Shown piece after piece: positions 1 through 64,000 of a DNA stretch of 64,000 nucleotides. The notes under the pieces were generated by a model. That model was not told the origin of the DNA. It made no database searches and saw only the letters and a list, made by a program, of their open reading frames with translations. Where the stretch lies: NCBI GenBank assembly GCA_013821605.1, contig JACDGP010000010.1, positions 1 to 64,000 of the forward strand. Direction: 5' to 3'. The stretch's first letter is position 1. Every line of letters starts with the position of its first letter. This DNA comes from Herpetosiphonaceae bacterium. GTDB taxonomy: Bacteria > Chloroflexota > Chloroflexia > Chloroflexales > Kallotenuaceae. A program made the position numbers and the translations under genes.

Positions 1-1632
<1,632 letters not shown>

Positions 1633-1830
1633 CCGGGCTTATTAATTCATCCTGTCATAACGTGGCGCAGCCCTGCCATCATATATGTTGCTCGGGGACT
1701 GCGCTACGCTCATACGTTCCCTCGCTGGCTCCACATTCTGGTATCTACGGGGAAATTGCCAAGAAATTGTTACTCTGGTACTATCGTGCAGTAGTACATG
1801 ATGGCACAGCGCATGATACAATGAGGTATT

Positions 1831-2448
1831 ATGGCAAGCGACATTGAACATGCGGCGCGTGCCGCACAATCTATCAATGAAGATGCCGTTCATCTGCGGG
1901 CTCTGGCCGCCGGTAATAAGAATGCGCTCGAAGCCTTGTTCGACCGCTATCAAGCTACAGTCTATCAAACTGCGGTGGCTATCACTCGCGATCCTCAACT
2001 GGCCGAAGAAGTCCTACAAGATACATTTTTCCGCCTCTACAAGACTGCCCATCGTCTAGACACCAGCTTACCGCTCGCGCCGTGGCTCTACCGCGTCGCA
2101 ATTAACCTATGCTATACGCGGCTGAAAAGTCTGCGTGCCTGGACCGACTCGTTTCATCTGTTGGCCGAGCGATTATTTGTGCCCGCTCACACCTTGCCTG
2201 AACGCGCAGCCGAGCGCAATGATGTGCATGACTTGGTGCATTCTACTCTGGCCGAGCTTGAGCCCAAACACCGTGCAGTGCTGGTTCTGTACTATCTCCA
2301 TGACTACTCTATCGGCGAAATCTCCGAGATTGTTGGTGTCCCCGCCGGGACGGTCAAGTCGCGGTTATTCCACGCCCGTAAGCTCCTCAAAGCTCGTTTG
2401 GAGCAGCGCTACGGTGACGCCGATCTGTTGCTGCCCGATCCCGCCTAA
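1831..2448 (+). CDS. RNA polymerase sigma factor, ECF (sigma-70) family
   Basis: Alternative sigma factor of 205 residues. Region 2 covers about residues 35-100 (ALFDRYQATVYQTAVAITRD, then EEVLQDTFFRLYK and PWLYRVAINLCYTRLK, the core-binding and -10 helix). Region 4 covers about 135-190 (LEPKHRAVLVLYYLHDYS, EISEIVGVPAGTVKSRLFHARKLLK, the -35 recognising helix-turn-helix). A GAGG sits just before ATG 1831. No anti-sigma gene follows. Instead there is a histidine-kinase relic (2554-2697), so its regulator cannot be read from this window. Confidence 0.93.
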   Translation: MASDIEHAARAAQSINEDAVHLRALAAGNKNALEALFDRYQATVYQTAVAITRDPQLAEEVLQDTFFRLYKTAHRLDTSLPLAPWLYRVAINLCYTRLKSLRAWTDSFHLLAERLFVPAHTLPERAAERNDVHDLVHSTLAELEPKHRAVLVLYYLHDYSIGEISEIVGVPAGTVKSRLFHARKLLKARLEQRYGDADLLLPDPA

Positions 2449-2553
2449 CCCCCATCGTATTCAGCATAGCTCGTCCTGCTCCCCTATGGGACTATCAACC
2501 CCTGCTGCTTCACACACGGGGATAGAGTCATAGCGGCCGCAACCATGCAATGA

Positions 2554-2697
2554 TGTGGGAGCTTTGGCCTCCTCAGCATTGAAGAGCGGGCACACTTGGT
2601 CAATGGTCCCGCCGACCTACTTTCCATTCCGGGAGCGGGTACGACGGTCAAGGTCCACGTGGCATACGAGGAAACGGAAGCGCTTTTGGTGGCCTGA
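2554..2697 (+). pseudogene. Relic of a sensor histidine kinase C-terminus
   Basis: Reading the frame that ends at TGA 2695-2697 gives GSFGLLSIEERAHLVNG, then SIPGAGTTVKVHV and a short acidic tail. This matches the G2 box and final strands of NarL-partner-type histidine kinases (usually GFGLxGMRERA, then SxPGxGTxVxVxxP). A TGA at 2551-2553 closes the frame directly upstream, and neither the rest of the ATPase domain nor any dimerisation helix is visible. I read it as the leftover 3' end of a deleted kinase gene. It lies between the ECF sigma and MFS genes. Confidence 0.6.
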
Positions 2698-2741
2698 GTG
2701 ACGGCGTACCTGACCCTTTAAGATGCGGTAAGATACGCGCC

Positions 2742-3938
2742 ATGCGCGTTGAAAAAACACCTGTCCATGCTTTGTCGCCCTGGCGACTGGCAACGATCGT
2801 TGCCAGTCGTTTCGTATTAAACGTGGTCTTTCGCGTTACCTACCCCCTAACACAACTCGTGGTTGTCGGGCTTCATGTCGGCGAACAAGCGGCCGCGTGG
2901 TTGATCACGGTGCAAGTCCTGGCCGGCCTACTGAGTCCACTTGCGGGCGAGTTCGGGGACCGCTATGGCTACCGCAAGGTGATGGGCGGCGGTCTATTGT
3001 TGGCCACCTTGGGCACGTTGCTGATTGCCTTCAGTACCGGCTTCGTTGGGCTGCTGGTGGGCTTCGCTATTGTCGGTGTCGGCACAACCTGCTACCAACC
3101 GTCGATGCAAGCCTATGTGAGCGAGTGGACCGCAATTGAGCGGCGCGGGCGCGCGCTAGGTGTGATTGAGCTATCATGGGCGATGTCAATCATCCTCGGT
3201 GTGCCGGTGATCGTGGCACTGGTGCAGCGTACGGGAACGCTCGCGCTCGGCTTTGGTGTGCTGACGTTTCTGCTGGCTTTGATGCTGCTTTCTCTATGGT
3301 TACTCCCGCCAGATTATCACCTCCCCAGCACCGGTACATATGCAATTCCCTCAACGCGAGCGGTGCTTCAGCAGCCCGTGGTGCTGGCTGCGTTGGGCTT
3401 TATGTGGCTCGTCTTCTGTGGTGGTGAGACGATGTTCGTGGCCCAGTCGATCTGGCTACCACAACGCTTTGGAGTGGACACCGCCGGGGTCGCCACCGCC
3501 CTCTTTGCCTTCGGCCTAGGTGAGCTTGGCGGCTCTTCGCTGGCCACCTTGCTCACCGACCGTATCGGCTTACGCCGCTCGCCCCTGGTTGGTTTTAGCT
3601 TGGCAGCAGGCTTATACCTGATCCTGCCGTGGGTGGGTAATTGGACGCTCTATCTGGTGTGCTTCGGCGTGTATGCTTTGTGCTACGAATATGCGATTGT
3701 TTCCGGTATTAGCTTGATCTCAGCCGTTGATCCACGGGCTCGTGGACGCGTCCTCGCGCTGTCAAGCACCGCCATTCAGACCGGACGTGCAGCAGGATCG
3801 CAGCTTGGAGTGGCGTTGTTAGCATGGAGTGCATGGGGCTTACGGTTGAACGGTCTGGTAGCGGCAAGCTTGATGCTGCTGGGCGTGGCATTGGGTATAG
3901 CCTTTGTCCATCCCCGTGAAGTCCGCGCCCGCAGCTAG
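2742..3938 (+). CDS. MFS transporter
   Basis: Major facilitator superfamily permease, 398 residues, about 12 hydrophobic segments in the cytoplasmic membrane. The loop 2-3 signature is visible as GEFGDRYGYRKVMGGG, with its relaxed counterpart LTDRIGLRRSPL between helices 8 and 9. Helix 4 and the following loop contain YQPSMQAYVSEW, ending in ERRGRALG. The substrate cannot be predicted; the fold is like drug/H+ antiporters. The start ATG 2742 has no clear ribosome-binding site. Confidence 0.9.
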   Translation: MRVEKTPVHALSPWRLATIVASRFVLNVVFRVTYPLTQLVVVGLHVGEQAAAWLITVQVLAGLLSPLAGEFGDRYGYRKVMGGGLLLATLGTLLIAFSTGFVGLLVGFAIVGVGTTCYQPSMQAYVSEWTAIERRGRALGVIELSWAMSIILGVPVIVALVQRTGTLALGFGVLTFLLALMLLSLWLLPPDYHLPSTGTYAIPSTRAVLQQPVVLAALGFMWLVFCGGETMFVAQSIWLPQRFGVDTAGVATALFAFGLGELGGSSLATLLTDRIGLRRSPLVGFSLAAGLYLILPWVGNWTLYLVCFGVYALCYEYAIVSGISLISAVDPRARGRVLALSSTAIQTGRAAGSQLGVALLAWSAWGLRLNGLVAASLMLLGVALGIAFVHPREVRARS

Positions 3939-4022
3939 CTCAAGGGCCAAAAGCCGACGTTGTCAGCTTCCTGTAATTTGCGATTCATGCTAGCAGTCGT
4001 ACGCCCGTGCTATCGTGAAGCT

Positions 4023-4907
4023 ATGCCAAGTATGCCGCTGCATAATGTTACGCATGAGCCCCGGGCGCTCCCCTGGGTTCCATACGTCGTTATTTGCGGC
4101 AGTAGCTTGCTGCTCGGGATGCTCGCGTTTTTGCTGCCCGCTGAGTGGCGTGATCCGCTGCTACTGGTCGTCACGATGTGTACGGCCGGACTATGGGCGT
4201 GGGAGCATTGGCGGGCCCAGCAGCGAATTGTTCGCTTAGCCGAGCAGATTGGTCGTGGCAAGCTAGAGGTCGACGGCGATCCGGCCCTCGCGACCTTGCA
4301 TCAGGCATTGAATGGCCTCATGCAGCAGCGCCGTATCACCCAGACACGGCGTAGCAGTGTCGATCCACAAATGATCACCGCTCTGGCGATCAGCGTCCAC
4401 ACTATGCCGGACGATCCCACGCTGGCGCGCCTGCGCGTCGAGGAGTTGGCCAACTATCTTCAGAGCATCGTGCAGCGCTATGGGGCAACGGTCCAGATCC
4501 AGGGCAGCGACCTCTTTGTACTGCTGTTTGGTCTGGATCATCCGACGGTGCCCGCTACCAGCAGTGCGGAGGCTGTACGTGCCGCCCGGCAAATCTACGC
4601 TGCACTCCCACATGTGCGCTTTGGTCTCAGCTGTGGACTGGGCTCACGTTGGCTCTCACCCTGGGGCGAACAGGTGCTTGCGCCAGCTTTGGAAGATGCG
4701 CGCCGGCTGGTGCGGCTGGCACAGGCCTGGTCCGAATACACGCTGTTATGCCCTGAGCCACTTGCTCACCTGTTGAGCCAGACCAACGAGGTCGCTTGTA
4801 CGACCTTAGAACTAACGAACCCTACCTCCTTGTCCCTACGCATCTATAGCCTTGACCTGCTTCGAGCGACGGCATTTGACACACCCTGCTCCACCGTCCA
4901 TAGTTAA
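4023..4907 (+). CDS. Two-helix membrane protein with degenerate nucleotide-cyclase-like domain
   Basis: About 294 residues from ATG 4023 (ATG 4032 is equally possible; the open frame also runs back to TTG 3960). Two N-terminal membrane helices (VVICGSSLLLGMLAFLL and PLLLVVTMCTAGLWAW) are followed by a short coiled linker and a cytoplasmic domain. Its pattern recalls class III cyclase homology domains: LANYLQSIVQRYGATVQIQG, then DLFVLLFG, AEAVRAARQIYAAL, and a late ALEDARRLVRLAQAWSEYTL segment where cyclases read GDAVNLAARL. The two metal-binding aspartates are not recognisable, so it is probably not an active cyclase. Its stop TAA is in the same frame as rsmI, 24 bases upstream of it. The family call is inference. 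Confidence 0.6.
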   Translation: MPSMPLHNVTHEPRALPWVPYVVICGSSLLLGMLAFLLPAEWRDPLLLVVTMCTAGLWAWEHWRAQQRIVRLAEQIGRGKLEVDGDPALATLHQALNGLMQQRRITQTRRSSVDPQMITALAISVHTMPDDPTLARLRVEELANYLQSIVQRYGATVQIQGSDLFVLLFGLDHPTVPATSSAEAVRAARQIYAALPHVRFGLSCGLGSRWLSPWGEQVLAPALEDARRLVRLAQAWSEYTLLCPEPLAHLLSQTNEVACTTLELTNPTSLSLRIYSLDLLRATAFDTPCSTVHS

Positions 4908-4931
4908 CGCCACACGTGCAGTGGTGGCGGT

Positions 4932-5786
4932 ATCGGTACCTTATATTTAATCGCGACGCCCATCGGCAATTTAGAGGATATAACATTGCGCGCACTGCGC
5001 CTCTTAGGCAGTGTCCAGCTGATCGCTGCCGAAGATACCCGCCATACGCGCAAGCTGCTTGATCGCTACGAGATCACAACCCCGACACTGGCATACCACG
5101 AACATAACAAGCTCGTCCGGCTCGACACGATCCTTGGTGCGCTCCAGATCGGTGATGTGGCTTTGGTTTCAGATGCAGGCACGCCAGCGATTAACGACCC
5201 CGGCTATGAACTGGTGGGGGCCGCAATCACAGCCGGTTGGCCCGTAGTCCCGGTTCCCGGCCCTTCGGCTCCCATCGCAGCATTAATCGCCTCCGGTCTG
5301 CCCACCGACCGTTGGACCTTTCTTGGTTTTCTGCCCAATCGTGGTGCGGCGCGGCGGAGTATGCTGAGCGAATGTGCGGCCTTGCCCACAACGCTCATTT
5401 GTTTTGAAGCACCACATCGCCTGCAAGCTGCGCTGTCCGACCTACTGCTAGTGCTGGGCGACCGGCGGATCGCTGTTGCGCGGGAGTTGACCAAGCTGCA
5501 TGAGGAGATCGTGCGCGGTACCATTACGACCGTCCAGGCGCACTTCGCGGTACATTCGCCTCGCGGTGAGTGTACGCTGGTTATTGATCGTGCTCCTCCT
5601 CAAGATACCCCGTCGCCGGAAGTAGACGACAATGCATGGCAAGCGCGGGCCGGTGAGCAGCTCCAGATACTTGCCGAGCAGGGGATTGGTGGGGCGGCGG
5701 CAGTGAAGCAGGTCGCCAAAACGCTGGGTGTTGACCGCCATGAGGTATATGCCTTGTGGAACGAGCTGCGTGAAGCTCGCGACTAA
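4932..5786 (+). CDS. rsmI: 16S rRNA (cytidine-1402 2'-O)-methyltransferase RsmI, non-canonical start
   Basis: SAM-dependent ribose methylation of C1402 in the ribosomal decoding centre; 284 residues from ATC 4932, a usual length. Family landmarks are GTLYLIATPIGNLEDITLRAL, AAEDTRHTRKLL, YHEHN, ALVSDAGTPAINDPGYELV, PVPGPSAPIAALIASGLP, FLGFLP, and a C-terminal EVYALWNELREAR helix. The frame is closed upstream by the TAA at 4905-4907. Between there and TTG 4986 there is no ATG, GTG or TTG. Starting at TTG 4986 would delete the conserved first strand, so ATC 4932, exactly where the family Met normally sits, is the likely initiator. Confidence 0.9.
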   Translation: MGTLYLIATPIGNLEDITLRALRLLGSVQLIAAEDTRHTRKLLDRYEITTPTLAYHEHNKLVRLDTILGALQIGDVALVSDAGTPAINDPGYELVGAAITAGWPVVPVPGPSAPIAALIASGLPTDRWTFLGFLPNRGAARRSMLSECAALPTTLICFEAPHRLQAALSDLLLVLGDRRIAVARELTKLHEEIVRGTITTVQAHFAVHSPRGECTLVIDRAPPQDTPSPEVDDNAWQARAGEQLQILAEQGIGGAAAVKQVAKTLGVDRHEVYALWNELREARD

Positions 5787-5839
5787 CCAACACCGGCTCT
5801 TCAGTAGCTTATCAGCGTTGCTTCACTCGGCTGTGTATA

Positions 5840-7633
5840 GTGCGCTTCGGCACCGGCCTAACGCCGTGCTACAATAAAAGCGCTTTGCGAACACGAATAC
5901 GGCGCATACAGCGCAGAAAAATAGTAAGTATCGTCCTGGTAGTCGCCGTACTGCTTTTTGCGGTACGGGTGTTGTTGGTGCGTGCGGGGAGCCCCTTGCA
6001 GTTGGCCGGACCGAATCTGGTAGCCAACAACAACTTTGCGATTGATAGCGACAACAACGGTATCCCCGACGGCTGGACCACTGCCTTCCCTGATGCCAAG
6101 GGCATTCAACGTCGCAAGTTTACCGTCACCCCCGGTAGCGGCTACTCGATGTATATCGCTGGTGTCAATAACTGGCTCCGCAGTCCGTTGATTGACGTAC
6201 GGCCGGGCGAAAGTTACCTGGTCAGCCTCCAGGCACTCGCCGATAACACCGAACCGAACAAGCAGTCTCCGACCCAGGTTGAGCTTTGGTTTCACTGGCT
6301 TGACGCGCGCGGCATTGACTTTAATATCGACCTGAGTGATCGCCAGACTGTACCCTACCGCCAATGGGCAGCGATCACGGCGACGCGCCAAGCCCCACCA
6401 CGCGCGGCGCAACTCTCGATCTCGATCCACCCGCTGACGGATGACCGGATTGTGGTTGACCAGTTTCGGCTGAGCCAAGTCGGCGTGCATATTGGCGCGT
6501 GGCCCAATGGAAAAGCGGCAGCACTTGCCTTTTCCTTCGACTACGAGACCGAGATGGGCGGGCTGATTCATACGCGCAGCGAAGACGATCCCAACGCGAC
6601 GACCGATCCACAGCAGCGCGCTCAGCGCATGCGGGCCGGCGCCGATCTGATCCTGGCGCTGTTCCAGCGGGAAGGCGTTCGTGGCACCTTTTACACGACC
6701 GGCTATAACTTCTTGACCGGCAACCGTGATGGTCGTGTGTTCATGAACAACCCAACCTATACCTGGGCGACGACCGACAACCGCTGGGCGACCAACTATT
6801 GGCAGAGTCATCCCTGGTTTAGCTCGGATCCGCATACCGACGAGCAAGCCAATCCTGAGTGGTACTTTGGCTCGCAGGTACGGCGTCTCTACGCCGCCGG
6901 TCAGGACATCCAGTCGCATACCTTCGCGCACTTCGCGGGCTCGTATGTGGGGCCGGATGACTGGCGTGCCGATTTTGCCGCCTGGAAGGCCGTAGCTGCT
7001 GAGCAGGAGATTGCCCCCGCCACCAGCTTGGCCTTCCCATGGTCAAGCAGTGCTGGTATGACTGCCCAAAGCTGGCAGGTGTTAGCGGATAACGGTATTC
7101 GCTCGGTCACCCGTACCAACTGGAGCCAACCGCGCTTTGCTCTGGCGGACCGCACGACCTACGCTCTGCGCCCGCTGCCGATCAACAAGGAGATCACGGT
7201 TATCGCCGACGAATATGTGCAACCGCCCCAACTCCCACAGTTGGAAGCACGCGTTGCCGCCGCCGTTGCGAATGGTGGTGCGATCGATTTGTGGGCGCAT
7301 ACCGAAGAAACGGTCAGCGCTGCTCAGCAGGCCACCTGGCAAGCGCTGGTTCACGTGGCCAAACAGCGCTGCTGGATCGCGCCGGTGCCCGAGATTGTGG
7401 CCTACCACACGACCGTTCGTGATCTGCGAGTAGTTGTACGCTCTGAGCAACCGCAGTATGTTTTCCAGATCACCAATCCTGACAACACCGACTTGCACGG
7501 CCTGACGTTGACGCTGCCAATGCAACCCAAAACCGTGCAGATCGGTGGTGTGCGGCAAGCTTTCACGTCCAACCAACTGCAACTCGATCTGCCCGCACAT
7601 CATACGGTCGAGGTAACCTTATGGCCCGCGTAG
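5840..7633 (+). CDS. Membrane-anchored polysaccharide deacetylase (NodB/CE4-like) with N-terminal beta domain
   Basis: Predicted extracytoplasmic N- or O-deacetylase of a surface polysaccharide; 597 residues from GTG 5840. A basic N-terminus precedes one membrane helix (IVSIVLVVAVLLFAVRVLLV). A jelly-roll-like, carbohydrate-binding-type domain covers about residues 55-210 (NLVANNNFAIDSDNNGIPDGW). The catalytic domain covers about 220-510: motif 1 as FSFDYETE, motif 2 as SHTFAH (metal histidines), and LAFPWSSS, RTNW and DLWAHTEE further on. An Ig-like tail follows. TTG 5885 is an alternative start, favoured if the extended -10 at 5867-5875 is real. It overlaps the next gene by 13 bases, implying co-expression with the polysaccharide permease. 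Confidence 0.85.
   Translation: MRFGTGLTPCYNKSALRTRIRRIQRRKIVSIVLVVAVLLFAVRVLLVRAGSPLQLAGPNLVANNNFAIDSDNNGIPDGWTTAFPDAKGIQRRKFTVTPGSGYSMYIAGVNNWLRSPLIDVRPGESYLVSLQALADNTEPNKQSPTQVELWFHWLDARGIDFNIDLSDRQTVPYRQWAAITATRQAPPRAAQLSISIHPLTDDRIVVDQFRLSQVGVHIGAWPNGKAAALAFSFDYETEMGGLIHTRSEDDPNATTDPQQRAQRMRAGADLILALFQREGVRGTFYTTGYNFLTGNRDGRVFMNNPTYTWATTDNRWATNYWQSHPWFSSDPHTDEQANPEWYFGSQVRRLYAAGQDIQSHTFAHFAGSYVGPDDWRADFAAWKAVAAEQEIAPATSLAFPWSSSAGMTAQSWQVLADNGIRSVTRTNWSQPRFALADRTTYALRPLPINKEITVIADEYVQPPQLPQLEARVAAAVANGGAIDLWAHTEETVSAAQQATWQALVHVAKQRCWIAPVPEIVAYHTTVRDLRVVVRSEQPQYVFQITNPDNTDLHGLTLTLPMQPKTVQIGGVRQAFTSNQLQLDLPAHHTVEVTLWPA
5867..5875 (+). promoter_or_regulatory. Extended -10 element inside the 5' end of the deacetylase frame
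   Basis: TG-C-TACAAT reads as an extended -10. Transcription would begin near 5882, after GTG 5840 but before TTG 5885, which would make the deacetylase mRNA almost leaderless with a TTG start. No good -35 box. Confidence 0.3.
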
Positions 7634-9408
7634 CAACAGCAAGTTGGGTCAGCGGTACGGTCGCCCCGGCGCGTTTGCGGCTGTACCATTTCGCTTTCAT
7701 ACTGCTGACAACGTTGTTAGCTATGGCCATCACCTGGCCTTCCGTTTCCAGTGAAACAACGCTGTACCGCTCCTCGGCTACTGTGATATTTGATGCCAAG
7801 GCGCTGCCAGGGTTAACTGGCGAGGGCAAGCCGACGGCAGGTCTGCTGAATAGCGAAGCCGAGATCGGTGAACTGCTCAAAGCCAACTATGAACGGCTAG
7901 GTTCGCGCACGACGAGCCTGCAGTGGCAACTTGTGGCTCCCGGAACGCTCTCGGTCACCGGTGAGACACCTAACCCGCAGGAAGCCTTAAGTCTGACTGA
8001 GGTTGCGGCAGAAAAGTTAAGCATCCGACTCTATAATCAGGCTGGTGATGCTGCATTGCACGAAGTCCTCGATACATACTTCTGGCAAGCCTTGAGCCAT
8101 GCTGCGTCGGAGAGCAAAGCAAACACACTGTTGGCGGAGTTGTTACGCACCTCGGCGGTTGAAGGTGTACAAGCCCAGAACGGGAGACGTTCGCTCGACC
8201 AGTTGAGCGTGAGCGATCAATTTGCCCTAACGCGACGGCTCGAAGTGTTGTGGGATCTCAAGAAGCTTGATGTGCGCAAGGCAGACCTCACTTTACGGGC
8301 GGCGAAAACCCCCACAGCTCTCGCCGTGGCGACCGAACAGCAGCGCGGTGCTAACGCCGCTGCCAAGGCGGTTGGTGCCTTCACGAACTACATGTATGCT
8401 ACATACCAGACCATCTTCTATCCCTTGATGCAGAATAGTGCCTATATCAAACAAGCCCCGCTCGCTGCGACGGTGGTGCCCAGCTACAAGTGGTTGAAGC
8501 TCGGGGTCGCGGCGGTCGTGGGGCTGCTGGGTGGGCTGCTGACCGTGTTGATCGACCGGAGTGTTGGCATTGTTCCGACCCTGCTCGATCTGTGGGGTTA
8601 CCGTGAGTTAGTGCGCAACTTGGTGAGCCGTGACCTCAAGGCCCGCTATAAAAACTCGCTGCTCGGCTACTTCTGGTCGCTCTTAAACCCGCTACTGACG
8701 ATGATGATCTTTTGGCTGGTCTTCAGCGTCTTGCTGCGGAACGACATCCCACAGTTCCCAGTCTTTTTGATCGTGGCGCTGCTGCCCTGGAACTATGCCG
8801 TCACCTCCGTTAGCGGCGGCATGCGCTCAACCCTCGACAACGCGCACCTGATCAAAAAGGTGTATTTCCCCCGCGCCATTCTGCCGATCTCGGTGGTGCT
8901 ATCGAATCTGGTGAACTATCTGCTGGCGTTGCCGGTCATGCTGGTCGTGATGTTTGGGGTCCAGCTCGTATCGACGGGACATATTCAGGTCAGCTGGACG
9001 TTTTTGTACTTGCCGGTGATTATCATTATTCAAACGATCTTTTTGATCGGCCTGAATTTGTTGCTGGCAACGAGCAGTGTATTTTTTCGCGACACCACGC
9101 ACATTGTCGATATTCTCATTCAACTCTGGATTTTTATTACACCGATCTTTTTCTCCCTGGAGGCAGTGACGAAAGGTAACCTGCTGGCCGCTAAAATGGT
9201 ACGCTGGCTCAATCCGATGGCCTCGCTGGTCGATTTTTACCGCGACATCCTCTACGGTCACGCGATACCGGGCGCGCTGGTACCGGCACCACCGAGCCTC
9301 CCAGCTCTCGATGGTGTGTTTCGTACATTGGTCACGGCGCTGATCATCCTGGCGATCGGTGCCTATGTATTCCAACGTAACAGCAGCCGCTTCGGTGAAG
9401 AGTTGTAG
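7621..9408 (+). CDS. Fused Wzz-like chain-length domain and ABC-2 polysaccharide export permease (Wzm)
   Basis: 595 residues with two parts. Residues about 1-315 have a Wzz/tyrosine-kinase-adaptor topology: helix 1 (FAFILLTTLLAMAITWPSV), an extracytoplasmic alpha-helical region of about 250 residues starting with the SSATVIFDA strand, and helix 2 (LGVAAVVGLLGGLLTVLIDR). Residues about 320-595 are an ABC-2 permease: interface helix VRNLVSRDLKARYKNSLLGY, WSLLNPLLTMMIFWLVFSV, then about five more helices ending with an FGEEL tail, as in Wzm/TagG. No stop or frameshift separates the halves. It probably pairs with the Wzt-type ATPase at 24837-26138. ATG 7621 overlaps the deacetylase stop. A split alternative start for a stand-alone permease is not obvious. 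Confidence 0.85.
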   Translation: MARVATASWVSGTVAPARLRLYHFAFILLTTLLAMAITWPSVSSETTLYRSSATVIFDAKALPGLTGEGKPTAGLLNSEAEIGELLKANYERLGSRTTSLQWQLVAPGTLSVTGETPNPQEALSLTEVAAEKLSIRLYNQAGDAALHEVLDTYFWQALSHAASESKANTLLAELLRTSAVEGVQAQNGRRSLDQLSVSDQFALTRRLEVLWDLKKLDVRKADLTLRAAKTPTALAVATEQQRGANAAAKAVGAFTNYMYATYQTIFYPLMQNSAYIKQAPLAATVVPSYKWLKLGVAAVVGLLGGLLTVLIDRSVGIVPTLLDLWGYRELVRNLVSRDLKARYKNSLLGYFWSLLNPLLTMMIFWLVFSVLLRNDIPQFPVFLIVALLPWNYAVTSVSGGMRSTLDNAHLIKKVYFPRAILPISVVLSNLVNYLLALPVMLVVMFGVQLVSTGHIQVSWTFLYLPVIIIIQTIFLIGLNLLLATSSVFFRDTTHIVDILIQLWIFITPIFFSLEAVTKGNLLAAKMVRWLNPMASLVDFYRDILYGHAIPGALVPAPPSLPALDGVFRTLVTALIILAIGAYVFQRNSSRFGEEL

Positions 9409-9423
9409 CCTCTATTCCAGAAC

Positions 9424-9450
9424 TTAGGGTAGCTTCGGCAGCCTACCTTA
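9424..9450 (+). terminator. Hairpin downstream of the permease gene
   Basis: TTAGGGTAG and CCTACCTTAA form an inverted repeat with a TTCG-containing loop just past the permease stop. There is no U-tract, so intrinsic termination is only possible, not shown. Confidence 0.35.
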
Positions 9451-9548
9451 ACTATTCATACCGTGCCAGTAACCTGACCTGGGATGATTTCGTAGCTGTT
9501 CAGTCGCAACGAACTTCAAGGCGTACGTTGACCATAGCTGAGGAAACG

Positions 9549-10679
9549 ATGTACGACACGATTATTATTGGTCTGGGTGGTATGGGGAGTGCCACTGCTT
9601 ACCAACTCGCCCGGCGGGGTAAGCGCGTGCTGGGCTTAGAGCGCTTCACACCAGCACACAATCAGGGCAGCAGTCATGGCAAATCGCGGGTTATTCGCCA
9701 AGCCTATCTCGAAGACCCCGCCTATGTCCCGCTGCTCCTACGGGCCTATGAGCTGTGGGAGCAAATCGAACGGGACGCCGGCACGCACCTCCTCACGATC
9801 ACCGGCGGCCTCATGATCGGCAATGCGGATAGCCAGACCTTTCGCGGGAGTCTGCAAAGTGCTCAGCAGTGGAACTTACCGCACGAGATCCTGGATGCCC
9901 AGGACATTGCCCGGCGCTTTACTCCGCTGCAACCACCTCCGGAGATGGTTGCGTTGTATGAAGCCAAGGCGGGGTTTGTCCACCCAGAAGACAGTGTGTG
10001 GGCACATCTGCAACAGGCAATGCGGCTCGGTGCAGTGCTCCATTTCACTGAGCCAGCGCTCAGTTGGGAAGCCACTGCCAGCGGTGTACGGGTCGCAACG
10101 GCGAATGGGGTCTATGAAGCAGAAACGTTGGTGATTGCACCGGGAGCATGGGCACCCGAGCTGATGGGCGATCTCCAGCTGCCGTTTCGTATCACCCGAC
10201 AGGTACTGTATTGGTTTGAACCGCGCGGTGGTGTGGGACCGTTTGCCATCGGGAAATTTCCGATCTACATCTGGGAATTAGCCGATGGCACGCAATTCTA
10301 TGGCTTTCCGGCCCAACCCGGCGTCCCCGGAGTCAAAGTGGCCTTTTTCCACAAAGGCCTCCTTTGCGATCCCAACCAGGTTAACCGCATCGTGAACGAC
10401 GACGATGTCCAGCAAATGCGGGCGGTGATCGGGAGATATATTCCATCATTGAACGGAGAATTGCTCAACACAGCGACCTGTTTATATACTGAAGTGCCGG
10501 ACCAGCACTTTGTTATCGCGTTGCATCCGCAGCATAGCAATGTTGCGATCGCGTCGCCGTGTAGTGGTCATGGCTATAAATTCTGTAGTGTCGTGGGGGA
10601 GATTCTGGCCGACCTAGCGACCGACGGTCAGACTTCTCAGCCGCTCGATCTGTTCAGTCCGGCGCGATTTGGTGCGTGA
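9549..10679 (+). CDS. Monomeric sarcosine oxidase / N-methyl amino acid oxidase family flavoprotein
   Basis: FAD-dependent oxidative demethylation of an N-methylated amino acid, cytoplasmic; 376 residues. Dinucleotide-binding motif GLGGMGSATAYQLARRG lies near the N-terminus, followed by the family signature GSSHGKSRVIRQAY. The C-terminal region has CLYTEVPDQHFVIALHP, whose Cys aligns with the residue that carries covalent FAD in bacterial sarcosine oxidase, then SGHGYKFCSVVGEILADLA. ATG 9549 with GAGG upstream is preferred over TTG 9528. It is a single gene, convergent with the FG-GAP gene. The exact substrate is not decidable. Confidence 0.88.
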   Translation: MYDTIIIGLGGMGSATAYQLARRGKRVLGLERFTPAHNQGSSHGKSRVIRQAYLEDPAYVPLLLRAYELWEQIERDAGTHLLTITGGLMIGNADSQTFRGSLQSAQQWNLPHEILDAQDIARRFTPLQPPPEMVALYEAKAGFVHPEDSVWAHLQQAMRLGAVLHFTEPALSWEATASGVRVATANGVYEAETLVIAPGAWAPELMGDLQLPFRITRQVLYWFEPRGGVGPFAIGKFPIYIWELADGTQFYGFPAQPGVPGVKVAFFHKGLLCDPNQVNRIVNDDDVQQMRAVIGRYIPSLNGELLNTATCLYTEVPDQHFVIALHPQHSNVAIASPCSGHGYKFCSVVGEILADLATDGQTSQPLDLFSPARFGA

Positions 10680-10706
10680 GATGCTGTGCCAGAACCCTCA
10701 CAAAGT

Positions 10707-10732
10707 CTGGGCTAGCATGGCGCTAGGCCCAG
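10707..10732. terminator. Inverted repeat between convergent genes
   Basis: CTGGGCTAGC and GCTAGGCCCAG form a 10-bp stem with one bulged G around a 5-base loop, midway between the convergent sarcosine-oxidase-like and FG-GAP genes. It could act on both strands. U-tracts are poor, which lowers confidence. Confidence 0.4.
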
Positions 10733-10763
10733 GATAAGAACACGAAGCTGCAGGCATAGTCTC

Positions 10764-12602
10764 CTAGTGCATAATGACCGGGGTGTAGACACTATGAACT
10801 TGTGTAGCCGAGTAGACGGTGACCGGAATGGTGACGTTCGGAACACCTGGGGCTTGGAGTGTGATCGATGCTTGATAGGTGCCCGGAGTGGAGGGTGCCG
10901 ATAGGGTCACGTTAAGGGTACCGGGAGTGCTTCCTTTTGTGGTGATAGTTACAATCTGATTGGGATCGTTGTCGGTAGCAGTCCACTGCAGGACGGAGCC
11001 ATCCGCACTTGTGATCGCCACGTTGATAGTGGTGCGGGTACCCTTGAGGAGTACGCTCGCAAGCTGTGACGTGGAGGTAACGAGCCGGGGCGGAGTGTAG
11101 ACGCCGGTATGCGGCAGATCATGGCGGAACAAGGGCCAGCTTGTGGCACCACTGCTTGCCGGGAGTTCCCAAGCGCTGATGCGCCCCTGAGGAATCCCGG
11201 CATTGGCGGCGCCTGCCACCAACTCCAGCTTGCCATCGCCGTTAAGGTCACCGAGGGCTGGTGTATTGTTGAGGGTAGAGTTCGCATCATAGGCAGGTAA
11301 GGCACCAGGTGGGTTGGTGCTGGCGGTAAGCTGGAACGCATCTTTGCCGCGAATGACCGCTACTTGGCTGCCGTCAGACGCAAACAAATCGTCTAAGCCA
11401 TCGCCATCGTAATCGCCGGCCACCAGACCACCGGTTCCTTCTGGCCCATAAATACTGCGAGGTTGAATAGGGTAGCCCGGCAGTAACGCCCCGGTACGAC
11501 CGTCCCAGGCGTAGAGATAGCCCTGATCACTCATGACTGCTGCATCGATCAGCGTTGTACTGCGCAGGTGTGCGAGTACAGGCGAGGCACCGACTGGCGT
11601 AACGGTGGTTGACTCCCAGAGCGTTGTGCCATCGGGCCGGTAAGCTGTGACTTGCTTGCCAAGACCATTGAAGCCACTAGAGCCAACGACGATTTCGTTT
11701 TGCCCATTGCCTAGCAGATCGCCCACTGCCGGCGACGAATAGACCGGGTTTTCACGATGCTGGGGCCAGCCCGGAACCTCGGTGCCGTCAGGGAAATAGA
11801 CCTTGACGTAGCCGCCGTTCAAATCACCATAGTATGGATCAGCATGTGCATCGATGCCGATGATGATCTCTTTGCGGCCATCGCCAAAAAGATCAGCGAC
11901 GGCTGGTGATGACCACACCGTATCCCGTACAAACTTCGGCCAACCTGGAAGATCGCTGCCATCGGCACGCTTCACATAGACGTGCTGATCGAAGGCACCA
12001 TAGATTATTTCCTTTTGGCCATCGCCAAACAAATCCGCGATGCTCGGTGATGATGCTACACCATCAGTGTAGCCGTCGGGGGAGCCGAGATCGGAGCCAT
12101 TGCCACCCATATCCATGGTCAACTGGGGCCAACCTTTGACCAAGGTACCATTATTATGTAACGCAACTACCCCGCCGTTTTGCTTGGCTTGAAAGACATC
12201 GCCGACTGAAACCACGATTTCGGGCTGGCCATCCCCATCAATATCTCCCACGGCTGGAGCCGAACGAATGGCCGTACCGGTTGGATGGGTGATCCCTGAC
12301 AGGCTATTAATGGCGGCATCGGTATGGAACTGCCATAACAGTTGACCCGATGATGATACTGCCGAAATAACACCATCATTGCCGCCAGCGACAATCTCGG
12401 GTTTTCCGTCAACGTTGATATCGGCAATCGTGGGCGAGCCAAAATTGATCGAACTGGAGGGCAGGTTCACGGGAAAGCCCGGAATTTGTGAGACGAATTC
12501 TTGTGGCTGCGTAGCACCCACCGGTTTTAATCCGGCAACCAAGGCGACCAGCGCCAATAGTGGGATCACGTGGAGCATCGAACGGCGCTTATAGAACGAC
12601 AT
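10764..12602 (-). CDS. Secreted FG-GAP/VCBS repeat beta-propeller protein
   Basis: 612 residues from ATG 12602 (AAAGGAAA upstream; the frame continues to 12686 but without a better site). A signal peptide is clear: SFYKRRSMLHVIPLLALVAL then AGLKPVGA. About seven FG-GAP-type repeats follow, each with a calcium-loop-like motif such as ADINVDGKPEIVAGG, GDIDGDGQPEIVVSVGD, GDYDGDGLDDLFASDG and GDLNGDGKLELVAGA, consistent with an integrin-like propeller. A C-terminal Ig-like domain of about 90 residues closes the protein. It probably binds a surface partner or sugar; no catalytic site is visible. The gene is monocistronic upstream of the glycan cluster end. Confidence 0.88.
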   Translation of the reverse strand: MSFYKRRSMLHVIPLLALVALVAGLKPVGATQPQEFVSQIPGFPVNLPSSSINFGSPTIADINVDGKPEIVAGGNDGVISAVSSSGQLLWQFHTDAAINSLSGITHPTGTAIRSAPAVGDIDGDGQPEIVVSVGDVFQAKQNGGVVALHNNGTLVKGWPQLTMDMGGNGSDLGSPDGYTDGVASSPSIADLFGDGQKEIIYGAFDQHVYVKRADGSDLPGWPKFVRDTVWSSPAVADLFGDGRKEIIIGIDAHADPYYGDLNGGYVKVYFPDGTEVPGWPQHRENPVYSSPAVGDLLGNGQNEIVVGSSGFNGLGKQVTAYRPDGTTLWESTTVTPVGASPVLAHLRSTTLIDAAVMSDQGYLYAWDGRTGALLPGYPIQPRSIYGPEGTGGLVAGDYDGDGLDDLFASDGSQVAVIRGKDAFQLTASTNPPGALPAYDANSTLNNTPALGDLNGDGKLELVAGAANAGIPQGRISAWELPASSGATSWPLFRHDLPHTGVYTPPRLVTSTSQLASVLLKGTRTTINVAITSADGSVLQWTATDNDPNQIVTITTKGSTPGTLNVTLSAPSTPGTYQASITLQAPGVPNVTIPVTVYSATQVHSVYTPVIMH

Positions 12603-12791
12603 ATCTTGTTTCCTTTCCGAAGACAACCGAGAAACACGTATAAGATGAACGAGCGATTGCCGGTCGTCTCCATGCAATGGTACCAACTTTAGCGCCAGAA
12701 GGTGCAGGGCGAAGTAGTGAGTATGGGTAGCATTATGGATGTGACGAACCAGTCCATCTGTACTCTTCCTGACACCCCTGCGGGGGAAGGA

Positions 12792-14435
12792 TTAGGGATG
12801 GCGGATTACGAAGATCGGCTTGTGCTCTTTCGTTTGGCCGCCAAGCACTTCATATGCGGGGCTTCCGTTGGGGTACGAGATTGTGTAGAGGATGGTTAAC
12901 GCTTTGGACTGAGCAGCGGATGGCTCCCCAAAATGGTATTTGTCAAAGGTGTCGACTGTGTTAAAGGCTGGTGGTCGGCGCCGTACTGCTAGGTATTGAT
13001 GGACGTCATCAGGCGACCATCTTTCATAAAACAAGACATAGATGTACGCCTCATTCGCATTGCTGATCCAGATTTCGCTGGCACCATCCGCATGATCGTG
13101 CACATAGCTAAGGGCTTGCTCTAGCCCGTATTGGAATTGGCCGAGCACCTGTTGGGGATAGGTGTGGAAATAGTCCTTGTAAAAACCGAACAGTTCGCGC
13201 CCAAAGGAGCCACATGCTATGACGGTCAGCATAAGGAGGGCAACACGTCGAGCCTGTGGTCGTCTCGTGCGCAACAGGCGGATAATCAGATCGGCCAGAG
13301 TAACTGCGCCAATAGCGGCGACTAGAGCACTCAGAGGGATCAAGTGTGCTCCGCGTAACACGTGGGGACTGGGCAGTGTTAGACTGCCTGGTACTGGATA
13401 TAAGACGAGTGCTGAAAGTAGCACCAGCGATGCAGCGCGTCGACGTGGGTGTTGGGTCTGTACGACGCCATAGCCTAAAGCGACGAGGCCAATCAAAAGG
13501 AATGGCAAAGCGCTATATTGCTCGACACCATAGCCCGACGGCACATGCATCGGATCGCCGTCGCCAGCAGTGAATAAAAATCGTGGTGAAAAATACGAGG
13601 CGTATTGTCGTATCAGCAATGGAGCGTCGACATGCGTTGCGCGAAAGATTGATACCTGGTCAAGGCGTGCGCGGCCAGCGGGATCGAACGTTGAGAGATA
13701 CAGGATCGGCCCGGCGATGACGACGAAGATGAGTATGGCATAGCTGATTGCAGCGAAGCGCAGGTGTTTGATACTCCGCCAATAGATGAGCAGGACGACA
13801 CCGACCAGCAGGGGCACATAAAGCTTCATCGTAGGATAGCTGGCAAACGTTAATCCGGCGATGATGGCCGTGTTGATCAGGCCAAGATTGCTCCATCGTC
13901 GTAAGCTCCATACCAGAGCCAATATGGTAAGCGCGATCATGGTTGGCACCATGGTCGGCGGAATCGCCCAGCGACTGAGATGTACATGCCAGGGCAAAAC
14001 AGCTATGAACCAGGCTGCCAGTATGCCAACGGAGCGTCGCTGCCAGAGTTCACATCCCAGTAGGTAGATAATTGGAACTAGGAGCACGCCGACGGTGGCC
14101 GATACCAGCCGTAGCACCTCGGTATGTAAGCCGAGCAGCCCTACAAATGGTATCGTCAGAAAGGTTAGTAATGGCGACGTCCAGTCCCCAAAGCTTTCGA
14201 GGCCAGCAAATGGGAATGGGTGACCAAGATGATCGCGTCCCGTACGGAACAAACTATAGGCGTCATAGCCGTTCACGGCTTCGTCTTGGTTGAGTGCCGG
14301 GGGAATGCCTTTGAGGTTGGCATAGCGCAGCCCGACCGCGACAACCACCGCACCGAGCAGCAGGCAAATCTCTATTGTTGCCCGCGGGCTTGGCTTGAGA
14401 TTGGCCTGCGGGTTGATTTTCATGGTATGGAACAT
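12792..14435 (-). CDS. GT-C membrane glycosyltransferase (PMT/ArnT-like)
   Basis: Polyprenyl-phosphate-sugar-dependent glycosyltransferase of the PMT/ArnT superfamily, 547 residues, about 11 membrane helices. The first outer loop carries the acidic pair in NQDEAVNGYDAYSL, as expected for GT-C enzymes, followed by helices such as LVPIIYLLGCELW. A soluble C-terminal portion of about 120 residues follows. The start ATG 14435 overlaps the upstream stop as TGATG, so translation is coupled. It is the last gene of the minus-strand glycan cluster. Acceptor and sugar are unknown. Confidence 0.85.
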   Translation of the reverse strand: MFHTMKINPQANLKPSPRATIEICLLLGAVVVAVGLRYANLKGIPPALNQDEAVNGYDAYSLFRTGRDHLGHPFPFAGLESFGDWTSPLLTFLTIPFVGLLGLHTEVLRLVSATVGVLLVPIIYLLGCELWQRRSVGILAAWFIAVLPWHVHLSRWAIPPTMVPTMIALTILALVWSLRRWSNLGLINTAIIAGLTFASYPTMKLYVPLLVGVVLLIYWRSIKHLRFAAISYAILIFVVIAGPILYLSTFDPAGRARLDQVSIFRATHVDAPLLIRQYASYFSPRFLFTAGDGDPMHVPSGYGVEQYSALPFLLIGLVALGYGVVQTQHPRRRAASLVLLSALVLYPVPGSLTLPSPHVLRGAHLIPLSALVAAIGAVTLADLIIRLLRTRRPQARRVALLMLTVIACGSFGRELFGFYKDYFHTYPQQVLGQFQYGLEQALSYVHDHADGASEIWISNANEAYIYVLFYERWSPDDVHQYLAVRRRPPAFNTVDTFDKYHFGEPSAAQSKALTILYTISYPNGSPAYEVLGGQTKEHKPIFVIRHP

Positions 14436-15601
14436 CAAGCCTTCTGGCTATACAACGCCCGTGTTGCGCGCCAGCAAACGACAACGATGATGATAAAGAG
14501 GCCAAGCGCGAGCACTGGGTGAGGTATAAAGTTCGGGAGGCTCAATAAATACGGTGTATAGACGAAGAATGATGTTAAGCCAATGACCAAGGGCACCCAA
14601 AAATATTTCGGGAGATAAAAGCCCCATACAATTGACAGCACATCGGCAGGAAAAAAGTAGCGCTCGTGCATCTTGGGCGTAACGTAGGGCACCAGCAGCA
14701 CCGATAGTAATGCTAGCTGGACCAAGGTTGTGTGTGTGATCGATATCTCACTTTTGTACACCAGGACGACAAACAAAAAGCACATGATGACGGCCCAGAT
14801 GAGCCCAGGGCCATATAGCGCATCATACCGTTCGTTTGGCAGCCAGGTGTACATATTCGGCGCGCCCATAGTCAATTCACGGTACGCTTCGGATTGGTTG
14901 GCATAGATCAAAAGCAACTCACGCCAGGGTCGACCTGCCAAGCCCGCCGGAACAATGGCAATCAGGTAGACCAAGGGTACAAGCAGAACATACTTCCATG
15001 CGACCTGACGCCGCAACAACAAAGCGAGGAGCAATGGAGCTAAAAAGATGGCCTGCAACTTGAAGGCGAATGCTACGCCAAAGGCCACCCATGCATACGC
15101 TGGTCGTTCCGTCGCAAGAAAGTAAACGCACGCAACTAAAGCCGTGGTATAGATGCTGTCGGCTTGGCCCCACATGGCGCTATTCAAAACGACGGTCGGT
15201 GCAAAGATCGTGGCAAAGAAGGCAAGCAGTGGGACTTCTCTACGGTCATATTTGAGGCGAACGAGGCGGTAGACGAACCAGCCACAGATGAAATCGCAGA
15301 CCAGTGCCGGGAGCTTAACGGCGATTACAGGCGCAAGCCTGTGGAAAAGAACCGATACACCGTACAGCAAGTACAAATAGGGTGGAGTGTAATTGGCAAA
15401 ATTCGATCCGAAAACGCTAAAGCCCTGCAGCTTAATCGCCTTGTACCAGCCATTGGTATAGGCTCTGAAATCTTCGGAGGCATAGTTTCGCATGCTCCAG
15501 CGCAAAGCGATGGCCAAAACAAAGCCCAGCCCGAGGATAACCGTGTCTTCAATATCTAGTGCTCTCGTCCATCTCGAAACATTGATTTGTTTGCCGATCA
15601 T
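14435..15601 (-). CDS. GT-C type membrane glycosyltransferase
   Basis: 388 residues with about 10 hydrophobic helices. The first loop holds YASEDFRAYTNGWYKAI, whose ED pair suits a GT-C catalytic acid, followed by NYTPPYLYLLYG. Other family-like segments are FAPTVVLNSAMWGQADSIY and TPKMHERYFFPADVLS, which resemble GT87/PIG-M-like mannosyltransferases. ATG 15601 has GGGAAG upstream; the frame extends to 15643 without a better site. It lies in the cluster between a methyltransferase and the PMT-like enzyme, so it should add a sugar on the outer membrane face. Confidence 0.82.
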   Translation of the reverse strand: MIGKQINVSRWTRALDIEDTVILGLGFVLAIALRWSMRNYASEDFRAYTNGWYKAIKLQGFSVFGSNFANYTPPYLYLLYGVSVLFHRLAPVIAVKLPALVCDFICGWFVYRLVRLKYDRREVPLLAFFATIFAPTVVLNSAMWGQADSIYTTALVACVYFLATERPAYAWVAFGVAFAFKLQAIFLAPLLLALLLRRQVAWKYVLLVPLVYLIAIVPAGLAGRPWRELLLIYANQSEAYRELTMGAPNMYTWLPNERYDALYGPGLIWAVIMCFLFVVLVYKSEISITHTTLVQLALLSVLLVPYVTPKMHERYFFPADVLSIVWGFYLPKYFWVPLVIGLTSFFVYTPYLLSLPNFIPHPVLALGLFIIIVVVCWRATRALYSQKA

Positions 15602-15664
15602 ATTTCTTCCCGGCGGCTTAGGCCACCCAGTACCAGTTAACAAAAAGCGTGATGCGCGAGTGTC

Positions 15665-16711
15665 TCATTTTGTGGCTAAGAGGATCATGGCTGCACCACG
15701 TTCGCGCAGGAGATGGTCGATCCAGCCTTGCGGCAACTGTGAACGGTAGGGAGGCATAGGTTTGCGGCGACCGAGGATACGCCATACCTTTGTTGGAAGG
15801 TGAGGCTCAGGTTGTATGAATGCTGAGGGCGATGAAATGCGTAATTCTAATGACCATGCTGTCATGTTTTCCAAGGTAGATTGGTAGGTTTCTGGCGTGA
15901 CTAGGAGCTGTTCGTGGAGACCAGCGGCACGAAGTACGCGCCGGTAATCAGCGAGGCGTGGACGAGTTTCATTAATACCGTAGCTCAGTTCCTCTGCCAG
16001 TACCGTTTGGCGTAGCTCTTCGTCATCGCTCTGGTCAGGGACACACGGCTCATTGATTGCGATCATGCGCCCACCCGGACGTAGCACCCGCCCAATGTTC
16101 TTCAAAAGGCGCGCGAGGTCGGTGGTATGGTGCAAGGCAGCAGCACAAAAAACAAGATCAAATGAGCGATCCGCAAAAGGGAGTTGTTCGCTATCAGCAA
16201 TCAGCGTATCGTAGGTCACGCCAGCGGCTTGCATGAGAGCACGGGAGCGTCCTAGCCCAACTTGGTCATCAGACACGATGTCGATGGCCACCGCTTGGCA
16301 GCCGCGTAAAGCGAAGTGTTTGGCAGCCCAGCCGCGCCCGGCCCCCAGATCTAAAACCCATTCACCCGCTTGGGGCTGGCTTAGTTCAAGCGCAATATCA
16401 AATTGCTTCGCGATGTCAAGCCAGGGCTCATGCGGAAAATATGGCAACTGGAAGTCAATGTCAATACCAGATTGGTCATATATGTTATGGTCTTGATGAT
16501 ATTTAACCCAGCCGAGCGCTTCTCTGGCTTTCGGAGCCCAGGTTTCATCATCGATATAGAGCTGTGGCATGCCGTGATGTATTGAGTAGCAACGCCCATC
16601 ATGGGGACAACGTAAGTTGCCTATTTCGATCCAAGGGGATATTTGCCCCTCGAATTGTAGCTTTCCTCCACAGGCCGGACAGCGTAATAATGGTAAGAGT
16701 TTCGGCCGCAC
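15665..16711 (-). CDS. SAM-dependent methyltransferase with Trm112-like zinc-binding N-terminus
   Basis: 348 residues from GTG 16711, which has AAAGGAAA at proper spacing; the open frame extends to 16954 inside the upstream gene and is unlikely to be used. Residues about 10-60 carry RCPACGGKLQ and NLRCPHDGRCYSI, a four-Cys Trm112-type element. The class I methyltransferase core follows: motif I as VLDLGAGRGWAAKHFA, motif II VAIDI, motif IV FDLVFCAAALHH and motif VI LRPGGRMIAINEP. Placement inside the glycosyltransferase cluster suggests methylation of a sugar or lipid carrier. The substrate is unknown. Confidence 0.86.
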   Translation of the reverse strand: MRPKLLPLLRCPACGGKLQFEGQISPWIEIGNLRCPHDGRCYSIHHGMPQLYIDDETWAPKAREALGWVKYHQDHNIYDQSGIDIDFQLPYFPHEPWLDIAKQFDIALELSQPQAGEWVLDLGAGRGWAAKHFALRGCQAVAIDIVSDDQVGLGRSRALMQAAGVTYDTLIADSEQLPFADRSFDLVFCAAALHHTTDLARLLKNIGRVLRPGGRMIAINEPCVPDQSDDEELRQTVLAEELSYGINETRPRLADYRRVLRAAGLHEQLLVTPETYQSTLENMTAWSLELRISSPSAFIQPEPHLPTKVWRILGRRKPMPPYRSQLPQGWIDHLLRERGAAMILLATK

Positions 16712-16734
16712 AATTTTCCTTTCCCCTGTCAGCT

Positions 16735-17976
16735 TTATGCTACCCAATACCAGTTCACAAAAAGCGTCGTGAATAAGCCCAATCCGAGCAGTGAAAGTGT
16801 GGTGATAAGGCGGTCTACCCACTGCCGTTCGCCCCAGCGGGCGAGAAGGATAAAGACAGGAAACAACACCCACATATAGCGGCGCTGACTGGCCCAGAGG
16901 CCAGAACTGAGCGACAGAACGGCACCGAGCAAGACAAATACAGCCTCGCTCCAACGGCGTTGGCGCAGCAGGACGCAGCCCAAGATCAGGAATAGCAGCA
17001 CAAATAACGCATCAATGGAGTGATCAAGTTGAATGTGGGTACGGAGCAGTGCCGCTATCCAACCCTCCGAGGGGCGTTCAAGGAGCTGTCTGACCATGAC
17101 TAACGGCGAGCCCGGTTTACGGCCCCAAGCGGCTGAAGCGTGGGCAAAGGCCAGAGCATCACCAAAGGTACGTTGTAGATAGAACATATAGGCAGCCGTG
17201 CCGAGCGGTACGGCCAAGGGGGCGGCGAGGGCAACGACCGGTGGACCGCCAGTGTTGGGGTGCTGCCGATGCTGCATCCACCATTCGATCAACAGCACTG
17301 GCGCGACAACCAGTCCGACAAGCCGGCTTGAGGTTGTGACGATGCCGAGTAGTGCTGCCCAGGTCCAGCGCCCTTTGCGTGCAGCATACAGGGCACCGAT
17401 CGCGCCAAGTAAGAATAATGACTCGGTATACAAGGCCGAACCGAAAAACGAAGTAGGGAAGATTAGCAAATACCACACTCCTCGATCAGCGACCCTGCTC
17501 CCCCACTCATCACCGACGAGGCGGTAGAAGAGCATCGTCGCTCCAAGTAGTGCGAGGTTGGTCACGATCAGGCCGCCTACCATCGCGTCGCCAACTACAA
17601 ACTGGCCGGCTCGCATTAACAGCGGGAGGAGGGGAAAGAAGGCGACCGACGGGAGGGGCATATCTTTATAGTGGTAGCCCCGTTTGACAATCTCAAGATA
17701 AAAACCATCATCCCAACGACCACCAAATGCGTCAAGCAGTGTGTTACCTGGGCGGAAATAGGGGCGTCCTTTGGGATCGATGATTAGGGGCGTGGCAATA
17801 TAGGCGACGATGGCAATGCCGAGCCGTGTGATGGCCCAGCTGAAGAGCGACACCCAGAGCCAGCGTGCTGCGCGCAGGCGTGTTTGGAACGCTCCTTTAA
17901 TCCCGGGCGTTTGCAGGCTGGGTGCCGGGATCTCAAGCATTTCACGCATACGGTCCCCTTTATCGTAGATCGTCAT
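16735..17976 (-). CDS. PIG-V-like mannosyltransferase (GT76-type membrane protein)
   Basis: 413 residues with roughly 9 membrane helices. The family signature is GGRWDDGFYLEIVKRGYHY followed by VAFFPLLPLLMR; the WD pair is the presumed catalytic site of PIG-V-like mannosyltransferases. Helix regions SFFGSALYTESLFLLGAIGA and SSRLVGLVVAPVLLIEWW also fit. ATG 17976 overlaps the upstream stop as TGATG. ATG 17949, preceded by AAAGGGGA, is an equally good start. It would add a mannose-type sugar from a polyprenol donor to a lipid-linked acceptor. Confidence 0.84.
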   Translation of the reverse strand: MTIYDKGDRMREMLEIPAPSLQTPGIKGAFQTRLRAARWLWVSLFSWAITRLGIAIVAYIATPLIIDPKGRPYFRPGNTLLDAFGGRWDDGFYLEIVKRGYHYKDMPLPSVAFFPLLPLLMRAGQFVVGDAMVGGLIVTNLALLGATMLFYRLVGDEWGSRVADRGVWYLLIFPTSFFGSALYTESLFLLGAIGALYAARKGRWTWAALLGIVTTSSRLVGLVVAPVLLIEWWMQHRQHPNTGGPPVVALAAPLAVPLGTAAYMFYLQRTFGDALAFAHASAAWGRKPGSPLVMVRQLLERPSEGWIAALLRTHIQLDHSIDALFVLLFLILGCVLLRQRRWSEAVFVLLGAVLSLSSGLWASQRRYMWVLFPVFILLARWGERQWVDRLITTLSLLGLGLFTTLFVNWYWVA

Positions 17977-19139
17977 CAGCGCGTGACCTCGACTGCCGTA
18001 TGGAGCGCGGCTTCGAGTCGTTCCTCCACGACCAGCCAACTATACCATTGCTCCACGAAACGGCGGCCTTGGCGACCTAGCTGTTGTCGTAATTGATGAT
18101 CCGCTAGAAGCAGATCAAGACATGCAGCAAACTCGGCGTAGTCTTGATAAAACAGGCCGCCGTTGCTGCGTACGGTTTGGTCACGCAGGACAGGCGTCGT
18201 GCCGTTGACGAGCGTCGGCTTGGCGGCGGCCCAGGCCTCCAGGCAAAGGATCGATAGGCTCTCGAACGGGGAAGGTAGCACGACCAAGGCACACTGTGCT
18301 AGAAGCTCACGTTTGCGTTCTTCGCTCACGAAGCCGAGCATCTGGACGTCGGGGTGAGGAGGTAGCGTAATATTGGCGCGACCAGCGAAGGCGAGCTGTA
18401 GCGGCGAGGGATGCGCTTGTTTGTAGCGCAGGAAATAATCGTACAACTGCTCGCAGCCCTTTGAGGTATCGACGCGGCCAATATAGAGTAACAGGGGTGG
18501 TGATGCTTCAGCGACCATGCTACGGAATGAGGGTACATCGATGCCTACGCCAACTTCACTGCCCGGCAGGGAGGCGATATCGAACAGCTCGTGGAGCATG
18601 GTGCGTTCGGTCGGGGTGTTGTAGATGAGGTAGCGCGGCAGCGCGAAAAGCCGCTGAAAGAGCCGGAGGTAAATCGGGAGTTCGTCGTGCGCTGTCGGCA
18701 CCAAAACAGCCTTATCCCTGGCCAACGGTAGACCAAAATAGGTAGTGCAATACAGATAGGTCATGAAAATGAAGAGATCGAAGTCATCGTGCTGGGCAGC
18801 AATGGCTGAAAACAGACCGGTGGCGTAGGGACCTTGGCGGCGCATCCATTCGATCTCTTGCTCATCAGAATGGGGACCACCGAAGATGATGTGTGAGAAG
18901 GCGTTGAACGTGTCGTTGTCACGTGGAGCATCGACGCGGAAGCGTTGGACACGTACGCCGTTAATAAGCTCGACGCCCGGCGCGTAGTAGTCAGCCCAAG
19001 TCACAAAATCGCGGGCACAAGTGGTTAATACTTCGACATGGTGGCGGGTTGCCAGCCGCTCGGCCCATTCACGGCAGTGATACTCAGCACCACCATGCAC
19101 ATCCAGACCATACCGTACAACGACGAAGGCAATACGCAC
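17976..19139 (-). CDS. GT4 family glycosyltransferase
   Basis: Cytoplasmic GT-B-fold glycosyltransferase, 387 residues. N-lobe opening MRIAFVVVRYGLDVHGGAEYH has the GGAE loop. The C-lobe has LLLYIGRVDTSKGCEQLYDY, LAFAGRA, VQMLGFVSEERKRELLAQC and the donor-binding VLPSPFESLSILCLEAWAA with the EX7E pattern. Its neighbour at 20198 shares the same N-terminal pattern (WYGLEVKGGAELQCR), suggesting an old duplication. It starts 4 bases after the upstream gene's stop. Confidence 0.88.
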   Translation of the reverse strand: MRIAFVVVRYGLDVHGGAEYHCREWAERLATRHHVEVLTTCARDFVTWADYYAPGVELINGVRVQRFRVDAPRDNDTFNAFSHIIFGGPHSDEQEIEWMRRQGPYATGLFSAIAAQHDDFDLFIFMTYLYCTTYFGLPLARDKAVLVPTAHDELPIYLRLFQRLFALPRYLIYNTPTERTMLHELFDIASLPGSEVGVGIDVPSFRSMVAEASPPLLLYIGRVDTSKGCEQLYDYFLRYKQAHPSPLQLAFAGRANITLPPHPDVQMLGFVSEERKRELLAQCALVVLPSPFESLSILCLEAWAAAKPTLVNGTTPVLRDQTVRSNGGLFYQDYAEFAACLDLLLADHQLRQQLGRQGRRFVEQWYSWLVVEERLEAALHTAVEVTR

Positions 19140-19142
19140 GCG

Positions 19143-20207
19143 TTAGCTCCAGTTCGCCAATGCAGCAAACAGTGTGCGCAGTTGCAGCAGCAGGGCCTGA
19201 TCGGTATATTGTTGGACGTGCCGTTGACCAGCACGTTGCAAGGCAGCATAGTGGCCAGCATCCCCTGCGACTGCTTGGATCTGTTGCACCATGTCAGCGG
19301 GGCCGCCACGTAACAGAATACCGCCCGGCCCCATCGTTTCCGGCAGTGGTGCTACGTCGTGCGCAAGCACCGGGGTGCCGCAGTACATCGCTTCAACGAG
19401 CGGGACGCAAAACGATTCCCATTCCGACAAACACAGGTAGAAACGTGCATGGCGGTAAAACGTACTGAGGGTCTGTGGATCGCTGATTGGACCGGTGAAA
19501 ATAACAGCATCCGTAAGCCCTAGCTCAGCTACACGTTGTTCGAGTTCGGCACTGTAGGTGGGCAAAGGATGCGAGCCGACCAACAAGAATTGAAGCTGGG
19601 GCTGCTGGGTGTGAAGTGCTGCGAACAGTTGCAGCGCGCGTGCCAGCCCTTTTTGCGGCACGATACGTCCAACAAAAAGGAGATAGTCGAGCTGTGATAC
19701 GAGCGGCTCCCATTCGGCGTCGCCTTGCCCGGTAAAGCGCGCCGTGTCCACGACCAATGGTAATGTGCGGATACGACGAAAGTGGTGGGCGCGAAGCTCG
19801 TCAACAATATAGTTGGTGTGCGCGAGGGCGAGATCAACATGCGGGGCAAAGGTTTTTAAGCGGGCAGCACCGGCGGCACATAGACTTTCCAGGTAGGGAT
19901 TATAGCCGTGAAACAAGGCGGCCGGCGAAACACCATGCGAATCGAAGATCTTAAAATCGGGGCTCGTGTAGAGCAGATCGAGGCTCGGAGCTTCAATCGA
20001 AAAATGGAGCCACAGTATATCAGTACCCGTTGGCCGGTAGCTCGCGGTGGCATAGTGTGGGAGGGCAAAGTGCGGGTTGGGATAGTCGGCGTAGAGTCGG
20101 ACGTCGACCGACCAGTTGCGTAGGATCCGCACCAGTGATTGTATGTAGTTGCCAATGGCATCGCCGGGAGACAGCACCGGGGTGATCATATGAACGGTTA
20201 GCGCCAC
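19143..20207 (-). CDS. GT4 family glycosyltransferase
   Basis: GT-B-fold glycosyltransferase, 354 residues from GTG 20207, which has GGAGG at ideal spacing inside the end of the upstream gene (10-base overlap). The frame runs on to 20339 without support. N-lobe MITPVLSPGDAIGNYIQSL; C-lobe LLFVGRIVPQKGLARALQLF, FLLVGSH, AVIFTGPISDPQTLSTFY, and SEWESFCVPLVEAMYCGTPV with EX7E. Adds one sugar to the growing lipid-linked glycan; donor unknown. Confidence 0.87.
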   Translation of the reverse strand: MALTVHMITPVLSPGDAIGNYIQSLVRILRNWSVDVRLYADYPNPHFALPHYATASYRPTGTDILWLHFSIEAPSLDLLYTSPDFKIFDSHGVSPAALFHGYNPYLESLCAAGAARLKTFAPHVDLALAHTNYIVDELRAHHFRRIRTLPLVVDTARFTGQGDAEWEPLVSQLDYLLFVGRIVPQKGLARALQLFAALHTQQPQLQFLLVGSHPLPTYSAELEQRVAELGLTDAVIFTGPISDPQTLSTFYRHARFYLCLSEWESFCVPLVEAMYCGTPVLAHDVAPLPETMGPGGILLRGGPADMVQQIQAVAGDAGHYAALQRAGQRHVQQYTDQALLLQLRTLFAALANWS

Positions 20208-21424
20208 TGGGAAGCCTCCTCGGGCCGCAAGAACTCGATGAGACGGGCCGTAATGGTGTCCCAGCGAAAATGTTGATGGGCGAAGGCGGCACCCGCCTGT
20301 CCCATTTGCTGAGCGACCAGTGGATGCTCCTGGAACCAATCGAGGCAGCCCGCAAAGTCTTCGTAGCTGCGGAAGTGCAGCCCACCACCACTGATTTCAC
20401 AAAACTCACGCGTGACGGGGCAATCACTATGCACCAGCGCCGGTGTGCCACAGCTCCAGGCCTCCATCATCACCAAGGAGAAGCTTTCATTACGAGAGGG
20501 TTGGCACAGCAGTGAGGCGGCGGCGTAGCAATCGTACTTATCTTCGAGCGGCACAAAGCCGAGGTCAACGGCGGCACCCTCAGCCAGCAACGCCGGGGGT
20601 AGCGGATCGCCGGCCCCACCAATACAGACCAGTTGCAATTGCCCACCAGTTGCACGGTAACGTTGGAAATAGTCCAATAACTGTGGGGTGTTTTTGGTGA
20701 CATCGCGCCGCCCGGCATAGAGCATAAACGGTGCGGTAATGGCGTAGCGTTCACGAAAGCGTGCAGCATCACCGCTGATGTCCATATCGACGCCCTCGCC
20801 CAACATTAATAGGCGCGGATGGTCAAGGTCGTAGATCGCGTGAGCTAGGCGTTGTTCGGCGGTCGAGTTGAAAATAAGGCCATGTGCGGCCTCAAGCGCC
20901 TGACGGTAGAGCTGCATGTAGGCATATGACTCGTCGTGCAAACAGGGAATCAAGAAGGGCCGGGCGGTAGCGCGAGCACCCCAATAGGTGGTGCCGAACA
21001 TATATGGGATGAAGATAAACAAGCGCTCGTCCTGCGTGGCCGTAATCGCAGCTTCTAACGCGTCACTGCCGACGATTTCGCGGACAAAGACAGCTTCTTC
21101 CAGCAGGCTCAACTGTTCGTCGGCCATTAATCGAATGTTCAGGCCATCGAAGCGCGCGGCATTCCGTGGACGAACGGGGAAGCGGTGTACCAGGACGCCA
21201 TTAAGCAGTTCGATACCGGGGGGAAAAGCGGGCTGTGACCAGTCGGTCAACAAGCCGCCAGCGGTGGTGGTGAAGACTTCGGCCCTAACACCACGCCGAC
21301 ATAGTTCCTCGGCATTACGGCGGCATTGTAGCTCGGCGCCGCCTTTAACCTCTAGACCGTACCAGGGGATCACAAACGTGATCGTCGGCCCGGCCCACTG
21401 TAATTGTGGTCGATCCAGCTGCAC
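20198..21424 (-). CDS. GT4 family glycosyltransferase
   Basis: 408 residues starting at GTG 21424, two bases after the stop of the coiled-coil gene. N-lobe ITFVIPWYGLEVKGGAELQ; C-lobe FMLYAGRRDVTKNTPQLLDY, VDLGFVPLEDKYDCYAAASL and PSRNESFSLVMMEAWSCG (EX7E). It is similar along its length to the enzyme at 17976-19139 (shared GGAE opening and IFIPYMFGTTYWG versus IFMTYLYCTTYFG), so the two are probably paralogues acting on consecutive sugars. Confidence 0.88.
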   Translation of the reverse strand: MQLDRPQLQWAGPTITFVIPWYGLEVKGGAELQCRRNAEELCRRGVRAEVFTTTAGGLLTDWSQPAFPPGIELLNGVLVHRFPVRPRNAARFDGLNIRLMADEQLSLLEEAVFVREIVGSDALEAAITATQDERLFIFIPYMFGTTYWGARATARPFLIPCLHDESYAYMQLYRQALEAAHGLIFNSTAEQRLAHAIYDLDHPRLLMLGEGVDMDISGDAARFRERYAITAPFMLYAGRRDVTKNTPQLLDYFQRYRATGGQLQLVCIGGAGDPLPPALLAEGAAVDLGFVPLEDKYDCYAAASLLCQPSRNESFSLVMMEAWSCGTPALVHSDCPVTREFCEISGGGLHFRSYEDFAGCLDWFQEHPLVAQQMGQAGAAFAHQHFRWDTITARLIEFLRPEEASQWR

Positions 21425-21426
21425 AG

Positions 21427-21891
21427 CTAGCGCGGGAGCCTTTCTTCCAAACGACGGACCTGTTCGCGCAACTGGATGACTTCGTCGCGTAATGATTCGA
21501 TCTCGGCTACGGTAGCTCCATTGTTGAAGCGCCGGCTCAAGATGTTGAGGACACGTACAAGCGTGCCATTGAACTCGCTTTGCCGAAAGATCATGGGGTC
21601 GAGGTAGCCACGAACTTCATGATGCAAGCGCAGGCGCACCACATCCCATGCTTTACCAAGGCCGGAGCGACTCGGTGATAGATGGAGCGGCGCGTAGCTT
21701 TTATCCCATTGCTCGTTCGCCAGATGCAGGTTTTGGCTCAATTCGTCGTCGGATTGGCGGCCTTGACGTTCGCTAATTTTGCGACGCACTTGGCGCATAA
21801 TCTCGGTGATATCGACCGGGGTTTCGTCAACGGGGGCAGGGGCAAGCCCTGCCCCTACAGATGCGCCGGTTGTTGGGTGGTCACTGGTCAT
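21427..21891 (-). CDS. Small coiled-coil protein of the glycan cluster, interrupted by a palindromic repeat
   Basis: 154 residues, no signal or membrane segment. A disordered N-terminus contains GAGLAPAP, encoded by a GC-rich palindrome (21832-21858). Residues about 25-50 (DITEIMRQVRRKISERQ) and the C-terminal 30 residues (VAEIESLRDEVIQLREQVRRLEERL) form helices, the latter a clear coiled coil. I recognise no named family. A similar combination of VDITEIMRQVRRKI-type helix and coiled coil is often seen beside glycosyltransferases in this phylum (recollection, not checked). It may scaffold the cluster enzymes, whose neighbour at 22951 also ends in a coiled coil. Confidence 0.72.
   Translation of the reverse strand: MTSDHPTTGASVGAGLAPAPVDETPVDITEIMRQVRRKISERQGRQSDDELSQNLHLANEQWDKSYAPLHLSPSRSGLGKAWDVVRLRLHHEVRGYLDPMIFRQSEFNGTLVRVLNILSRRFNNGATVAEIESLRDEVIQLREQVRRLEERLPR
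21832..21858 (-). repeat. REP-type GC-rich palindrome inside a coding region
   Basis: GTAGGGGCAGGG, TT, GCCCCTGCCCCC on the minus strand is a near-perfect palindrome of the kind dispersed through many bacterial genomes. It lies in frame within the coiled-coil gene and adds VGAGLAPAP to an unstructured region. Confidence 0.6.
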
Positions 21892-21925
21892 ACGAACTGC
21901 TCCTTTATGCTACCAATCAATCGGT

Positions 21926-22954
21926 TTAGGAGGTCTGAGGTGCAGGATTGAGCGCCTCTGCTCGTCGCAGTTGCTCCTCGGTGACGACCTGCCGGTACAG
22001 GGTTTCAAGCAGCGCGAGCAGTTGGTAGGGCACATCGCCACCGGCATCCAAGCGTTGTTGTAGGAGTTCGGGCAGGGCCAGGATGGCGTCAAGGTAGGCC
22101 TGTTTGCGCGGCTGGCTATTCGTGAGGCCCCAACGCCGCATCTCTTCCTCTTCGGCTGGGGCAAATGCTTCCGTCAACACAGGCAGTGGCGCGTGTTTGA
22201 GCACAAAGCGTAGCCGGTTTCGATGGTAGGCCCGTTGGTGCGCCGGACTTTGCGCCTGTAACGACGTTCCTTCGTGATGTTGGAGTTGGGCGCGGGGGGC
22301 ATAGACGACTTCGAAGCCGGCAGCGCGAGCGCGGTAACAGAGGTCGGTGTCTTCATAATAGGCGGGCGAGAAGCCTTCATCGAGCAAGCCAATCTGCTGC
22401 AGGACCGGTGAGCGAAGGGCCAGGGCGGCACCAGTGACGTAGTCGAGTACGACTTCAGTGTCGTACTGGCCATGATCTTGTTCACCAGTGCCGCGATGGA
22501 GGCCGGTGCCCACGGGCCACTGAATGGTGCCACCCGCATGTTGCAAGGTTTGGGTGCCGGGGAAAAAGATTTTGCAGCCGACGATGCCAGCTTGTGGTCG
22601 TCGCTCAAACACTGCCACCAACTCCGCTAACCAGTTCGGAGCAACGATCGTATCCTGGTTAAGCAACACCACAATGTCAGGGACAACATCACAAGGTGAT
22701 GGTGCGACACCGGCCAGCAAGGCGCGGAGCCCGACGTTATTCCCACCGGCAAACCCCAGGTTGTGGTGGTTCTCCATCACGGCTACCTGCGGGAACTGTG
22801 TGCGTACCAGATCAATTGATCCATCACTCGACGCATTATCGACGACGAGCACGTCAAAGCGGGCTGGACAATCCTGGGCAAGGACGGCCGTGAGGCAGTC
22901 CGGCAGAAAGGCATGACCATTCCATGCCAGGATGATGACGGCAACGTTCGTCAT
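21926..22954 (-). CDS. GT2 family glycosyltransferase (rhamnosyltransferase-like)
   Basis: 342 residues, GT-A fold. Strand-1 AVIILAWNGHAFL, VVDNASSDGSIDLV, NHHNLGFAGGNNVGLR, the metal-binding-region VVLLNQDTIVAPNW, HAGGTIQW, and SPAYYEDTDLCYRARAAGF are all typical of this subfamily. The C-terminal 100 residues are helical. It overlaps the upstream gene by 4 bases (ATGA). It is a paralogue of the enzyme at 28702-29988, sharing LDYVTGAALALR and the HAGG motif. Confidence 0.9.
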   Translation of the reverse strand: MTNVAVIILAWNGHAFLPDCLTAVLAQDCPARFDVLVVDNASSDGSIDLVRTQFPQVAVMENHHNLGFAGGNNVGLRALLAGVAPSPCDVVPDIVVLLNQDTIVAPNWLAELVAVFERRPQAGIVGCKIFFPGTQTLQHAGGTIQWPVGTGLHRGTGEQDHGQYDTEVVLDYVTGAALALRSPVLQQIGLLDEGFSPAYYEDTDLCYRARAAGFEVVYAPRAQLQHHEGTSLQAQSPAHQRAYHRNRLRFVLKHAPLPVLTEAFAPAEEEEMRRWGLTNSQPRKQAYLDAILALPELLQQRLDAGGDVPYQLLALLETLYRQVVTEEQLRRAEALNPAPQTS

Positions 22955-24840
22955 TTAGCCATGCTCTCGTGCTCGGTTGACCTGTCCAAAGCCTGGCGCG
23001 TCAGCTGCACAGCAAGTTTGACTGCGGCTTCATCCGCCGCTGCAACTGCATCATTCAGGAGTCGCGCGGTATAGGCTAAGTGTTCGATCCGGTCATTGGC
23101 TTGGCCATTCCATTCGCCAATTGCGTCCAAGCGGTCGTGAAGATCGTGCTTAATAGCCTCGGCATAGGTTTGAATGCGCCCATTGAATTCGCTGACGGTA
23201 TCAAGCCGTCCATGGAGGTCGCGTTCAATGTCCTCGACATAGCTCTGCAGCTGTGTGTTGTTGGTAGCCAGTTGCTCCATATAGTCCTGCAGCCGTGCCA
23301 TCGAGCGTTCTACCGCCAGCGTTTGGGATAAGACAGCTTGCAGGTAGGCCTGCGTGTCAGCGTCGTGGGTCAGGGAGGCATAGGCGAGCTTCACGACCTG
23401 TGCATTAAACTCCTGCTGTTGTGCGAGGAGTGGGCCGGCCAGGCGTAGCGTGATGCGCCAAAGCACGCGTGTCATGATGCCAGAGCCTGGGGCAGGCCGG
23501 GTCAGTTGCCAAAATTGTTCCAGTTGCTGAACGGACGTTTGTTGCTGTTGCATGAGCGGCAGCCCTTCAGTGAATGATGGTACAGGTGACTCAGGGGGCG
23601 TTGCAACGTGCTGTAGTGCCGTTGTGAGGCGTGTGCGTAGCGGCTCGCGGCAGAAACGGGCCAACGGCGCGACGAGGTGTTCCCAGGTCCAAAGTGGAGC
23701 GAGTTGGCGAGCATGGTGGGCACAGTCGGCACGCTGCGTCCGGTCAGTGAGCAGGGTTATGATGGCCTGAGCGGTTGCCGCGCTATCTTCGGGAGGCACT
23801 GTGAGGCCAAGTTGGTGCTCTTGCACCAGGGTTGCGACGGCATCGCCGGCACTAACCACGCTTGGCAGGCCTGCCCACAAGTGATCGAGGAAGCGGGAAC
23901 GCACGGCGGCATAGGCGGTTTCTAGATGATTGCGATGTAGCGAAACGGCCAGGTCGGCTTCGAGCAAGAAATCAGCACGCTGGGCATAGAGCACCCAGGC
24001 TTCGTAGAAAAAGATGTGGGTGTTGAGCAAGCCAAGCTCAGCCGCCAGGGCGCGCGTCGCCGCAGGCAACTGCATAGGCTGGATTGTGCCCGGATGTTGT
24101 CCCGCCAGGAAGACCAGCCGGGTATGGGGCTGCTGGGCAATGACCTGTGGCATGGCACGTACCAGGGTCAAGGGATCGAGCCAATCCCATAAGCCGCCGG
24201 TCCAGAGCAGCAGAATGTCGTGTGGACCGATACCGGGGACAACTTCGCGGAGTACCGGCTCCTGCTTCACCGGTGGTGTATCCGGCAAGCCAAACGGCAC
24301 CACGTCGATTAACCATCGCAGTTGTGGGTCGTGGTCGGTCGCCTCAGGCGTAATGCGCCCCGCGCCCATTAACGCCCCAAGGTAGAGATCGCGCTGGCGT
24401 TCGGTCGCACAGACAAAAAAGTCGCCACCGGCCAGTTGCTGCCCTAACAGCTGGATATCTTGCCGGTTCTGCTGCGTGCGCTGCTTGGCAGACGCCGTGC
24501 GAAACAGTTCCAGATTCTCGAGCAAGGTTGGATCATACAGGTCAAGCGCAAGTGGTTGCGGGATGTGCATTAGCTCCGGATGGCCGACGAGCACGAAGCC
24601 GTTAGCAAAAACGACATCGGCTTGCTCAAGCCAAAGTGCCAGCGAGGCCACATCACCCCAATCATAGTGACCGCAGCGTAGCCCAGGAGCCGCGAGGTCA
24701 ATCGTGTGGGGGGCGATCAGCGTTACGGGCTGTTGGGTAGCGAGAAGCTGGGCCAGTTCCCAGTAGCGAATACCGGGACCGGCCATGCGTTGACCGACAA
24801 CATCATGACTAATAATGAGAAGGCGCGGCACCGTCTTCAC
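22951..24840 (-). CDS. GT4-like glycosyltransferase with long C-terminal coiled coil
   Basis: 629 residues from GTG 24840, which overlaps the ATPase stop (GTGA). Residues about 1-390 are a GT-B fold: LLIISHDVVGQRMAGPGIRY, ALDLYDPTLLENLEL, DILLLWTGGLWDWLDPLTLV, LAVSLHRNHLETAYAAVRSR and FLDHLWAGLPSVVSAGDAV. The remaining 240 residues are helical, with a periodic coiled coil (ARLQDYMEQLATNNTQLQSY onward) that contains an internal repeat, DLHGRLDTVSEFNGR and DLHDRLDAIGEWNGQ. Such tails can act as molecular rulers or capping-complex scaffolds in ABC-dependent O-polysaccharide systems (WbdD is the known case), which suits its place beside the Wzt ATPase; that role is inference. Confidence 0.83.
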   Translation of the reverse strand: MKTVPRLLIISHDVVGQRMAGPGIRYWELAQLLATQQPVTLIAPHTIDLAAPGLRCGHYDWGDVASLALWLEQADVVFANGFVLVGHPELMHIPQPLALDLYDPTLLENLELFRTASAKQRTQQNRQDIQLLGQQLAGGDFFVCATERQRDLYLGALMGAGRITPEATDHDPQLRWLIDVVPFGLPDTPPVKQEPVLREVVPGIGPHDILLLWTGGLWDWLDPLTLVRAMPQVIAQQPHTRLVFLAGQHPGTIQPMQLPAATRALAAELGLLNTHIFFYEAWVLYAQRADFLLEADLAVSLHRNHLETAYAAVRSRFLDHLWAGLPSVVSAGDAVATLVQEHQLGLTVPPEDSAATAQAIITLLTDRTQRADCAHHARQLAPLWTWEHLVAPLARFCREPLRTRLTTALQHVATPPESPVPSFTEGLPLMQQQQTSVQQLEQFWQLTRPAPGSGIMTRVLWRITLRLAGPLLAQQQEFNAQVVKLAYASLTHDADTQAYLQAVLSQTLAVERSMARLQDYMEQLATNNTQLQSYVEDIERDLHGRLDTVSEFNGRIQTYAEAIKHDLHDRLDAIGEWNGQANDRIEHLAYTARLLNDAVAAADEAAVKLAVQLTRQALDRSTEHESMAK

Positions 24841-26138
24841 ATGTCGCCCGGAAGTGGTTGCCAGGACCACGTGGCAGGAATATAAATCGAACCGAAGCGC
24901 TCATCGACCGAAGCCGCATACACCCGCAACGACCACTGCCGGTCGCGATGATCGAATGGATGTGCCAGCAGGTAATCGTAGATCGTAACTGTTAGTAGAT
25001 AGTCACCGTCGAGCAGGGGTAGGACCGGAATATGGTAATCCACAAAGCCGCGGCCCTCGATCTGCGGAATAGGTAGGCCGGCAAAGCGCGAATTTGGGCC
25101 GTTAATGTGGAAGCCGCTACGGTGATACAGGGCCAGGCCAAAGACTGGCGTAGTGACCCGCTCATGCGCCAGGTAGTGCATCCGGATCGTGAGCGACTGA
25201 CCGGTGGTGGCAGCTACCAGTGGCTCGCCCTGGCCATCCAGAAACTCAACGGCCGTGAGCTCAGCTTCGCGGCTGCCCCAACGCTGGCCTGGCCCATCCG
25301 CAGGTGCGATGACCGCTGCTTCTGGCTCTGCTGTTCCGGGCGCTGCTGGCTGTTCCTCGGTGACCGCCTGCTCCTGATGCTCTGCCGACAGCCGCTCGGC
25401 GTCGAGCTGGTTGGTATGGCGCATATATTGATCGACCACCTCGCCTGATGGCCCTTCGGTCAGCAGCTTGCCGTGGTCGAACCACAACGCACGGTCGCAT
25501 AGATTGCGGACTTGGCCCAAAGCATGTGAGACAAAAAGGATCGTCACACCGCGTTTTTTGAAGGCATAGATGCGATCCATGCACTTGTGCTGGAAGGCTT
25601 CGTCACCAACCGCGAGCACTTCATCCGTAATCAAGATATCGGGATTAACGTTGATCGCAACGGCAAAGGCCAGCCGCATATACATCCCCGACGAGTAGTG
25701 CTTGACCGGCATGTCGATGAAGGCCCGCAGTTCGGAAAAGTCGATGATTTGGTTGAGCTTCGCGCTCATCTCCGCACGGTTGAAGCCCAGCAGCGAGCCG
25801 TTGAGATAGATATTTTCGCGCCCGGTGAGATCGGGATGAAAGCCGGATCCGAGCTCTAGCAACGCCGAGATGCGCCCCTGGACCGCCACACGACCGGCCG
25901 TCGGCTCCAGAATGCGCGTAATGAGTTTCAGAGTCGTTGATTTGCCCGAGCCGTTATGACCGATCAAGCCGAGGGTCTCGCCCTTAGCGACACAAAAACT
26001 GACGTCGCGGACAGCCCAAAACTCTTCTTTGGGTAAGCGGGGCTTGAAAAGACCGGTAACGCGCTCATGGAGGCTGTTGCGGCGATCACGCTGGAGGACG
26101 AAATGGCGGGAGACATGCTCAAAGTCAATGACATTCAT
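24837..26138 (-). CDS. ABC transporter ATP-binding protein with C-terminal carbohydrate-binding domain (Wzt-type)
   Basis: ATPase of a polysaccharide or teichoic-acid-type exporter, 433 residues from ATG 26138. Residues about 1-240 are the ATPase: Walker A GHNGSGKST, Q-loop region, signature HYSSGMYMRLAFA, Walker B DILITDEVLAVGD, H-loop FVSHA. A Pro/Glu/Ala linker of about 35 residues follows, then a jelly-roll domain (about 285-430) resembling the O-antigen-binding Wzt C-terminus, including VDYHIPVLPLLDGDYLLTVTIYD-like strands. The matching permease is most likely the fusion at 7621-9408. It is the first gene of the minus-strand glycan cluster. No ribosome-binding site precedes the ATG. Confidence 0.93.
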   Translation of the reverse strand: MNVIDFEHVSRHFVLQRDRRNSLHERVTGLFKPRLPKEEFWAVRDVSFCVAKGETLGLIGHNGSGKSTTLKLITRILEPTAGRVAVQGRISALLELGSGFHPDLTGRENIYLNGSLLGFNRAEMSAKLNQIIDFSELRAFIDMPVKHYSSGMYMRLAFAVAINVNPDILITDEVLAVGDEAFQHKCMDRIYAFKKRGVTILFVSHALGQVRNLCDRALWFDHGKLLTEGPSGEVVDQYMRHTNQLDAERLSAEHQEQAVTEEQPAAPGTAEPEAAVIAPADGPGQRWGSREAELTAVEFLDGQGEPLVAATTGQSLTIRMHYLAHERVTTPVFGLALYHRSGFHINGPNSRFAGLPIPQIEGRGFVDYHIPVLPLLDGDYLLTVTIYDYLLAHPFDHRDRQWSLRVYAASVDERFGSIYIPATWSWQPLPGDM

Positions 26139-26152
26139 AGTAGACGGTGTAT

Positions 26153-26161
26153 AGTATAGCA
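26153..26161 (-). promoter_or_regulatory. Extended -10 promoter of the glycan cluster, giving a nearly leaderless mRNA
   Basis: On the minus strand TG-C-TATACT reads as an extended -10. Transcription would start around 26146, about 8 bases before ATG 26138, and there is no Shine-Dalgarno sequence in that gap. The 54-base divergent gap also serves the epimerase gene at 26193. Confidence 0.4.
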
Positions 26162-26192
26162 TGGTTCAGGCATCCCCCTGTATGGAGCCAAT

Positions 26193-27212
26193 ATGAAGCA
26201 CTTGATAACCGGTGGTGCGGGCTTTATCGGCTGTAACCTAGCACATACGTTGCTCGCGGAGCACGAACAGGTCACCGTGCTCGACAACTTGTCGCGACCG
26301 GGTACGGCGCAAAATTTGGCATGGCTACGTGAACAGCATGGCACAAGCTTCCAATTCGTCCAGGCCGATGTGCGTGATGCGGTGGCCGTGCAGACCGCGG
26401 TGCAGGGCCATGCTGTGGTGTATCACCTGGCAGGTCAGGTGGCGGTAACAACCTCGGTCAACAATCCGCGCGAAGATTTCGAGATTAATGCCTTGGGCAG
26501 TTTTAATGTGCTGGAAGCGGCGCGCCAGGCCACACCCATGCCGATCTTCTTTTATGCCTCGACCAACAAGGTGTATGGTGGCATGGAGCAGGTTCAGATC
26601 GTGGAGCAGCCGACGCGCTACGCGTATGCCGACTTACCGGCCGGAGTGTCCGAAACGCAACCGCTTGACTTTCACTCACCCTACGGCTGCTCGAAAGGCA
26701 CCGCCGACCAGTATGTTCGTGACTACAGCCGGATCTATGGCCTGCGAACGGTTGTTTTCAGACAATCATGTATTTACGGGCCGCGGCAACTCGGGGTATC
26801 AGACCAAGGCTGGGTCGCACATTTCGTGATCGCCAGTGTATTGAACCGATCTTTAACGATCTATGGCGACGGCAAGCAGGTACGTGATTTACTGTTTATC
26901 GATGATCTGGTTGCGGCCTACCGCAGCGCGCTTAGGCAGATCGATACAGCCGGGGGCAAGATTTATAACATTGGGGGTGGTGCCGCGAATACGCTGTCCG
27001 TGTGGAGCGAGTTCGGGCCGCTGTTGGAAAAGCTGCTCGGGCAGCGGATCGAGGTGGGCTACGACGATTGGCGGCCGGGCGACCAGCCAGTGTATGTTAG
27101 TGATATCGCCAAGGCGGAGCGTGAACTGGGTTGGCGACCACAGGTTGGCGTCGAAGAAGGCATTAGCCGTTTGGTCCAGTGGGTGCAGAGCAACCAGCAG
27201 ATGTTTGCATAA
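26193..27212 (+). CDS. NAD-dependent epimerase/dehydratase, CDP-paratose/tyvelose 2-epimerase-like
   Basis: Extended short-chain dehydrogenase, 339 residues, acting on a nucleotide sugar. Rossmann TGGAGFIG, VYHLAGQVAV, FYASTNKVYGG and the catalytic YGCSKG (Tyr-x3-Lys). The segment FRQSCIYGPRQLGVSDQGWV is distinctive of the CDP-tyvelose 2-epimerase branch, though substrate specificity is inferred. No other paratose-pathway genes (rfbF, rfbG, rfbS) are in the window. TGGAG precedes the ATG. It diverges from the glycan cluster and is followed after 9 bases by a GT4. Confidence 0.87.
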   Translation: MKHLITGGAGFIGCNLAHTLLAEHEQVTVLDNLSRPGTAQNLAWLREQHGTSFQFVQADVRDAVAVQTAVQGHAVVYHLAGQVAVTTSVNNPREDFEINALGSFNVLEAARQATPMPIFFYASTNKVYGGMEQVQIVEQPTRYAYADLPAGVSETQPLDFHSPYGCSKGTADQYVRDYSRIYGLRTVVFRQSCIYGPRQLGVSDQGWVAHFVIASVLNRSLTIYGDGKQVRDLLFIDDLVAAYRSALRQIDTAGGKIYNIGGGAANTLSVWSEFGPLLEKLLGQRIEVGYDDWRPGDQPVYVSDIAKAERELGWRPQVGVEEGISRLVQWVQSNQQMFA

Positions 27213-27221
27213 GAGTAGGGC

Positions 27222-28685
27222 ATGCGCATTGCCATTTATAATCGCTGGCTCCTGACACAGGGGGGCGGCGAACGGCATAGCCTCGCGCTCGCGGCAGTAC
27301 TTGCACAGCACCACGCCGTTACGGTCATCACGTACCAGCCTGCAGACCTTCAAGTGATCGGGGCTTTTCTTGATCTTGATCTGGGGGCGCTTAAGCTCGT
27401 CGTGGTCCCGGATACGCCCAGTGGTCGCTTTGTGACGGACGCATCGGCGGAGTACGATGTCTTTATTGGTGCTTCGCACACCGATGTCGTCGTGCCGCAG
27501 GCACGTCATAATTGGCTGCTGGTCTTTTTTCCTGCGCACTTGGCAGGCAGTCCGGATGTTGATCTGCTGCTTGAGGGTTGGTATCCGCCGGAGCATGGTC
27601 AGCATGGCGCGTTTCGATGGAGCGATGCTGAAGCGGCGCTCGTGTTCAGACCGATGCCGAGCAGGCGGCTAGTTGAGCTACACCTAGCAGCACTATCAGC
27701 AGGAACGAGGCTCCGGGTGCTTTGTGAAAGTGGTGAGAGCGTGCACCGGTTGAGCACAACACCGCAATGGGTGCGAGTACAGCTGCCGGCAGGTGCCAGG
27801 CGGATCAGTTTACGCGTTGATACGCCGTATAGGCCGCCCGGCGATCCACGACTGCTAGGTGCGGCATTGTATGCTGTACGTAGTCGTACGAGGGGTTGGC
27901 GGCGGGCGTGGCAGCGGACTATGAGCGCCGATCAACTCGTGGCGCAATCTGGCCCAACAGCTGCTGTGCTGCAGCGCTACCAACTGATCTTGGCTAATTC
28001 CCACTTCACTCAACGTTGGATCGAGCGACGATGGGGACTGACGAGCCAAGTGCTGTATCCACCAGTCGAGTTCGTCCCGCCCACAGGGATAGCGAAGCAG
28101 CGCTTGATCATTAGCGTGGGGCGCTTTTTTCCAGGCGGTCATGCTAAAAACCACGCGGTGTTGATCGCGGCCTGGCAGCAACTGCAGGCTAGGGGTACCG
28201 GTGATTGGCGACTGGTGATTGTGGGTGGGTTGGACACCACTGAGCCGAGCCATCGCCAGTATTTCGAGGACTTACAAGCTCGGATTGAGTCGGCGTCCGT
28301 TACCCTGGCTCCCAATCTGCCCGCAGATGAGCTCCGTCGCTTCTATGCCGAGGCAAGCCTGTACTGGCATGCTGGGGGCTATGGCATTGATGCCGAGCAA
28401 CAGCCGGAGCTGGTCGAGCACTTTGGGATTACGGTGGCGCAGGCGCTGGCTGCGGGAGCGGTGCCCCTAGTGTATAGCGTGGGTGGTCCGACGGAAATCG
28501 TTCGGAATGGCGTGGATGGGCGACACTGGCAGACGGTGGATGAACTGGTGGCTGCCACATACGCGCTAATGCAGGATCCACTGCAACGATCCGCGTTAGC
28601 CGGACAAGGTCGTCTACGTGCTGCCGACTTTCGTCCAGCCGCCTTCGAGCAGCGGGTGTGGGAGTTAGAGAGCGATTGGGAGTAA
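27222..28685 (+). CDS. GT4 glycosyltransferase with a beta-rich insert in the N-lobe
   Basis: 487 residues, about 100 longer than typical GT4. N-lobe MRIAIYNRWLLTQGGGERHS; C-lobe LIISVGRFFPGGHAKNHAVL, LAPNLPADELRRFYAEASLY and VEHFGITVAQALAAGAVPL with EX7E-like acids. Between about residues 125 and 220 lies an insert that breaks the N-lobe: DVDLLLEGWYPPEHGQHGAF, VELHLAALSAGTRLRVLCES and RISLRVDTPYRPPGDPRLLG. It reads like a small beta-sandwich of the kind found in carbohydrate-active proteins. It forms a two-gene unit with the epimerase and converges on the GT2 at 28702 with a 16-base gap. Confidence 0.87.
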   Translation: MRIAIYNRWLLTQGGGERHSLALAAVLAQHHAVTVITYQPADLQVIGAFLDLDLGALKLVVVPDTPSGRFVTDASAEYDVFIGASHTDVVVPQARHNWLLVFFPAHLAGSPDVDLLLEGWYPPEHGQHGAFRWSDAEAALVFRPMPSRRLVELHLAALSAGTRLRVLCESGESVHRLSTTPQWVRVQLPAGARRISLRVDTPYRPPGDPRLLGAALYAVRSRTRGWRRAWQRTMSADQLVAQSGPTAAVLQRYQLILANSHFTQRWIERRWGLTSQVLYPPVEFVPPTGIAKQRLIISVGRFFPGGHAKNHAVLIAAWQQLQARGTGDWRLVIVGGLDTTEPSHRQYFEDLQARIESASVTLAPNLPADELRRFYAEASLYWHAGGYGIDAEQQPELVEHFGITVAQALAAGAVPLVYSVGGPTEIVRNGVDGRHWQTVDELVAATYALMQDPLQRSALAGQGRLRAADFRPAAFEQRVWELESDWE

Positions 28686-28701
28686 GGGTGAGTTGAGAGC
28701 T

Positions 28702-29988
28702 TTACAGACCGTCGTCGCCATACATCTGCTCCCGGCGAAAGGTGTTGGCATTGTTGGTAAGGCCAATTGGATATGGAGTTAACTCGTTTGTAGCTTGTAA
28801 TGGCGCGCCCAGAAGTTTCGCTAGCAGCATGCCTTGGGCGAGCACTGCGCCATCTGCAGTGCGGCGCTGGCGTTCGAGGGCGGTTGCGAGATCGAGCAGC
28901 GCAGCGTTGTAGTCGTTTTGCTGTTGGAGCAGGGGCCGGAGGTATGCTTCGGTCGCAATGCGGTTCCAAATGGTACGGAGCGCCGCCGCCAATGGGAAGC
29001 GTGAGGTGAATGGGATGGGCCTGAGGGTTGCCTTGTGCTTAAGTTGACCGAGGGCCCATCTAAGCTCACCCTGTCCTGGTTGCTCTTCGTCCGGCGGTTG
29101 ATCCCACCCACTCGCTTGGGATGCTGCGCTTTTACCCATCAAAAAAGCTGTTTGCCAGGTGCGATAGGCCCACAGCAGGGCCGCGATCTCGGGCTCGCTG
29201 CCGGTCGTACGCAGGTATGCAAGCTCAGCAGGCAGCCAATCGGTGAGCAGCCACGGGTCTGGCCGGTGTTTCCACAGGAGTCGTAAACGGTTGGCATGAT
29301 ATAAGCGGTAATAGCTGGAACTGGTTTTGCCTAAGGCGCTCGCCTCTTGATGGATGCCAACGGCCAGCGGGAGATAGTGGATGCTGTAGCCCTGGGCGGC
29401 GACCCGCAGACATAGATCGACCTCTTCGAAGTAGGCCGGGAAGAAAGCAGGATCGAAGCCGGCGACGCGATCCCATACGTCACGCCGGATGGCTAGGGCT
29501 GCACCGGTCACGTAGTCGACGGCCAGGGGTTCGTTCCAGGCAGGGCCGTCGGGCTGACCATAGCCGCGATGATCGGTCAGTGCTAGCGGCCAATGGATCA
29601 CACCGCCGGCATGTTGGACCCGACCGTCGGGGAAGCAAAGTTTACCGCCGACAATCCCGACTGTTGGATCGTCCAGTGCCGCCGTGACGGTGGCAATCCA
29701 GTCAGGCTGGAGGACGACATCGGGGTTGATGAAGGCTAACAGTGGCGCAGTCGTTAGGGCGACGCCCAAATTACAACCACCGCCGAAGCCTAGATTTGTG
29801 GCTGCCGTGATGACTTGCGCTACGGGCATGGTGGCACGCGCCGCTGTTGCGCTGGAACCATCGCCGTTATCAACTACGACGACACTTTGGGCGGGGAGTG
29901 TTTGGCGGGCCAGCGAGTTAAGGGTGGCGGGCAGGGTGGCGATATGGCCGTAAGCGACGATGATGATTGCCAGACCGGGCGCAGTCAT
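28702..29988 (-). CDS. GT2 family glycosyltransferase
   Basis: 428 residues, GT-A fold: AIIIVAYGHIATLPATLNS, VVVVDNGDGSS, TNLGFGGGCNLGVAL, LLAFINPDVVLQPDW, HAGGVIHW, FFPAYFEEVDLCLRVAAQGY. A C-terminal helical extension of about 130 residues follows. It is a paralogue of 21926-22954. It overlaps the phosphatase gene by 4 bases (ATGA), so the two are co-translated, linking a glycosyltransferase to a regulatory phosphatase. Confidence 0.9.
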   Translation of the reverse strand: MTAPGLAIIIVAYGHIATLPATLNSLARQTLPAQSVVVVDNGDGSSATAARATMPVAQVITAATNLGFGGGCNLGVALTTAPLLAFINPDVVLQPDWIATVTAALDDPTVGIVGGKLCFPDGRVQHAGGVIHWPLALTDHRGYGQPDGPAWNEPLAVDYVTGAALAIRRDVWDRVAGFDPAFFPAYFEEVDLCLRVAAQGYSIHYLPLAVGIHQEASALGKTSSSYYRLYHANRLRLLWKHRPDPWLLTDWLPAELAYLRTTGSEPEIAALLWAYRTWQTAFLMGKSAASQASGWDQPPDEEQPGQGELRWALGQLKHKATLRPIPFTSRFPLAAALRTIWNRIATEAYLRPLLQQQNDYNAALLDLATALERQRRTADGAVLAQGMLLAKLLGAPLQATNELTPYPIGLTNNANTFRREQMYGDDGL

Positions 29989-32798
29989 TCGATCTGAGCG
30001 ACGATCACGGTCATATCGTCGTGCCGGTTCTGATTGCCTTGCCAGTCACACACCTGATCGAGCAACGTCGTCATTAGCTGCGTGGGTGGCAGGTTGCCGT
30101 TCGCTCTTAGGAGCGCCTGAACGCGCTCGAAGCCGAACATTTCGCGGCTGGGTGAGAAGGCTTCGACCAGGCCGTCGGTAAGAAACAAGACTGTGTCACC
30201 CGGCAGCAGTTGAACCGTGGTCGCGTAGTAGTGCAGGTCCGGCATGATCCCAAGGGGCAGATTTGGGCGGACTGGTAGCCAGTCCACGCTGCCATCAGGA
30301 TGGCGCAACAGCGGGGTAATTTGACCGGCATTGGCGACGATGAGTTCGCGTGTACGGGCATCGTAGACCGCATAGCAGAGTGCCACAAAGGTGCGTGGCG
30401 GAATATCCTGCGCAATGAGTTTGTTGGTCTCGGCCATGACCACGTCGGGTGCCGCATGGTCAATCGCCTCGGAGCGCACGATCGAGCGGGCAACGGCCAT
30501 TAACATCGCGGCCGATAAGGATTTACCCGAAACATCGCCAATCGAGAAGCCGAAGCGGTCATTGCCCAACGGCAGAACGTCATAAAAATCGCCGCCGGTC
30601 TCAAAGGCTGGGATACAGCGGGCCGCGAGTCCGACACCGGGGATGAGCGGCAAGGTGCGGGGAAATAGGTTAGCTTGAATCGAGCGGGCGATCTCCATTT
30701 CTTGCTCGACACGTGTGACTGCCATCTGGTGCAAACGCGCGTTTTCGAGCGCGGTTGTGACCTGAGCCGCGATCGTCCGGCACAGCTCAAAATCTTCCTC
30801 GCCAAAGTGCCGCACCTGTTTGAGCATACTCAGGCCAAAGGCGCCATAGGCGCGACCACGGCGCACGAGCGGGATCACCAAGAGTGCTTGCACACCAAGG
30901 CGTAAGGCCAGCTCCCGTACCGACGCAATCCGCCGGTCATGCGCGATGTCGGTGATAAACAACGGCTGTCCAAGGCCCGCAGTTTCCTCCATTGACGCAC
31001 TTGACCGAAAGGTAAAGCGCTGGTGCAACGTGCCAAGCACGGGGTATTCGGCAACGATCTCGCTGCTGGTGTCGTCTTCACTAAAGAGATTGACGGCACA
31101 GTGATCGACGCCAAACAGCTGTGCCAGCTGCTCGCTCGCGATGCGTAAGACCTCGACCGGATCAAGCGATGAAGAGACCAGCCGAGATATGGTATGGACC
31201 AGCGCGAGATTGTCGGCGCGGCGTTCGGCGATGCGGGCGGCTGACCAGACATTACGGTAGAGTTGGGCATTAAGGACGTTGAGCGTGATCTGATGGGCAA
31301 CGTTGGTCATAAACTGTACGTCGCGCCGGTCGAAGGCAGCTCCCTTGGTGCTTTGGATGGCGATCACGCCGACGGCCACATCCAGATGATCGAGCATCGG
31401 CACGCCGAGCCATGCTGCCGCGCCTTGTTCCCACCACTCATCGGTGGGATGGGGGGCAGGAACAGCCATTGACAAAGGCTCGCGGGCTGTCAGTAATTGT
31501 GCGATTCTGTGGCCCGGTGGCACCGGCACGTCGATAAGCTGCATATCCCCTGCGACGTGCCAGCCGACGCCTTCGGAAAGGGTATGTGTCCCCGGGTTAT
31601 AGAGGGCAGCCAAGAAGCCGTCGAGATGCAGAAATTCCTGTAGTGTTTCGCAGACCTGACGTAGCATTGAGCGCAGGTCGCGCGTCGCCGCGCTGGCCTC
31701 CGCGACCTGACCGAGTGCTTCAAGCTGAGCAATTTGACGGTCACGCTCTTCGAGCAAGCGGCTATTCTCGATACCAAGACCTAACTGATCGCCGGCTGCC
31801 AGTAGTAAGGAGGTTTCAGTGGGCTGGAGTTCGCGCTGGCCCCATAGGGTCATAACGCCGACATGGCCACCTTGGGCTTGGAGTGGCACGGCGCACAGCC
31901 AGTGGTCGGGTGGCGTAAACTGTTGCAACAGCGTACCGCTCGCGATCACCTGGGCTTCGAGCGAGTCACCTTGGGGGTCGAGCCACTCTGCGGTCTCCGG
32001 TGCTGCACCTGTCGCGCGCCAGGCGATCCTTGACCAAGCCCCGTGGGGTCGGTGGAGCCAGATTGCACCAGCGTTGACGCCCAACAACCAGAGTACCCGT
32101 TCCAGGGCTTCGTCAAGGACGGCTGCCGATGGCTGACCACGGCTCAGACCGGCAGCCAGTCCGCTTAAGACGGCCAGTTCTTCTTGGCGAGCCGTCACGC
32201 GTTCGGCTAGCGAGCGGGTAAGTTCGACTTGGTGTTCGTACAAGAGCGCGTTGTCGATGGCAACAGCCGCCAGGTCGGCTAAGGCGACCACCAGTTCAAG
32301 ATCGGCCTCGCTATAGACACCCAGCCGGTAGCTTTGGACCGTCATTGCGCCGATGGCGGTGTGGCCAGCAAGCAGTGGCACACCAATCCAAGAGTGCGAA
32401 CGTTTGCCGAGGTTGCCGAAGGCTTGTGGTCGCGGGAGTCCCGGTGGGTAATCGGCCTGCAAATCACGAAACAAGAGGGGTTGAAGATGCTTAATAATGT
32501 AGCCGGTCAAGCCCCCAGTGCGCGGGTCCGTTTCCTCGTAATGGACGCCCTCGTCGATAAAGAGCATGGTGTGATAGGTGTCGGGCTGCTCGTTGGTGCA
32601 TACGGCGACGGAGAAGGCATCCACAGGCAAGAGTTGGGCAAGCTGTGCATAGATCGTTTCCAAGACGATCATAGGTTCGGTCGCGCCACGACCGGCCCGC
32701 GCCACGGTGAGCAGCGTGCTCAGATTGCGTTGTGCATAGGCCAGCTGTTGGTCAAGCGTCCGCGCTTGCGAATCTGGAGGTGGTACAGAAACCGTCAT
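29985..32798 (-). CDS. Multi-GAF SpoIIE-type PP2C serine phosphatase (RsbU-like)
   Basis: Cytoplasmic signalling phosphatase of 937 residues. Three or four GAF sensory domains occupy about residues 35-190, 215-350, 370-530 and 545-700, the first being best (SVAVCTNEQPDTYHTMLFID). A short linker with EQEMEIARSIQANLFP leads into the SpoIIE-type PP2C domain (about 710-935), with the metal-binding acids in FETGGDFYDV, GDVSGKSLSAAM, LTDGLVEAF and NRHDDMTVIV. Such proteins dephosphorylate anti-anti-sigma factors. No anti-sigma pair lies next to it. A consensus sigma-70 promoter about 430 bases upstream (33228-33256) points at it. Confidence 0.92.
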   Translation of the reverse strand: MTVSVPPPDSQARTLDQQLAYAQRNLSTLLTVARAGRGATEPMIVLETIYAQLAQLLPVDAFSVAVCTNEQPDTYHTMLFIDEGVHYEETDPRTGGLTGYIIKHLQPLLFRDLQADYPPGLPRPQAFGNLGKRSHSWIGVPLLAGHTAIGAMTVQSYRLGVYSEADLELVVALADLAAVAIDNALLYEHQVELTRSLAERVTARQEELAVLSGLAAGLSRGQPSAAVLDEALERVLWLLGVNAGAIWLHRPHGAWSRIAWRATGAAPETAEWLDPQGDSLEAQVIASGTLLQQFTPPDHWLCAVPLQAQGGHVGVMTLWGQRELQPTETSLLLAAGDQLGLGIENSRLLEERDRQIAQLEALGQVAEASAATRDLRSMLRQVCETLQEFLHLDGFLAALYNPGTHTLSEGVGWHVAGDMQLIDVPVPPGHRIAQLLTAREPLSMAVPAPHPTDEWWEQGAAAWLGVPMLDHLDVAVGVIAIQSTKGAAFDRRDVQFMTNVAHQITLNVLNAQLYRNVWSAARIAERRADNLALVHTISRLVSSSLDPVEVLRIASEQLAQLFGVDHCAVNLFSEDDTSSEIVAEYPVLGTLHQRFTFRSSASMEETAGLGQPLFITDIAHDRRIASVRELALRLGVQALLVIPLVRRGRAYGAFGLSMLKQVRHFGEEDFELCRTIAAQVTTALENARLHQMAVTRVEQEMEIARSIQANLFPRTLPLIPGVGLAARCIPAFETGGDFYDVLPLGNDRFGFSIGDVSGKSLSAAMLMAVARSIVRSEAIDHAAPDVVMAETNKLIAQDIPPRTFVALCYAVYDARTRELIVANAGQITPLLRHPDGSVDWLPVRPNLPLGIMPDLHYYATTVQLLPGDTVLFLTDGLVEAFSPSREMFGFERVQALLRANGNLPPTQLMTTLLDQVCDWQGNQNRHDDMTVIVAQIE

Positions 32799-33252
32799 GC
32801 AAGCTGCCTCGCTCGCGCCTGGGCTGCCAGTTGCCCAAACCGCGTCGTATCTCGTGGCAGGAAGACGACTTCAAGCTGCACAGCGACTCCCGAGACAAGT
32901 AGACAAGAGTAAAAATCTGATCGGAGTATACCATATGGAGTCGTGTTGGGATACGGGGTGTATTGCCAGCAATAGGACGTTTCACCGGCAGTTTCTCAGG
33001 TGTATAACTATTAGTTTGTCGCATCACAAAGGGATGAACTGTGGTGTATTGTTGGTGCGAAAAGCAATAGAAGGGATTGATCCATGCAGTGGGCAAGGGG
33101 CTAGAAAACAATGAAATAACAATGCGATCAATGGAAACAATAGGAGGTTTTTGCGGATCGGACGGGGGTACGACATAGGCAATCATCCTCCATAGGTAGA
33201 TACTGCGAGTTCGCTAAAGAGGGCGATATTATACCGCACAGATGTTCTTTTG
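32799..33252 (-). other. Long AT-rich leader region upstream of the SpoIIE phosphatase gene
   Basis: 454 bases between the phosphatase start and the STAND gene stop, noticeably lower in G+C than the flanks. On the minus strand it begins with a consensus promoter, so a leader of about 420 bases would be transcribed. It contains one possible small secreted-peptide frame (33024-33176). I see no riboswitch or tRNA-like fold I can name. Confidence 0.5.
33024..33176 (-). CDS. Candidate 50-residue secreted peptide in the leader
   Basis: ATG 33176 follows GGAGG by about 10 bases. The peptide has a basic n-region (RPIRKN), a hydrophobic stretch (LLLFPLIALLFHCFLA) and a short polar tail, the shape of a signal peptide with a small mature part. 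It lies just downstream of the best promoter in the window. An overlapping frame (ATG 33186) has its start too close to the GGAGG. No family is recognised; it may be chance. Confidence 0.3.
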   Translation of the reverse strand: MSYPRPIRKNLLLFPLIALLFHCFLAPCPLHGSIPSIAFRTNNTPQFIPL

Positions 33253-33256
33253 TCAA
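33228..33256 (-). promoter_or_regulatory. Perfect consensus sigma-70 promoter
   Basis: Minus strand: TTGACA (33251-33256), 17-base spacer, TATAAT (33228-33233). Both hexamers match consensus exactly. Transcription should start near 33220 and run into the leader and SpoIIE phosphatase gene. The -35 box overlaps the stop codon of the STAND gene. Confidence 0.8.
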
Positions 33257-36200
33257 GGGTGGTTGGGATTCATACAGGTCGGTTGTCGATCAGTAATCCC
33301 ATATTGCGCACGCTCGTCATCCGAGAAGTCCCGCAGCAACCGCCCACAGAGATACTGGATCGTCGCGTGATAATCGGCGTCCCACAGCCGAGCTGTGCCA
33401 TCACTGCTGCCCGTGAGGACGACATGGCTGTCGGGTGAGAATGCTACACCGTTCAACGTGCCGTTGTGCCCCGTAAAGCGCCGAAGTTCAACTCCGGTCT
33501 CCGTGCTCCACAGCCGCGCCGTCCAATCCTGGCTCCCTGTGAGGACATACTTACCGTCCGGCGAAAACGCGACCGCCCATACAACGTCGGTGTGGCCGGT
33601 GAAGTGGCGTACTTCTTCGCCGGTTTCCACATCCCATAAGCGCATCATGCCATCCCAACTGCCCGTGAGGATGGAGCGCCCGTCCGGTGCGAAGGCAATG
33701 CTCGCTGCACCGTCCGGCAGGGTAAACACACGGAGTTGCTGGCCCGTTTGCGCATCCCAGAGCCGTGCTGTTTTATCAAAGCTGCCCGTGACCACAAACT
33801 TACTGTCGGGGGAATAGGCGACGCTAAAGACCTGGGTCGTGTGCCCGGCAAAGACCCGGAGCTGTTGACCCGTCTGGACGTCCCACAATTGCGCCGTGTT
33901 ATCACCACCGCCTGTGAGCACGGAGCGACCGTCGGGTGCGTAGGCTACAGCGTTCAGGTAGTTGCGGCCAGCGAAGATCCGGAGTTGTTGGCCGCTCTGG
34001 GCATCCCACAGCCGGGCGGTCTTGTCTATGCTCCCGGTGAGCACAAAGCGACCGTCGGGCGAGTATGCGACACTCTGCACTGCATCCTCATGACCAGCGA
34101 AGACGCGCACCTGCTGACCGGTTCGGATGTCCCACAGGCCGGCAGTCTTATCGAGACTCCCCGTGAGTACGTACTTCCCATCCGGCGAGAACACGACCTG
34201 CGTTACACCGCTCGCTTGGGCCGTGAACGTGGGCAGGTGCTGGTCTGAGCTCGTCGGGACATTCCATAGCCTGGCAGTCTTGTCTGCACTGCCTGTGAGG
34301 ACATGTTTTCCATCCGGAGAGAATGCGACCCCAAACACAAAGCTGGCGTGTCCAATGTAGCGGCGCAGTTCGGTACCAGTTCGCGTATCCCAAAGGCGCG
34401 CCGTTTTGTCATCACTACCTGTAAGCACGTAGCCGCCATTGGGCGAAAATGCTACAGCCTTGATGTATTCTTGATGCCCGGTGAACTGTCGCAGTTCGGT
34501 CGCTGTCCGAGCATCCCACAGTCGAGCCGTTTTATCATAGCTCCCGGTGAGGACATATTTGCTGTCAGGTGAATACGCAACGCTCTGCACCTCGCCCGCG
34601 TGTCCGGCGAAGATTCGTAGCTGTTGACCCGTCTGGGCATCCCACAGCCGAGCTGTTTTGTCCGCACTGCCTGTAAGCACGTATCTGCCATCAGGTGAAC
34701 AGGCGACACCCAACACGCCACCGGTGTGGCCAGCAAAAACCCGGATTTGCTGTCCGGTCTGGGCATCCCACAGCCGGGCCGTTTTGTCCAGACTTCCCGT
34801 AAGCACGTACTTGCCATCAGGTGAATAGGTGACAGTGTCCACTGCATCAGTATGACCGGCGAAGACACGCAATTGCTGACCGGTCCGAACATCCCATAGT
34901 CTTGCCGTCTTATCACCACCGCCCGTGAGCACGGTCGTGCCATCAGGGGAGAATGCGACACGCCATAGTTCCGCTGTGTGGCCTGTGAAGCGTCGCAGCT
35001 CCTGGCCCGTCTGCACATCCCACAGTCTTGCCGTCTTATCACCACCGCCTGTGATCACGGTGCGACCGTCGGGTGCGTAGGCGACGCCCCACAAATACTC
35101 AGTATGGCCAATAAATTGTTGGCGGGGATAATCGAGGGTCGCGGCTGCCTCAAGGGCAGCATCCCCCTGCGGCGAGTACAGGTTGCGCAGCGAGCGAATG
35201 CTTAGAAGGGCGATCACCTCGGCGTTCCCGCGCGCCTGGTACAAGGTGTTCGCTTCAGCCGCCAGGCGCTGGGCCTCCGAACGGGTCAAGTTTGCAGCCG
35301 ACGTTGCGGCGCTGTTGAGCGCCTGTCCTTGCGCGACGGTCGCGGTTGCCGCATTGCGCACTGCCTGCGTCTGTTTATCGAACGCAAATAGCGACAGACT
35401 CGCCGCTATCAGCAGGGAAACCGCCAGGACACCAACCAGAATGCGTAGCCGACTCGCCGCACGACGCTGTGCCGTAGCAACCTCCTGTGCTAGAGCTAGG
35501 TCACGGGCCTCACCCTCGCGCTTCGCCTCAGCCTGCCGGTCTTGTTCTGCCAGACTGGCCTCAAGATATGCTCGTTCATCCGGACTCAGCGTCAGCTTCC
35601 CGGCCCTGGCTAGCGCCACAAATTGTGCTAGTTGCGCGCCCGTCCCCAGGAAGCTTGCCTCGCGCGCACCATTGGTCCATGCTGTCGTAACGGCCAGCAA
35701 TCGTCGGTGGACCCGTAGGTCGTCGCGGCTCGCTTCGAGCCAACTACGCAGCCGTCCCCAGGTGCGTATCAGCGCCTCGTGGGCCACCTCGACGGTTGGT
35801 TCACGCGTCACGGGGTCTCGGTCGAAGGTGAGCAGCCGGTAGCGCCCGCAGGTGTCTATGACCCGGTCCATGACCTGCTCGTCGCCAGCCAGTTCCGCAC
35901 GACGGACGCGTCGCCGCGTGTCTTCCACCCCTTCGCCTAGTGTGACAAGCCGAAGGAAGAGTTGTCGTGCCGCTGCCTGACCCTGCCCGTCGAGACCAGC
36001 ATATAATTCGTCGGCGCGAGAGGCCAAGGTTCCCAACACACCGCCACTTGTCCGATAGGCGGTCAGCGAGAGGACCCGGTCCTGCTGGCGATCAAACAAC
36101 TCGGTGAGCGCATACTGCAGCAGCGGGAGCACGCCAGGCTGCGCCCCCACATCTGCGATGAGCGCCACAATTAGTTCCGGCTCCAATGTGACGCCCACCG

Positions 36201-37198
36201 CCGCGGCGGGTCGGGTGATCGCCTGCTCTAGTTCGTCGGTGGTCAGTGGCAAGACGACTTCAGTACACCGCCGCACGAGGCCGCCAAGGCCCAGATACAA
36301 CAGCGGTCGGTCGTAGAAATCGGCGCAATGTGACGATCACGCGGAGCCGGCTACGGGGTGCCAGAACCGCGACGAGCAAGCTATTCAGGAAGTGGAGCCG
36401 GGTTGCCTCATCCTCAACGAGGGTGAAAATCTCTTCGAACTGGTCGATCACCAGCAGGAGTTCGCTGTTGTCATTGCCGGGCAGCACGCGGTTGACGGCA
36501 CGCAGCAGACCGCGTTCATCTGCTTGAAGTTGTTCCAAAAGGCTGGCGGGTGGATTGACCGCCACGCGCAGCAGGGCTGCCTCCAGTTCGTCTAACGGAT
36601 GATCACCGGGGAGGAGTTCGGCCACGAACCAGTGTTCTGACCCTGGGAGACCGCCCTGCCGGATCGCGGGGACTAGCCCTGCACGGACCACACTCGACTT
36701 GCCACTACCGCTCGGGCCGACAACGGCGAGGAAGCGTGCGACGGTGCTTTCGCCGGCCAATCGCGCTAACAGCTGCTCTGTAAGGATCGTTCGCCCAAAG
36801 AAATCGGACGCGTCGGCCTCGGTAAACGGCCGGAGGCCCTTGTACGGGTTCCTTAGCGCTGGGAAGGAGGTTTCCAGCAAGGCCCGCAGTAAATTGGTGT
36901 CGTCCGGCGTTACGGTCAGAGCAGTCAGCGGATCGAGGGTTAACGGCGTGGGTGCCGAGTGGCCATTGCGTGCGGATGTTCGGGCGAGCTGGATGAAGCC
37001 GATGCGTTCCTCTCCTGCAACCGCCAGGACATCCGCGAGCCGCTCAACGATCTGACGCGACGGACGCAGGGCATCCGCCTCGATCTTCTTGATGGTAATC
37101 GCGGCACAGGCGACCAGACGCGCCAGTTCTTCCTGGGTCAGGTCCCGTGCTCGGCGGAGATCCTTGAGGATGCGCCCGAAGGATACGGGGTCGTGCAT
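33253..37198 (-). pseudogene. HTH-nSTAND1-WD40 protein, copy A, broken by a 2-base deletion
   Basis: Start ATG 37198 with GAGG upstream. Part 1 (37198 to about 36324): XRE-type helix-turn-helix (residues about 5-60, RARDLTQEELARLVACAAIT), then the nSTAND1 NTPase entry NPYKGLRPFTEADASDFFGR, Walker A VGPSGSGKSSV and Walker B LLLVIDQFEEIFTLV. Part 2 (about 36322 to 33253): rest of the NTPase, a membrane-like helix (ILVGVLAVSLLIAASLSLFA), and 14 WD40 repeats, i.e. two seven-bladed propellers, ending in a YHATIQYLCGRLLRDFSDDER tail. The junction at 36316-36328 reads TTGCGCCGATTTC where the intact copy C predicts Arg-Ala-Asp-Phe; two bases (GC) are missing. Everything else is intact, so this is a recent lesion or a sequence error. 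Confidence 0.85.
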
Positions 37199-37516
37199 CG
37201 ACACCTCGCTTGGTATATATCCCTTTTTGTACCCCTTATTCTATACATCCTCCTCTTCCAAAATGCAATGCTGGTGTGATGTACTAAGGGCACACCAGGC
37301 TCTAGGACACCGGCTTCGTGTGCCAGAGCTGGGGCATCTGTGCGAAGCCCTACCCGTTGGGTGGGAGTAGACGACGACAAGGAGGATGAGCATGGACGCT
37401 AGAAGGCCGACATACGGGCGGTATCGCTGACGGCCTTAAACTGATCACACCGTTCTCGCCCCCTCGCCCGCGTTGCCAGCGTCTGTCCGCCTGTTACGAA
37501 AGAAAGGAGCTACCCC
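37199..37516. other. Divergent intergenic region between STAND copy A and the lipoprotein hydrolases
   Basis: 318 bases with no full gene. It contains a promoter for copy A (37240-37268) and a micro-ORF at 37392-37430 on the plus strand (12 codons, MDARRPTYGRYR) behind a very strong AAGGAGGATGAGC. The ribosome site of the hydrolase (AAAGGAG) ends it. The micro-ORF could be a leader peptide or a relic; its start region resembles AGGAGGATGAAC-ATG near 41927 on the other strand. Confidence 0.45.
37240..37268 (-). promoter_or_regulatory. Sigma-70-type promoter for STAND copy A
   Basis: Minus strand: TTGCAT (37263-37268), 17-base spacer, TATAGA (37240-37245; TAGAAT two bases on is also possible). 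This gives a leader of about 35 bases before ATG 37198. Confidence 0.5.
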
Positions 37517-38569
37517 ATGCATCGCCAGTTCCTCGTGCTCACGCTGCTGCCCCTGACCTTCAGTCTCGCAGCTTGTGGCACCACGCAAGCTGCCCCGCAG
37601 GTCGCCGCGCAGCCCACCGTTGCCCCCACTGCCGCCACAAGCCCAACCATAGTCCCACAGCCTACAGTCGAACTCACTCCCACGACGATAGTCGCGATCC
37701 CCACGGCAAGTGCTGCACCGATGGCTGTTACAGTCGTGAATGAGGCTCTGTCCGTATTCCGCAAGAAAATAGATCTGGGCGGCTATGGCCTCTTTATCAA
37801 ATGCTTCGGCATGGGGAGCCCGACGGTCGTCCTTGATGCTGGTGGAACACGCCCGTCGAGTGACTGGGCTACCGTTATAATCGGAGTGATGAAATTCACA
37901 CGTGTCTGTGCCTATGACCGCGCGGGATTAGGCGAGAGCGACCCGGCACCGAAACCGCGGACCAGCCAAGATATGGTGAAGGACCTACATACCTTGTTAG
38001 TCAATGCCAATATTGCAGGACCCTATGTCCTGGTCGGGCATTCGGTGGCGGGCTGGAATGTCCAGTTGTACGCCAGCCAGTACCCGAAGGAGGTCGCCGG
38101 GATCGTCTTGGTCGATACCTCCCACCCTGACCAGTTTACCCGTGTGGTGGCGGCACTCCCGCCCAAGTCCTCAGGCGAAAGTGCTGACCTCACCCAGTTC
38201 CGGAAAGACTGGGAAGAAACCTATACTTCTCCCTATGCAAATTCGCCAGATAATCCCGAGGGACAGGACTTTGTTGCGAGCGCCGCACAAGTGCGCGCTG
38301 CCGGATCATTGGGTGACATCCTACTCGTCGTGCTCGCAGCCGGCAATCATGAATTTCCGCCGTCCTTTTCGGCAGATCTAGTGGCGAACATCGAGCATGT
38401 GTTGCTGGCCCTACAAAATGAGCACGCCGCCCTCTCGTCGAACAGCCTCTTAATTATGGCCAAAAGCAGTGGCCACTGCATCCACTGCGACCATCCTGAG
38501 ATCGTGAGTGATGCAATACAGCAGGTCGTTGAATCGGCGAGAAATCATACGCGGCTCAAGGCACCCTAA
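37517..38569 (+). CDS. Lipoprotein alpha/beta hydrolase
   Basis: 350 residues. The signal peptide ends in a lipobox, SLAACGTT, so the protein is lipid-anchored outside the cytoplasmic membrane; a Thr/Pro/Ala-rich spacer of about 50 residues follows. The hydrolase core shows the oxyanion-hole region VVLDAGGT, YDRAGLGESD, nucleophile elbow LVGHSVAGWNV (Ser), VDTSHPDQ, and the catalytic His in SSGHCIHCDHPEIV. The substrate is unknown; the fold covers esterases, peptidases and lactonases. AAAGGAG precedes ATG. It is followed after 73 bases by a second lipoprotein hydrolase and diverges from STAND copy A. Its C-terminus is duplicated as a relic at 41014-41193. Confidence 0.9.
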   Translation: MHRQFLVLTLLPLTFSLAACGTTQAAPQVAAQPTVAPTAATSPTIVPQPTVELTPTTIVAIPTASAAPMAVTVVNEALSVFRKKIDLGGYGLFIKCFGMGSPTVVLDAGGTRPSSDWATVIIGVMKFTRVCAYDRAGLGESDPAPKPRTSQDMVKDLHTLLVNANIAGPYVLVGHSVAGWNVQLYASQYPKEVAGIVLVDTSHPDQFTRVVAALPPKSSGESADLTQFRKDWEETYTSPYANSPDNPEGQDFVASAAQVRAAGSLGDILLVVLAAGNHEFPPSFSADLVANIEHVLLALQNEHAALSSNSLLIMAKSSGHCIHCDHPEIVSDAIQQVVESARNHTRLKAP

Positions 38570-38642
38570 TCGCGCTGTTCACTCTTTCTTACTCGATTCC
38601 TCATGTGGCTAGCACCTTCAGCCTATTTCACAAGGAGCTCCC

Positions 38643-39917
38643 ATGTCAAACTGTTTTACCATGTTTGCAGTTCTTTGCTTGACTGTTAGTCTTGCAGCCT
38701 GTGCTTCACTGCCATCGGTATCTCAGGTCGCCCCTACCACTGTGACATCAACCGCCACCTCTGTCTCCACCCCTCCGCCAACCGCGACCCCTATACCCAC
38801 CACCCCTGCACCAACCGTCACTCTTGCCCCCACTACACCTGCGCCAACCGCTACATCTGCTCAGACGGCTCCATCAGCAGCCGCTACAGCTTCCGGAGAC
38901 CGCCAACCGCCCCTAGACATCGCAGCCCAAGTTGATGCGCTGATGAATAAGTACGTCGCAGCGCACCTCTTTAGTGGCAGTGTGCACATCGCCCACAATG
39001 GGACCGTGCTGATCTCCAAGGGCTATGGTCTGGCGGATCAGGAGCAGAAGATACCGAATACACCACAGATACGGTTTAGCATTGCATCGCTGACGAAACA
39101 ATTCACGGCGATGGCCGTTTTGCAACTTCAACAACAAGGCAAGCTGCAGGTGCAGGACTCAGTCTGTCGATATGTGCCTGATTGTCCCACTGCCTGGCAA
39201 GGGATGACAATCCATCAGTTGTTGACACATACTGCCGGTGTGCCAGACTTGAGTGACGCAGACTTCCAAGCACTTCAGCCCACTCCCAACAGCTTCGAGC
39301 AACTCATTGCCAAGACCAAAAGCAAGCCGCTCGACTTTCAACCTGGCTCCAAATGGAGCTACAGCAATGCGGGCTATATGATTCTCGCGCTCATCATCGA
39401 GGGGGTGTCGGGGACATCATATCCCGCATTCTTGCAGAAGTCGATTTTCGCCCCGTTGCACATGAACGATACTGGCTACGTCCAGCCCAGTGATAAGGTA
39501 GCACTTGGCTATGACAATTCGTTTTCCAAGGCCGCCCCATTTGATCCGGTGCTGCTGTATGGTGCTGCCGGGCTCTTCTCCACGACGGAAGATCTTTACC
39601 GTTGGAGTCAAGCCCTCTCAACGACGCAATTGGTCTCGCAGAAGCTGCTTGACCAGATGTTCACGCCGTTCGCATCCGCACTGCCCGTTGGATCTGCAGA
39701 AGAACCTGGGGGCGCCTGGTATGGGTACGGGTGGGGCATAACCAAGCGCTTAAATCGGCGGATGGCCATCCATGAAGGCATCATCCGAGGATACCACAGT
39801 CTTGTTGAGCGCTATCTGGATGACAAGGTTTCGATCATCCTGCTCAGCAATCAGAATAATACGGAGCTGGATGACATTGGTAAGGCGCTCGCGCCGATCA
39901 TATTCAATGAAAAATGA
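38643..39917 (+). CDS. Lipoprotein serine beta-lactamase-family (class C-like/DD-peptidase) hydrolase
   Basis: 424 residues. Lipobox SLAACASL and a long Thr/Pro-rich spacer (about residues 25-85) tether the enzyme outside the membrane. The beta-lactamase-fold domain has the nucleophile motif SIASLTKQF (SxxK), YSNAGY (YxN), and HEGIIRG in place of the usual HxG loop. This family includes esterases, D-aminopeptidases and penicillin-binding-protein-like enzymes, so resistance is not implied. CAAGGAG precedes ATG 38643. It is transcribed with the alpha/beta hydrolase. A degraded copy of its 3' end appears at 41221-41270. Confidence 0.9.
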   Translation: MSNCFTMFAVLCLTVSLAACASLPSVSQVAPTTVTSTATSVSTPPPTATPIPTTPAPTVTLAPTTPAPTATSAQTAPSAAATASGDRQPPLDIAAQVDALMNKYVAAHLFSGSVHIAHNGTVLISKGYGLADQEQKIPNTPQIRFSIASLTKQFTAMAVLQLQQQGKLQVQDSVCRYVPDCPTAWQGMTIHQLLTHTAGVPDLSDADFQALQPTPNSFEQLIAKTKSKPLDFQPGSKWSYSNAGYMILALIIEGVSGTSYPAFLQKSIFAPLHMNDTGYVQPSDKVALGYDNSFSKAAPFDPVLLYGAAGLFSTTEDLYRWSQALSTTQLVSQKLLDQMFTPFASALPVGSAEEPGGAWYGYGWGITKRLNRRMAIHEGIIRGYHSLVERYLDDKVSIILLSNQNNTELDDIGKALAPIIFNEK

Positions 39918-40055
39918 GCGCTCTGCTTTCTACCGAGCTACGACGCTACCGCCAAAGAACCCTAGCGATGGCAACCAAGAGTGATGAGTTTTGCACCAAA
40001 CTGTTAGAGATCCGGTTCTTCCCCTGCTATCAGGACTGTTCGATATTGGTTTCGG

Positions 40056-41014
40056 TCACTCTGGACTGGTACCACCGATACTGTACTGGGCACGCTCATC
40101 AGCCGAGAAATCGCGCAGAAGCCGACCGGACAGGTAGCGAATCGTATCATGGTAATCGATATGCCATTGTCGCGCGCAGTGTTCTTTGCTACTAAGAAGG
40201 ATGGAGCGCCCATCGGGCGAGATCGCACCAGGGCCCATGCTCATGCGGCCTGGGAAACGGCGCACCTCCGCACCAGTCTCAACATCCCATAGTCGCGCGG
40301 TCTTGTCGGCGCTGCTGGTCAGCACACGCTGACCATCGGCTGTATACGCGACGCCCCAGACCACATCGGTGTGCCCGATGAGGCGCTGTAGCTCGCGGCC
40401 GGTCTCCGGGTCCCACAGGCGCACCGTCCCATCCCAGCTCCCAGTTAGCACCGTACGCCCATCCGGTGCGTAGGCCACGCTCGCCGCGCCGTCCGGTAGC
40501 GCAAGCACCTGGAGCGCAGTGCCGGTCCGGGCGTCCCAGAGCCGTGCCGTCTTATCGTAGCCGCCGGTAAGAATCTTCAGACCATCGGGAGCGTACGCGA
40601 CGTGGAACACTGCGCCCGTATGATCGGTAAAGGTGACAAGCTCGGCCCCGGTCGTGACATCCGACAACCGCGCCGTCTTGTCCCAACTCCCCGTGAGCAC
40701 CGAGCGACCATCCGGCGCATAGGCAACGTTATTGCTAGGAGGGGCGGTATGACCCAGGAAGCGACGTAGCTCCTGGCCGGTCTCTACATCCCAAAGCCGT
40801 GTGGTCAAGTCGCCGCTGCTGGTAAGCACATAGCGGCCATCTGGAGAGAAGGCCACGCCGATGATGTGGGACGTATGGCCCGCAAAGATCTTGAGCTCCT
40901 GACCGGTCTGCACATCCCAGAGCCGGACCGTTTTGTCTAGACTCCCCGTGAGCACATACCTACCGTCAGGTGAATAGGCTACACTGTCCATCGCATCGGT
41001 ATGGCCGGCGAAGA
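40056..41014 (-). pseudogene. WD40 fragment of a second STAND gene (copy B relic)
   Basis: Seven WD40 repeats (one propeller) and the same C-terminal tail as copies A and C (YHDTIRYLSGRLLRDFSADER). It lacks the HTH, NTPase and first propeller. The frame runs on to 41087, but from 41014 upward it is the antisense of an alpha/beta-hydrolase fragment, so the real homology ends there. No ribosome site or plausible start is seen. The last blade is decayed (GRMSMGPGAISPDGRS). Expression as a free propeller is possible but unsupported. Confidence 0.8.
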
Positions 41015-41193
41015 TGGAGCAGGCATGGCAAGCCATGCAAAAAGAGCAGGTTGCGCTCTCATCGAACAGCATCCAGATTATTGCCAAAGGGAGTAACTAC
41101 TGCATCCACTGCGACCATCCTGGCATCGTAGCTGATGCGATACAGCAGGTTGTTGACGCTGTGCGAAATCATACACGGCTCAAGGCACCCTAA
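41014..41193 (+). pseudogene. Relic of the alpha/beta hydrolase C-terminus
   Basis: Frame +, ending at TAA 41191-41193, encodes 59 residues that align with the end of the 37517-38569 hydrolase: ALSSNSIQIIAKGSNYCIHC against ALSSNSLLIMAKSSGHCIHC, and RNHTRLKAP identical at the end. The catalytic His (SGH) has become SNY. Nucleotide identity continues to the bases after the stop (TAATCGC). It is head-to-head with the truncated WD40 relic, just as the intact genes are. Confidence 0.85.
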
Positions 41194-41220
41194 TCGCTGA
41201 GCGCTCCAAACGGCAAGGGA

Positions 41221-41270
41221 GCGATCACCATGCTCAGCAATTAGAATGAGACCGTGCCAGATACATCAGG
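41221..41270 (+). pseudogene. Relic of the beta-lactamase-family gene 3' end
   Basis: GATCACCATGCTCAGCAA followed by TTAGAATGAGACCG resembles 39829-39878 (GATCATCCTGCTCAGCAA, TCAGAATAATACGG), i.e. the ILLSNQNNTE segment, with an in-frame stop where Gln stood. It is short, but it falls in the expected order after the hydrolase relic. Confidence 0.55.
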
Positions 41271-41444
41271 CGTTCCCACAGATGGCACTAGCAACGCCGC
41301 TGGTGATAGGGCTTCTCAAAAATCGGAATAGAGGCAGGCGACCCCGCCTCACTCTTTACCCAGCTTCCTGATCCACGCGCGTCATGGTCGCTATGCTTGC
41401 TTGGTGCGGTGCTTCGAGCCTTCCGCCTCTCCTGCCGCACCCGC

Positions 41445-41840
41445 TTAGCGCTTCTCTGGCGTTGCAGAGGGCAAGGTCGCGCCCATGTGCCGTAGATCAT
41501 TACATTCTGCCGTGCGGAAGTTCTGTGGCTGCTGGCATTCCCACTGGCGAATGCCTATGCCCGCCGGCTTCGTGGGACCGGATGTCGCATCCCCAAAATG
41601 CCGCAGATCGTTGCAGCGCGCCGTGGCAAACTGCTGCGGATAACGACAACTTTCCATGATGCTGCTTGCCCCCGGCTCAACCCCCACTCCTTGCGTGGCA
41701 GTTGGCACGCTACTTGATTGCGACGTGGCGCCAGACGATGGAGGTACCATACCGCAGGCTGTCAATCCGCTCACACACATAAGCAGGGCGAGGCCAGTAC
41801 GATGGTGATTGAACCGCGCCCATTTTATGTATTTGTTCAC
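41445..41840 (-). CDS. Small lipoprotein with two cysteine-pair repeats
   Basis: 131 residues from GTG 41840 (GGAG 8 bases upstream). The signal peptide ends in the lipobox GLTACGM. After a Ser/Thr-rich spacer come two copies of a motif about 40 residues apart: CRYPQQFATARCNDLRHFG and CQQPQNFRTAECNDLRHMG. The pattern Cys-x3-Pro-Gln-x-Phe-x-Thr-Ala-x-Cys-Asn-Asp-Leu-Arg-His is not one I can name. Two Cys per repeat could form a disulphide outside the membrane. An upstream ATG 41927 behind AGGAGG is also open, but would put 60 residues before the lipobox. It diverges from STAND copy C. Confidence 0.68.
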   Translation of the reverse strand: MNKYIKWARFNHHRTGLALLMCVSGLTACGMVPPSSGATSQSSSVPTATQGVGVEPGASSIMESCRYPQQFATARCNDLRHFGDATSGPTKPAGIGIRQWECQQPQNFRTAECNDLRHMGATLPSATPEKR

Positions 41841-42218
41841 AGAGTGCGCTCCACGCGCCTGCTGTACGTTGCCCCCCACTACCGCCGCTGCCTGCATCCT
41901 TCCTCGGTCAACGCCTCGCGTCTTCATGTTCATCCTCCTGGTGTTGTTGGTCTGTCTGGAGAGAAGTAGAGCAGGAGGACGGTACCGGTGGGTATGGCTG
42001 AGCCCTACAATGAGCCATACCGCGAGCCATACAATACACACCTTGTAGGGTTTCCCATACTCCAGGGGGACAACCGCTTATGCGCCTCACGCGAACTCGT
42101 CGCTTGACTTATGACGTAGAATTGGCCATACAGTTTGCTCCCCGCGCCATCTGGCTATGTCATCCTCCAAGGCGATCTCGGCGATATCGATGGCGTGTGG
42201 ACGAACGTGGAGCGTGTA
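41841..42218. other. Divergent region upstream of STAND copy C
   Basis: 378 bases without an assured gene, though the lipoprotein frame could extend through part of it (to ATG 41927). The most striking content is the nested inverted repeat at 41992-42060. A TTGACT at 42104-42109 may be a -35 box for copy C, but no good -10 follows. Confidence 0.45.
41992..42060. repeat. Nested inverted repeats between two divergent genes
   Basis: GTATGGCT (41992-41999) is complementary to AGCCATAC (42013-42020, and again 42025-42032). CCCTACAA (42003-42010) is complementary to TTGTAGGG (42043-42050). An outer GTATGG (41992-41997) pairs with CCATAC (42055-42060). The two long-range pairings are compatible with one extended stem with a 3-5-base internal loop; the short-range pairing is an alternative fold. 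It may be an operator, an RNA switch or a mobile-element remnant. Confidence 0.55.
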
Positions 42219-45200
42219 ATGGACGACCCCGTCTCGTTCGGGCAATGGCTCAAACGTCGGCGCAAGGCTCTGGATCTTACCCAAGAACAACTCGCACGCC
42301 GGGTGGGCTGTGCCATGATGACAATCCAGAAAATTGAGGCCGACGAGCGTCGCCCATCTCGGGAGATCGCTGTGCTCTTGGCGGAGCAGTTGGAAGTTCC
42401 ACTTGACGATCGCCCCACTTTTGTGCGAATGGCGCGTGGCAGCCTGCAAGCAAACCCCTCGATCCCACTTCCTGTACCGCCTCTTCCCCAACCACATTCA
42501 CCTCACGATCCCGGCAACCAGATAACGAAGGGCTACGATATCCAGGTGCGCAGCGGCTCTGGGACGACATCGTCCCATCAGCACGATCGTCCTAGTGATC
42601 CCGCAGGTTCCGCTCCTCTCCAGGACGATCTGGAAGCACCGACCACAACAAATATGGCCGGTAGGGGCAACGATGCGTCGCTCCAAGTTCCGTTGCCGAA
42701 CCCCTTCAAAGGGCTGCGAGCATTTGGATCAGCAGATGTCGCCGATTTCTTTGGCCGAGACGTCTTGATCGCGCGTTTGATCGAACGGTTCGCGGAACAG
42801 GATGAGGTGCCGCGGTTGCTGGCCATTGTTGGCCCAAGCGGCAGTGGTAAATCCAGTGTCGTTCGCGCCGGTCTATTGCCTGCCTTGCGACGCGGTGCCC
42901 TGCCCGGCTCGGAGCAATGGTTCCTGGTTGAGGTGACACCGGGCACACATCCGCTTGAGGAGCTAGAGGCGGCCCTGCTGCGTGTGGCGGTCAATCCGCC
43001 GCCAAGCCTGCTGGAGCAACTTGAGGCCGACACACGCGGTCTAGTCCGCGCAGTGAAGCGGCTGCTACCACCCGATGAGGCTGTCGAACTCGTCCTGGTG
43101 ATTGACCAGTTCGAGGAACTCTTTACCCTAGTGGCCGAGGAGCGCCTCCGGGCTCATCTACTCGCGAGCCTCGTCGCAGCGGCCCAGGATCCCCGCTCAC
43201 GACTGCGTCTGGTCGTGACGCTACGTGCCGACTTCCTTGACCATGTACTCCAGTACATACAGTTTGGCGATTTGATCCGCTGCGGCATGGAACTCGTGTT
43301 GCCACTTGGGCCAGACGAGCTTGAGCAAGCCATTAGCCGACCAGTGGAACGTGTGGGACTCGCGCTTGAGCCCGGCCTCACTGCAGTGATCATCCGGGAT
43401 GTCAACGACCAGCCGGGCGCACTCCCATTGCTGCAGTACGCGTTGTCCGAACTGTTCGAGCGCAAGGCTGATCACACCCTGACACTTCAAGACTACCGGG
43501 CCAGCGGTGGCGTGCTCGGCGCGCTGACACGTCGCGCGGACGATCTATATGCCGCCCTCGCCGTGCCCACCCAGGAGGTGGCCCGGCAGCTCTTTCTGCG
43601 GCTGATCACCTTGGGCGACGGGGTCGAGGATACGCGGCGGAGGGTCCGGCAGTCGGAACTGCCGGGTGATCCTACGGCCCTCGCCACCGTCACGGCGACC
43701 TACGGTCGCTACCGGCTGTTGACCTTTGATCGGGACCCTATGACCCGCGAGCCGACCGTCGAGGTTGCCCACGAGGCGTTAATCCGCAGCTGGCCACGGC
43801 TGCGCGCCTGGCTCGATCAGAGCCGCGATGATCTCTGGGCGCAGCGACAACTTTTGATCGCCACCGATGAGTGGGCTGGTGCCGGTCACGACGCGACCTT
43901 CCTTGCCACGGGGGCGCGCTTGGCTCGCTTTAGCATGCTCGCCACGAGCGGCACGGTTGCCCTGAATACGCAGGAGCAAGCCTTCTTGCAGGAGAGCACG
44001 GCGGAACGGGAACGACAAGCGACGGTCGAGCGCGAGCGACAAGCGCGTGAGGCGATGCTACAACGCCGTGCGACCAATCGCTTGCGCTTCCTCGCTGCGA
44101 CCCTCGCCAGCTTTCTGGCGGTCGTCACGGTGTTATCGTTGCTGCTTTTAGCGAGTCGGAACGATGCCATCGTGCAGCGCAAACAAGCGGTCGACAATGC
44201 GGTCACGGCAGTGGCTAACCTAGCTCGCTCGGAAGCCCAGCGCTTGGCGGCCGAGGCCGGTGTCCTCTACCAGGGAAGTGGCAATGCCGACGTCGTCGCC
44301 TTGCTGAGCATCCGCTCGATCCAGGCTCAGTACTCACCCCAGGGAGACGCAGCGCTGACAAACGCGACACTGTTAGACTATCCCCATCAGGTGTTTGTCG
44401 GGCACCGTGCGCCGCTCCAGACCGTTGCTTGGACGCCTGATGGAAAGGCCGTCCTCACCGGCAGCCAGGACGGGACGGCGCTGCTCTGGGATCTCCAGAC
44501 GGCAAAAATCCGCCAGACCTTTAATGTTGGCAGTGCTGTGACCAGTGTCGTCGTTTCGCCCAATGGTCAGGATGTGCTCATTGGTAGCTTCGGGGGCACT
44601 GTCCAGCTCTGGGAGCTTGCGACCGCTAAGCCGCTGCGGTCCTTTAGCGGGACCAGCGGACCGATTGCCACGGTTGCCTTTGCCCCCGATGGGCGGCACG
44701 TCCTCAGTACCAGTGAAGATACGGCCTTCCTTTGGGACGCTCAGACTGGACAGGTTGTCCAGAAATTTGTCGGGCATGCGTCTGGGCTGTGGAGCGTCGC
44801 CATCTCAAGCGATGGTCGGACTGTGCTCACGGCCAGTGACGATACCACGGCACGGCTGTGGAATGCCGCAACAGGTCAAGAAATCCAAACGTTCCGCGGT
44901 CATACGAAGGCCGTCGAAACTGCCGTATTCTCACCCGATGGCGAGGCGGTCTTAACGGGCAGCGATGACAAGACGGCGCGGCTGTGGGACGTGAAGACGG
45001 GGCAGGAGATCCGTCGCTTCACCGGCCATACCGATATCGTCTATGGCGCTATCTTCTCACCCGATGGGCACCAGGTTGTGACCGCGAGCGGGGATCGTAC
45101 CACGCGCGTGTGGGCGCGCGATACAGGACAGGAGTTGCAGCGTTTTACCGGTCACACCACCATGGTGCGCAGTGTTGTCTTCTCGCCCGACGGTCAATTT

Positions 45201-46295
45201 CTGCTGACGGGCAGCGATGACAACACGGCTCAACTCTGGGAAATGCGGTCGGTCCACCTTCCCCGATTAATCGGCCATACTGCTGGAGTGCGTCGCGTGG
45301 TCTTTGCGCCGGATGGGGGATCGGTCCTCACGGCAAGCGACGATGGCACGGCACGACTATGGGATGTGAAGACGGGGCAGGAGATCCGTCGCTTCACCGG
45401 CCATACCAGTGCCATCTCAAGCGTTGCCATCTCGCCGGATGGGAGCTTGGTGTTGACCGGGAGTGAAGACCGTACCGCCTGCCTCTGGGATGCGAAGACA
45501 GCGCGGCAGATCCGCTGCTTTCCCGGTCATACCGATGCCGTCTCGAGTGTTGCCTTCTCGCCCGATGGTGCTGCTGTGCTCACTGGGAGCGTTGATCGTA
45601 CGGGTCGCCTATACAATGCACGCACCGGGGCGTTCCTCCGCGCGTTGAACGGTAAGCACGGGGACTGGGTAAATGCGGTGGCCTTCTCACCCGACGGTCG
45701 CTTGGCGCTGACCGGGAGTGATGACCGCACGGTGGAGGTGTGGGATGTAGCGACGGGGAAGGGCATCGTGACCTTGGCAGGCCACACCGGGAATGTGTTC
45801 GACGCCGTGTTTTCGCCGGATGGGAAGACAGTCCTAACGGGCAGCAAAGACGACACTGCGCGACTGTGGGATGTGCAGACTGGCAACGAGGTACATCGGT
45901 TCGTGGGGCATACCGGGCAGATCAGGGCCGTCGCCTTTGCCCCTCAAGGGAAGACAATCTTGACGGGCAGCGAGGATGGCACCGCCCGCTTGTGGGATGT
46001 GCAATCGGGCAGCGAACTGCGACGCTTCACCGGCCATGTAGCGGAGGTGCTCACCGTTGCCTTCTCGTCGGATGGGCGTAGGATCGTCACGGGGAGTGCT
46101 GATGGCACGGCCCAACTGTGGGACACGGACTATCACGACACCATTCGATCGCTCTGCAGCCGGCTGCACCGCGATCTATCAAGCGAGGAGCGGGTGCAAT
46201 ACGGCATCCGCGACCAAACACCGACGTGTCCGTCCGCAGCGCAGTCGGCCACACTGGTGCCAACGAGGAGTACCAATTCGCCTACACAGCCATGA
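42219..46295 (+). CDS. HTH-nSTAND1 NTPase-WD40 protein, intact copy C
   Basis: 1358 residues from ATG 42219 (GGAG upstream; the frame opens at 42135). Residues 1-65: XRE-type helix-turn-helix (ALDLTQEQLARRVGCAMMTI). Disordered linker to about 165. nSTAND1 NTPase about 165-560: NPFKGLRAFGSADVADFFGR, Walker A VGPSGSGKSSV, Walker B LVLVIDQFEELFTLV, and VTLRADFLDHVLQ. A hydrophobic helix (FLAATLASFLAVVTVLSLLLL) near 650, then 14 WD40 repeats (two propellers). STAND proteins act as ATP-dependent switches that oligomerise on ligand sensing; here a DNA-binding HTH replaces the usual effector. Blades 5/6 and 8/9 share a 42-bp identical stretch. Homologous to broken copy A. Confidence 0.92.
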   Translation: MDDPVSFGQWLKRRRKALDLTQEQLARRVGCAMMTIQKIEADERRPSREIAVLLAEQLEVPLDDRPTFVRMARGSLQANPSIPLPVPPLPQPHSPHDPGNQITKGYDIQVRSGSGTTSSHQHDRPSDPAGSAPLQDDLEAPTTTNMAGRGNDASLQVPLPNPFKGLRAFGSADVADFFGRDVLIARLIERFAEQDEVPRLLAIVGPSGSGKSSVVRAGLLPALRRGALPGSEQWFLVEVTPGTHPLEELEAALLRVAVNPPPSLLEQLEADTRGLVRAVKRLLPPDEAVELVLVIDQFEELFTLVAEERLRAHLLASLVAAAQDPRSRLRLVVTLRADFLDHVLQYIQFGDLIRCGMELVLPLGPDELEQAISRPVERVGLALEPGLTAVIIRDVNDQPGALPLLQYALSELFERKADHTLTLQDYRASGGVLGALTRRADDLYAALAVPTQEVARQLFLRLITLGDGVEDTRRRVRQSELPGDPTALATVTATYGRYRLLTFDRDPMTREPTVEVAHEALIRSWPRLRAWLDQSRDDLWAQRQLLIATDEWAGAGHDATFLATGARLARFSMLATSGTVALNTQEQAFLQESTAERERQATVERERQAREAMLQRRATNRLRFLAATLASFLAVVTVLSLLLLASRNDAIVQRKQAVDNAVTAVANLARSEAQRLAAEAGVLYQGSGNADVVALLSIRSIQAQYSPQGDAALTNATLLDYPHQVFVGHRAPLQTVAWTPDGKAVLTGSQDGTALLWDLQTAKIRQTFNVGSAVTSVVVSPNGQDVLIGSFGGTVQLWELATAKPLRSFSGTSGPIATVAFAPDGRHVLSTSEDTAFLWDAQTGQVVQKFVGHASGLWSVAISSDGRTVLTASDDTTARLWNAATGQEIQTFRGHTKAVETAVFSPDGEAVLTGSDDKTARLWDVKTGQEIRRFTGHTDIVYGAIFSPDGHQVVTASGDRTTRVWARDTGQELQRFTGHTTMVRSVVFSPDGQFLLTGSDDNTAQLWEMRSVHLPRLIGHTAGVRRVVFAPDGGSVLTASDDGTARLWDVKTGQEIRRFTGHTSAISSVAISPDGSLVLTGSEDRTACLWDAKTARQIRCFPGHTDAVSSVAFSPDGAAVLTGSVDRTGRLYNARTGAFLRALNGKHGDWVNAVAFSPDGRLALTGSDDRTVEVWDVATGKGIVTLAGHTGNVFDAVFSPDGKTVLTGSKDDTARLWDVQTGNEVHRFVGHTGQIRAVAFAPQGKTILTGSEDGTARLWDVQSGSELRRFTGHVAEVLTVAFSSDGRRIVTGSADGTAQLWDTDYHDTIRSLCSRLHRDLSSEERVQYGIRDQTPTCPSAAQSATLVPTRSTNSPTQP
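44991..45032 (+). repeat. 42-bp direct repeat within WD40 coding region (first copy)
   Basis: Identical to 45366-45407, 375 bases away, i.e. 125 codons or three blades. It encodes VKTGQEIRRFTGHT. Flanking blades differ, so the identity suggests recent conversion or duplication of a blade boundary. Confidence 0.85.
45366..45407 (+). repeat. 42-bp direct repeat within WD40 coding region (second copy)
   Basis: Second copy of the perfect repeat at 44991-45032, in the same reading frame. Confidence 0.85.
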
Positions 46296-46381
46296 TTTCA
46301 TCGCTACTTGCAGCTTAGCTCTGCCCTTGATAGACTAGACTCGCTGTGAACGGCGTCGGTAGCCGGTAAGGAGGACGACCT

Positions 46382-46849
46382 ATGGCGACTTTGACGAACC
46401 TGAGTGCTTTACGCGAAACCGGTGCGCTCGATGATTTGATCCGGCGTGTTCATCAGGACAAAGAAGATTTTGTGATCGAGGATTTGACGATGCCGGTTGC
46501 GGCGGTGGTCGATATTAACAAGTTCCAATTGCTTAATGATCTGCTGAGTAAGGCGGATTCATCGACTGTGAGCGGTGGTGATGATCCGATGATTCTGGGC
46601 TCGAACGTCACGGTTCGCGAAGTTGCCGAACGGCACTTGGCCGGTGATTCGATGGATGATCTGCGGCATCGCTTTGGGCTGTTACGTTTGTCACAAATTC
46701 ATGCTGCGCTGGCGTATTACTATGATCATAGCGAGCAGATCGACCGGTTGATCCTGGCGCGGCGTAATGAGCGTTCGGCGGCACAGCCGGGAGCGAGCTT
46801 GAGGGCTGCGGCGGATGGTGCGACCAGCGATACGGAACAAACAGAATAG
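46382..46849 (+). CDS. Phd/antitoxin-like plus DUF433-type domain protein, no adjacent toxin
   Basis: 155 residues. N-terminus (LSALRETGALDDLIRRVHQD, then DFVIEDLTMPVAAVVDINKF) resembles Phd/YefM-type antitoxins. The middle (DPMILGSNVTVREVAERHLA, MDDLRHRFGLLRLSQIHAAL, AYYYDHSEQID) matches the DUF433 pattern, a winged-helix-like domain of antitoxins. The C-terminal 30 residues are disordered. AAGGAGG precedes ATG. No PIN or RelE gene lies beside it; instead a ROK kinase starts 27 bases downstream, so the two are probably co-transcribed. Function as regulator or antitoxin is inference. Confidence 0.75.
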   Translation: MATLTNLSALRETGALDDLIRRVHQDKEDFVIEDLTMPVAAVVDINKFQLLNDLLSKADSSTVSGGDDPMILGSNVTVREVAERHLAGDSMDDLRHRFGLLRLSQIHAALAYYYDHSEQIDRLILARRNERSAAQPGASLRAAADGATSDTEQTE

Positions 46850-46876
46850 GATCTGATGTTGGCGAAGGAGCCTGCA

Positions 46877-47851
46877 ATGCAACCGTCACTCGAACGTGTC
46901 CAACAGTGGCTCGCACGCGCCGGAGATGCGCTGGTGGGTGGCCAAGGAACTCTGGTTGGCCTCGACATCGGCAGCTATGGTCTGCGTGCTGTGCTGGCGG
47001 ACCTGCAGACCGGCCAACTTTTTACGGCTAACGCCGGGCTACCAACTGGGGATGCCAATGCTACGGTTGAGGCTGCCCAGCAGTTGGTGCAGGATTTGAT
47101 TGGGCAAAGTGGTCGTGATCAGCGCCATCTGACACGCATCGGGATTGGCTTTGGTGGGCCCGTGGATGCCGATAGTGGCGTGACGCGGGTTTCCTACCGG
47201 CAGGCGGGCTGGGAGCATTTCCCACTGGCCGCGCGTTTCGAAGCGGCCTTTGATGCGCCGATCCTGGTTGACAACGATGCCAACGTCACGGCTTTGGCCG
47301 AGGCTATGTGTGGAGCCGGCACGGAGGCGCGGGATCTGTTCTACCTACATCTGAGTTCGGGCGTGGGGGGTGGCGTGGTCGTTAATGGGCGGCTGTACCA
47401 TGGTGCCACGACCTCCGCAGGTGAGGTCGGTCATGCGACGGTTGACCGGCATGGCCCACCCTGCTCGTGCGGTGGCCACGGACATGTTGAGTCGTATGTT
47501 TCGATCAAGGCGTTGCTGCGGCGCTTGGGTGAGTTGGGGGTCACGAGCGAGGATATTCACGCGATCTTTGCTGCCGATGCCGCTGCTAAGCAAACTGTTG
47601 CTGAAGCGGCGGAGCTGCTGGGCGCGGTGTTAGCGAATGTGGTGATCTTGACCGATCCGCAGTTGATCGTGATCGGTGGCATTGTCGCGCGTACTGGTGG
47701 GGTAGCGTTTCTTGAGCAGATTCGAGCGCAGATGGAGGCGGCACTCCCGCCAACCTTCGCCCATCCGATTCCGGTGCTCCCGGCGAGCTTCGGTTCGGAT
47801 AGCGTCGCGGTCGGCGGCTTAGCCCTGGCGCTGGCGAGTCTACAAGAATAA
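46877..47851 (+). CDS. ROK family sugar kinase (glucokinase-like)
   Basis: ATP-dependent sugar kinase or ROK repressor-like protein, 324 residues from ATG 46877 (AAGGAG at 6 bases; upstream TTG/ATG 46856 is weaker). Phosphate-1 LVGLDIGSYGLRAVLAD, IGIGFGGPVD, VDNDANVTALAEA with catalytic Asp, LHLSSGVGGGVVVNGRLYHG, GEVGHATVD, and the zinc-site region PCSCGGHGHVESY. The third zinc Cys of the usual CxCGxxGCxE is His here, which can still bind metal. No DNA-binding N-terminus, so a kinase is likelier than a repressor. Substrate unknown. Confidence 0.88.
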   Translation: MQPSLERVQQWLARAGDALVGGQGTLVGLDIGSYGLRAVLADLQTGQLFTANAGLPTGDANATVEAAQQLVQDLIGQSGRDQRHLTRIGIGFGGPVDADSGVTRVSYRQAGWEHFPLAARFEAAFDAPILVDNDANVTALAEAMCGAGTEARDLFYLHLSSGVGGGVVVNGRLYHGATTSAGEVGHATVDRHGPPCSCGGHGHVESYVSIKALLRRLGELGVTSEDIHAIFAADAAAKQTVAEAAELLGAVLANVVILTDPQLIVIGGIVARTGGVAFLEQIRAQMEAALPPTFAHPIPVLPASFGSDSVAVGGLALALASLQE

Positions 47852-47863
47852 CGGGAGGCAAGC

Positions 47864-48874
47864 TTACTGCTCGGCGACCGTCCAGGCTTGAACCCCACCA
47901 GTGGTGAAGGAGAAGGGCCGGACGCGCACGCCATAGTCGATAAGGGCCTCTTCTAGCTCCAAGCGGCGCTCGAAGGGGCAACAAAAACACATAAAGCCAC
48001 CGCCACCTGCGCCGGATAATTTGCCACCCCAGGCACCGTGCTTGCGCGCCAGTGCGTACACCTCGTCTACGGTCGTGGATGCAATATGGGGGGAAAAGGC
48101 CTTCTTCACCTGCCAAGCTGCGTCAAGGAGCCGTCCAAAGTCGGGAATGCGCTGCGTCCGCAAGAGCTTGACCGCTTCGTCGACAAAGGCCTTGGTTTCG
48201 TGGTGATACTGCAGGGTGTCGCCATGCTGCATGCGGCGGACCTGATCATCAACGACATGGTGCGTTAGCATGCCACGGTCACCGATGAAGCCGATCACGA
48301 GACTCGACTCGAGCTCTAAGAGTGCTGCAGGTGCGGAAACGACCGGCTCGACAATTACGTGATCGGCATTAAAATGATACACATTCATGCCACCAAAGGC
48401 TGCCGCATATTGATCCTGCCAGCCCCCCGGAATGCCTAGGTCTTCGCGTTCGATGCGATACGCCAGGCGTGCCAATTCGTGCGGCCCCAACTCCAGGCCA
48501 AAGGATAAGTCGACCAGCTTCAACATCGCTACGACGAGCGCCGATGATGAGCCCAAGCCAGAGCCGGGCGGCACGTCGCTGAACATCACCACCTCGACGC
48601 CATCGATAGCAGGATGCGCGTTCATGACTGCTTCGGGTAGAGGAAGGTTACCATCCCATGTGCGTCCAGTGACCGTGTGGGTGATCGTTTGGAGATCGAG
48701 AGAGCGAATCGTTACCCCCGGCCGCTCCGTCGGACGGAGCATACAACGCACGTAGGTGTCGATGGTACAGTTGAGCACTTTGCCGCCATAGAGTTCGGGG
48801 TAGGGGCTGACATCGGTGCCTCCGCCAAAGAAACCGATCCGCATCGGTGCTTTTGCTTTATAGATCCTAGACAT
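47864..48874 (-). CDS. GHMP kinase, D-glycero-D-manno-heptose 7-phosphate kinase-like
   Basis: 336 residues from ATG 48874, overlapping the translin-like gene by 8 bases. KAKAPMRIGFFGGGTDVSPY is the GHMP N-terminal signature of the heptose-7-phosphate kinase (HddA) group, then VPPGSGLGSSSALVVAMLKL (ATP loop), IPGGWQDQYAAAFGGMNVYHF, and the C-terminal GAWGGKLSGAGGGGFMCF. It phosphorylates a sugar at the anomeric carbon to feed a nucleotide-sugar pathway (GDP-heptose in characterised cases). The partner isomerase, phosphatase and guanylyltransferase are not in the window. Fucokinase-like activity is an alternative. Last gene of the mfd operon. Confidence 0.88.
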   Translation of the reverse strand: MSRIYKAKAPMRIGFFGGGTDVSPYPELYGGKVLNCTIDTYVRCMLRPTERPGVTIRSLDLQTITHTVTGRTWDGNLPLPEAVMNAHPAIDGVEVVMFSDVPPGSGLGSSSALVVAMLKLVDLSFGLELGPHELARLAYRIEREDLGIPGGWQDQYAAAFGGMNVYHFNADHVIVEPVVSAPAALLELESSLVIGFIGDRGMLTHHVVDDQVRRMQHGDTLQYHHETKAFVDEAVKLLRTQRIPDFGRLLDAAWQVKKAFSPHIASTTVDEVYALARKHGAWGGKLSGAGGGGFMCFCCPFERRLELEEALIDYGVRVRPFSFTTGGVQAWTVAEQ

Positions 48875-49502
48875 GTTGTAACCCATGACGTAAGGCATCG
48901 AGCAGGGCTTGTTGCTGGACACTGGTCGTTAGATCGCCGCGGGTACGCTCCAGGACGGCGCGGAGGGCATCGGTGGTGCGGCGCAGACCACCGGTCAGGG
49001 CATCGGGATAATCCACGGTCACCAACAAGCTATAGATTTCATCCATACGCCCAAGCAGGCGCTCATGCTCGGCACCGCGTTCCGCATCGCTCCCGGCGCG
49101 GAGACTGTCGAGAAGGTAGCGACGCAGTTCACTCGCGGCTTCAGCTAGGCCGTTCAGATAAGCCGCCGGCTCGATCTCCAGCTCCACATGGGTTGGGACC
49201 GGCAGATCGCGCACCAATGCCAGCAGCAGGCGGGCCTCAGCATATTCCTTCAGGGCGTCCTGTACATAGCCAGTATGGTATAAGCCGGGAAAGGGTGCAA
49301 GTTGCTCGCGCAAGGATGCTGCGCTGGTACGGGTGGTCGTGCCGAGCTGATCGGCCTCTTCCCAGTTATGGCGGTGGATCGCGCGAATCGTGTTGGCGCA
49401 TTGGCGGATCAACGCTCGTGATAAGACCAGCGCTGCTTCACGCGTTGCGTTGCGCGACTCTAAGGCGGCCAAGGCCGCTTCTCCGGCCAACGAAATCGAC
49501 AT
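48867..49502 (-). CDS. Translin family protein
   Basis: 211 residues from ATG 49502 (GGAG at 6 bases; ATG 49514 is too close to its AGGAG). All-helical pattern of translin/TRAX: LSRALIRQCANTIRAIHRHN, YHTGYVQDALKEYAEARLLL, PAAYLNGLAEAASELRRYLL, MDEIYSLLVTVDYPDALTGG, LRRTTDALRAVLERTRGDLT. In eukaryotes translin/TRAX binds and cleaves small RNA; archaeal and some bacterial homologues exist with poorly known roles. Acids in the DALKEYAEA helix sit where TRAX has catalytic residues. It lies between a DUF218-like gene and a sugar kinase. Assignment is by motif recollection. Confidence 0.8.
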   Translation of the reverse strand: MSISLAGEAALAALESRNATREAALVLSRALIRQCANTIRAIHRHNWEEADQLGTTTRTSAASLREQLAPFPGLYHTGYVQDALKEYAEARLLLALVRDLPVPTHVELEIEPAAYLNGLAEAASELRRYLLDSLRAGSDAERGAEHERLLGRMDEIYSLLVTVDYPDALTGGLRRTTDALRAVLERTRGDLTTSVQQQALLDALRHGLQHV

Positions 49503-49534
49503 ATGTTGCTCCATACTCCTGGGTTGTCGCGAGG

Positions 49535-50101
49535 TCAGCGTTGTGCAGAAGCGCTCGCGAGCACATAGGTGAAATAGCGACCAACTTCGTCCACGACCGC
49601 GCCTAGATCGATGGCGGACGTGCGGCTGGTTGGTGCTCCGCGCAACGGTAGCCCCCGATCATGCGCCATTTTGAGCAAGCGTAGAATTTCAACCGGCTCG
49701 GCAATTAACAGGGCGTCGATGGGCCGTCCGGTAGCAAAGGCGGAGTGTAGCTGGTCGAGCTGGGCCTGCTGTGACGGTGCACGGATCATTTGGAGCTTGT
49801 CGGCTTGCACGCCACGATTGAGCAAGATAGCTTGGGCCTGAGCTGGCGCTTGGCCGACGACGATGATGCGCGAGATATGGCTGTTGAGATACAGACTGGT
49901 GGCACGCTCAACGCGTGCGGCACGACTGAGTGCATCGCCATCGCTCATAAGCACGGCCGTATCGGCCCGGTCGGCTTCATCGCGGCTTCCTTGCACGACA
50001 ATTGCCCCGCCAGTACCAGTGAGGACGAGCGCGATCAAGAACAGTAACCCCAAAACACGCCGCACGGCGCGCCATATGAGCTGTGCTATAACGGGTCGCA
50101 T
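49535..50101 (-). CDS. Membrane-anchored DUF218/YdcF-like protein, degenerate
   Basis: 188 residues from ATG 50101 (AAGGAC upstream). One N-terminal membrane helix (VLGLLFLIALVLTGTGGAIVV) and an outer domain with YdcF/DUF218-like order: ADTAVLMSDGDALSRAARVE, ATSLYLNSHISRIIVVGQ, AQAILLNRGVQADKLQMI, then IDALLIAEPVEILRLLKMA. The family's usual acidic ExxS/T motifs after the first strand are not clear. DUF218 members act on envelope lipid carriers or sugars. It lies 23 bases after the GT2 gene in the same operon. Confidence 0.72.
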   Translation of the reverse strand: MRPVIAQLIWRAVRRVLGLLFLIALVLTGTGGAIVVQGSRDEADRADTAVLMSDGDALSRAARVERATSLYLNSHISRIIVVGQAPAQAQAILLNRGVQADKLQMIRAPSQQAQLDQLHSAFATGRPIDALLIAEPVEILRLLKMAHDRGLPLRGAPTSRTSAIDLGAVVDEVGRYFTYVLASASAQR

Positions 50102-50123
50102 AGCAAGTCCTTGCATAGAAGGA

Positions 50124-51122
50124 TCAGTCTTCGAGATCGTGGCTGTTGGCAGTGTCAAGAGTGTTTCCAAGTTCGGCGCGGCGCTGGCGGTACAGCAATT
50201 CTTCGAGCAAACGGCGATTGCCGCCGATGCGGTCGGCCAGCAAGCCTATCAGGAATACCAAAAAACCAATCACCAATAAGACGCCCCCCAGAATCAGCGC
50301 CTGGGTGTTGTCGGCCCGGACTGTACCAAAAAGTTGGGGGAAACGGCGCGCGATAAACACGTAGCTGGCGCGCAGGAGAAATGCCAGGCTGGCAAGCAAA
50401 AAGGGCAGCGCGATATAGAAAAAGGTGCGCAGTGGCTCATAGGTCGCGTAGGTCCGCACAATCGTGCTCGATTGGCGCTTAACGAAGTTCCAGTTGCCAC
50501 GATGCAACTTCGAAGGCCGTGTCGGGCTGGCACCGACCGGAACATCTGTCACAATCAGCCGGCGCTTGCCGGCCTGGATCAGCGACTCGATGGTATACGA
50601 AAAGTCACTGGTTACGAAAATGCGCAGGGCTGCTTCACGGCTGAGAGCACGAAAGCCGCTCACCGCGTCCGGCACATCAGTACCGGAGGCCCAGCGTACC
50701 ACACCGCTGCCGATCTTTTGTAGCAGCTTCTTTTGCGTCGTGAAATGCTCGAGATCCTTGGTTTGACGATTACCAATCACAATATCGGCGGTGCCTTGGA
50801 CGATCGGTTTGACCAAGGCCGGAATATCACTGCCGGCGTATTGGCCGTCGCCATCGGTGTTGACGATGATATCAGCACCGAGTCGCAGGGCCGTATCGAT
50901 ACCGGTCTGATAGGTGAGCGGCAGCCCTTTTCGTGCGGTATGGCGTGCAACATGATCGGCCCCATATGCCCAGGCAATATCTGAGGTACCATCCTGTGAT
51001 CCGTCGTCGATCACCAGCACTTCGATCACGTCAATGCCTGGAATCGCGCGTGGAAGCCCCTTGAGCACCGCAGGTAGAGTCGGAGCTTCGTTATACGCCG
51101 GAATTTGAATAATAAGCTTCAT
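50124..51122 (-). CDS. Polyprenol-phosphate GT2 glycosyltransferase with two C-terminal membrane helices
   Basis: DPM1-like enzyme, 332 residues, transferring a sugar from a nucleotide donor to polyprenyl phosphate on the inner face of the membrane. GT-A motifs: IIQIPAYNEAPTLPAVLKGL, VLVIDDGSQDGTSDIA, DIIVNTDGDGQYAGSDIPAL (DxD), and DAVSGFRALSREAALRI. Two membrane helices close it (FFYIALPFLLASLAFLL and ALILGGVLLVIGFLVFLIGL). ATG 51122 overlaps the acyltransferase stop (ATGA). Its product could be the donor for the GT-C enzymes at 12792-17976. Confidence 0.9.
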   Translation of the reverse strand: MKLIIQIPAYNEAPTLPAVLKGLPRAIPGIDVIEVLVIDDGSQDGTSDIAWAYGADHVARHTARKGLPLTYQTGIDTALRLGADIIVNTDGDGQYAGSDIPALVKPIVQGTADIVIGNRQTKDLEHFTTQKKLLQKIGSGVVRWASGTDVPDAVSGFRALSREAALRIFVTSDFSYTIESLIQAGKRRLIVTDVPVGASPTRPSKLHRGNWNFVKRQSSTIVRTYATYEPLRTFFYIALPFLLASLAFLLRASYVFIARRFPQLFGTVRADNTQALILGGVLLVIGFLVFLIGLLADRIGGNRRLLEELLYRQRRAELGNTLDTANSHDLED

Positions 51123-51982
51123 GTGATTCCCCAGACCGCGTTGGTCAGCAACCACTGACTCGGATCGGAGCGGATATAGGCTTCGAGCACGCGGATCACG
51201 CCCGCCGTTGTGGCATGCGCGGCTGCGGCTGGGGTTGGGCCGCCGGCCGGCTGGAGCGGCGGATCGATCATGACCCGTGAGCGATTATCAGGGCAGCGGG
51301 AGACGTATACCGGTAGTAGCGATGCTCCCGTGCGTAGAGCAAGCGTAGCGGCACCAACCGGTAGATCGACCGGCGCATCAAAGAAGTCAATGGTCGTTGA
51401 TGCTGCTGCCACCAGACGATCTTGGGCTAGGACGACCGCCCCGCCGGCTCGTAGCGTTTGCAAGATGCGGCGGGTCACGCTGTGGTCAACCGGGACAAGC
51501 GTGACGTGCTCCCGACGGCGCAGGGTATTCAAAAGCGTGTGCACCGCCGGGTCGGTCATTTGCTCCACCACCACGAAGAGTTGAATATCGAGCGCACGTG
51601 CGATAGGCTCGAAGGCCAGCGAGTAGTTGCCAGAATGGAGGGTCACGGCTATTATGCCTTTGCCGCGTGCCAGCGCCCGCCGGGCATTCTCTAGTCCCTC
51701 GATCTGATACAAGGCATCGAGTTGTGCCGGGTGGATGGTGTGCGCCCGTAACAAATCATAATAGTTCTTCAATAGGTTGACGAACACGCCACGCGCCAGC
51801 TTCCTCACTTCTTCCGCACCGGCTTCCGGGCGCACATGCTGCATGTTGGCCTTGACTGCAGACCAAGCCGGCATACCAGGAGCCAAAACTGCCGCACCTT
51901 CACAAAACCGGTATGCGAGCGATGGCGGAACGTGGGGTAAAACGTGGGTCAGGAGGCGTAGTGCTTTAGCGGCGTCAAACAT
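51119..51982 (-). CDS. LpxL/PatA-type lysophospholipid or glycolipid acyltransferase
   Basis: 287 residues from ATG 51982 (the frame extends to 52225 inside the monooxygenase gene). Family order: ALRLLTHVLPHVPPSLAYRF, VKANMQHVRPEAGAEEVRKL, VFVNLLKNYYDLLR, LENARRALARGKGIIAVTLH, then AGGAVVLAQDRL and VDLPVGAATLALRTGASLLPV. The catalytic His is in TLHSGNYSLAFE, where the acidic residue of the usual His-x4-Asp/Glu is replaced by Ser; a Glu lies four residues further. With the adjacent polyprenol GT2 this suggests a phosphatidylinositol-mannoside-like or other glycolipid. Confidence 0.84.
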   Translation of the reverse strand: MFDAAKALRLLTHVLPHVPPSLAYRFCEGAAVLAPGMPAWSAVKANMQHVRPEAGAEEVRKLARGVFVNLLKNYYDLLRAHTIHPAQLDALYQIEGLENARRALARGKGIIAVTLHSGNYSLAFEPIARALDIQLFVVVEQMTDPAVHTLLNTLRRREHVTLVPVDHSVTRRILQTLRAGGAVVLAQDRLVAAASTTIDFFDAPVDLPVGAATLALRTGASLLPVYVSRCPDNRSRVMIDPPLQPAGGPTPAAAAHATTAGVIRVLEAYIRSDPSQWLLTNAVWGIT

Positions 51983-52008
51983 ATATCGGTATCCGATTGT
52001 ACTGCGAT

Positions 52009-53304
52009 TTATGGTGAGTGTCCAACGGCTTTCAGGCCAGGCGCTATATGCACTGGCCAAACGCCAAAAGCAATCACGCGGGCCGGCAGATCGCGCAGTA
52101 CCGGAATGCGGAGCCATAGGCGTACCGGGAGTGGTATGGTGCTTTGGTTGCCGGATGTTAATGCCCGCGCTACAACGAGCTTCTGCGCGATGGTTTGGAA
52201 TGTTTGAATGATGCGCGTTGGCCATTCGCGACTCCGTTGTACCCGCGCCAACTCCTGGACCGTGACCCGTCCGCCTTTGAGGGGAGCGGTAAGGCGATTG
52301 GCAGCAACGACCGCGTCCTGGATCGCATAGTTAATGCCGACACCACCAACCGGCGACATCACATGCGCCGCATCCCCAATCAACAAAATACCAGGGGCAT
52401 ACCAGCGTTGCACCCGACTCGACTCGACGGACAAGAGCGAGATTTGCTTCCAATCCTGGAGCATGTTGACTCGGTCGGCGACTTGCGGGGCTAACGCGGC
52501 AATGCTGCGCTGGAGGGCCGGTAGGCCGGCATCGTGAATGGCAGCATAGGTCCCTTTGAAGATCAGGTAGGCGACCTGCCATTCCTGGGGGCGATTAAAG
52601 AACAGGATCATGTGGCCGTCACCGGTTTGGCCAAATACTTCTCCTTGGTCGCTGAGCTTGCGGGGAAGGCGGAACCACAGCACGTCCATCGGCGGCGAGG
52701 TTTTGACCGGCTCCACGCCCATTAAGCGGCGAACATGACTAAAGCGCCCATCCGCACCCACGGTTAAGGGAGCGCGCAGCTCGTGCCAGCCATCTGCATG
52801 GTGGTAGCGTACGCCACAGGTTGTGCCCGCCTCCACCACCAGTTCTTCGACGCGGGCCCCCATGAGCAAGTGAAAGTTGGGATAGCGCTGGGCTTCTTGC
52901 GCCAGCAGGTTGAGGAGGTGAACCTGTGGCAGCATCGTGATGTAGGGAAACTTGGTATGGAGCCGGCGTAGATCAAGAGGGGTGAATGGAGCGTTCCCGG
53001 CCTGGAAGGTTGCGGAGTGAATGACGCCGTGAGGTAACGCGAGGATCTGCTCGGCAAGGCCAAGCTCGTCCATTAATTCCATTGTTGATGGGTGAACGGT
53101 ATCACCGCGAAAGTCGCGGTCGAAGTCGAGGTGCGACTCGAGCAGTGTAACGTCAATGCCCTGGCGTGCTAGCAGCAAGGCAAGCACCATGCCGCCAGGG
53201 CCGCCACCGACGATGCAGCAGGTAGTATGGCTAACGTCACGGACTGCGTGAGACGGTAGCGATGCCGAATCCTGCTTGGTCGTCGAAGCTGTTGCACTCG
53301 TCAT
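52009..53304 (-). CDS. FAD-dependent monooxygenase (UbiH/PHBH group A type)
   Basis: 431 residues from ATG 53304, behind AAAGGAGG. Dinucleotide fold CCIVGGGPGGMVLALLLARQ, FRGDTVHPSTMELMDELGL, the DG motif VGADGRFSHVRRLMG, and the GD motif GILLIGDAAHVMSPVGGVG with NYAIQDAVVAANRL. Group A flavin hydroxylases act on aromatic or polyprenyl substrates; related sequences include geranylgeranyl reductases, so a role in lipid modification fits the neighbouring acyltransferase. It follows mfd by 59 bases and precedes the acyltransferase by 26. The true substrate is unknown. Confidence 0.87.
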   Translation of the reverse strand: MTSATASTTKQDSASLPSHAVRDVSHTTCCIVGGGPGGMVLALLLARQGIDVTLLESHLDFDRDFRGDTVHPSTMELMDELGLAEQILALPHGVIHSATFQAGNAPFTPLDLRRLHTKFPYITMLPQVHLLNLLAQEAQRYPNFHLLMGARVEELVVEAGTTCGVRYHHADGWHELRAPLTVGADGRFSHVRRLMGVEPVKTSPPMDVLWFRLPRKLSDQGEVFGQTGDGHMILFFNRPQEWQVAYLIFKGTYAAIHDAGLPALQRSIAALAPQVADRVNMLQDWKQISLLSVESSRVQRWYAPGILLIGDAAHVMSPVGGVGINYAIQDAVVAANRLTAPLKGGRVTVQELARVQRSREWPTRIIQTFQTIAQKLVVARALTSGNQSTIPLPVRLWLRIPVLRDLPARVIAFGVWPVHIAPGLKAVGHSP

Positions 53305-53363
53305 AACAATCCTCCTTTGATACACACAGAATTGCATCGGGTTCGGTATAGAGACGCGGGGCG

Positions 53364-56300
53364 TCACGCATTCATAGTGCCGAGTGCGAGAAGCAGCTGC
53401 TGCAAGAGTGCAATCCAGCCCTCGCCCACTGCGCGCCGATTAATACGGGCAAACTGAGGTCCGATCCGCAAGAGTTCGGCGGGAGCTAATTTGCCTAAAC
53501 CGACGCGGTCCAGCACCCGGTTCTCCGGCAAGCGCACGGCGATCTCTTCCTCATTCGTGGCGACCGATGCGACCCCGGCACGCAGCGCCAGTGCTTTGAG
53601 CTCCAGCCAGATGATCAGCTGCTCGGCCGGTGGTGGTGGAGCGCCAAAACGGTCTTTTAGCTCGGCCCGCAGCTGGCGTAGCTCGGGCGGTGTTGTGGCC
53701 TGGGCCAACTTTTGGTAGACCCGCAGCCGCAATGCATCGTCGGTGATATAGTCGGTCGGCAAAAAGGCGGTCAGCGGCAGATCCAGTGAGACCAAGGGAA
53801 TTGGCGTCACCGGGCTGTCGCCATTACCTCCCACGGTGCGGACCGGTTGTGCCGGCACGCTCGCAACCGCGCCTGCGCGCCGCAGATCCTCCCGCGCGGT
53901 TACGCTCCGCTCGCGCACCTCGCGTCGCTCACCCTTGGCGCTGGCAGCAGTGTTGGGGGTACGCTTGCTTTGCTCGACGGCTTGAGCCAGCAGCTGGGTA
54001 TACAGGTCAAAGCCGACGGCCGCGATATTGCCGGACTGCTCGGGCCCGAGGAGGTTACCGGCACCACGGATTTCGAGGTCACGCATCGCAATGCGAAAGC
54101 CGGCTCCCAGCTCAGTGGCTTCTTGAATCGCTTCTAGCCGCTGTTGCGCATCGCCGGTGATGCGCTTGCCGGGGTGGTAGAGCAGATAGGCGTAGGCGCG
54201 TTGGGTCGAGCGACCAACGCGGCCCCGGAGCTGGTAGAGCTGAGCAAGGCCATAATTGGGAGCCTCATCGATCATAATCGTGTTGGCGCGGGGCACGTCC
54301 AGGCCTGACTCGATAATTGTGGTTGAGAGCAGCACGTCGGCTTCGCCGGCAAAAAACTGGACCATGACGCGCTCTAGTTCTTTTTCTTCCATTTGCCCGT
54401 GGCCGACGAGAAAGCGGACATCGGGCAGCAGGCCGCGTAGCCGCGCCAGCAGCGAGTAGATGCTATGGACGCGATTATGCACGAAAAAGATTTGACCACC
54501 CCGCCCGATCTCGCGCAGGATCGCGTCGCGCACCAGATGATCTTCATACGGCACGACGTAGGTCTTGATCGGCACGCGATCTTCTGGCGGCGTATCGATC
54601 ACGCTCATGTCACGCATGCCGGCCATCGCCATATGGAGCGTGCGGGGGATCGGCGTTGCGGTCAACGTCAGGACATCGACGGCGGTGCGCAGCGTTTTGA
54701 GGCGCTCTTTATGCTTCACGCCAAAGCGTTGCTCCTCGTCCACGACGACCAAGCCAAGCTCCTTAAACTGGATATCTTTAGACAGCAAGCGATGCGTGCC
54801 GATCACAATGTCGATCTGGCCCTTTTGCAGCCGCTCAATAATCGCCTTTTGCTCTTTTGGCGAACGGAAACGCGAGAGCATCTCGATTTCGACCGGGAAG
54901 GCAGCCATGCGCTTGCGGAACGTGTCATAGTGCTGCTGGGCTAAGACGGTGGTGGGCACCAGTACAGCTACTTGTTTGCCTTCCTGGACGATCTTAAAGG
55001 CGGCCCGGATCGCCACCTCGGTTTTGCCATAGCCAACATCGCCGCAGATCAGGCGATCCATCGGGCGCGGCAGCTGGAGGTCGTGTTTGATCGCCTCGAT
55101 CGCCTCTAACTGATCATCGGTCTCGGCATACGGGAAACTATCTTCAAGCTCGCGCTGCCATTGTGTGTCGGGAGCGTAGGGTGGCCGCTCGGCGACCTGG
55201 CGCGCAGCATACAGGTCAAGGAGTTCGCGGGCCAGTTCCTCGACGGCCGCTTTGACCTTGCGCTTGACACGTTCCCAGTCGGCACTGCCTAGCCGGTTCA
55301 ACGCTGGGGTCGACTCTGATCCGCCGATATACTTCGATACGCGGTCGATCTGGTCAACCGGCACATATAAAGCGTCGCCGGCCGCGTAGCGCAGATGGAG
55401 ATACTCGCGCTCTTTATCGTCGACCTTGATGTTGCGCAAGCCTTCATAGATCGCGATGCCATGCTCGATATGGACGACATGATCACCCGGCACCAGCTGC
55501 TGTAAAAAGGCTTGCCGGTCGATCTCACGCTGCTGGCGCTTACGTCGCATTACTACCGGACGGCGCGCGACGAAGCCGAACAATTCGCTGTCGGTCAGCA
55601 GTGTTAGGCGGAGGGCCTCGCTACTCCAGCCACCGCTTAGGGAGCCGTGGATGATATTGAAGGCTCCAGCCTGCGGTGGTAGTGCTTGTTCGGCCGGGCG
55701 GTCGGCCCACAACTCGGCAATACGACTGGATTGGGGCGACACGACGACGACTTGCTCGCCCGCTGCCAGCCGCCGGGCCACATCATCGAGTGCACGCTCA
55801 AGCTGGCCGCCCCACCGATTCGCGGGTTGAAACAACGTGTCAGTATCAATGCGCGCCTGTGGTCCATCACTGCTCATGTCAGCGACCGGCTGATTACTGA
55901 GGTCAATGACCATGGAATGGCTGCGGCCAATGATGTCGGCCCATAACAGATACGGGCGTGGGTAGGTAGGTGGTAGTTCGCCTTCGGCAATTTGTGTAGC
56001 GCGGGTCGCTTCCGCACGCCCTTGAAGCTCGTGAGCCGTTTGCCCGATCTCGCGTGCCTCATTCAACATAATATGCGTGCCTGGTGGCAGGTGATCCAGC
56101 AGGCTACATAGGACGCCATCCGGGAAGAACAGCGGCGTGAAGAAAGCCCGGCCCTCAAACTGCTGGCCCTGCTCCAGATGCTCGACGTTGGTCTGCCATT
56201 CGGTGCGCACCTCAGGCCGCAAGCTGTCGAGATTGAGGGCGGCGAGGTTGTGGGCGGCAAGCTCGTGCTGCCAGAAGGGAATATCATGGGGCGGGCCGAT

Positions 56301-56984
56301 CTCGACACTGCGCTCTCGTTTCTCCGAACGTTGAGAGAGTGGATCGAAGCGGCGCAAGCTTTCGATTTCATCGCCGAAGAACTCGATGCGGAGGGGCAAG
56401 GCATGCGTTGGGGGCCAGATGTCGATAATCCCACCCCGTAGCGACCATTCACCGACCACTTCCACAATCGCACGGTTTTGGTAGCCGATACGCTGCCAGT
56501 GGCTGGTTAGCGCACGGGGATCTACCTGCTGCCCAATGGCGAGGCGGCGCATCGCCCAATCGAGATCGGCCGGACTCATTGTCGGCTGCATTAAGGCCTT
56601 GACCGGCGCGACGATGACGCGGAGTGGAGCTTGGGAGGTGTGGAGCGCCTGAACGATCTGGAGCCGACTCCCGATCACATCCTCACCAATCGACATATGC
56701 TCATACGCGAGCGCATCCGTTGATGGAAACAAGCTCACCAACTGCTCGTCGCCCAGCCAACTACACAGGTCGTCGCACATCTGCGCGGCTTGATCGAGTG
56801 TGGCCGTGACGACGACGAGGGGCGGCTGCTCGCCGTCAACGAGTTGGGCAACGACCAACGGCCGCGCACTCGCTAGCAGTGGGCCCACCTGAAGTTGGCC
56901 AGGATGGTTGGCAGCTAAACGTTGCCGTAGGGCGGTAAGTTGTGGGTGGTCGGCGACCAACGGCAACAGTTCGGCCAGTTCCAT
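53364..56984 (-). CDS. mfd: Transcription-repair coupling factor Mfd
   Basis: DNA translocase that removes RNA polymerase stalled at lesions and recruits UvrA; 1206 residues from ATG 56984 (AGGGGAG upstream). UvrB-like N-terminal domains (TLDQAAQMCDDLCSWLG, VAPVKALMQPTMSP), the RNA-polymerase-interacting domain (GDHVVHIEHGIAIYEGLRNI), helicase motifs GDVGYGKTEVAIRAAFK, VVDEEQRFGVKHKERLK and QLRGRVGRSTQRAYAYLLY, and the C-terminal UvrA-masking domain. Between the translocase and the C-terminal domain lies an unusual Arg/Glu-rich insert (about residues 1035-1085, GERREVRERSVTAREDLRRA). It heads a probable seven-gene operon. Confidence 0.96.
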   Translation of the reverse strand: MELAELLPLVADHPQLTALRQRLAANHPGQLQVGPLLASARPLVVAQLVDGEQPPLVVVTATLDQAAQMCDDLCSWLGDEQLVSLFPSTDALAYEHMSIGEDVIGSRLQIVQALHTSQAPLRVIVAPVKALMQPTMSPADLDWAMRRLAIGQQVDPRALTSHWQRIGYQNRAIVEVVGEWSLRGGIIDIWPPTHALPLRIEFFGDEIESLRRFDPLSQRSEKRERSVEIGPPHDIPFWQHELAAHNLAALNLDSLRPEVRTEWQTNVEHLEQGQQFEGRAFFTPLFFPDGVLCSLLDHLPPGTHIMLNEAREIGQTAHELQGRAEATRATQIAEGELPPTYPRPYLLWADIIGRSHSMVIDLSNQPVADMSSDGPQARIDTDTLFQPANRWGGQLERALDDVARRLAAGEQVVVVSPQSSRIAELWADRPAEQALPPQAGAFNIIHGSLSGGWSSEALRLTLLTDSELFGFVARRPVVMRRKRQQREIDRQAFLQQLVPGDHVVHIEHGIAIYEGLRNIKVDDKEREYLHLRYAAGDALYVPVDQIDRVSKYIGGSESTPALNRLGSADWERVKRKVKAAVEELARELLDLYAARQVAERPPYAPDTQWQRELEDSFPYAETDDQLEAIEAIKHDLQLPRPMDRLICGDVGYGKTEVAIRAAFKIVQEGKQVAVLVPTTVLAQQHYDTFRKRMAAFPVEIEMLSRFRSPKEQKAIIERLQKGQIDIVIGTHRLLSKDIQFKELGLVVVDEEQRFGVKHKERLKTLRTAVDVLTLTATPIPRTLHMAMAGMRDMSVIDTPPEDRVPIKTYVVPYEDHLVRDAILREIGRGGQIFFVHNRVHSIYSLLARLRGLLPDVRFLVGHGQMEEKELERVMVQFFAGEADVLLSTTIIESGLDVPRANTIMIDEAPNYGLAQLYQLRGRVGRSTQRAYAYLLYHPGKRITGDAQQRLEAIQEATELGAGFRIAMRDLEIRGAGNLLGPEQSGNIAAVGFDLYTQLLAQAVEQSKRTPNTAASAKGERREVRERSVTAREDLRRAGAVASVPAQPVRTVGGNGDSPVTPIPLVSLDLPLTAFLPTDYITDDALRLRVYQKLAQATTPPELRQLRAELKDRFGAPPPPAEQLIIWLELKALALRAGVASVATNEEEIAVRLPENRVLDRVGLGKLAPAELLRIGPQFARINRRAVGEGWIALLQQLLLALGTMNA

Positions 56985-57057
56985 GCACTCCCCTAAACAA
57001 CGCAAAGCCGGGGCAAATCAATGACAGCGCCCCGCTAATAACGAGCTGCTATGTATA

Positions 57058-57255
57058 TTACGTCACTATTTCGACGTTCGTGGATATAGGTACCGTCTGT
57101 ATTGGGCGACGGGCGGGACGTGTCACTACCAGTCGCTCGCTTTGCTGCTCCTGTGCTTTGAGTGCCCGATAGATTGCTTCTAGATCATAGTAGTGTTGGG
57201 CAGCCTGTGCGTCACGCACTTGGCGCGTCTCTTCGACAATCGGATCAGTCCACAT
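57058..57255 (-). CDS. Small acidic partner of the PIN toxin (putative antitoxin)
   Basis: 65 residues from ATG 57255, behind GGGAGGATAAGG, 4 bases after the PIN gene stop. MWTDPIVEETRQVRDAQAAQ then YDLEAIYRALKAQEQQSERL matches the short proteins usually found right after this PIN subfamily (WxDPIVEExRxxRxxxAxxxxYDL). Helical and charged, with no recognisable DNA-binding fold. Antitoxin role is inferred from position. Confidence 0.72.
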   Translation of the reverse strand: MWTDPIVEETRQVRDAQAAQHYYDLEAIYRALKAQEQQSERLVVTRPARRPIQTVPISTNVEIVT

Positions 57256-57259
57256 ACCC

Positions 57260-57733
57260 TTATCCTCCCAACAGCTCTTCTGGTGTGCAGATAATTGGTG
57301 GTTCATATCCGCGCACGCGACAAATTGCCTCAATAGATGATCGTGTAATAGCATTGGCAATATGCTTACAATTCCAGGTAAGTAGGAACTCCATCCCGTT
57401 AATTGCAGCGACCGCAATGTGTAATGCATCTGCCGCTGATTTCGCCGGTACTGGCCCATCGTTCGTCAGAGCACGTGCAAGTGCAACTGCATCTTCCGTT
57501 AGCGCGAGTAATGGTATCCCTTCTAATGCAACTAGGCGGCGTTTGGGCACCATTGGATCTCCTGCACTAGCTTCTTGTATCACCAGTTGCGAAATGTAAA
57601 GGTCAAAGGCTAATCGGTGCTGGTCCCACCATTCTTGAGTCAGTTGCTGATGAGCAGCAACGATCAGGTCGCGGCTTGATCGTCCAGTCAAGTAGCTAAC
57701 AATAGTGGTTTCAAGATACACAGTCGATGGCAT
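57260..57733 (-). CDS. PIN domain protein, VapC-type toxin
   Basis: 157 residues; metal-dependent ribonuclease fold. The N-terminal motif is VYLETTIVSYLTGR, where most VapC have Asp in place of Glu; later acids are in IQEASAGDP, AADALHIAVAAINGMEFLLT and WNCKHIAN. This TTI(V/I)SYL branch is typical of the toxin-first two-gene modules, with the small partner gene downstream. ATG 57733. The position upstream of mfd is likely incidental. Confidence 0.85.
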   Translation of the reverse strand: MPSTVYLETTIVSYLTGRSSRDLIVAAHQQLTQEWWDQHRLAFDLYISQLVIQEASAGDPMVPKRRLVALEGIPLLALTEDAVALARALTNDGPVPAKSAADALHIAVAAINGMEFLLTWNCKHIANAITRSSIEAICRVRGYEPPIICTPEELLGG

Positions 57734-57783
57734 GGTTGCAATTGTAGCACTGACCTTGCCATAATGGGTCTAGCAGCCCTAGT

Positions 57784-58851
57784 TCACAAAATGCCTACGT
57801 CCGAGTTGTCGCCGAGCATCATTTTGTAGGCTTTCGGCTTGATCGGTGAGCGATGGATTTTGACGTTGCGTCCCACAAGGCTATCTTCGACGCGATGCGG
57901 AATATCGACGATTTCACTGTTTTCAAGCACGATTGAGTGCTCGATCTCGCTATCTTCGACGCGGCAATGGTGGTAGATCGAGGTAAATGGACCAACATAG
58001 CTGTTCACGATGCGCGTGTGTTCACCGATAATGGCCGGACCGCGCACCACACTGTTGATGATTTGCGCCCCTGCCTCGATCGTGACTTTGCCACTCACTT
58101 GCGAGTCACGGTCGACGAAGCCCGTGATCGTGTGGGTCAGCTCTTCTAGGATGAGCCGGTTCGCATCGAGCATATCGGTCTTCTTGCCGGTGTCGATCCA
58201 CCAGCCGCGGTGAATATAGGGGAAGACGCGGTAGCCATGCTCAACCAGGTACTGGATGGCGTCGGTGATTTCTAGCTCACCGCGCCAGGAAGGCTTTATT
58301 GCGTCGACTGCCTCCCAGATATGCTGATCGAACATGTAGATGCCGACGAGCGCGAGATTTGATTTGGGTTCCTTGGGCTTTTCGACGAGACGAATGATCT
58401 GGCCTTGGGCATCGAGTTCGGCTACGCCAAATTGTGTTGGATCGGGCACGGCGGTCAGAACGATCTGGGCATTCCATTCACTTTGGCCGAACTGCTCGAT
58501 CAACGGCGAGATACCGCCTTCCAAACAGTTATCGCCGAGGAACATAACGAAGCGCTCACGCTGCAGAAAAGATTGGCTTTCCTTGACGGCATGCGCCAAG
58601 CCAAGTGGGGCGCTTTGTTGGATATAGGTAATTTCAACGCCCCACTGGTCACCGGGACCGACGGCATCGCGAATTTCAGCGGCGGTGTCGCCAACCACAA
58701 TACCAATTTCGCTAATGCCCGCATCGCGAATCGCTTCGATCACGCGGAAGAGCACCGGTTTATTGGCAACAGGTATTAGCTGTTTTGCTTTGGTATAGGT
58801 GAGTGGGTAGAGGCGGGTGCCTTTGCCGCCGCTCAAGATCAGTCCCTTCAT
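57784..58851 (-). CDS. rfbA: Glucose-1-phosphate thymidylyltransferase, long form with left-handed beta-helix
   Basis: Makes dTDP-glucose (or a related nucleotide sugar) from sugar-1-phosphate; 355 residues. Nucleotide loop MKGLILSGGKGTRLYPLTYT, KQLIPVANKPVLF, VMFLGDNCLEGG, VEKPKEPKSNLALVGIYMF, and RGWWIDTGKKTDML. The last 110 residues are hexapeptide-type repeats (SQVSGKVTIEAGAQIINSVV and so on), as in the archaeal/actinobacterial long RmlA branch. GGGAGG precedes ATG 58851. Supplies activated sugar for the glycan genes; no rmlB, rmlC or rmlD lies nearby. Confidence 0.92.
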   Translation of the reverse strand: MKGLILSGGKGTRLYPLTYTKAKQLIPVANKPVLFRVIEAIRDAGISEIGIVVGDTAAEIRDAVGPGDQWGVEITYIQQSAPLGLAHAVKESQSFLQRERFVMFLGDNCLEGGISPLIEQFGQSEWNAQIVLTAVPDPTQFGVAELDAQGQIIRLVEKPKEPKSNLALVGIYMFDQHIWEAVDAIKPSWRGELEITDAIQYLVEHGYRVFPYIHRGWWIDTGKKTDMLDANRLILEELTHTITGFVDRDSQVSGKVTIEAGAQIINSVVRGPAIIGEHTRIVNSYVGPFTSIYHHCRVEDSEIEHSIVLENSEIVDIPHRVEDSLVGRNVKIHRSPIKPKAYKMMLGDNSDVGIL

Positions 58852-58947
58852 CGAGAACCTCCCATTCAGCGGTATATTGTACGCGAAAAAGAGATAGTAA
58901 CTAGTTGAGTGACGTACCTCACAAGTAAGCTCCTTGAACGCACGTTG

Positions 58948-60126
58948 CTACTCACTGGAGAAAGCAGGGTAAAGCGTCAGACTATCCACGGCCTCGGGCC
59001 ACAAGGTTGTAAGCTTCGCTGTGATCTGGCTAAAGGTCGTGCCGAGGCGCGGTAGATAGCCTACCTCTTCGACTAATTGGGCAAAGATCCGTGAGCGATG
59101 CATGATGCGCTGCCGCATCGTTGAGCTGCCCCACCGCTGATCGTGCTCCAGAAGTGCTGAAAAAGATAGCCACACTGCAAAGTTGATCGCCCAGTAGGCG
59201 GTAGCCGCTACCAGCGCTTGCCCATAAAGTTCGTCATCTGCGGCCTGAGAGCAGCCTTTCGTAAGTTCCGTTCGGTAGGCTGTCTCCATTTGGCGCAGTA
59301 TAGGCTCGGGAATACGTTGGACAAAGCCGCTTGAAGGAAATAAGAGGCGAGCCTGCACACCTTCCAGCAGTGCATGGCTGAAGGTACCATACTCAAAATC
59401 GATCAATGATAACCGGTTGTCCGATACGATCACATTGGTAGGCGAGGGATCGCCATGCAGATAGACGCTGAACATTCCAGGTTGGGTGAGTGTGGCAACT
59501 ACACTTCCAAGCTCGTTATCAACCTCCCGGTGCGGTGTTAGATGTAACGCTTGGCACAACGCATGGAACTTGCGAGGCAGCTTGGTGTATTGTTGCTGAT
59601 AGAACTCTTGCTGCGGGTCATAGAAGCCCACCATCCTACGCGTGGCGTGAAAGATAGCTTCTTTCCCCGCAGTCGCGGCATGGACCTGCCCCAGCGCCGA
59701 AAAGCAGCGTACGAGTGCACTTGCGGCCTGTTCAGCAGTTCCAGAGGTGAGCACATCACGGAGGCTTGGATCATCACCAAGATCCTCAAGAACTATCAAT
59801 CCTACCCGTTGAGCGGCGCTGTAACACTTGGGGATTCGAATGTCGGGAGGCAGGTGCTTGGAAAGGAATAGCAACCCGGCCCAATCGTTCCATACGTTGC
59901 CATCAATAGCATCATCAAACCTTGTACCATATGGTTGCCGTGCCTGTTTAATGATGACGGTTGGGGGCACAGCTTGTGACGGATTCTGAACGGCACACCG
60001 GTACACTGCAGTCCGGTCACTACTTTGTAGCGTTTCGACCAGGCGGAGTTGAACAAGCGTTTCAAACCTGTTCGTCAGGCTTGCCGCACCGGAGGCAACT
60101 GCATCTTGTACCATCGTATCTTGCAT
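58948..60126 (-). CDS. Aminoglycoside-phosphotransferase-family kinase
   Basis: 392 residues from ATG 60126 (GAGG at 5 bases; ATG 60129 adjacent). Protein-kinase-like fold with GLIVLEDLGDDPSLRDVL (hinge), catalytic loop YLHGDPSPTNVIVS and metal Asp in LSLIDFEYGTFSHALLE. Members phosphorylate small molecules (antibiotics, sugars, choline, homoserine); sequence alone does not fix the substrate and resistance should not be assumed. Single gene between rfbA and the NlpC/P60 gene. Confidence 0.83.
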   Translation of the reverse strand: MQDTMVQDAVASGAASLTNRFETLVQLRLVETLQSSDRTAVYRCAVQNPSQAVPPTVIIKQARQPYGTRFDDAIDGNVWNDWAGLLFLSKHLPPDIRIPKCYSAAQRVGLIVLEDLGDDPSLRDVLTSGTAEQAASALVRCFSALGQVHAATAGKEAIFHATRRMVGFYDPQQEFYQQQYTKLPRKFHALCQALHLTPHREVDNELGSVVATLTQPGMFSVYLHGDPSPTNVIVSDNRLSLIDFEYGTFSHALLEGVQARLLFPSSGFVQRIPEPILRQMETAYRTELTKGCSQAADDELYGQALVAATAYWAINFAVWLSFSALLEHDQRWGSSTMRQRIMHRSRIFAQLVEEVGYLPRLGTTFSQITAKLTTLWPEAVDSLTLYPAFSSE

Positions 60127-60244
60127 CATTGCCTCGAAGCGAAGCACGGCCATCAATCGGACCCAGCGTACCAGGAATACCGGCATATGACAAAACGGGG
60201 CAGGCTGCATCGCCTACCCCGGAAGCAGTGCTGGTTGGTGCCGT

Positions 60245-61279
60245 TTAGCGCTGATAGGGTCGTACTGCTCCGGCCCAGTGGCGCTGCCAGTAGCTGCTGT
60301 ACAAGCTTTGGTACCGTACACCACTACGCGGTGAGTTGGCAGTGACCATCATGCCGTGACCAGCATACATGGCGACGTGTGTAATGCCCCAGCCGGCTGT
60401 ATTGCGGAAGAAGAGTATATCGCCGGGCTGCAAACTGCGCGTGCTGCGAATAACGTGACCATAGGCTGAGCTAAACATAGCGGAGGAGCTATGGGGTAGG
60501 GCTATACCGAGCTGACGATAGGTGTACACCAGCAGGCCCGAGCAGTCAAAGGCCCGGGGACCGGACGCACCCCAGACGTAGGGGCGACCAACCTTGCTCA
60601 AGGCAATACTCGCAGCGGTTCTGCCGAAGCTCGTGCTGAACTCCGTCACAGTGCTGGCAGCGGGTTGGTCAATGACGGGGTTGTTTTTGGTGGTTGGGAG
60701 ATGACCGAGATGAGGAGTAGGTGTGGTCGGGGCTTCAATGGTGCGCAAGCCATCCGTCGCTGCCGTTGTCAGGTGTAGCAGGTCACCCGATATCCAGCCT
60801 TCACGACCGGTTTGTGTGCGAACCTTGTACCAATCGGTCACCTGACCCAGTAAGGTAACAGTTTGGGTGGTGTCGAGCTTAGCTCGGATGGTATACGTTG
60901 TACCGGGTCCACTGCGGAGCCGGGTTCCATCAGCAGTCACTTGGACGATGCGACTTGCTGTGCGAGGGGCACCCCAGGCGTTCACACCGCTCATCGTGTC
61001 AGCACTAAGTTCGGTGAGCGCTGCATCCGATAAACCAGCATCTCCCGCTGCGGTTCCCACCGAGGAGATGAGTGCCAATGCAGGTGCAGCAGCGAAACCA
61101 GGCTGCTTCGCAGGTTGATGCATGGGCAGAAGTTGGGTAACGAGGAGGGCCGCCGGAACGCTCACGCCGATCAGCCAACGTAACCGAGAGCGGCGCGTGC
61201 TGATGATGCTCGATAAACGCGTGGTGGGGGGTGTAGCTGCAACGGCAATACGATGGAATGGACTAGAACGGTCCGACAT
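60245..61279 (-). CDS. Secreted SH3b-NlpC/P60 peptidoglycan endopeptidase
   Basis: 344 residues from ATG 61279 (GGGGAAG upstream). A signal/anchor helix (LRWLIGVSVPAALLVTQLLP), a spacer, an SH3b domain about residues 112-175 (DGTRLRSGPGTTYTIRAKLD, then REGWISGDLLHL), a Thr/Pro linker, and the C-terminal NlpC/P60 domain: VGRPYVWGASGPRAFDCSGL with the catalytic Cys, LQPGDILFFRN, and GITHVAMYAGHGMM with the catalytic His. It cuts peptide cross-links in the cell wall. Transcribed alone from the promoter at 61416-61444. Confidence 0.93.
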   Translation of the reverse strand: MSDRSSPFHRIAVAATPPTTRLSSIISTRRSRLRWLIGVSVPAALLVTQLLPMHQPAKQPGFAAAPALALISSVGTAAGDAGLSDAALTELSADTMSGVNAWGAPRTASRIVQVTADGTRLRSGPGTTYTIRAKLDTTQTVTLLGQVTDWYKVRTQTGREGWISGDLLHLTTAATDGLRTIEAPTTPTPHLGHLPTTKNNPVIDQPAASTVTEFSTSFGRTAASIALSKVGRPYVWGASGPRAFDCSGLLVYTYRQLGIALPHSSSAMFSSAYGHVIRSTRSLQPGDILFFRNTAGWGITHVAMYAGHGMMVTANSPRSGVRYQSLYSSYWQRHWAGAVRPYQR

Positions 61280-61415
61280 TGATCTTCCCCTGGCCCTGGG
61301 AGCAACTCGGCTCTCGAGAGCATAGAGACCTGATAGAACACTAGGTCTACCGACAGCGTGCAGATGGACACAGGGCGATCTACATGAACGACATCTACTA
61401 GGATGCCCGAGAACG

Positions 61416-61444
61416 ACTATATCATACATCCAAAAATCATGCAA
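61416..61444 (-). promoter_or_regulatory. Sigma-70-type promoter of the NlpC/P60 gene
   Basis: Minus strand: TTGCAT (61439-61444), 17-base spacer, TATAGT (61416-61421). Leader of about 130 bases to ATG 61279. Confidence 0.6.
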
Positions 61445-61547
61445 CTTTCAGATTATTATCAGCTTTGCACTCCAACACCAGCTGTATGACCATCCGGCCA
61501 TAGTTCTATTTTAAGCAGTACTGCATGACTCAGGTGAGGTTATCAAC

Positions 61548-61576
61548 TTGACCTCGCTGCGGTTCACGCGTAGCAT
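61548..61576 (+). promoter_or_regulatory. Sigma-70-type promoter of the Gfo/Idh/MocA gene
   Basis: TTGACC (61548-61553), 17-base spacer, TAGCAT (61571-61576). Leader of about 40 bases with GAAGGAG before ATG 61624. Confidence 0.5.
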
Positions 61577-61623
61577 CTAGCTGCCTTCGATCTGCATGGA
61601 TGGAACGCCGGAAGGAGCACACA

Positions 61624-62874
61624 ATGATTCGCATCGGGATTGTTGGTTGTGGACGTATTCTCAATGCCCACCTCCAAGGGTACAAACGGTTGCGCGAACT
61701 GGGTGTCGATAGCTTTCGCATTACCGCACTATGCGCGCGGCGGGAAGCAGATGCCCATATGTTTCTGCGGCGGGGTACTGGACCCACGCCGCGCCCACCC
61801 GTCCTTGATCCGGCTACCGGCGATCCATTGGCTGCGCCGCATACCTACCTGAGTGATTTTCAGGATGTTGATGACGTCGTGGTCTATACTGACTATCAGG
61901 CGATGATTGCCGGCGACCACGTCGATGCGGTCAACGACTTTACCACACTGGCGCTACATCACGAGGTGGGCACTGCCGCCCTGCAGGCCGGTAAGCATTT
62001 GCTGACACAGAAGCCACTTGCCGTTTCGGTACGTGCGGCCCGGCAGTTGGTGGATCTTGCTCAGGCGCGTGGTCTCACACTAGGCGTCTTTGAGAATGTG
62101 CGTCAGAGTGCGGGCGTGCGCGCCTTGGCATGGGCGGTGCGAAGTGGACAGATTGGCCAGGTCCAGATGGCCGTGATGGGATCGCTCGGCGGTTTGTGGT
62201 CGCCTGACCGGGTTGTAGCAGGCACGCCATGGCGGCATAACAAGCTGCTGGCCGGTGGTGGTGGCAGCATCGATATCGGTGTGCATCAGATGCACTTGCT
62301 GCGCTATGTTGTCGGCGAGATCGCAGCGGTCAGCGCGCTGGCACGGACCTTCGAGCCGGTGCGCGCACTGTATGACGAACAGGGGCAACGAGCAGAGGAG
62401 GTGCAGGCCAATGTCGATGATACCTACCTTGCCTCGGTTGTCTTTGAGCAGGGGGCCTTGGGCCAACTATGGTGGTCGTGGGGCATGCACGGCAAGCCGC
62501 TCGACATCCCAGGTGCGCCGGTTCTGATGGGCAGTAAGGGCAGCATCAGCGGTGGCGAGATCATCCTAGACGACGGGTCACAACAACCGTTACAGCCACT
62601 CTTTGAGCGTTCCCTAACACCACATGAGCGGGAACGCTTCTTTCCGCTGGGACTGCAGGACCCTTATGCCATTCAGCAATGGGACTGGCTCCAAGCCATC
62701 GAACAGAGGCGGGATCCCGAAACGAGCGGCTACGAAGGGCTACGCGACCTCGCCTGCGCTTTTGCAATCCTGGAGTCGTCAGCCCTCGGGCGGGAGGTCT
62801 CTGTTGCAGAAATCCTGGACGGTCAGGCCGATCGTTATCAGCGTGGTATCGATGAGCACTACCGGCTGATCTAG
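61624..62874 (+). CDS. Gfo/Idh/MocA family oxidoreductase
   Basis: NAD(P)-dependent dehydrogenase of a sugar, sugar acid or inositol-like substrate, cytoplasmic; 416 residues from ATG 61624 (GAAGGAG; frame opens at 61600). Rossmann IRIGIVGCGRILNAHLQGY, VDAVNDFTTLALHHEVGTAA, and KHLLTQKPLAVSVRAARQLV, where the family EKP is QKP. The catalytic His region is GGGGSIDIGVHQMHLLRYVV. It could interconvert sugars for the surface glycan. No partner gene is adjacent. Confidence 0.9.
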   Translation: MIRIGIVGCGRILNAHLQGYKRLRELGVDSFRITALCARREADAHMFLRRGTGPTPRPPVLDPATGDPLAAPHTYLSDFQDVDDVVVYTDYQAMIAGDHVDAVNDFTTLALHHEVGTAALQAGKHLLTQKPLAVSVRAARQLVDLAQARGLTLGVFENVRQSAGVRALAWAVRSGQIGQVQMAVMGSLGGLWSPDRVVAGTPWRHNKLLAGGGGSIDIGVHQMHLLRYVVGEIAAVSALARTFEPVRALYDEQGQRAEEVQANVDDTYLASVVFEQGALGQLWWSWGMHGKPLDIPGAPVLMGSKGSISGGEIILDDGSQQPLQPLFERSLTPHERERFFPLGLQDPYAIQQWDWLQAIEQRRDPETSGYEGLRDLACAFAILESSALGREVSVAEILDGQADRYQRGIDEHYRLI

Positions 62875-62925
62875 AAGTCACATGCCAAGGATGTCGCGCA
62901 AACCGTATGCACATGGGAGGGTCAC

Positions 62926-63333
62926 ATGGATAGCAAACAGTTGCTCGCCGTGGCCGAAGCCGCCGCCTACCTGGGTGTGACAAAGCAGGCGGTCTATCAA
63001 TTCACGAAACAGGGGCTGGGCACGCGCGTCGGCAATATGTGGGTCTTTACTAAGGCAGAGTTGGATGGCTGGCGCACTATAAAGAGCAATGCGCGCGACA
63101 TGGCCGTCGTCCGGCCTGGGTCAAGCGCTGGGGGCCAGCCGGTCGTTGTCAGCCAACGACGCCCGCAGGCAACGAAGCTGCCGATGACAGTGAACATCGA
63201 TGGCACGCTACACTGGGCAGCAGATGCCACCACCACGTTGTGTGGCAAGTACTGGAGTGCGGCGCAGATCGTCAGGCCGAGCGCGAATGTATGCTCGGAG
63301 TGTCGCACGCAGGCGAGCAAGCGTGGGCTATAA
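62926..63333 (+). CDS. Excisionase-type HTH protein with C-terminal zinc-binding motif
   Basis: 135 residues. Residues about 5-50 are a MerR/excisionase-like helix-turn-helix (LLAVAEAAAYLGVTKQAVYQ, WVFTKAELDGW). After a linker, the last 45 residues contain GTLHWAADATTTLCGKYW and NVCSECRTQ: one His and three Cys in an order (H, LCG, CxxC) common in small actinobacterial and phage zinc proteins. Probably a DNA-binding regulator. GGGAGG sits before ATG 62926. No recombinase or attachment site is nearby to suggest a prophage. Confidence 0.78.
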   Translation: MDSKQLLAVAEAAAYLGVTKQAVYQFTKQGLGTRVGNMWVFTKAELDGWRTIKSNARDMAVVRPGSSAGGQPVVVSQRRPQATKLPMTVNIDGTLHWAADATTTLCGKYWSAAQIVRPSANVCSECRTQASKRGL

Positions 63334-63360
63334 GCCGGCACGATTCTGATCCGCACAACT

Positions 63361-63390
63361 TTGACGCTGCCCCCGCTCCTGTGCTATCAT
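63361..63390 (+). promoter_or_regulatory. Sigma-70-type promoter of rplI
   Basis: TTGACG (63361-63366), 18-base spacer, TATCAT (63385-63390). Gives a leader of about 95 bases before ATG 63491 that contains the hairpin at 63407-63436. Confidence 0.6.
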
Positions 63391-63406
63391 GACAAGCGAT
63401 ATGTTG

Positions 63407-63436
63407 GCATCTCTGCTTCAAGTGAAGCTGTGATGC
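63407..63436 (+). promoter_or_regulatory. Hairpin in the rplI 5' leader
   Basis: GCATC/GATGC outer stem and GCTTC/GAAGC inner stem, separated by a symmetric 3x3 internal loop, with an AAGT tetraloop. It lies about 10 bases after the expected transcript start and is followed by a CGTTTTCT stretch. Candidate autoregulatory leader for L9; no named family fits. Confidence 0.45.
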
Positions 63437-63490
63437 CGTTTTCTGTATCGACTTGATCGATCATATAAGATAGCAACAAGGACTGATGGT

Positions 63491-64000
63491 ATGAAGATTG
63501 TTTTGACTCAAGATGTGGCTGCACTCGGTAAAGCCGGCGAGATCAAGGACGTTGCGGATGGCTATGCTCGTAACTTCCTGGTCCCGAAAGGCTTTGCGAC
63601 GGCTGCCACACGTGGCTTAATCAAGCAGGCGCAGGAGCGGGCAGAGGCGCAGCATAAGCGCGAGCTGAAAACGCGTGGTGATATGGAGTCATTAGCCCAG
63701 CGCATCAACGGTCAGACGGTGCGCTTCGTGGTCAAGGTCGGCGAGATGGAACGACTGTATGGTTCGATCACGAATGTTGATGTGGCTGAAAAGCTTGGCA
63801 AGCAAATCGGTGCTGAGGTGGACCGGCGTCGTGTCGAGTTGGGTGATCCGATCAAGCGTGCGGGCGTTTACTCGGTTGTGGTGAGTTTGGGGAAAGGCCT
63901 TGAGCCGCGGATTAATGTCGTGGTCGAAGGCGAAGATAGTGAAAGCGCTGCTACTCCCGCTGCTCCGCTCGCTAGTGGTGCGAAGACCTATGATGGTGTC
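63491..64000 (+). CDS. rplI: Ribosomal protein L9 (partial, 3' end outside window)
   Basis: Large-subunit protein that binds 23S rRNA. MKIVLTQDVAALGKAGEIKD and VADGYARNFLVPKGFA are the N-terminal domain signature; a long connecting helix (GLIKQAQERAEAQHKRELKT) leads to the C-terminal domain (VGEMERLYGSITNVDVAEKL, RRRVELGDPIKRAGVYSVVV). The 170 codons shown already exceed the usual length near 150, with an Ala/Ser/Glu-rich tail still open at the window edge. AAGGA precedes the start. It has its own promoter rather than following rpsR in this window. Confidence 0.96.
   Translation, partial: MKIVLTQDVAALGKAGEIKDVADGYARNFLVPKGFATAATRGLIKQAQERAEAQHKRELKTRGDMESLAQRINGQTVRFVVKVGEMERLYGSITNVDVAEKLGKQIGAEVDRRRVELGDPIKRAGVYSVVVSLGKGLEPRINVVVEGEDSESAATPAAPLASGAKTYDGV

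Follow-up and report, generated by a model that had tools for sequence, protein, structure and literature searches.

We consider it probable, from comparison of sequences, that the unit described here is a self-contained regulatory cassette, in which a STAND transcription factor with an operator array of its own would control both itself and the exported serine hydrolases encoded divergently from it. We show the layout of this unit, its array, the covariation of the array with the recognition helix of the regulator, and the structure of a relic copy. The window, by which we mean the whole 64-kb stretch of DNA that was analyzed, is contig C26 of a 5.88-Mb genome of the order Chloroflexales. The coordinates of all features are collected in Table 1.

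Table 1. Features of the cassettes, arrays and relics, by position in the window.
Feature	Position	Strand	Evidence or remark
Copy A regulator, HTH_31-nSTAND1-WD40	33253-37204	minus	Pfam domains; 14 WD40 repeats
Putative operator array of regulator A: TGTATAGAATAA GGGGTACAAAAA GGGATATATACC	37212-37247	minus	held-out matrix, 24.8 bits
Upstream element TAGTACATCACA (consensus TATTACACCACA)	37275-37286	minus	39 bp before A array
Alpha/beta-hydrolase lipoprotein, copy A	37517-38569	plus	lipobox SLAAC, GHS nucleophile motif, conserved His320
PF00144 (S12 / class-C-like) serine hydrolase lipoprotein, copy A	38643-39917	plus	SLTK, YSN and HEG motifs
Relic WD40 regulator, 3' part	40056-41014	minus	without HTH, without NTPase
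Deletion junction, 8-bp microhomology CGGCGAAG	41006-41013		common to WD40 blade and hydrolase sequences
Relic hydrolase C-terminus, 61 codons, frame open	41007-41193	plus	blastn and alignment to A
Relic beta-lactamase-fold 3' end	41214-41267	plus	in-frame TAG, 1-nt gap
Small predicted lipoprotein, divergent partner of copy C	41445-41957	minus	lipobox LTAC
Putative operator array of regulator C: GCCCTACAATGA GCCATACCGCGA GCCATACAATAC	42002-42037	plus	held-out matrix, 23.3 bits
Copy C regulator, HTH-nSTAND1-WD40, intact	42219-46295	plus	nSTAND1 E = 2e-116; 13 WD40 repeats

Two regulator loci and a relic between them

In copy A, the PF00144 gene begins 73 bp past the hydrolase gene, and both are divergent from the regulator. 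As assembled, the regulator gene contains a 2-nt frameshift near 36320, which divides it into open reading frames at 36260-37204 and 33253-36300; this frameshift may be genuine or an assembly error. The third HTH-nSTAND1-WD40 gene of the window, copy C, lies downstream of the relics and was absent from the first-pass annotation. Its product unites in one protein the parts of a STAND transcription factor, namely a DNA-binding domain, an NTPase and a repeat sensor. The same parts are all present in copy A, but frameshifted. The P-loop (GPSGSGKSS) and the Walker B motif (VIDQFEE) are intact in both regulators, and the columns of the NTPase core are invariant in alignment A1. For the small lipoprotein that is the divergent partner of copy C, we found no close relatives in the order.

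The PF00144 lipoprotein of copy A scores 230 bits against a Pfam cut-off of 27 and contains the SxxK and YxN motifs, which assigns it to the S12 fold. It resembles S12 or class C-like hydrolases such as Flp (4gdn), the R61 DD-peptidase and the alkaline D-peptidase 4y7p in its SxxK, YxN and HxG motifs, and its best PDB match is Flp (E = 1.5e-35). We rejected its identification as a class C beta-lactamase, given a score of 72 bits against the NCBIfam bla_class_C cut-off of 415. It falls far under that cut-off; a role in resistance is not indicated.

The first-pass annotation had described remnants of the same three genes beside copy A. These relics are genuine, and they retain the order and orientation of copy A, according to blastn, alignment and shuffle controls; as had been proposed, the three-gene unit is present twice. 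The WD40 relic matches the regulator of A at 187 of 316 amino acids across the native C-terminus (blastn E = 1e-47). The hydrolase relic, at 41007-41197, aligns to 38383-38573 with 79.6% DNA identity (E = 2e-44), and the beta-lactamase-fold end pairs with 39824-39878 at a score unmatched by 2000 shuffles and by any of 1200 other 100-bp pieces of the window. The proposal that a single large deletion fused the WD40 gene to the end of the hydrolase is borne out by the 8-bp microhomology CGGCGAAG at the junction, which recurs in WD40 blades of A as well as in a further hydrolase paralogue (65% at the amino acid level) on contig C128. On that contig, a secreted beta-propeller gene and then the hydrolase form a pair divergent from an HTH-NB-ARC-TPR regulator. 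Taking the contexts of A, the relic and C128 together, all three hydrolase genes of the genome adjoin an HTH-STAND or WD40-regulator gene, and these regulators are of two kinds.

It had been further supposed that the relic is a local tandem duplicate of copy A, which it adjoins in like order and orientation. The sequences of the hydrolase ends do not bear this out, and we regard such an origin as rather unlikely. Per 186 nt, the relic differs from A at 39 sites and from C128 at 37, while A and C128 differ at 41, so that the three are about equidistant; at the protein level, moreover, the relic is nearer to C128, sharing 47/61 residues with it and 40/61 with A. All three hydrolases seem to have radiated at a similar depth, and the relic would then be a separate and older copy of the cassette, as opposed to a recent tandem copy of A. 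The differences between relic and A at first, second and third codon positions number 90, 82 and 188 in the WD40 part and 9, 9 and 21 in the hydrolase. Since they fall mainly at third positions, it is probable that selection acted on the relic over most of its existence and that its collapse came late. By the microhomology deletion the relic would have lost its regulator half, the operator and most of the hydrolase.

A 12-bp array upstream of HTH-STAND genes

The comparisons that follow concern the XRE-HTH-STAND proteins of Chloroflexales, which have either the nSTAND1-WD40 or the NB-ARC-TPR architecture. An expectation-maximization matrix describes a tandem array often present upstream of their genes, with 2-5 units of 12 bp each, GCGATACAAAAA, in the reading direction of the STAND gene. 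The best repeat lag is 12 bp in 15.3 of 42 upstream regions, compared with 1.7 expected (P = 4e-11). In cross-validation, an array of at least 15 bits is found upstream of 20 of the 42 HTH-STAND genes, about half of the upstream regions scoring under this threshold, versus 1 of 42 in antisense. The same threshold is reached upstream of 0 of 40 nSTAND1 genes that lack the HTH, and of 3 of 582 other genes, two of which turn out to be HTH-STAND genes when other gene models are used.

When the matrix is trained without this genome and run on both strands of the window, the array of A ranks first and the array of C second, and the next unrelated place scores 13.5 bits. A sequence model built from 17 arrays of other genomes (R1) finds its top match, out of the entire 5.88-Mb genome, at 37216-37244, within the array of A (E = 0.01); its second and third matches are upstream of HTH-NB-ARC-TPR genes. 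Across 82 genomes, at E ≤ 0.2, 12 of the 27 matches outside the training set immediately precede an HTH-STAND gene, and in a sample of the phylum the pairing of array and HTH-STAND gene recurs in two further families. Repeats at 12-bp spacing are also present between the divergent genes at C and at C128. When the three intergenic regions are aligned directly, no common block is seen, and their 12-bp period is visible only through repeat finding.

All arrays have an ACAA core in common. Counting the bases of a unit from 0, bases 0-4 are alike in 77% of comparisons within an array, versus 44% between arrays (0 of 2000 permutations). With the residues of the HTH numbered by alignment column, two of 420 column-base pairs rank above all others: residue 27 covaries with base 2 (permutation-corrected P about 0.01), and residue 24 covaries with base 3 (P about 0.05). 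For example, base 2 is G in 21 of 22 cases with Arg or Lys at residue 27, and in 0 of 6 with Gln, Tyr or Val. Among arrays that played no part in deriving these rules, G accompanies Arg at 27 in 8 of the 9 readable cases, and AT accompanies Ile or Val at 24 in 5 of 5. The residue-27 rule is broken by L283, by L083 and by the Lys of L255; the residue-24 rule is broken by the middle unit of the A array (GGT). The covariation of bases 2-3 with residues of the recognition helix supports direct binding, and the STAND protein itself apparently reads the array. Regulator A has Lys at 27 and Ile at 24, with an array of GGG- type, and regulator C has Gln and Met, with an array of GCC- type. Given these differences in both helix and array, A and C may be mutually insulated.

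A further element, TATTACACCACA, precedes the array, in most cases by about 26, 38 or 50 bp, distances that keep to the 12-bp lattice (log-likelihood 92, versus at most 42 after shuffling). In copy A the complement of this element, TGTGATGTACTA, is similar to an extended -10 directed toward the hydrolase and could be read as a promoter. Alternatively, the tandem array might itself be a promoter, or some other element that marks these genes, with the STAND protein not its binder: besides the divergent extended -10, the first unit often holds TACAAT, which is near a -10 box, and 37% have at least five matches to TATAAT. Yet a sigma-70 -35 box is not enriched upstream of the array, the flavor of the pentamer is common within arrays and not between them and tracks the residues of the recognition helix, and genes without the HTH have no arrays. 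We therefore judge this explanation improbable, and prefer an operator read by the regulator.

Divergent exported partners in other genomes

We counted layouts at about 125 loci, using our own codon-based gene caller with heuristic gene starts. HTH-STAND genes are divergent from their neighbor in 39 of 41 cases, versus 180 of 602 (30%) for other genes (P = 2e-17), and a simple lipobox/signal-peptide heuristic predicts export for 20 of the 39 divergent neighbors, versus 27 of the 180 (P = 4e-6); these P values, like the others given here, are optimistic, because the genomes and the paralogues are related. Only 8 of 37 nSTAND1 genes without an HTH are divergent, and two HTH-less nSTAND1 proteins come after CHAT genes, in tandem. 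The exported divergent partners are often enzymes and, judged by Pfam, include an S41 peptidase lipoprotein, a GH81 glucanase, a subtilase and a secreted serine hydrolase.

Relatives of the HTH-nSTAND1-WD40 protein are present in other Chloroflexales. At L081 and L083 the divergent gene encodes another secreted alpha/beta hydrolase, these two sharing 79% identity, and at L162, from one more Chloroflexi genome, it encodes a SnoaL lipoprotein. We looked as well for the adjacency of all three families that the first-pass annotation had anticipated in other genomes, and did not find it in the scanned sets: the exact trio of STAND, hydrolase and S12 genes did not turn up in 82 Chloroflexales genomes, in 158 genomes of the class, or in one scan of the whole of GTDB. 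The relatives of the hydrolase within the class are only distant (about 36-47% identity over full length), and no HTH-STAND gene stands beside them in the neighborhoods that we read. A whole-GTDB scan with hydrolase A as the sole query returned no relatives, and one with an HTH-nSTAND1 alignment returned, for the most part, nSTAND1 proteins in which no HTH was detectable. The pair of hydrolase and beta-lactamase-fold genes, in its exact form, was found only here. It is the layout that is conserved and not the composition: an XRE-STAND regulator, a divergent exported protein and a 12-bp array, with a partner that varies. The suggestion that a STAND switch and membrane-tethered enzymes form one system holds insofar as their pairing looks non-accidental, but not as regards the exact trio, which is not conserved elsewhere.

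A candidate mechanism and its relation to known systems

We propose that the XRE-HTH-STAND protein would act as a local transcription factor on the 12-bp tandem array in the divergent intergenic region. The array is close to the start of the regulator gene, probably overlapping the promoter of that gene, and it ends about 10-15 bp before the start codon, an arrangement that would provide auto-control. Through the array the regulator would control itself and the divergent transcription unit, which here comprises two lipoprotein serine hydrolases. By analogy with MalT and AfsR, the nSTAND1 domain would be an ATP switch and the WD40 repeats a sensor; DNA binding, ATP switching and sensing are activities that we infer for the regulator.

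MalT is a STAND transcription factor with a sensor domain, and it has a C-terminal LuxR-type HTH and boxes of another kind, whereas the regulators described here have an N-terminal XRE HTH. This E. coli activator is named as a STAND protein in PMC10936776. AfsR and the other large SARPs of Streptomyces have operators composed of direct repeats, with a spacing of about one helical turn (PMC10936776, PMC10972967). Like the regulators of the window, they fuse a STAND switch to a DNA-binding domain and a repeat sensor (NB-ARC/NOD and TPR in the SARPs). However, SARPs contain an OmpR-type domain together with BTAD, whereas here we find an XRE HTH_31 and, by Pfam, no BTAD; their repeats are spaced at 11 or 22 bp near the -35, whereas the period here is 12 bp over 2-5 units; and the regulators here have divergent exported-protein neighbors and, in some members, WD40 repeats. 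They are thus not SARPs. Recognition of direct repeats has been described as limited to few bacterial regulators (PMC9723621), and in the open-access literature on XRE, NB-ARC and 12-bp repeats we found no description of an operator or target of XRE-HTH-STAND proteins.

The unit could alternatively be a conflict or anti-phage system, in which nSTAND1-WD40 would sense the invader and the hydrolases would be effectors. STAND conflict systems, with STAND-type ATPases and varied partners, have been described from multicellular bacteria, Chloroflexi included (PMC7159879), and HTH-less nSTAND1-WD40 genes of the same genomes do stand in tandem with, for example, CHAT protease genes. The HTH-bearing members, by contrast, have no effector in the same operon and face away from genes for exported proteins; the enzymes themselves are predicted exported lipoproteins, and the partner varies. 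PADLOC returns only generic HTH/NTPase matches and no core-protein match, and we found no support for phage defense. We consider this alternative very improbable in comparison with a regulatory cassette.

More tentatively, and with less than even confidence, the NLR-like STANDs of Chloroflexota may be viewed as many mutually insulated switches, each oligomerizing on its own 12-bp array through a two-residue code and serving one divergent exported cassette; as part of the same reading, the STAND oligomer would assemble on the DNA array as its template. Filamentous Chloroflexota encode XRE-HTH-STAND proteins in large numbers, and with an array, a regulator-specific pentamer and a divergent exported protein, these NLR-like proteins each gain a predicted binding site and a predicted target.

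Collapsed and interrupted regulators

The HTH_31-nSTAND1-WD40 regulator of copy A is interrupted within nSTAND1 by a two-base frameshift, which stems either from a mutation of recent date or from a mistake in the assembly. At another host locus (L277), an orphan array of the proposed 12-bp operator units precedes another collapsed gene, in which an nSTAND1-like N-terminus is fused to a WD40 end through an apparent internal deletion; a caspase-like gene follows. WD40 regulators seem to have collapsed repeatedly.

Arrays and exported proteins

Three array matches (L288, L306 and L278) lack an HTH-STAND gene and are followed by opposite-strand genes for a predicted lipoprotein or secreted protein, which are possibly distant targets. 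The second array of host contig C201 (L276) sits ahead of a gene of unknown function and has an HTH-NB-ARC-TPR gene upstream. The predicted lipoprotein beside copy C carries the Cys-containing repeat CxxPQxFxTAxCNDLRHxG twice, and close relatives were not found among 82 genomes.

Locations of the features discussed (G000, host genome)
Feature	Location	Strand
Copy A frameshift	36300-36345	-
Small predicted lipoprotein gene	41445-41957	-
L276 array	G000:C201:4754	
L277 array	G000:C204:26895	
L278 array	G000:C193	
L288 array	G030:C17	
L306 array	G059:C242	

nSTAND1-WD40 genes without HTH

The HTH-less nSTAND1-WD40 genes (L108-L132) frequently overlap the preceding gene by a few bases, and this upstream gene encoded CHAT in both cases tested. 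They represent a second type of nSTAND1 system, distinct from the HTH-bearing one and present alongside it in these genomes.
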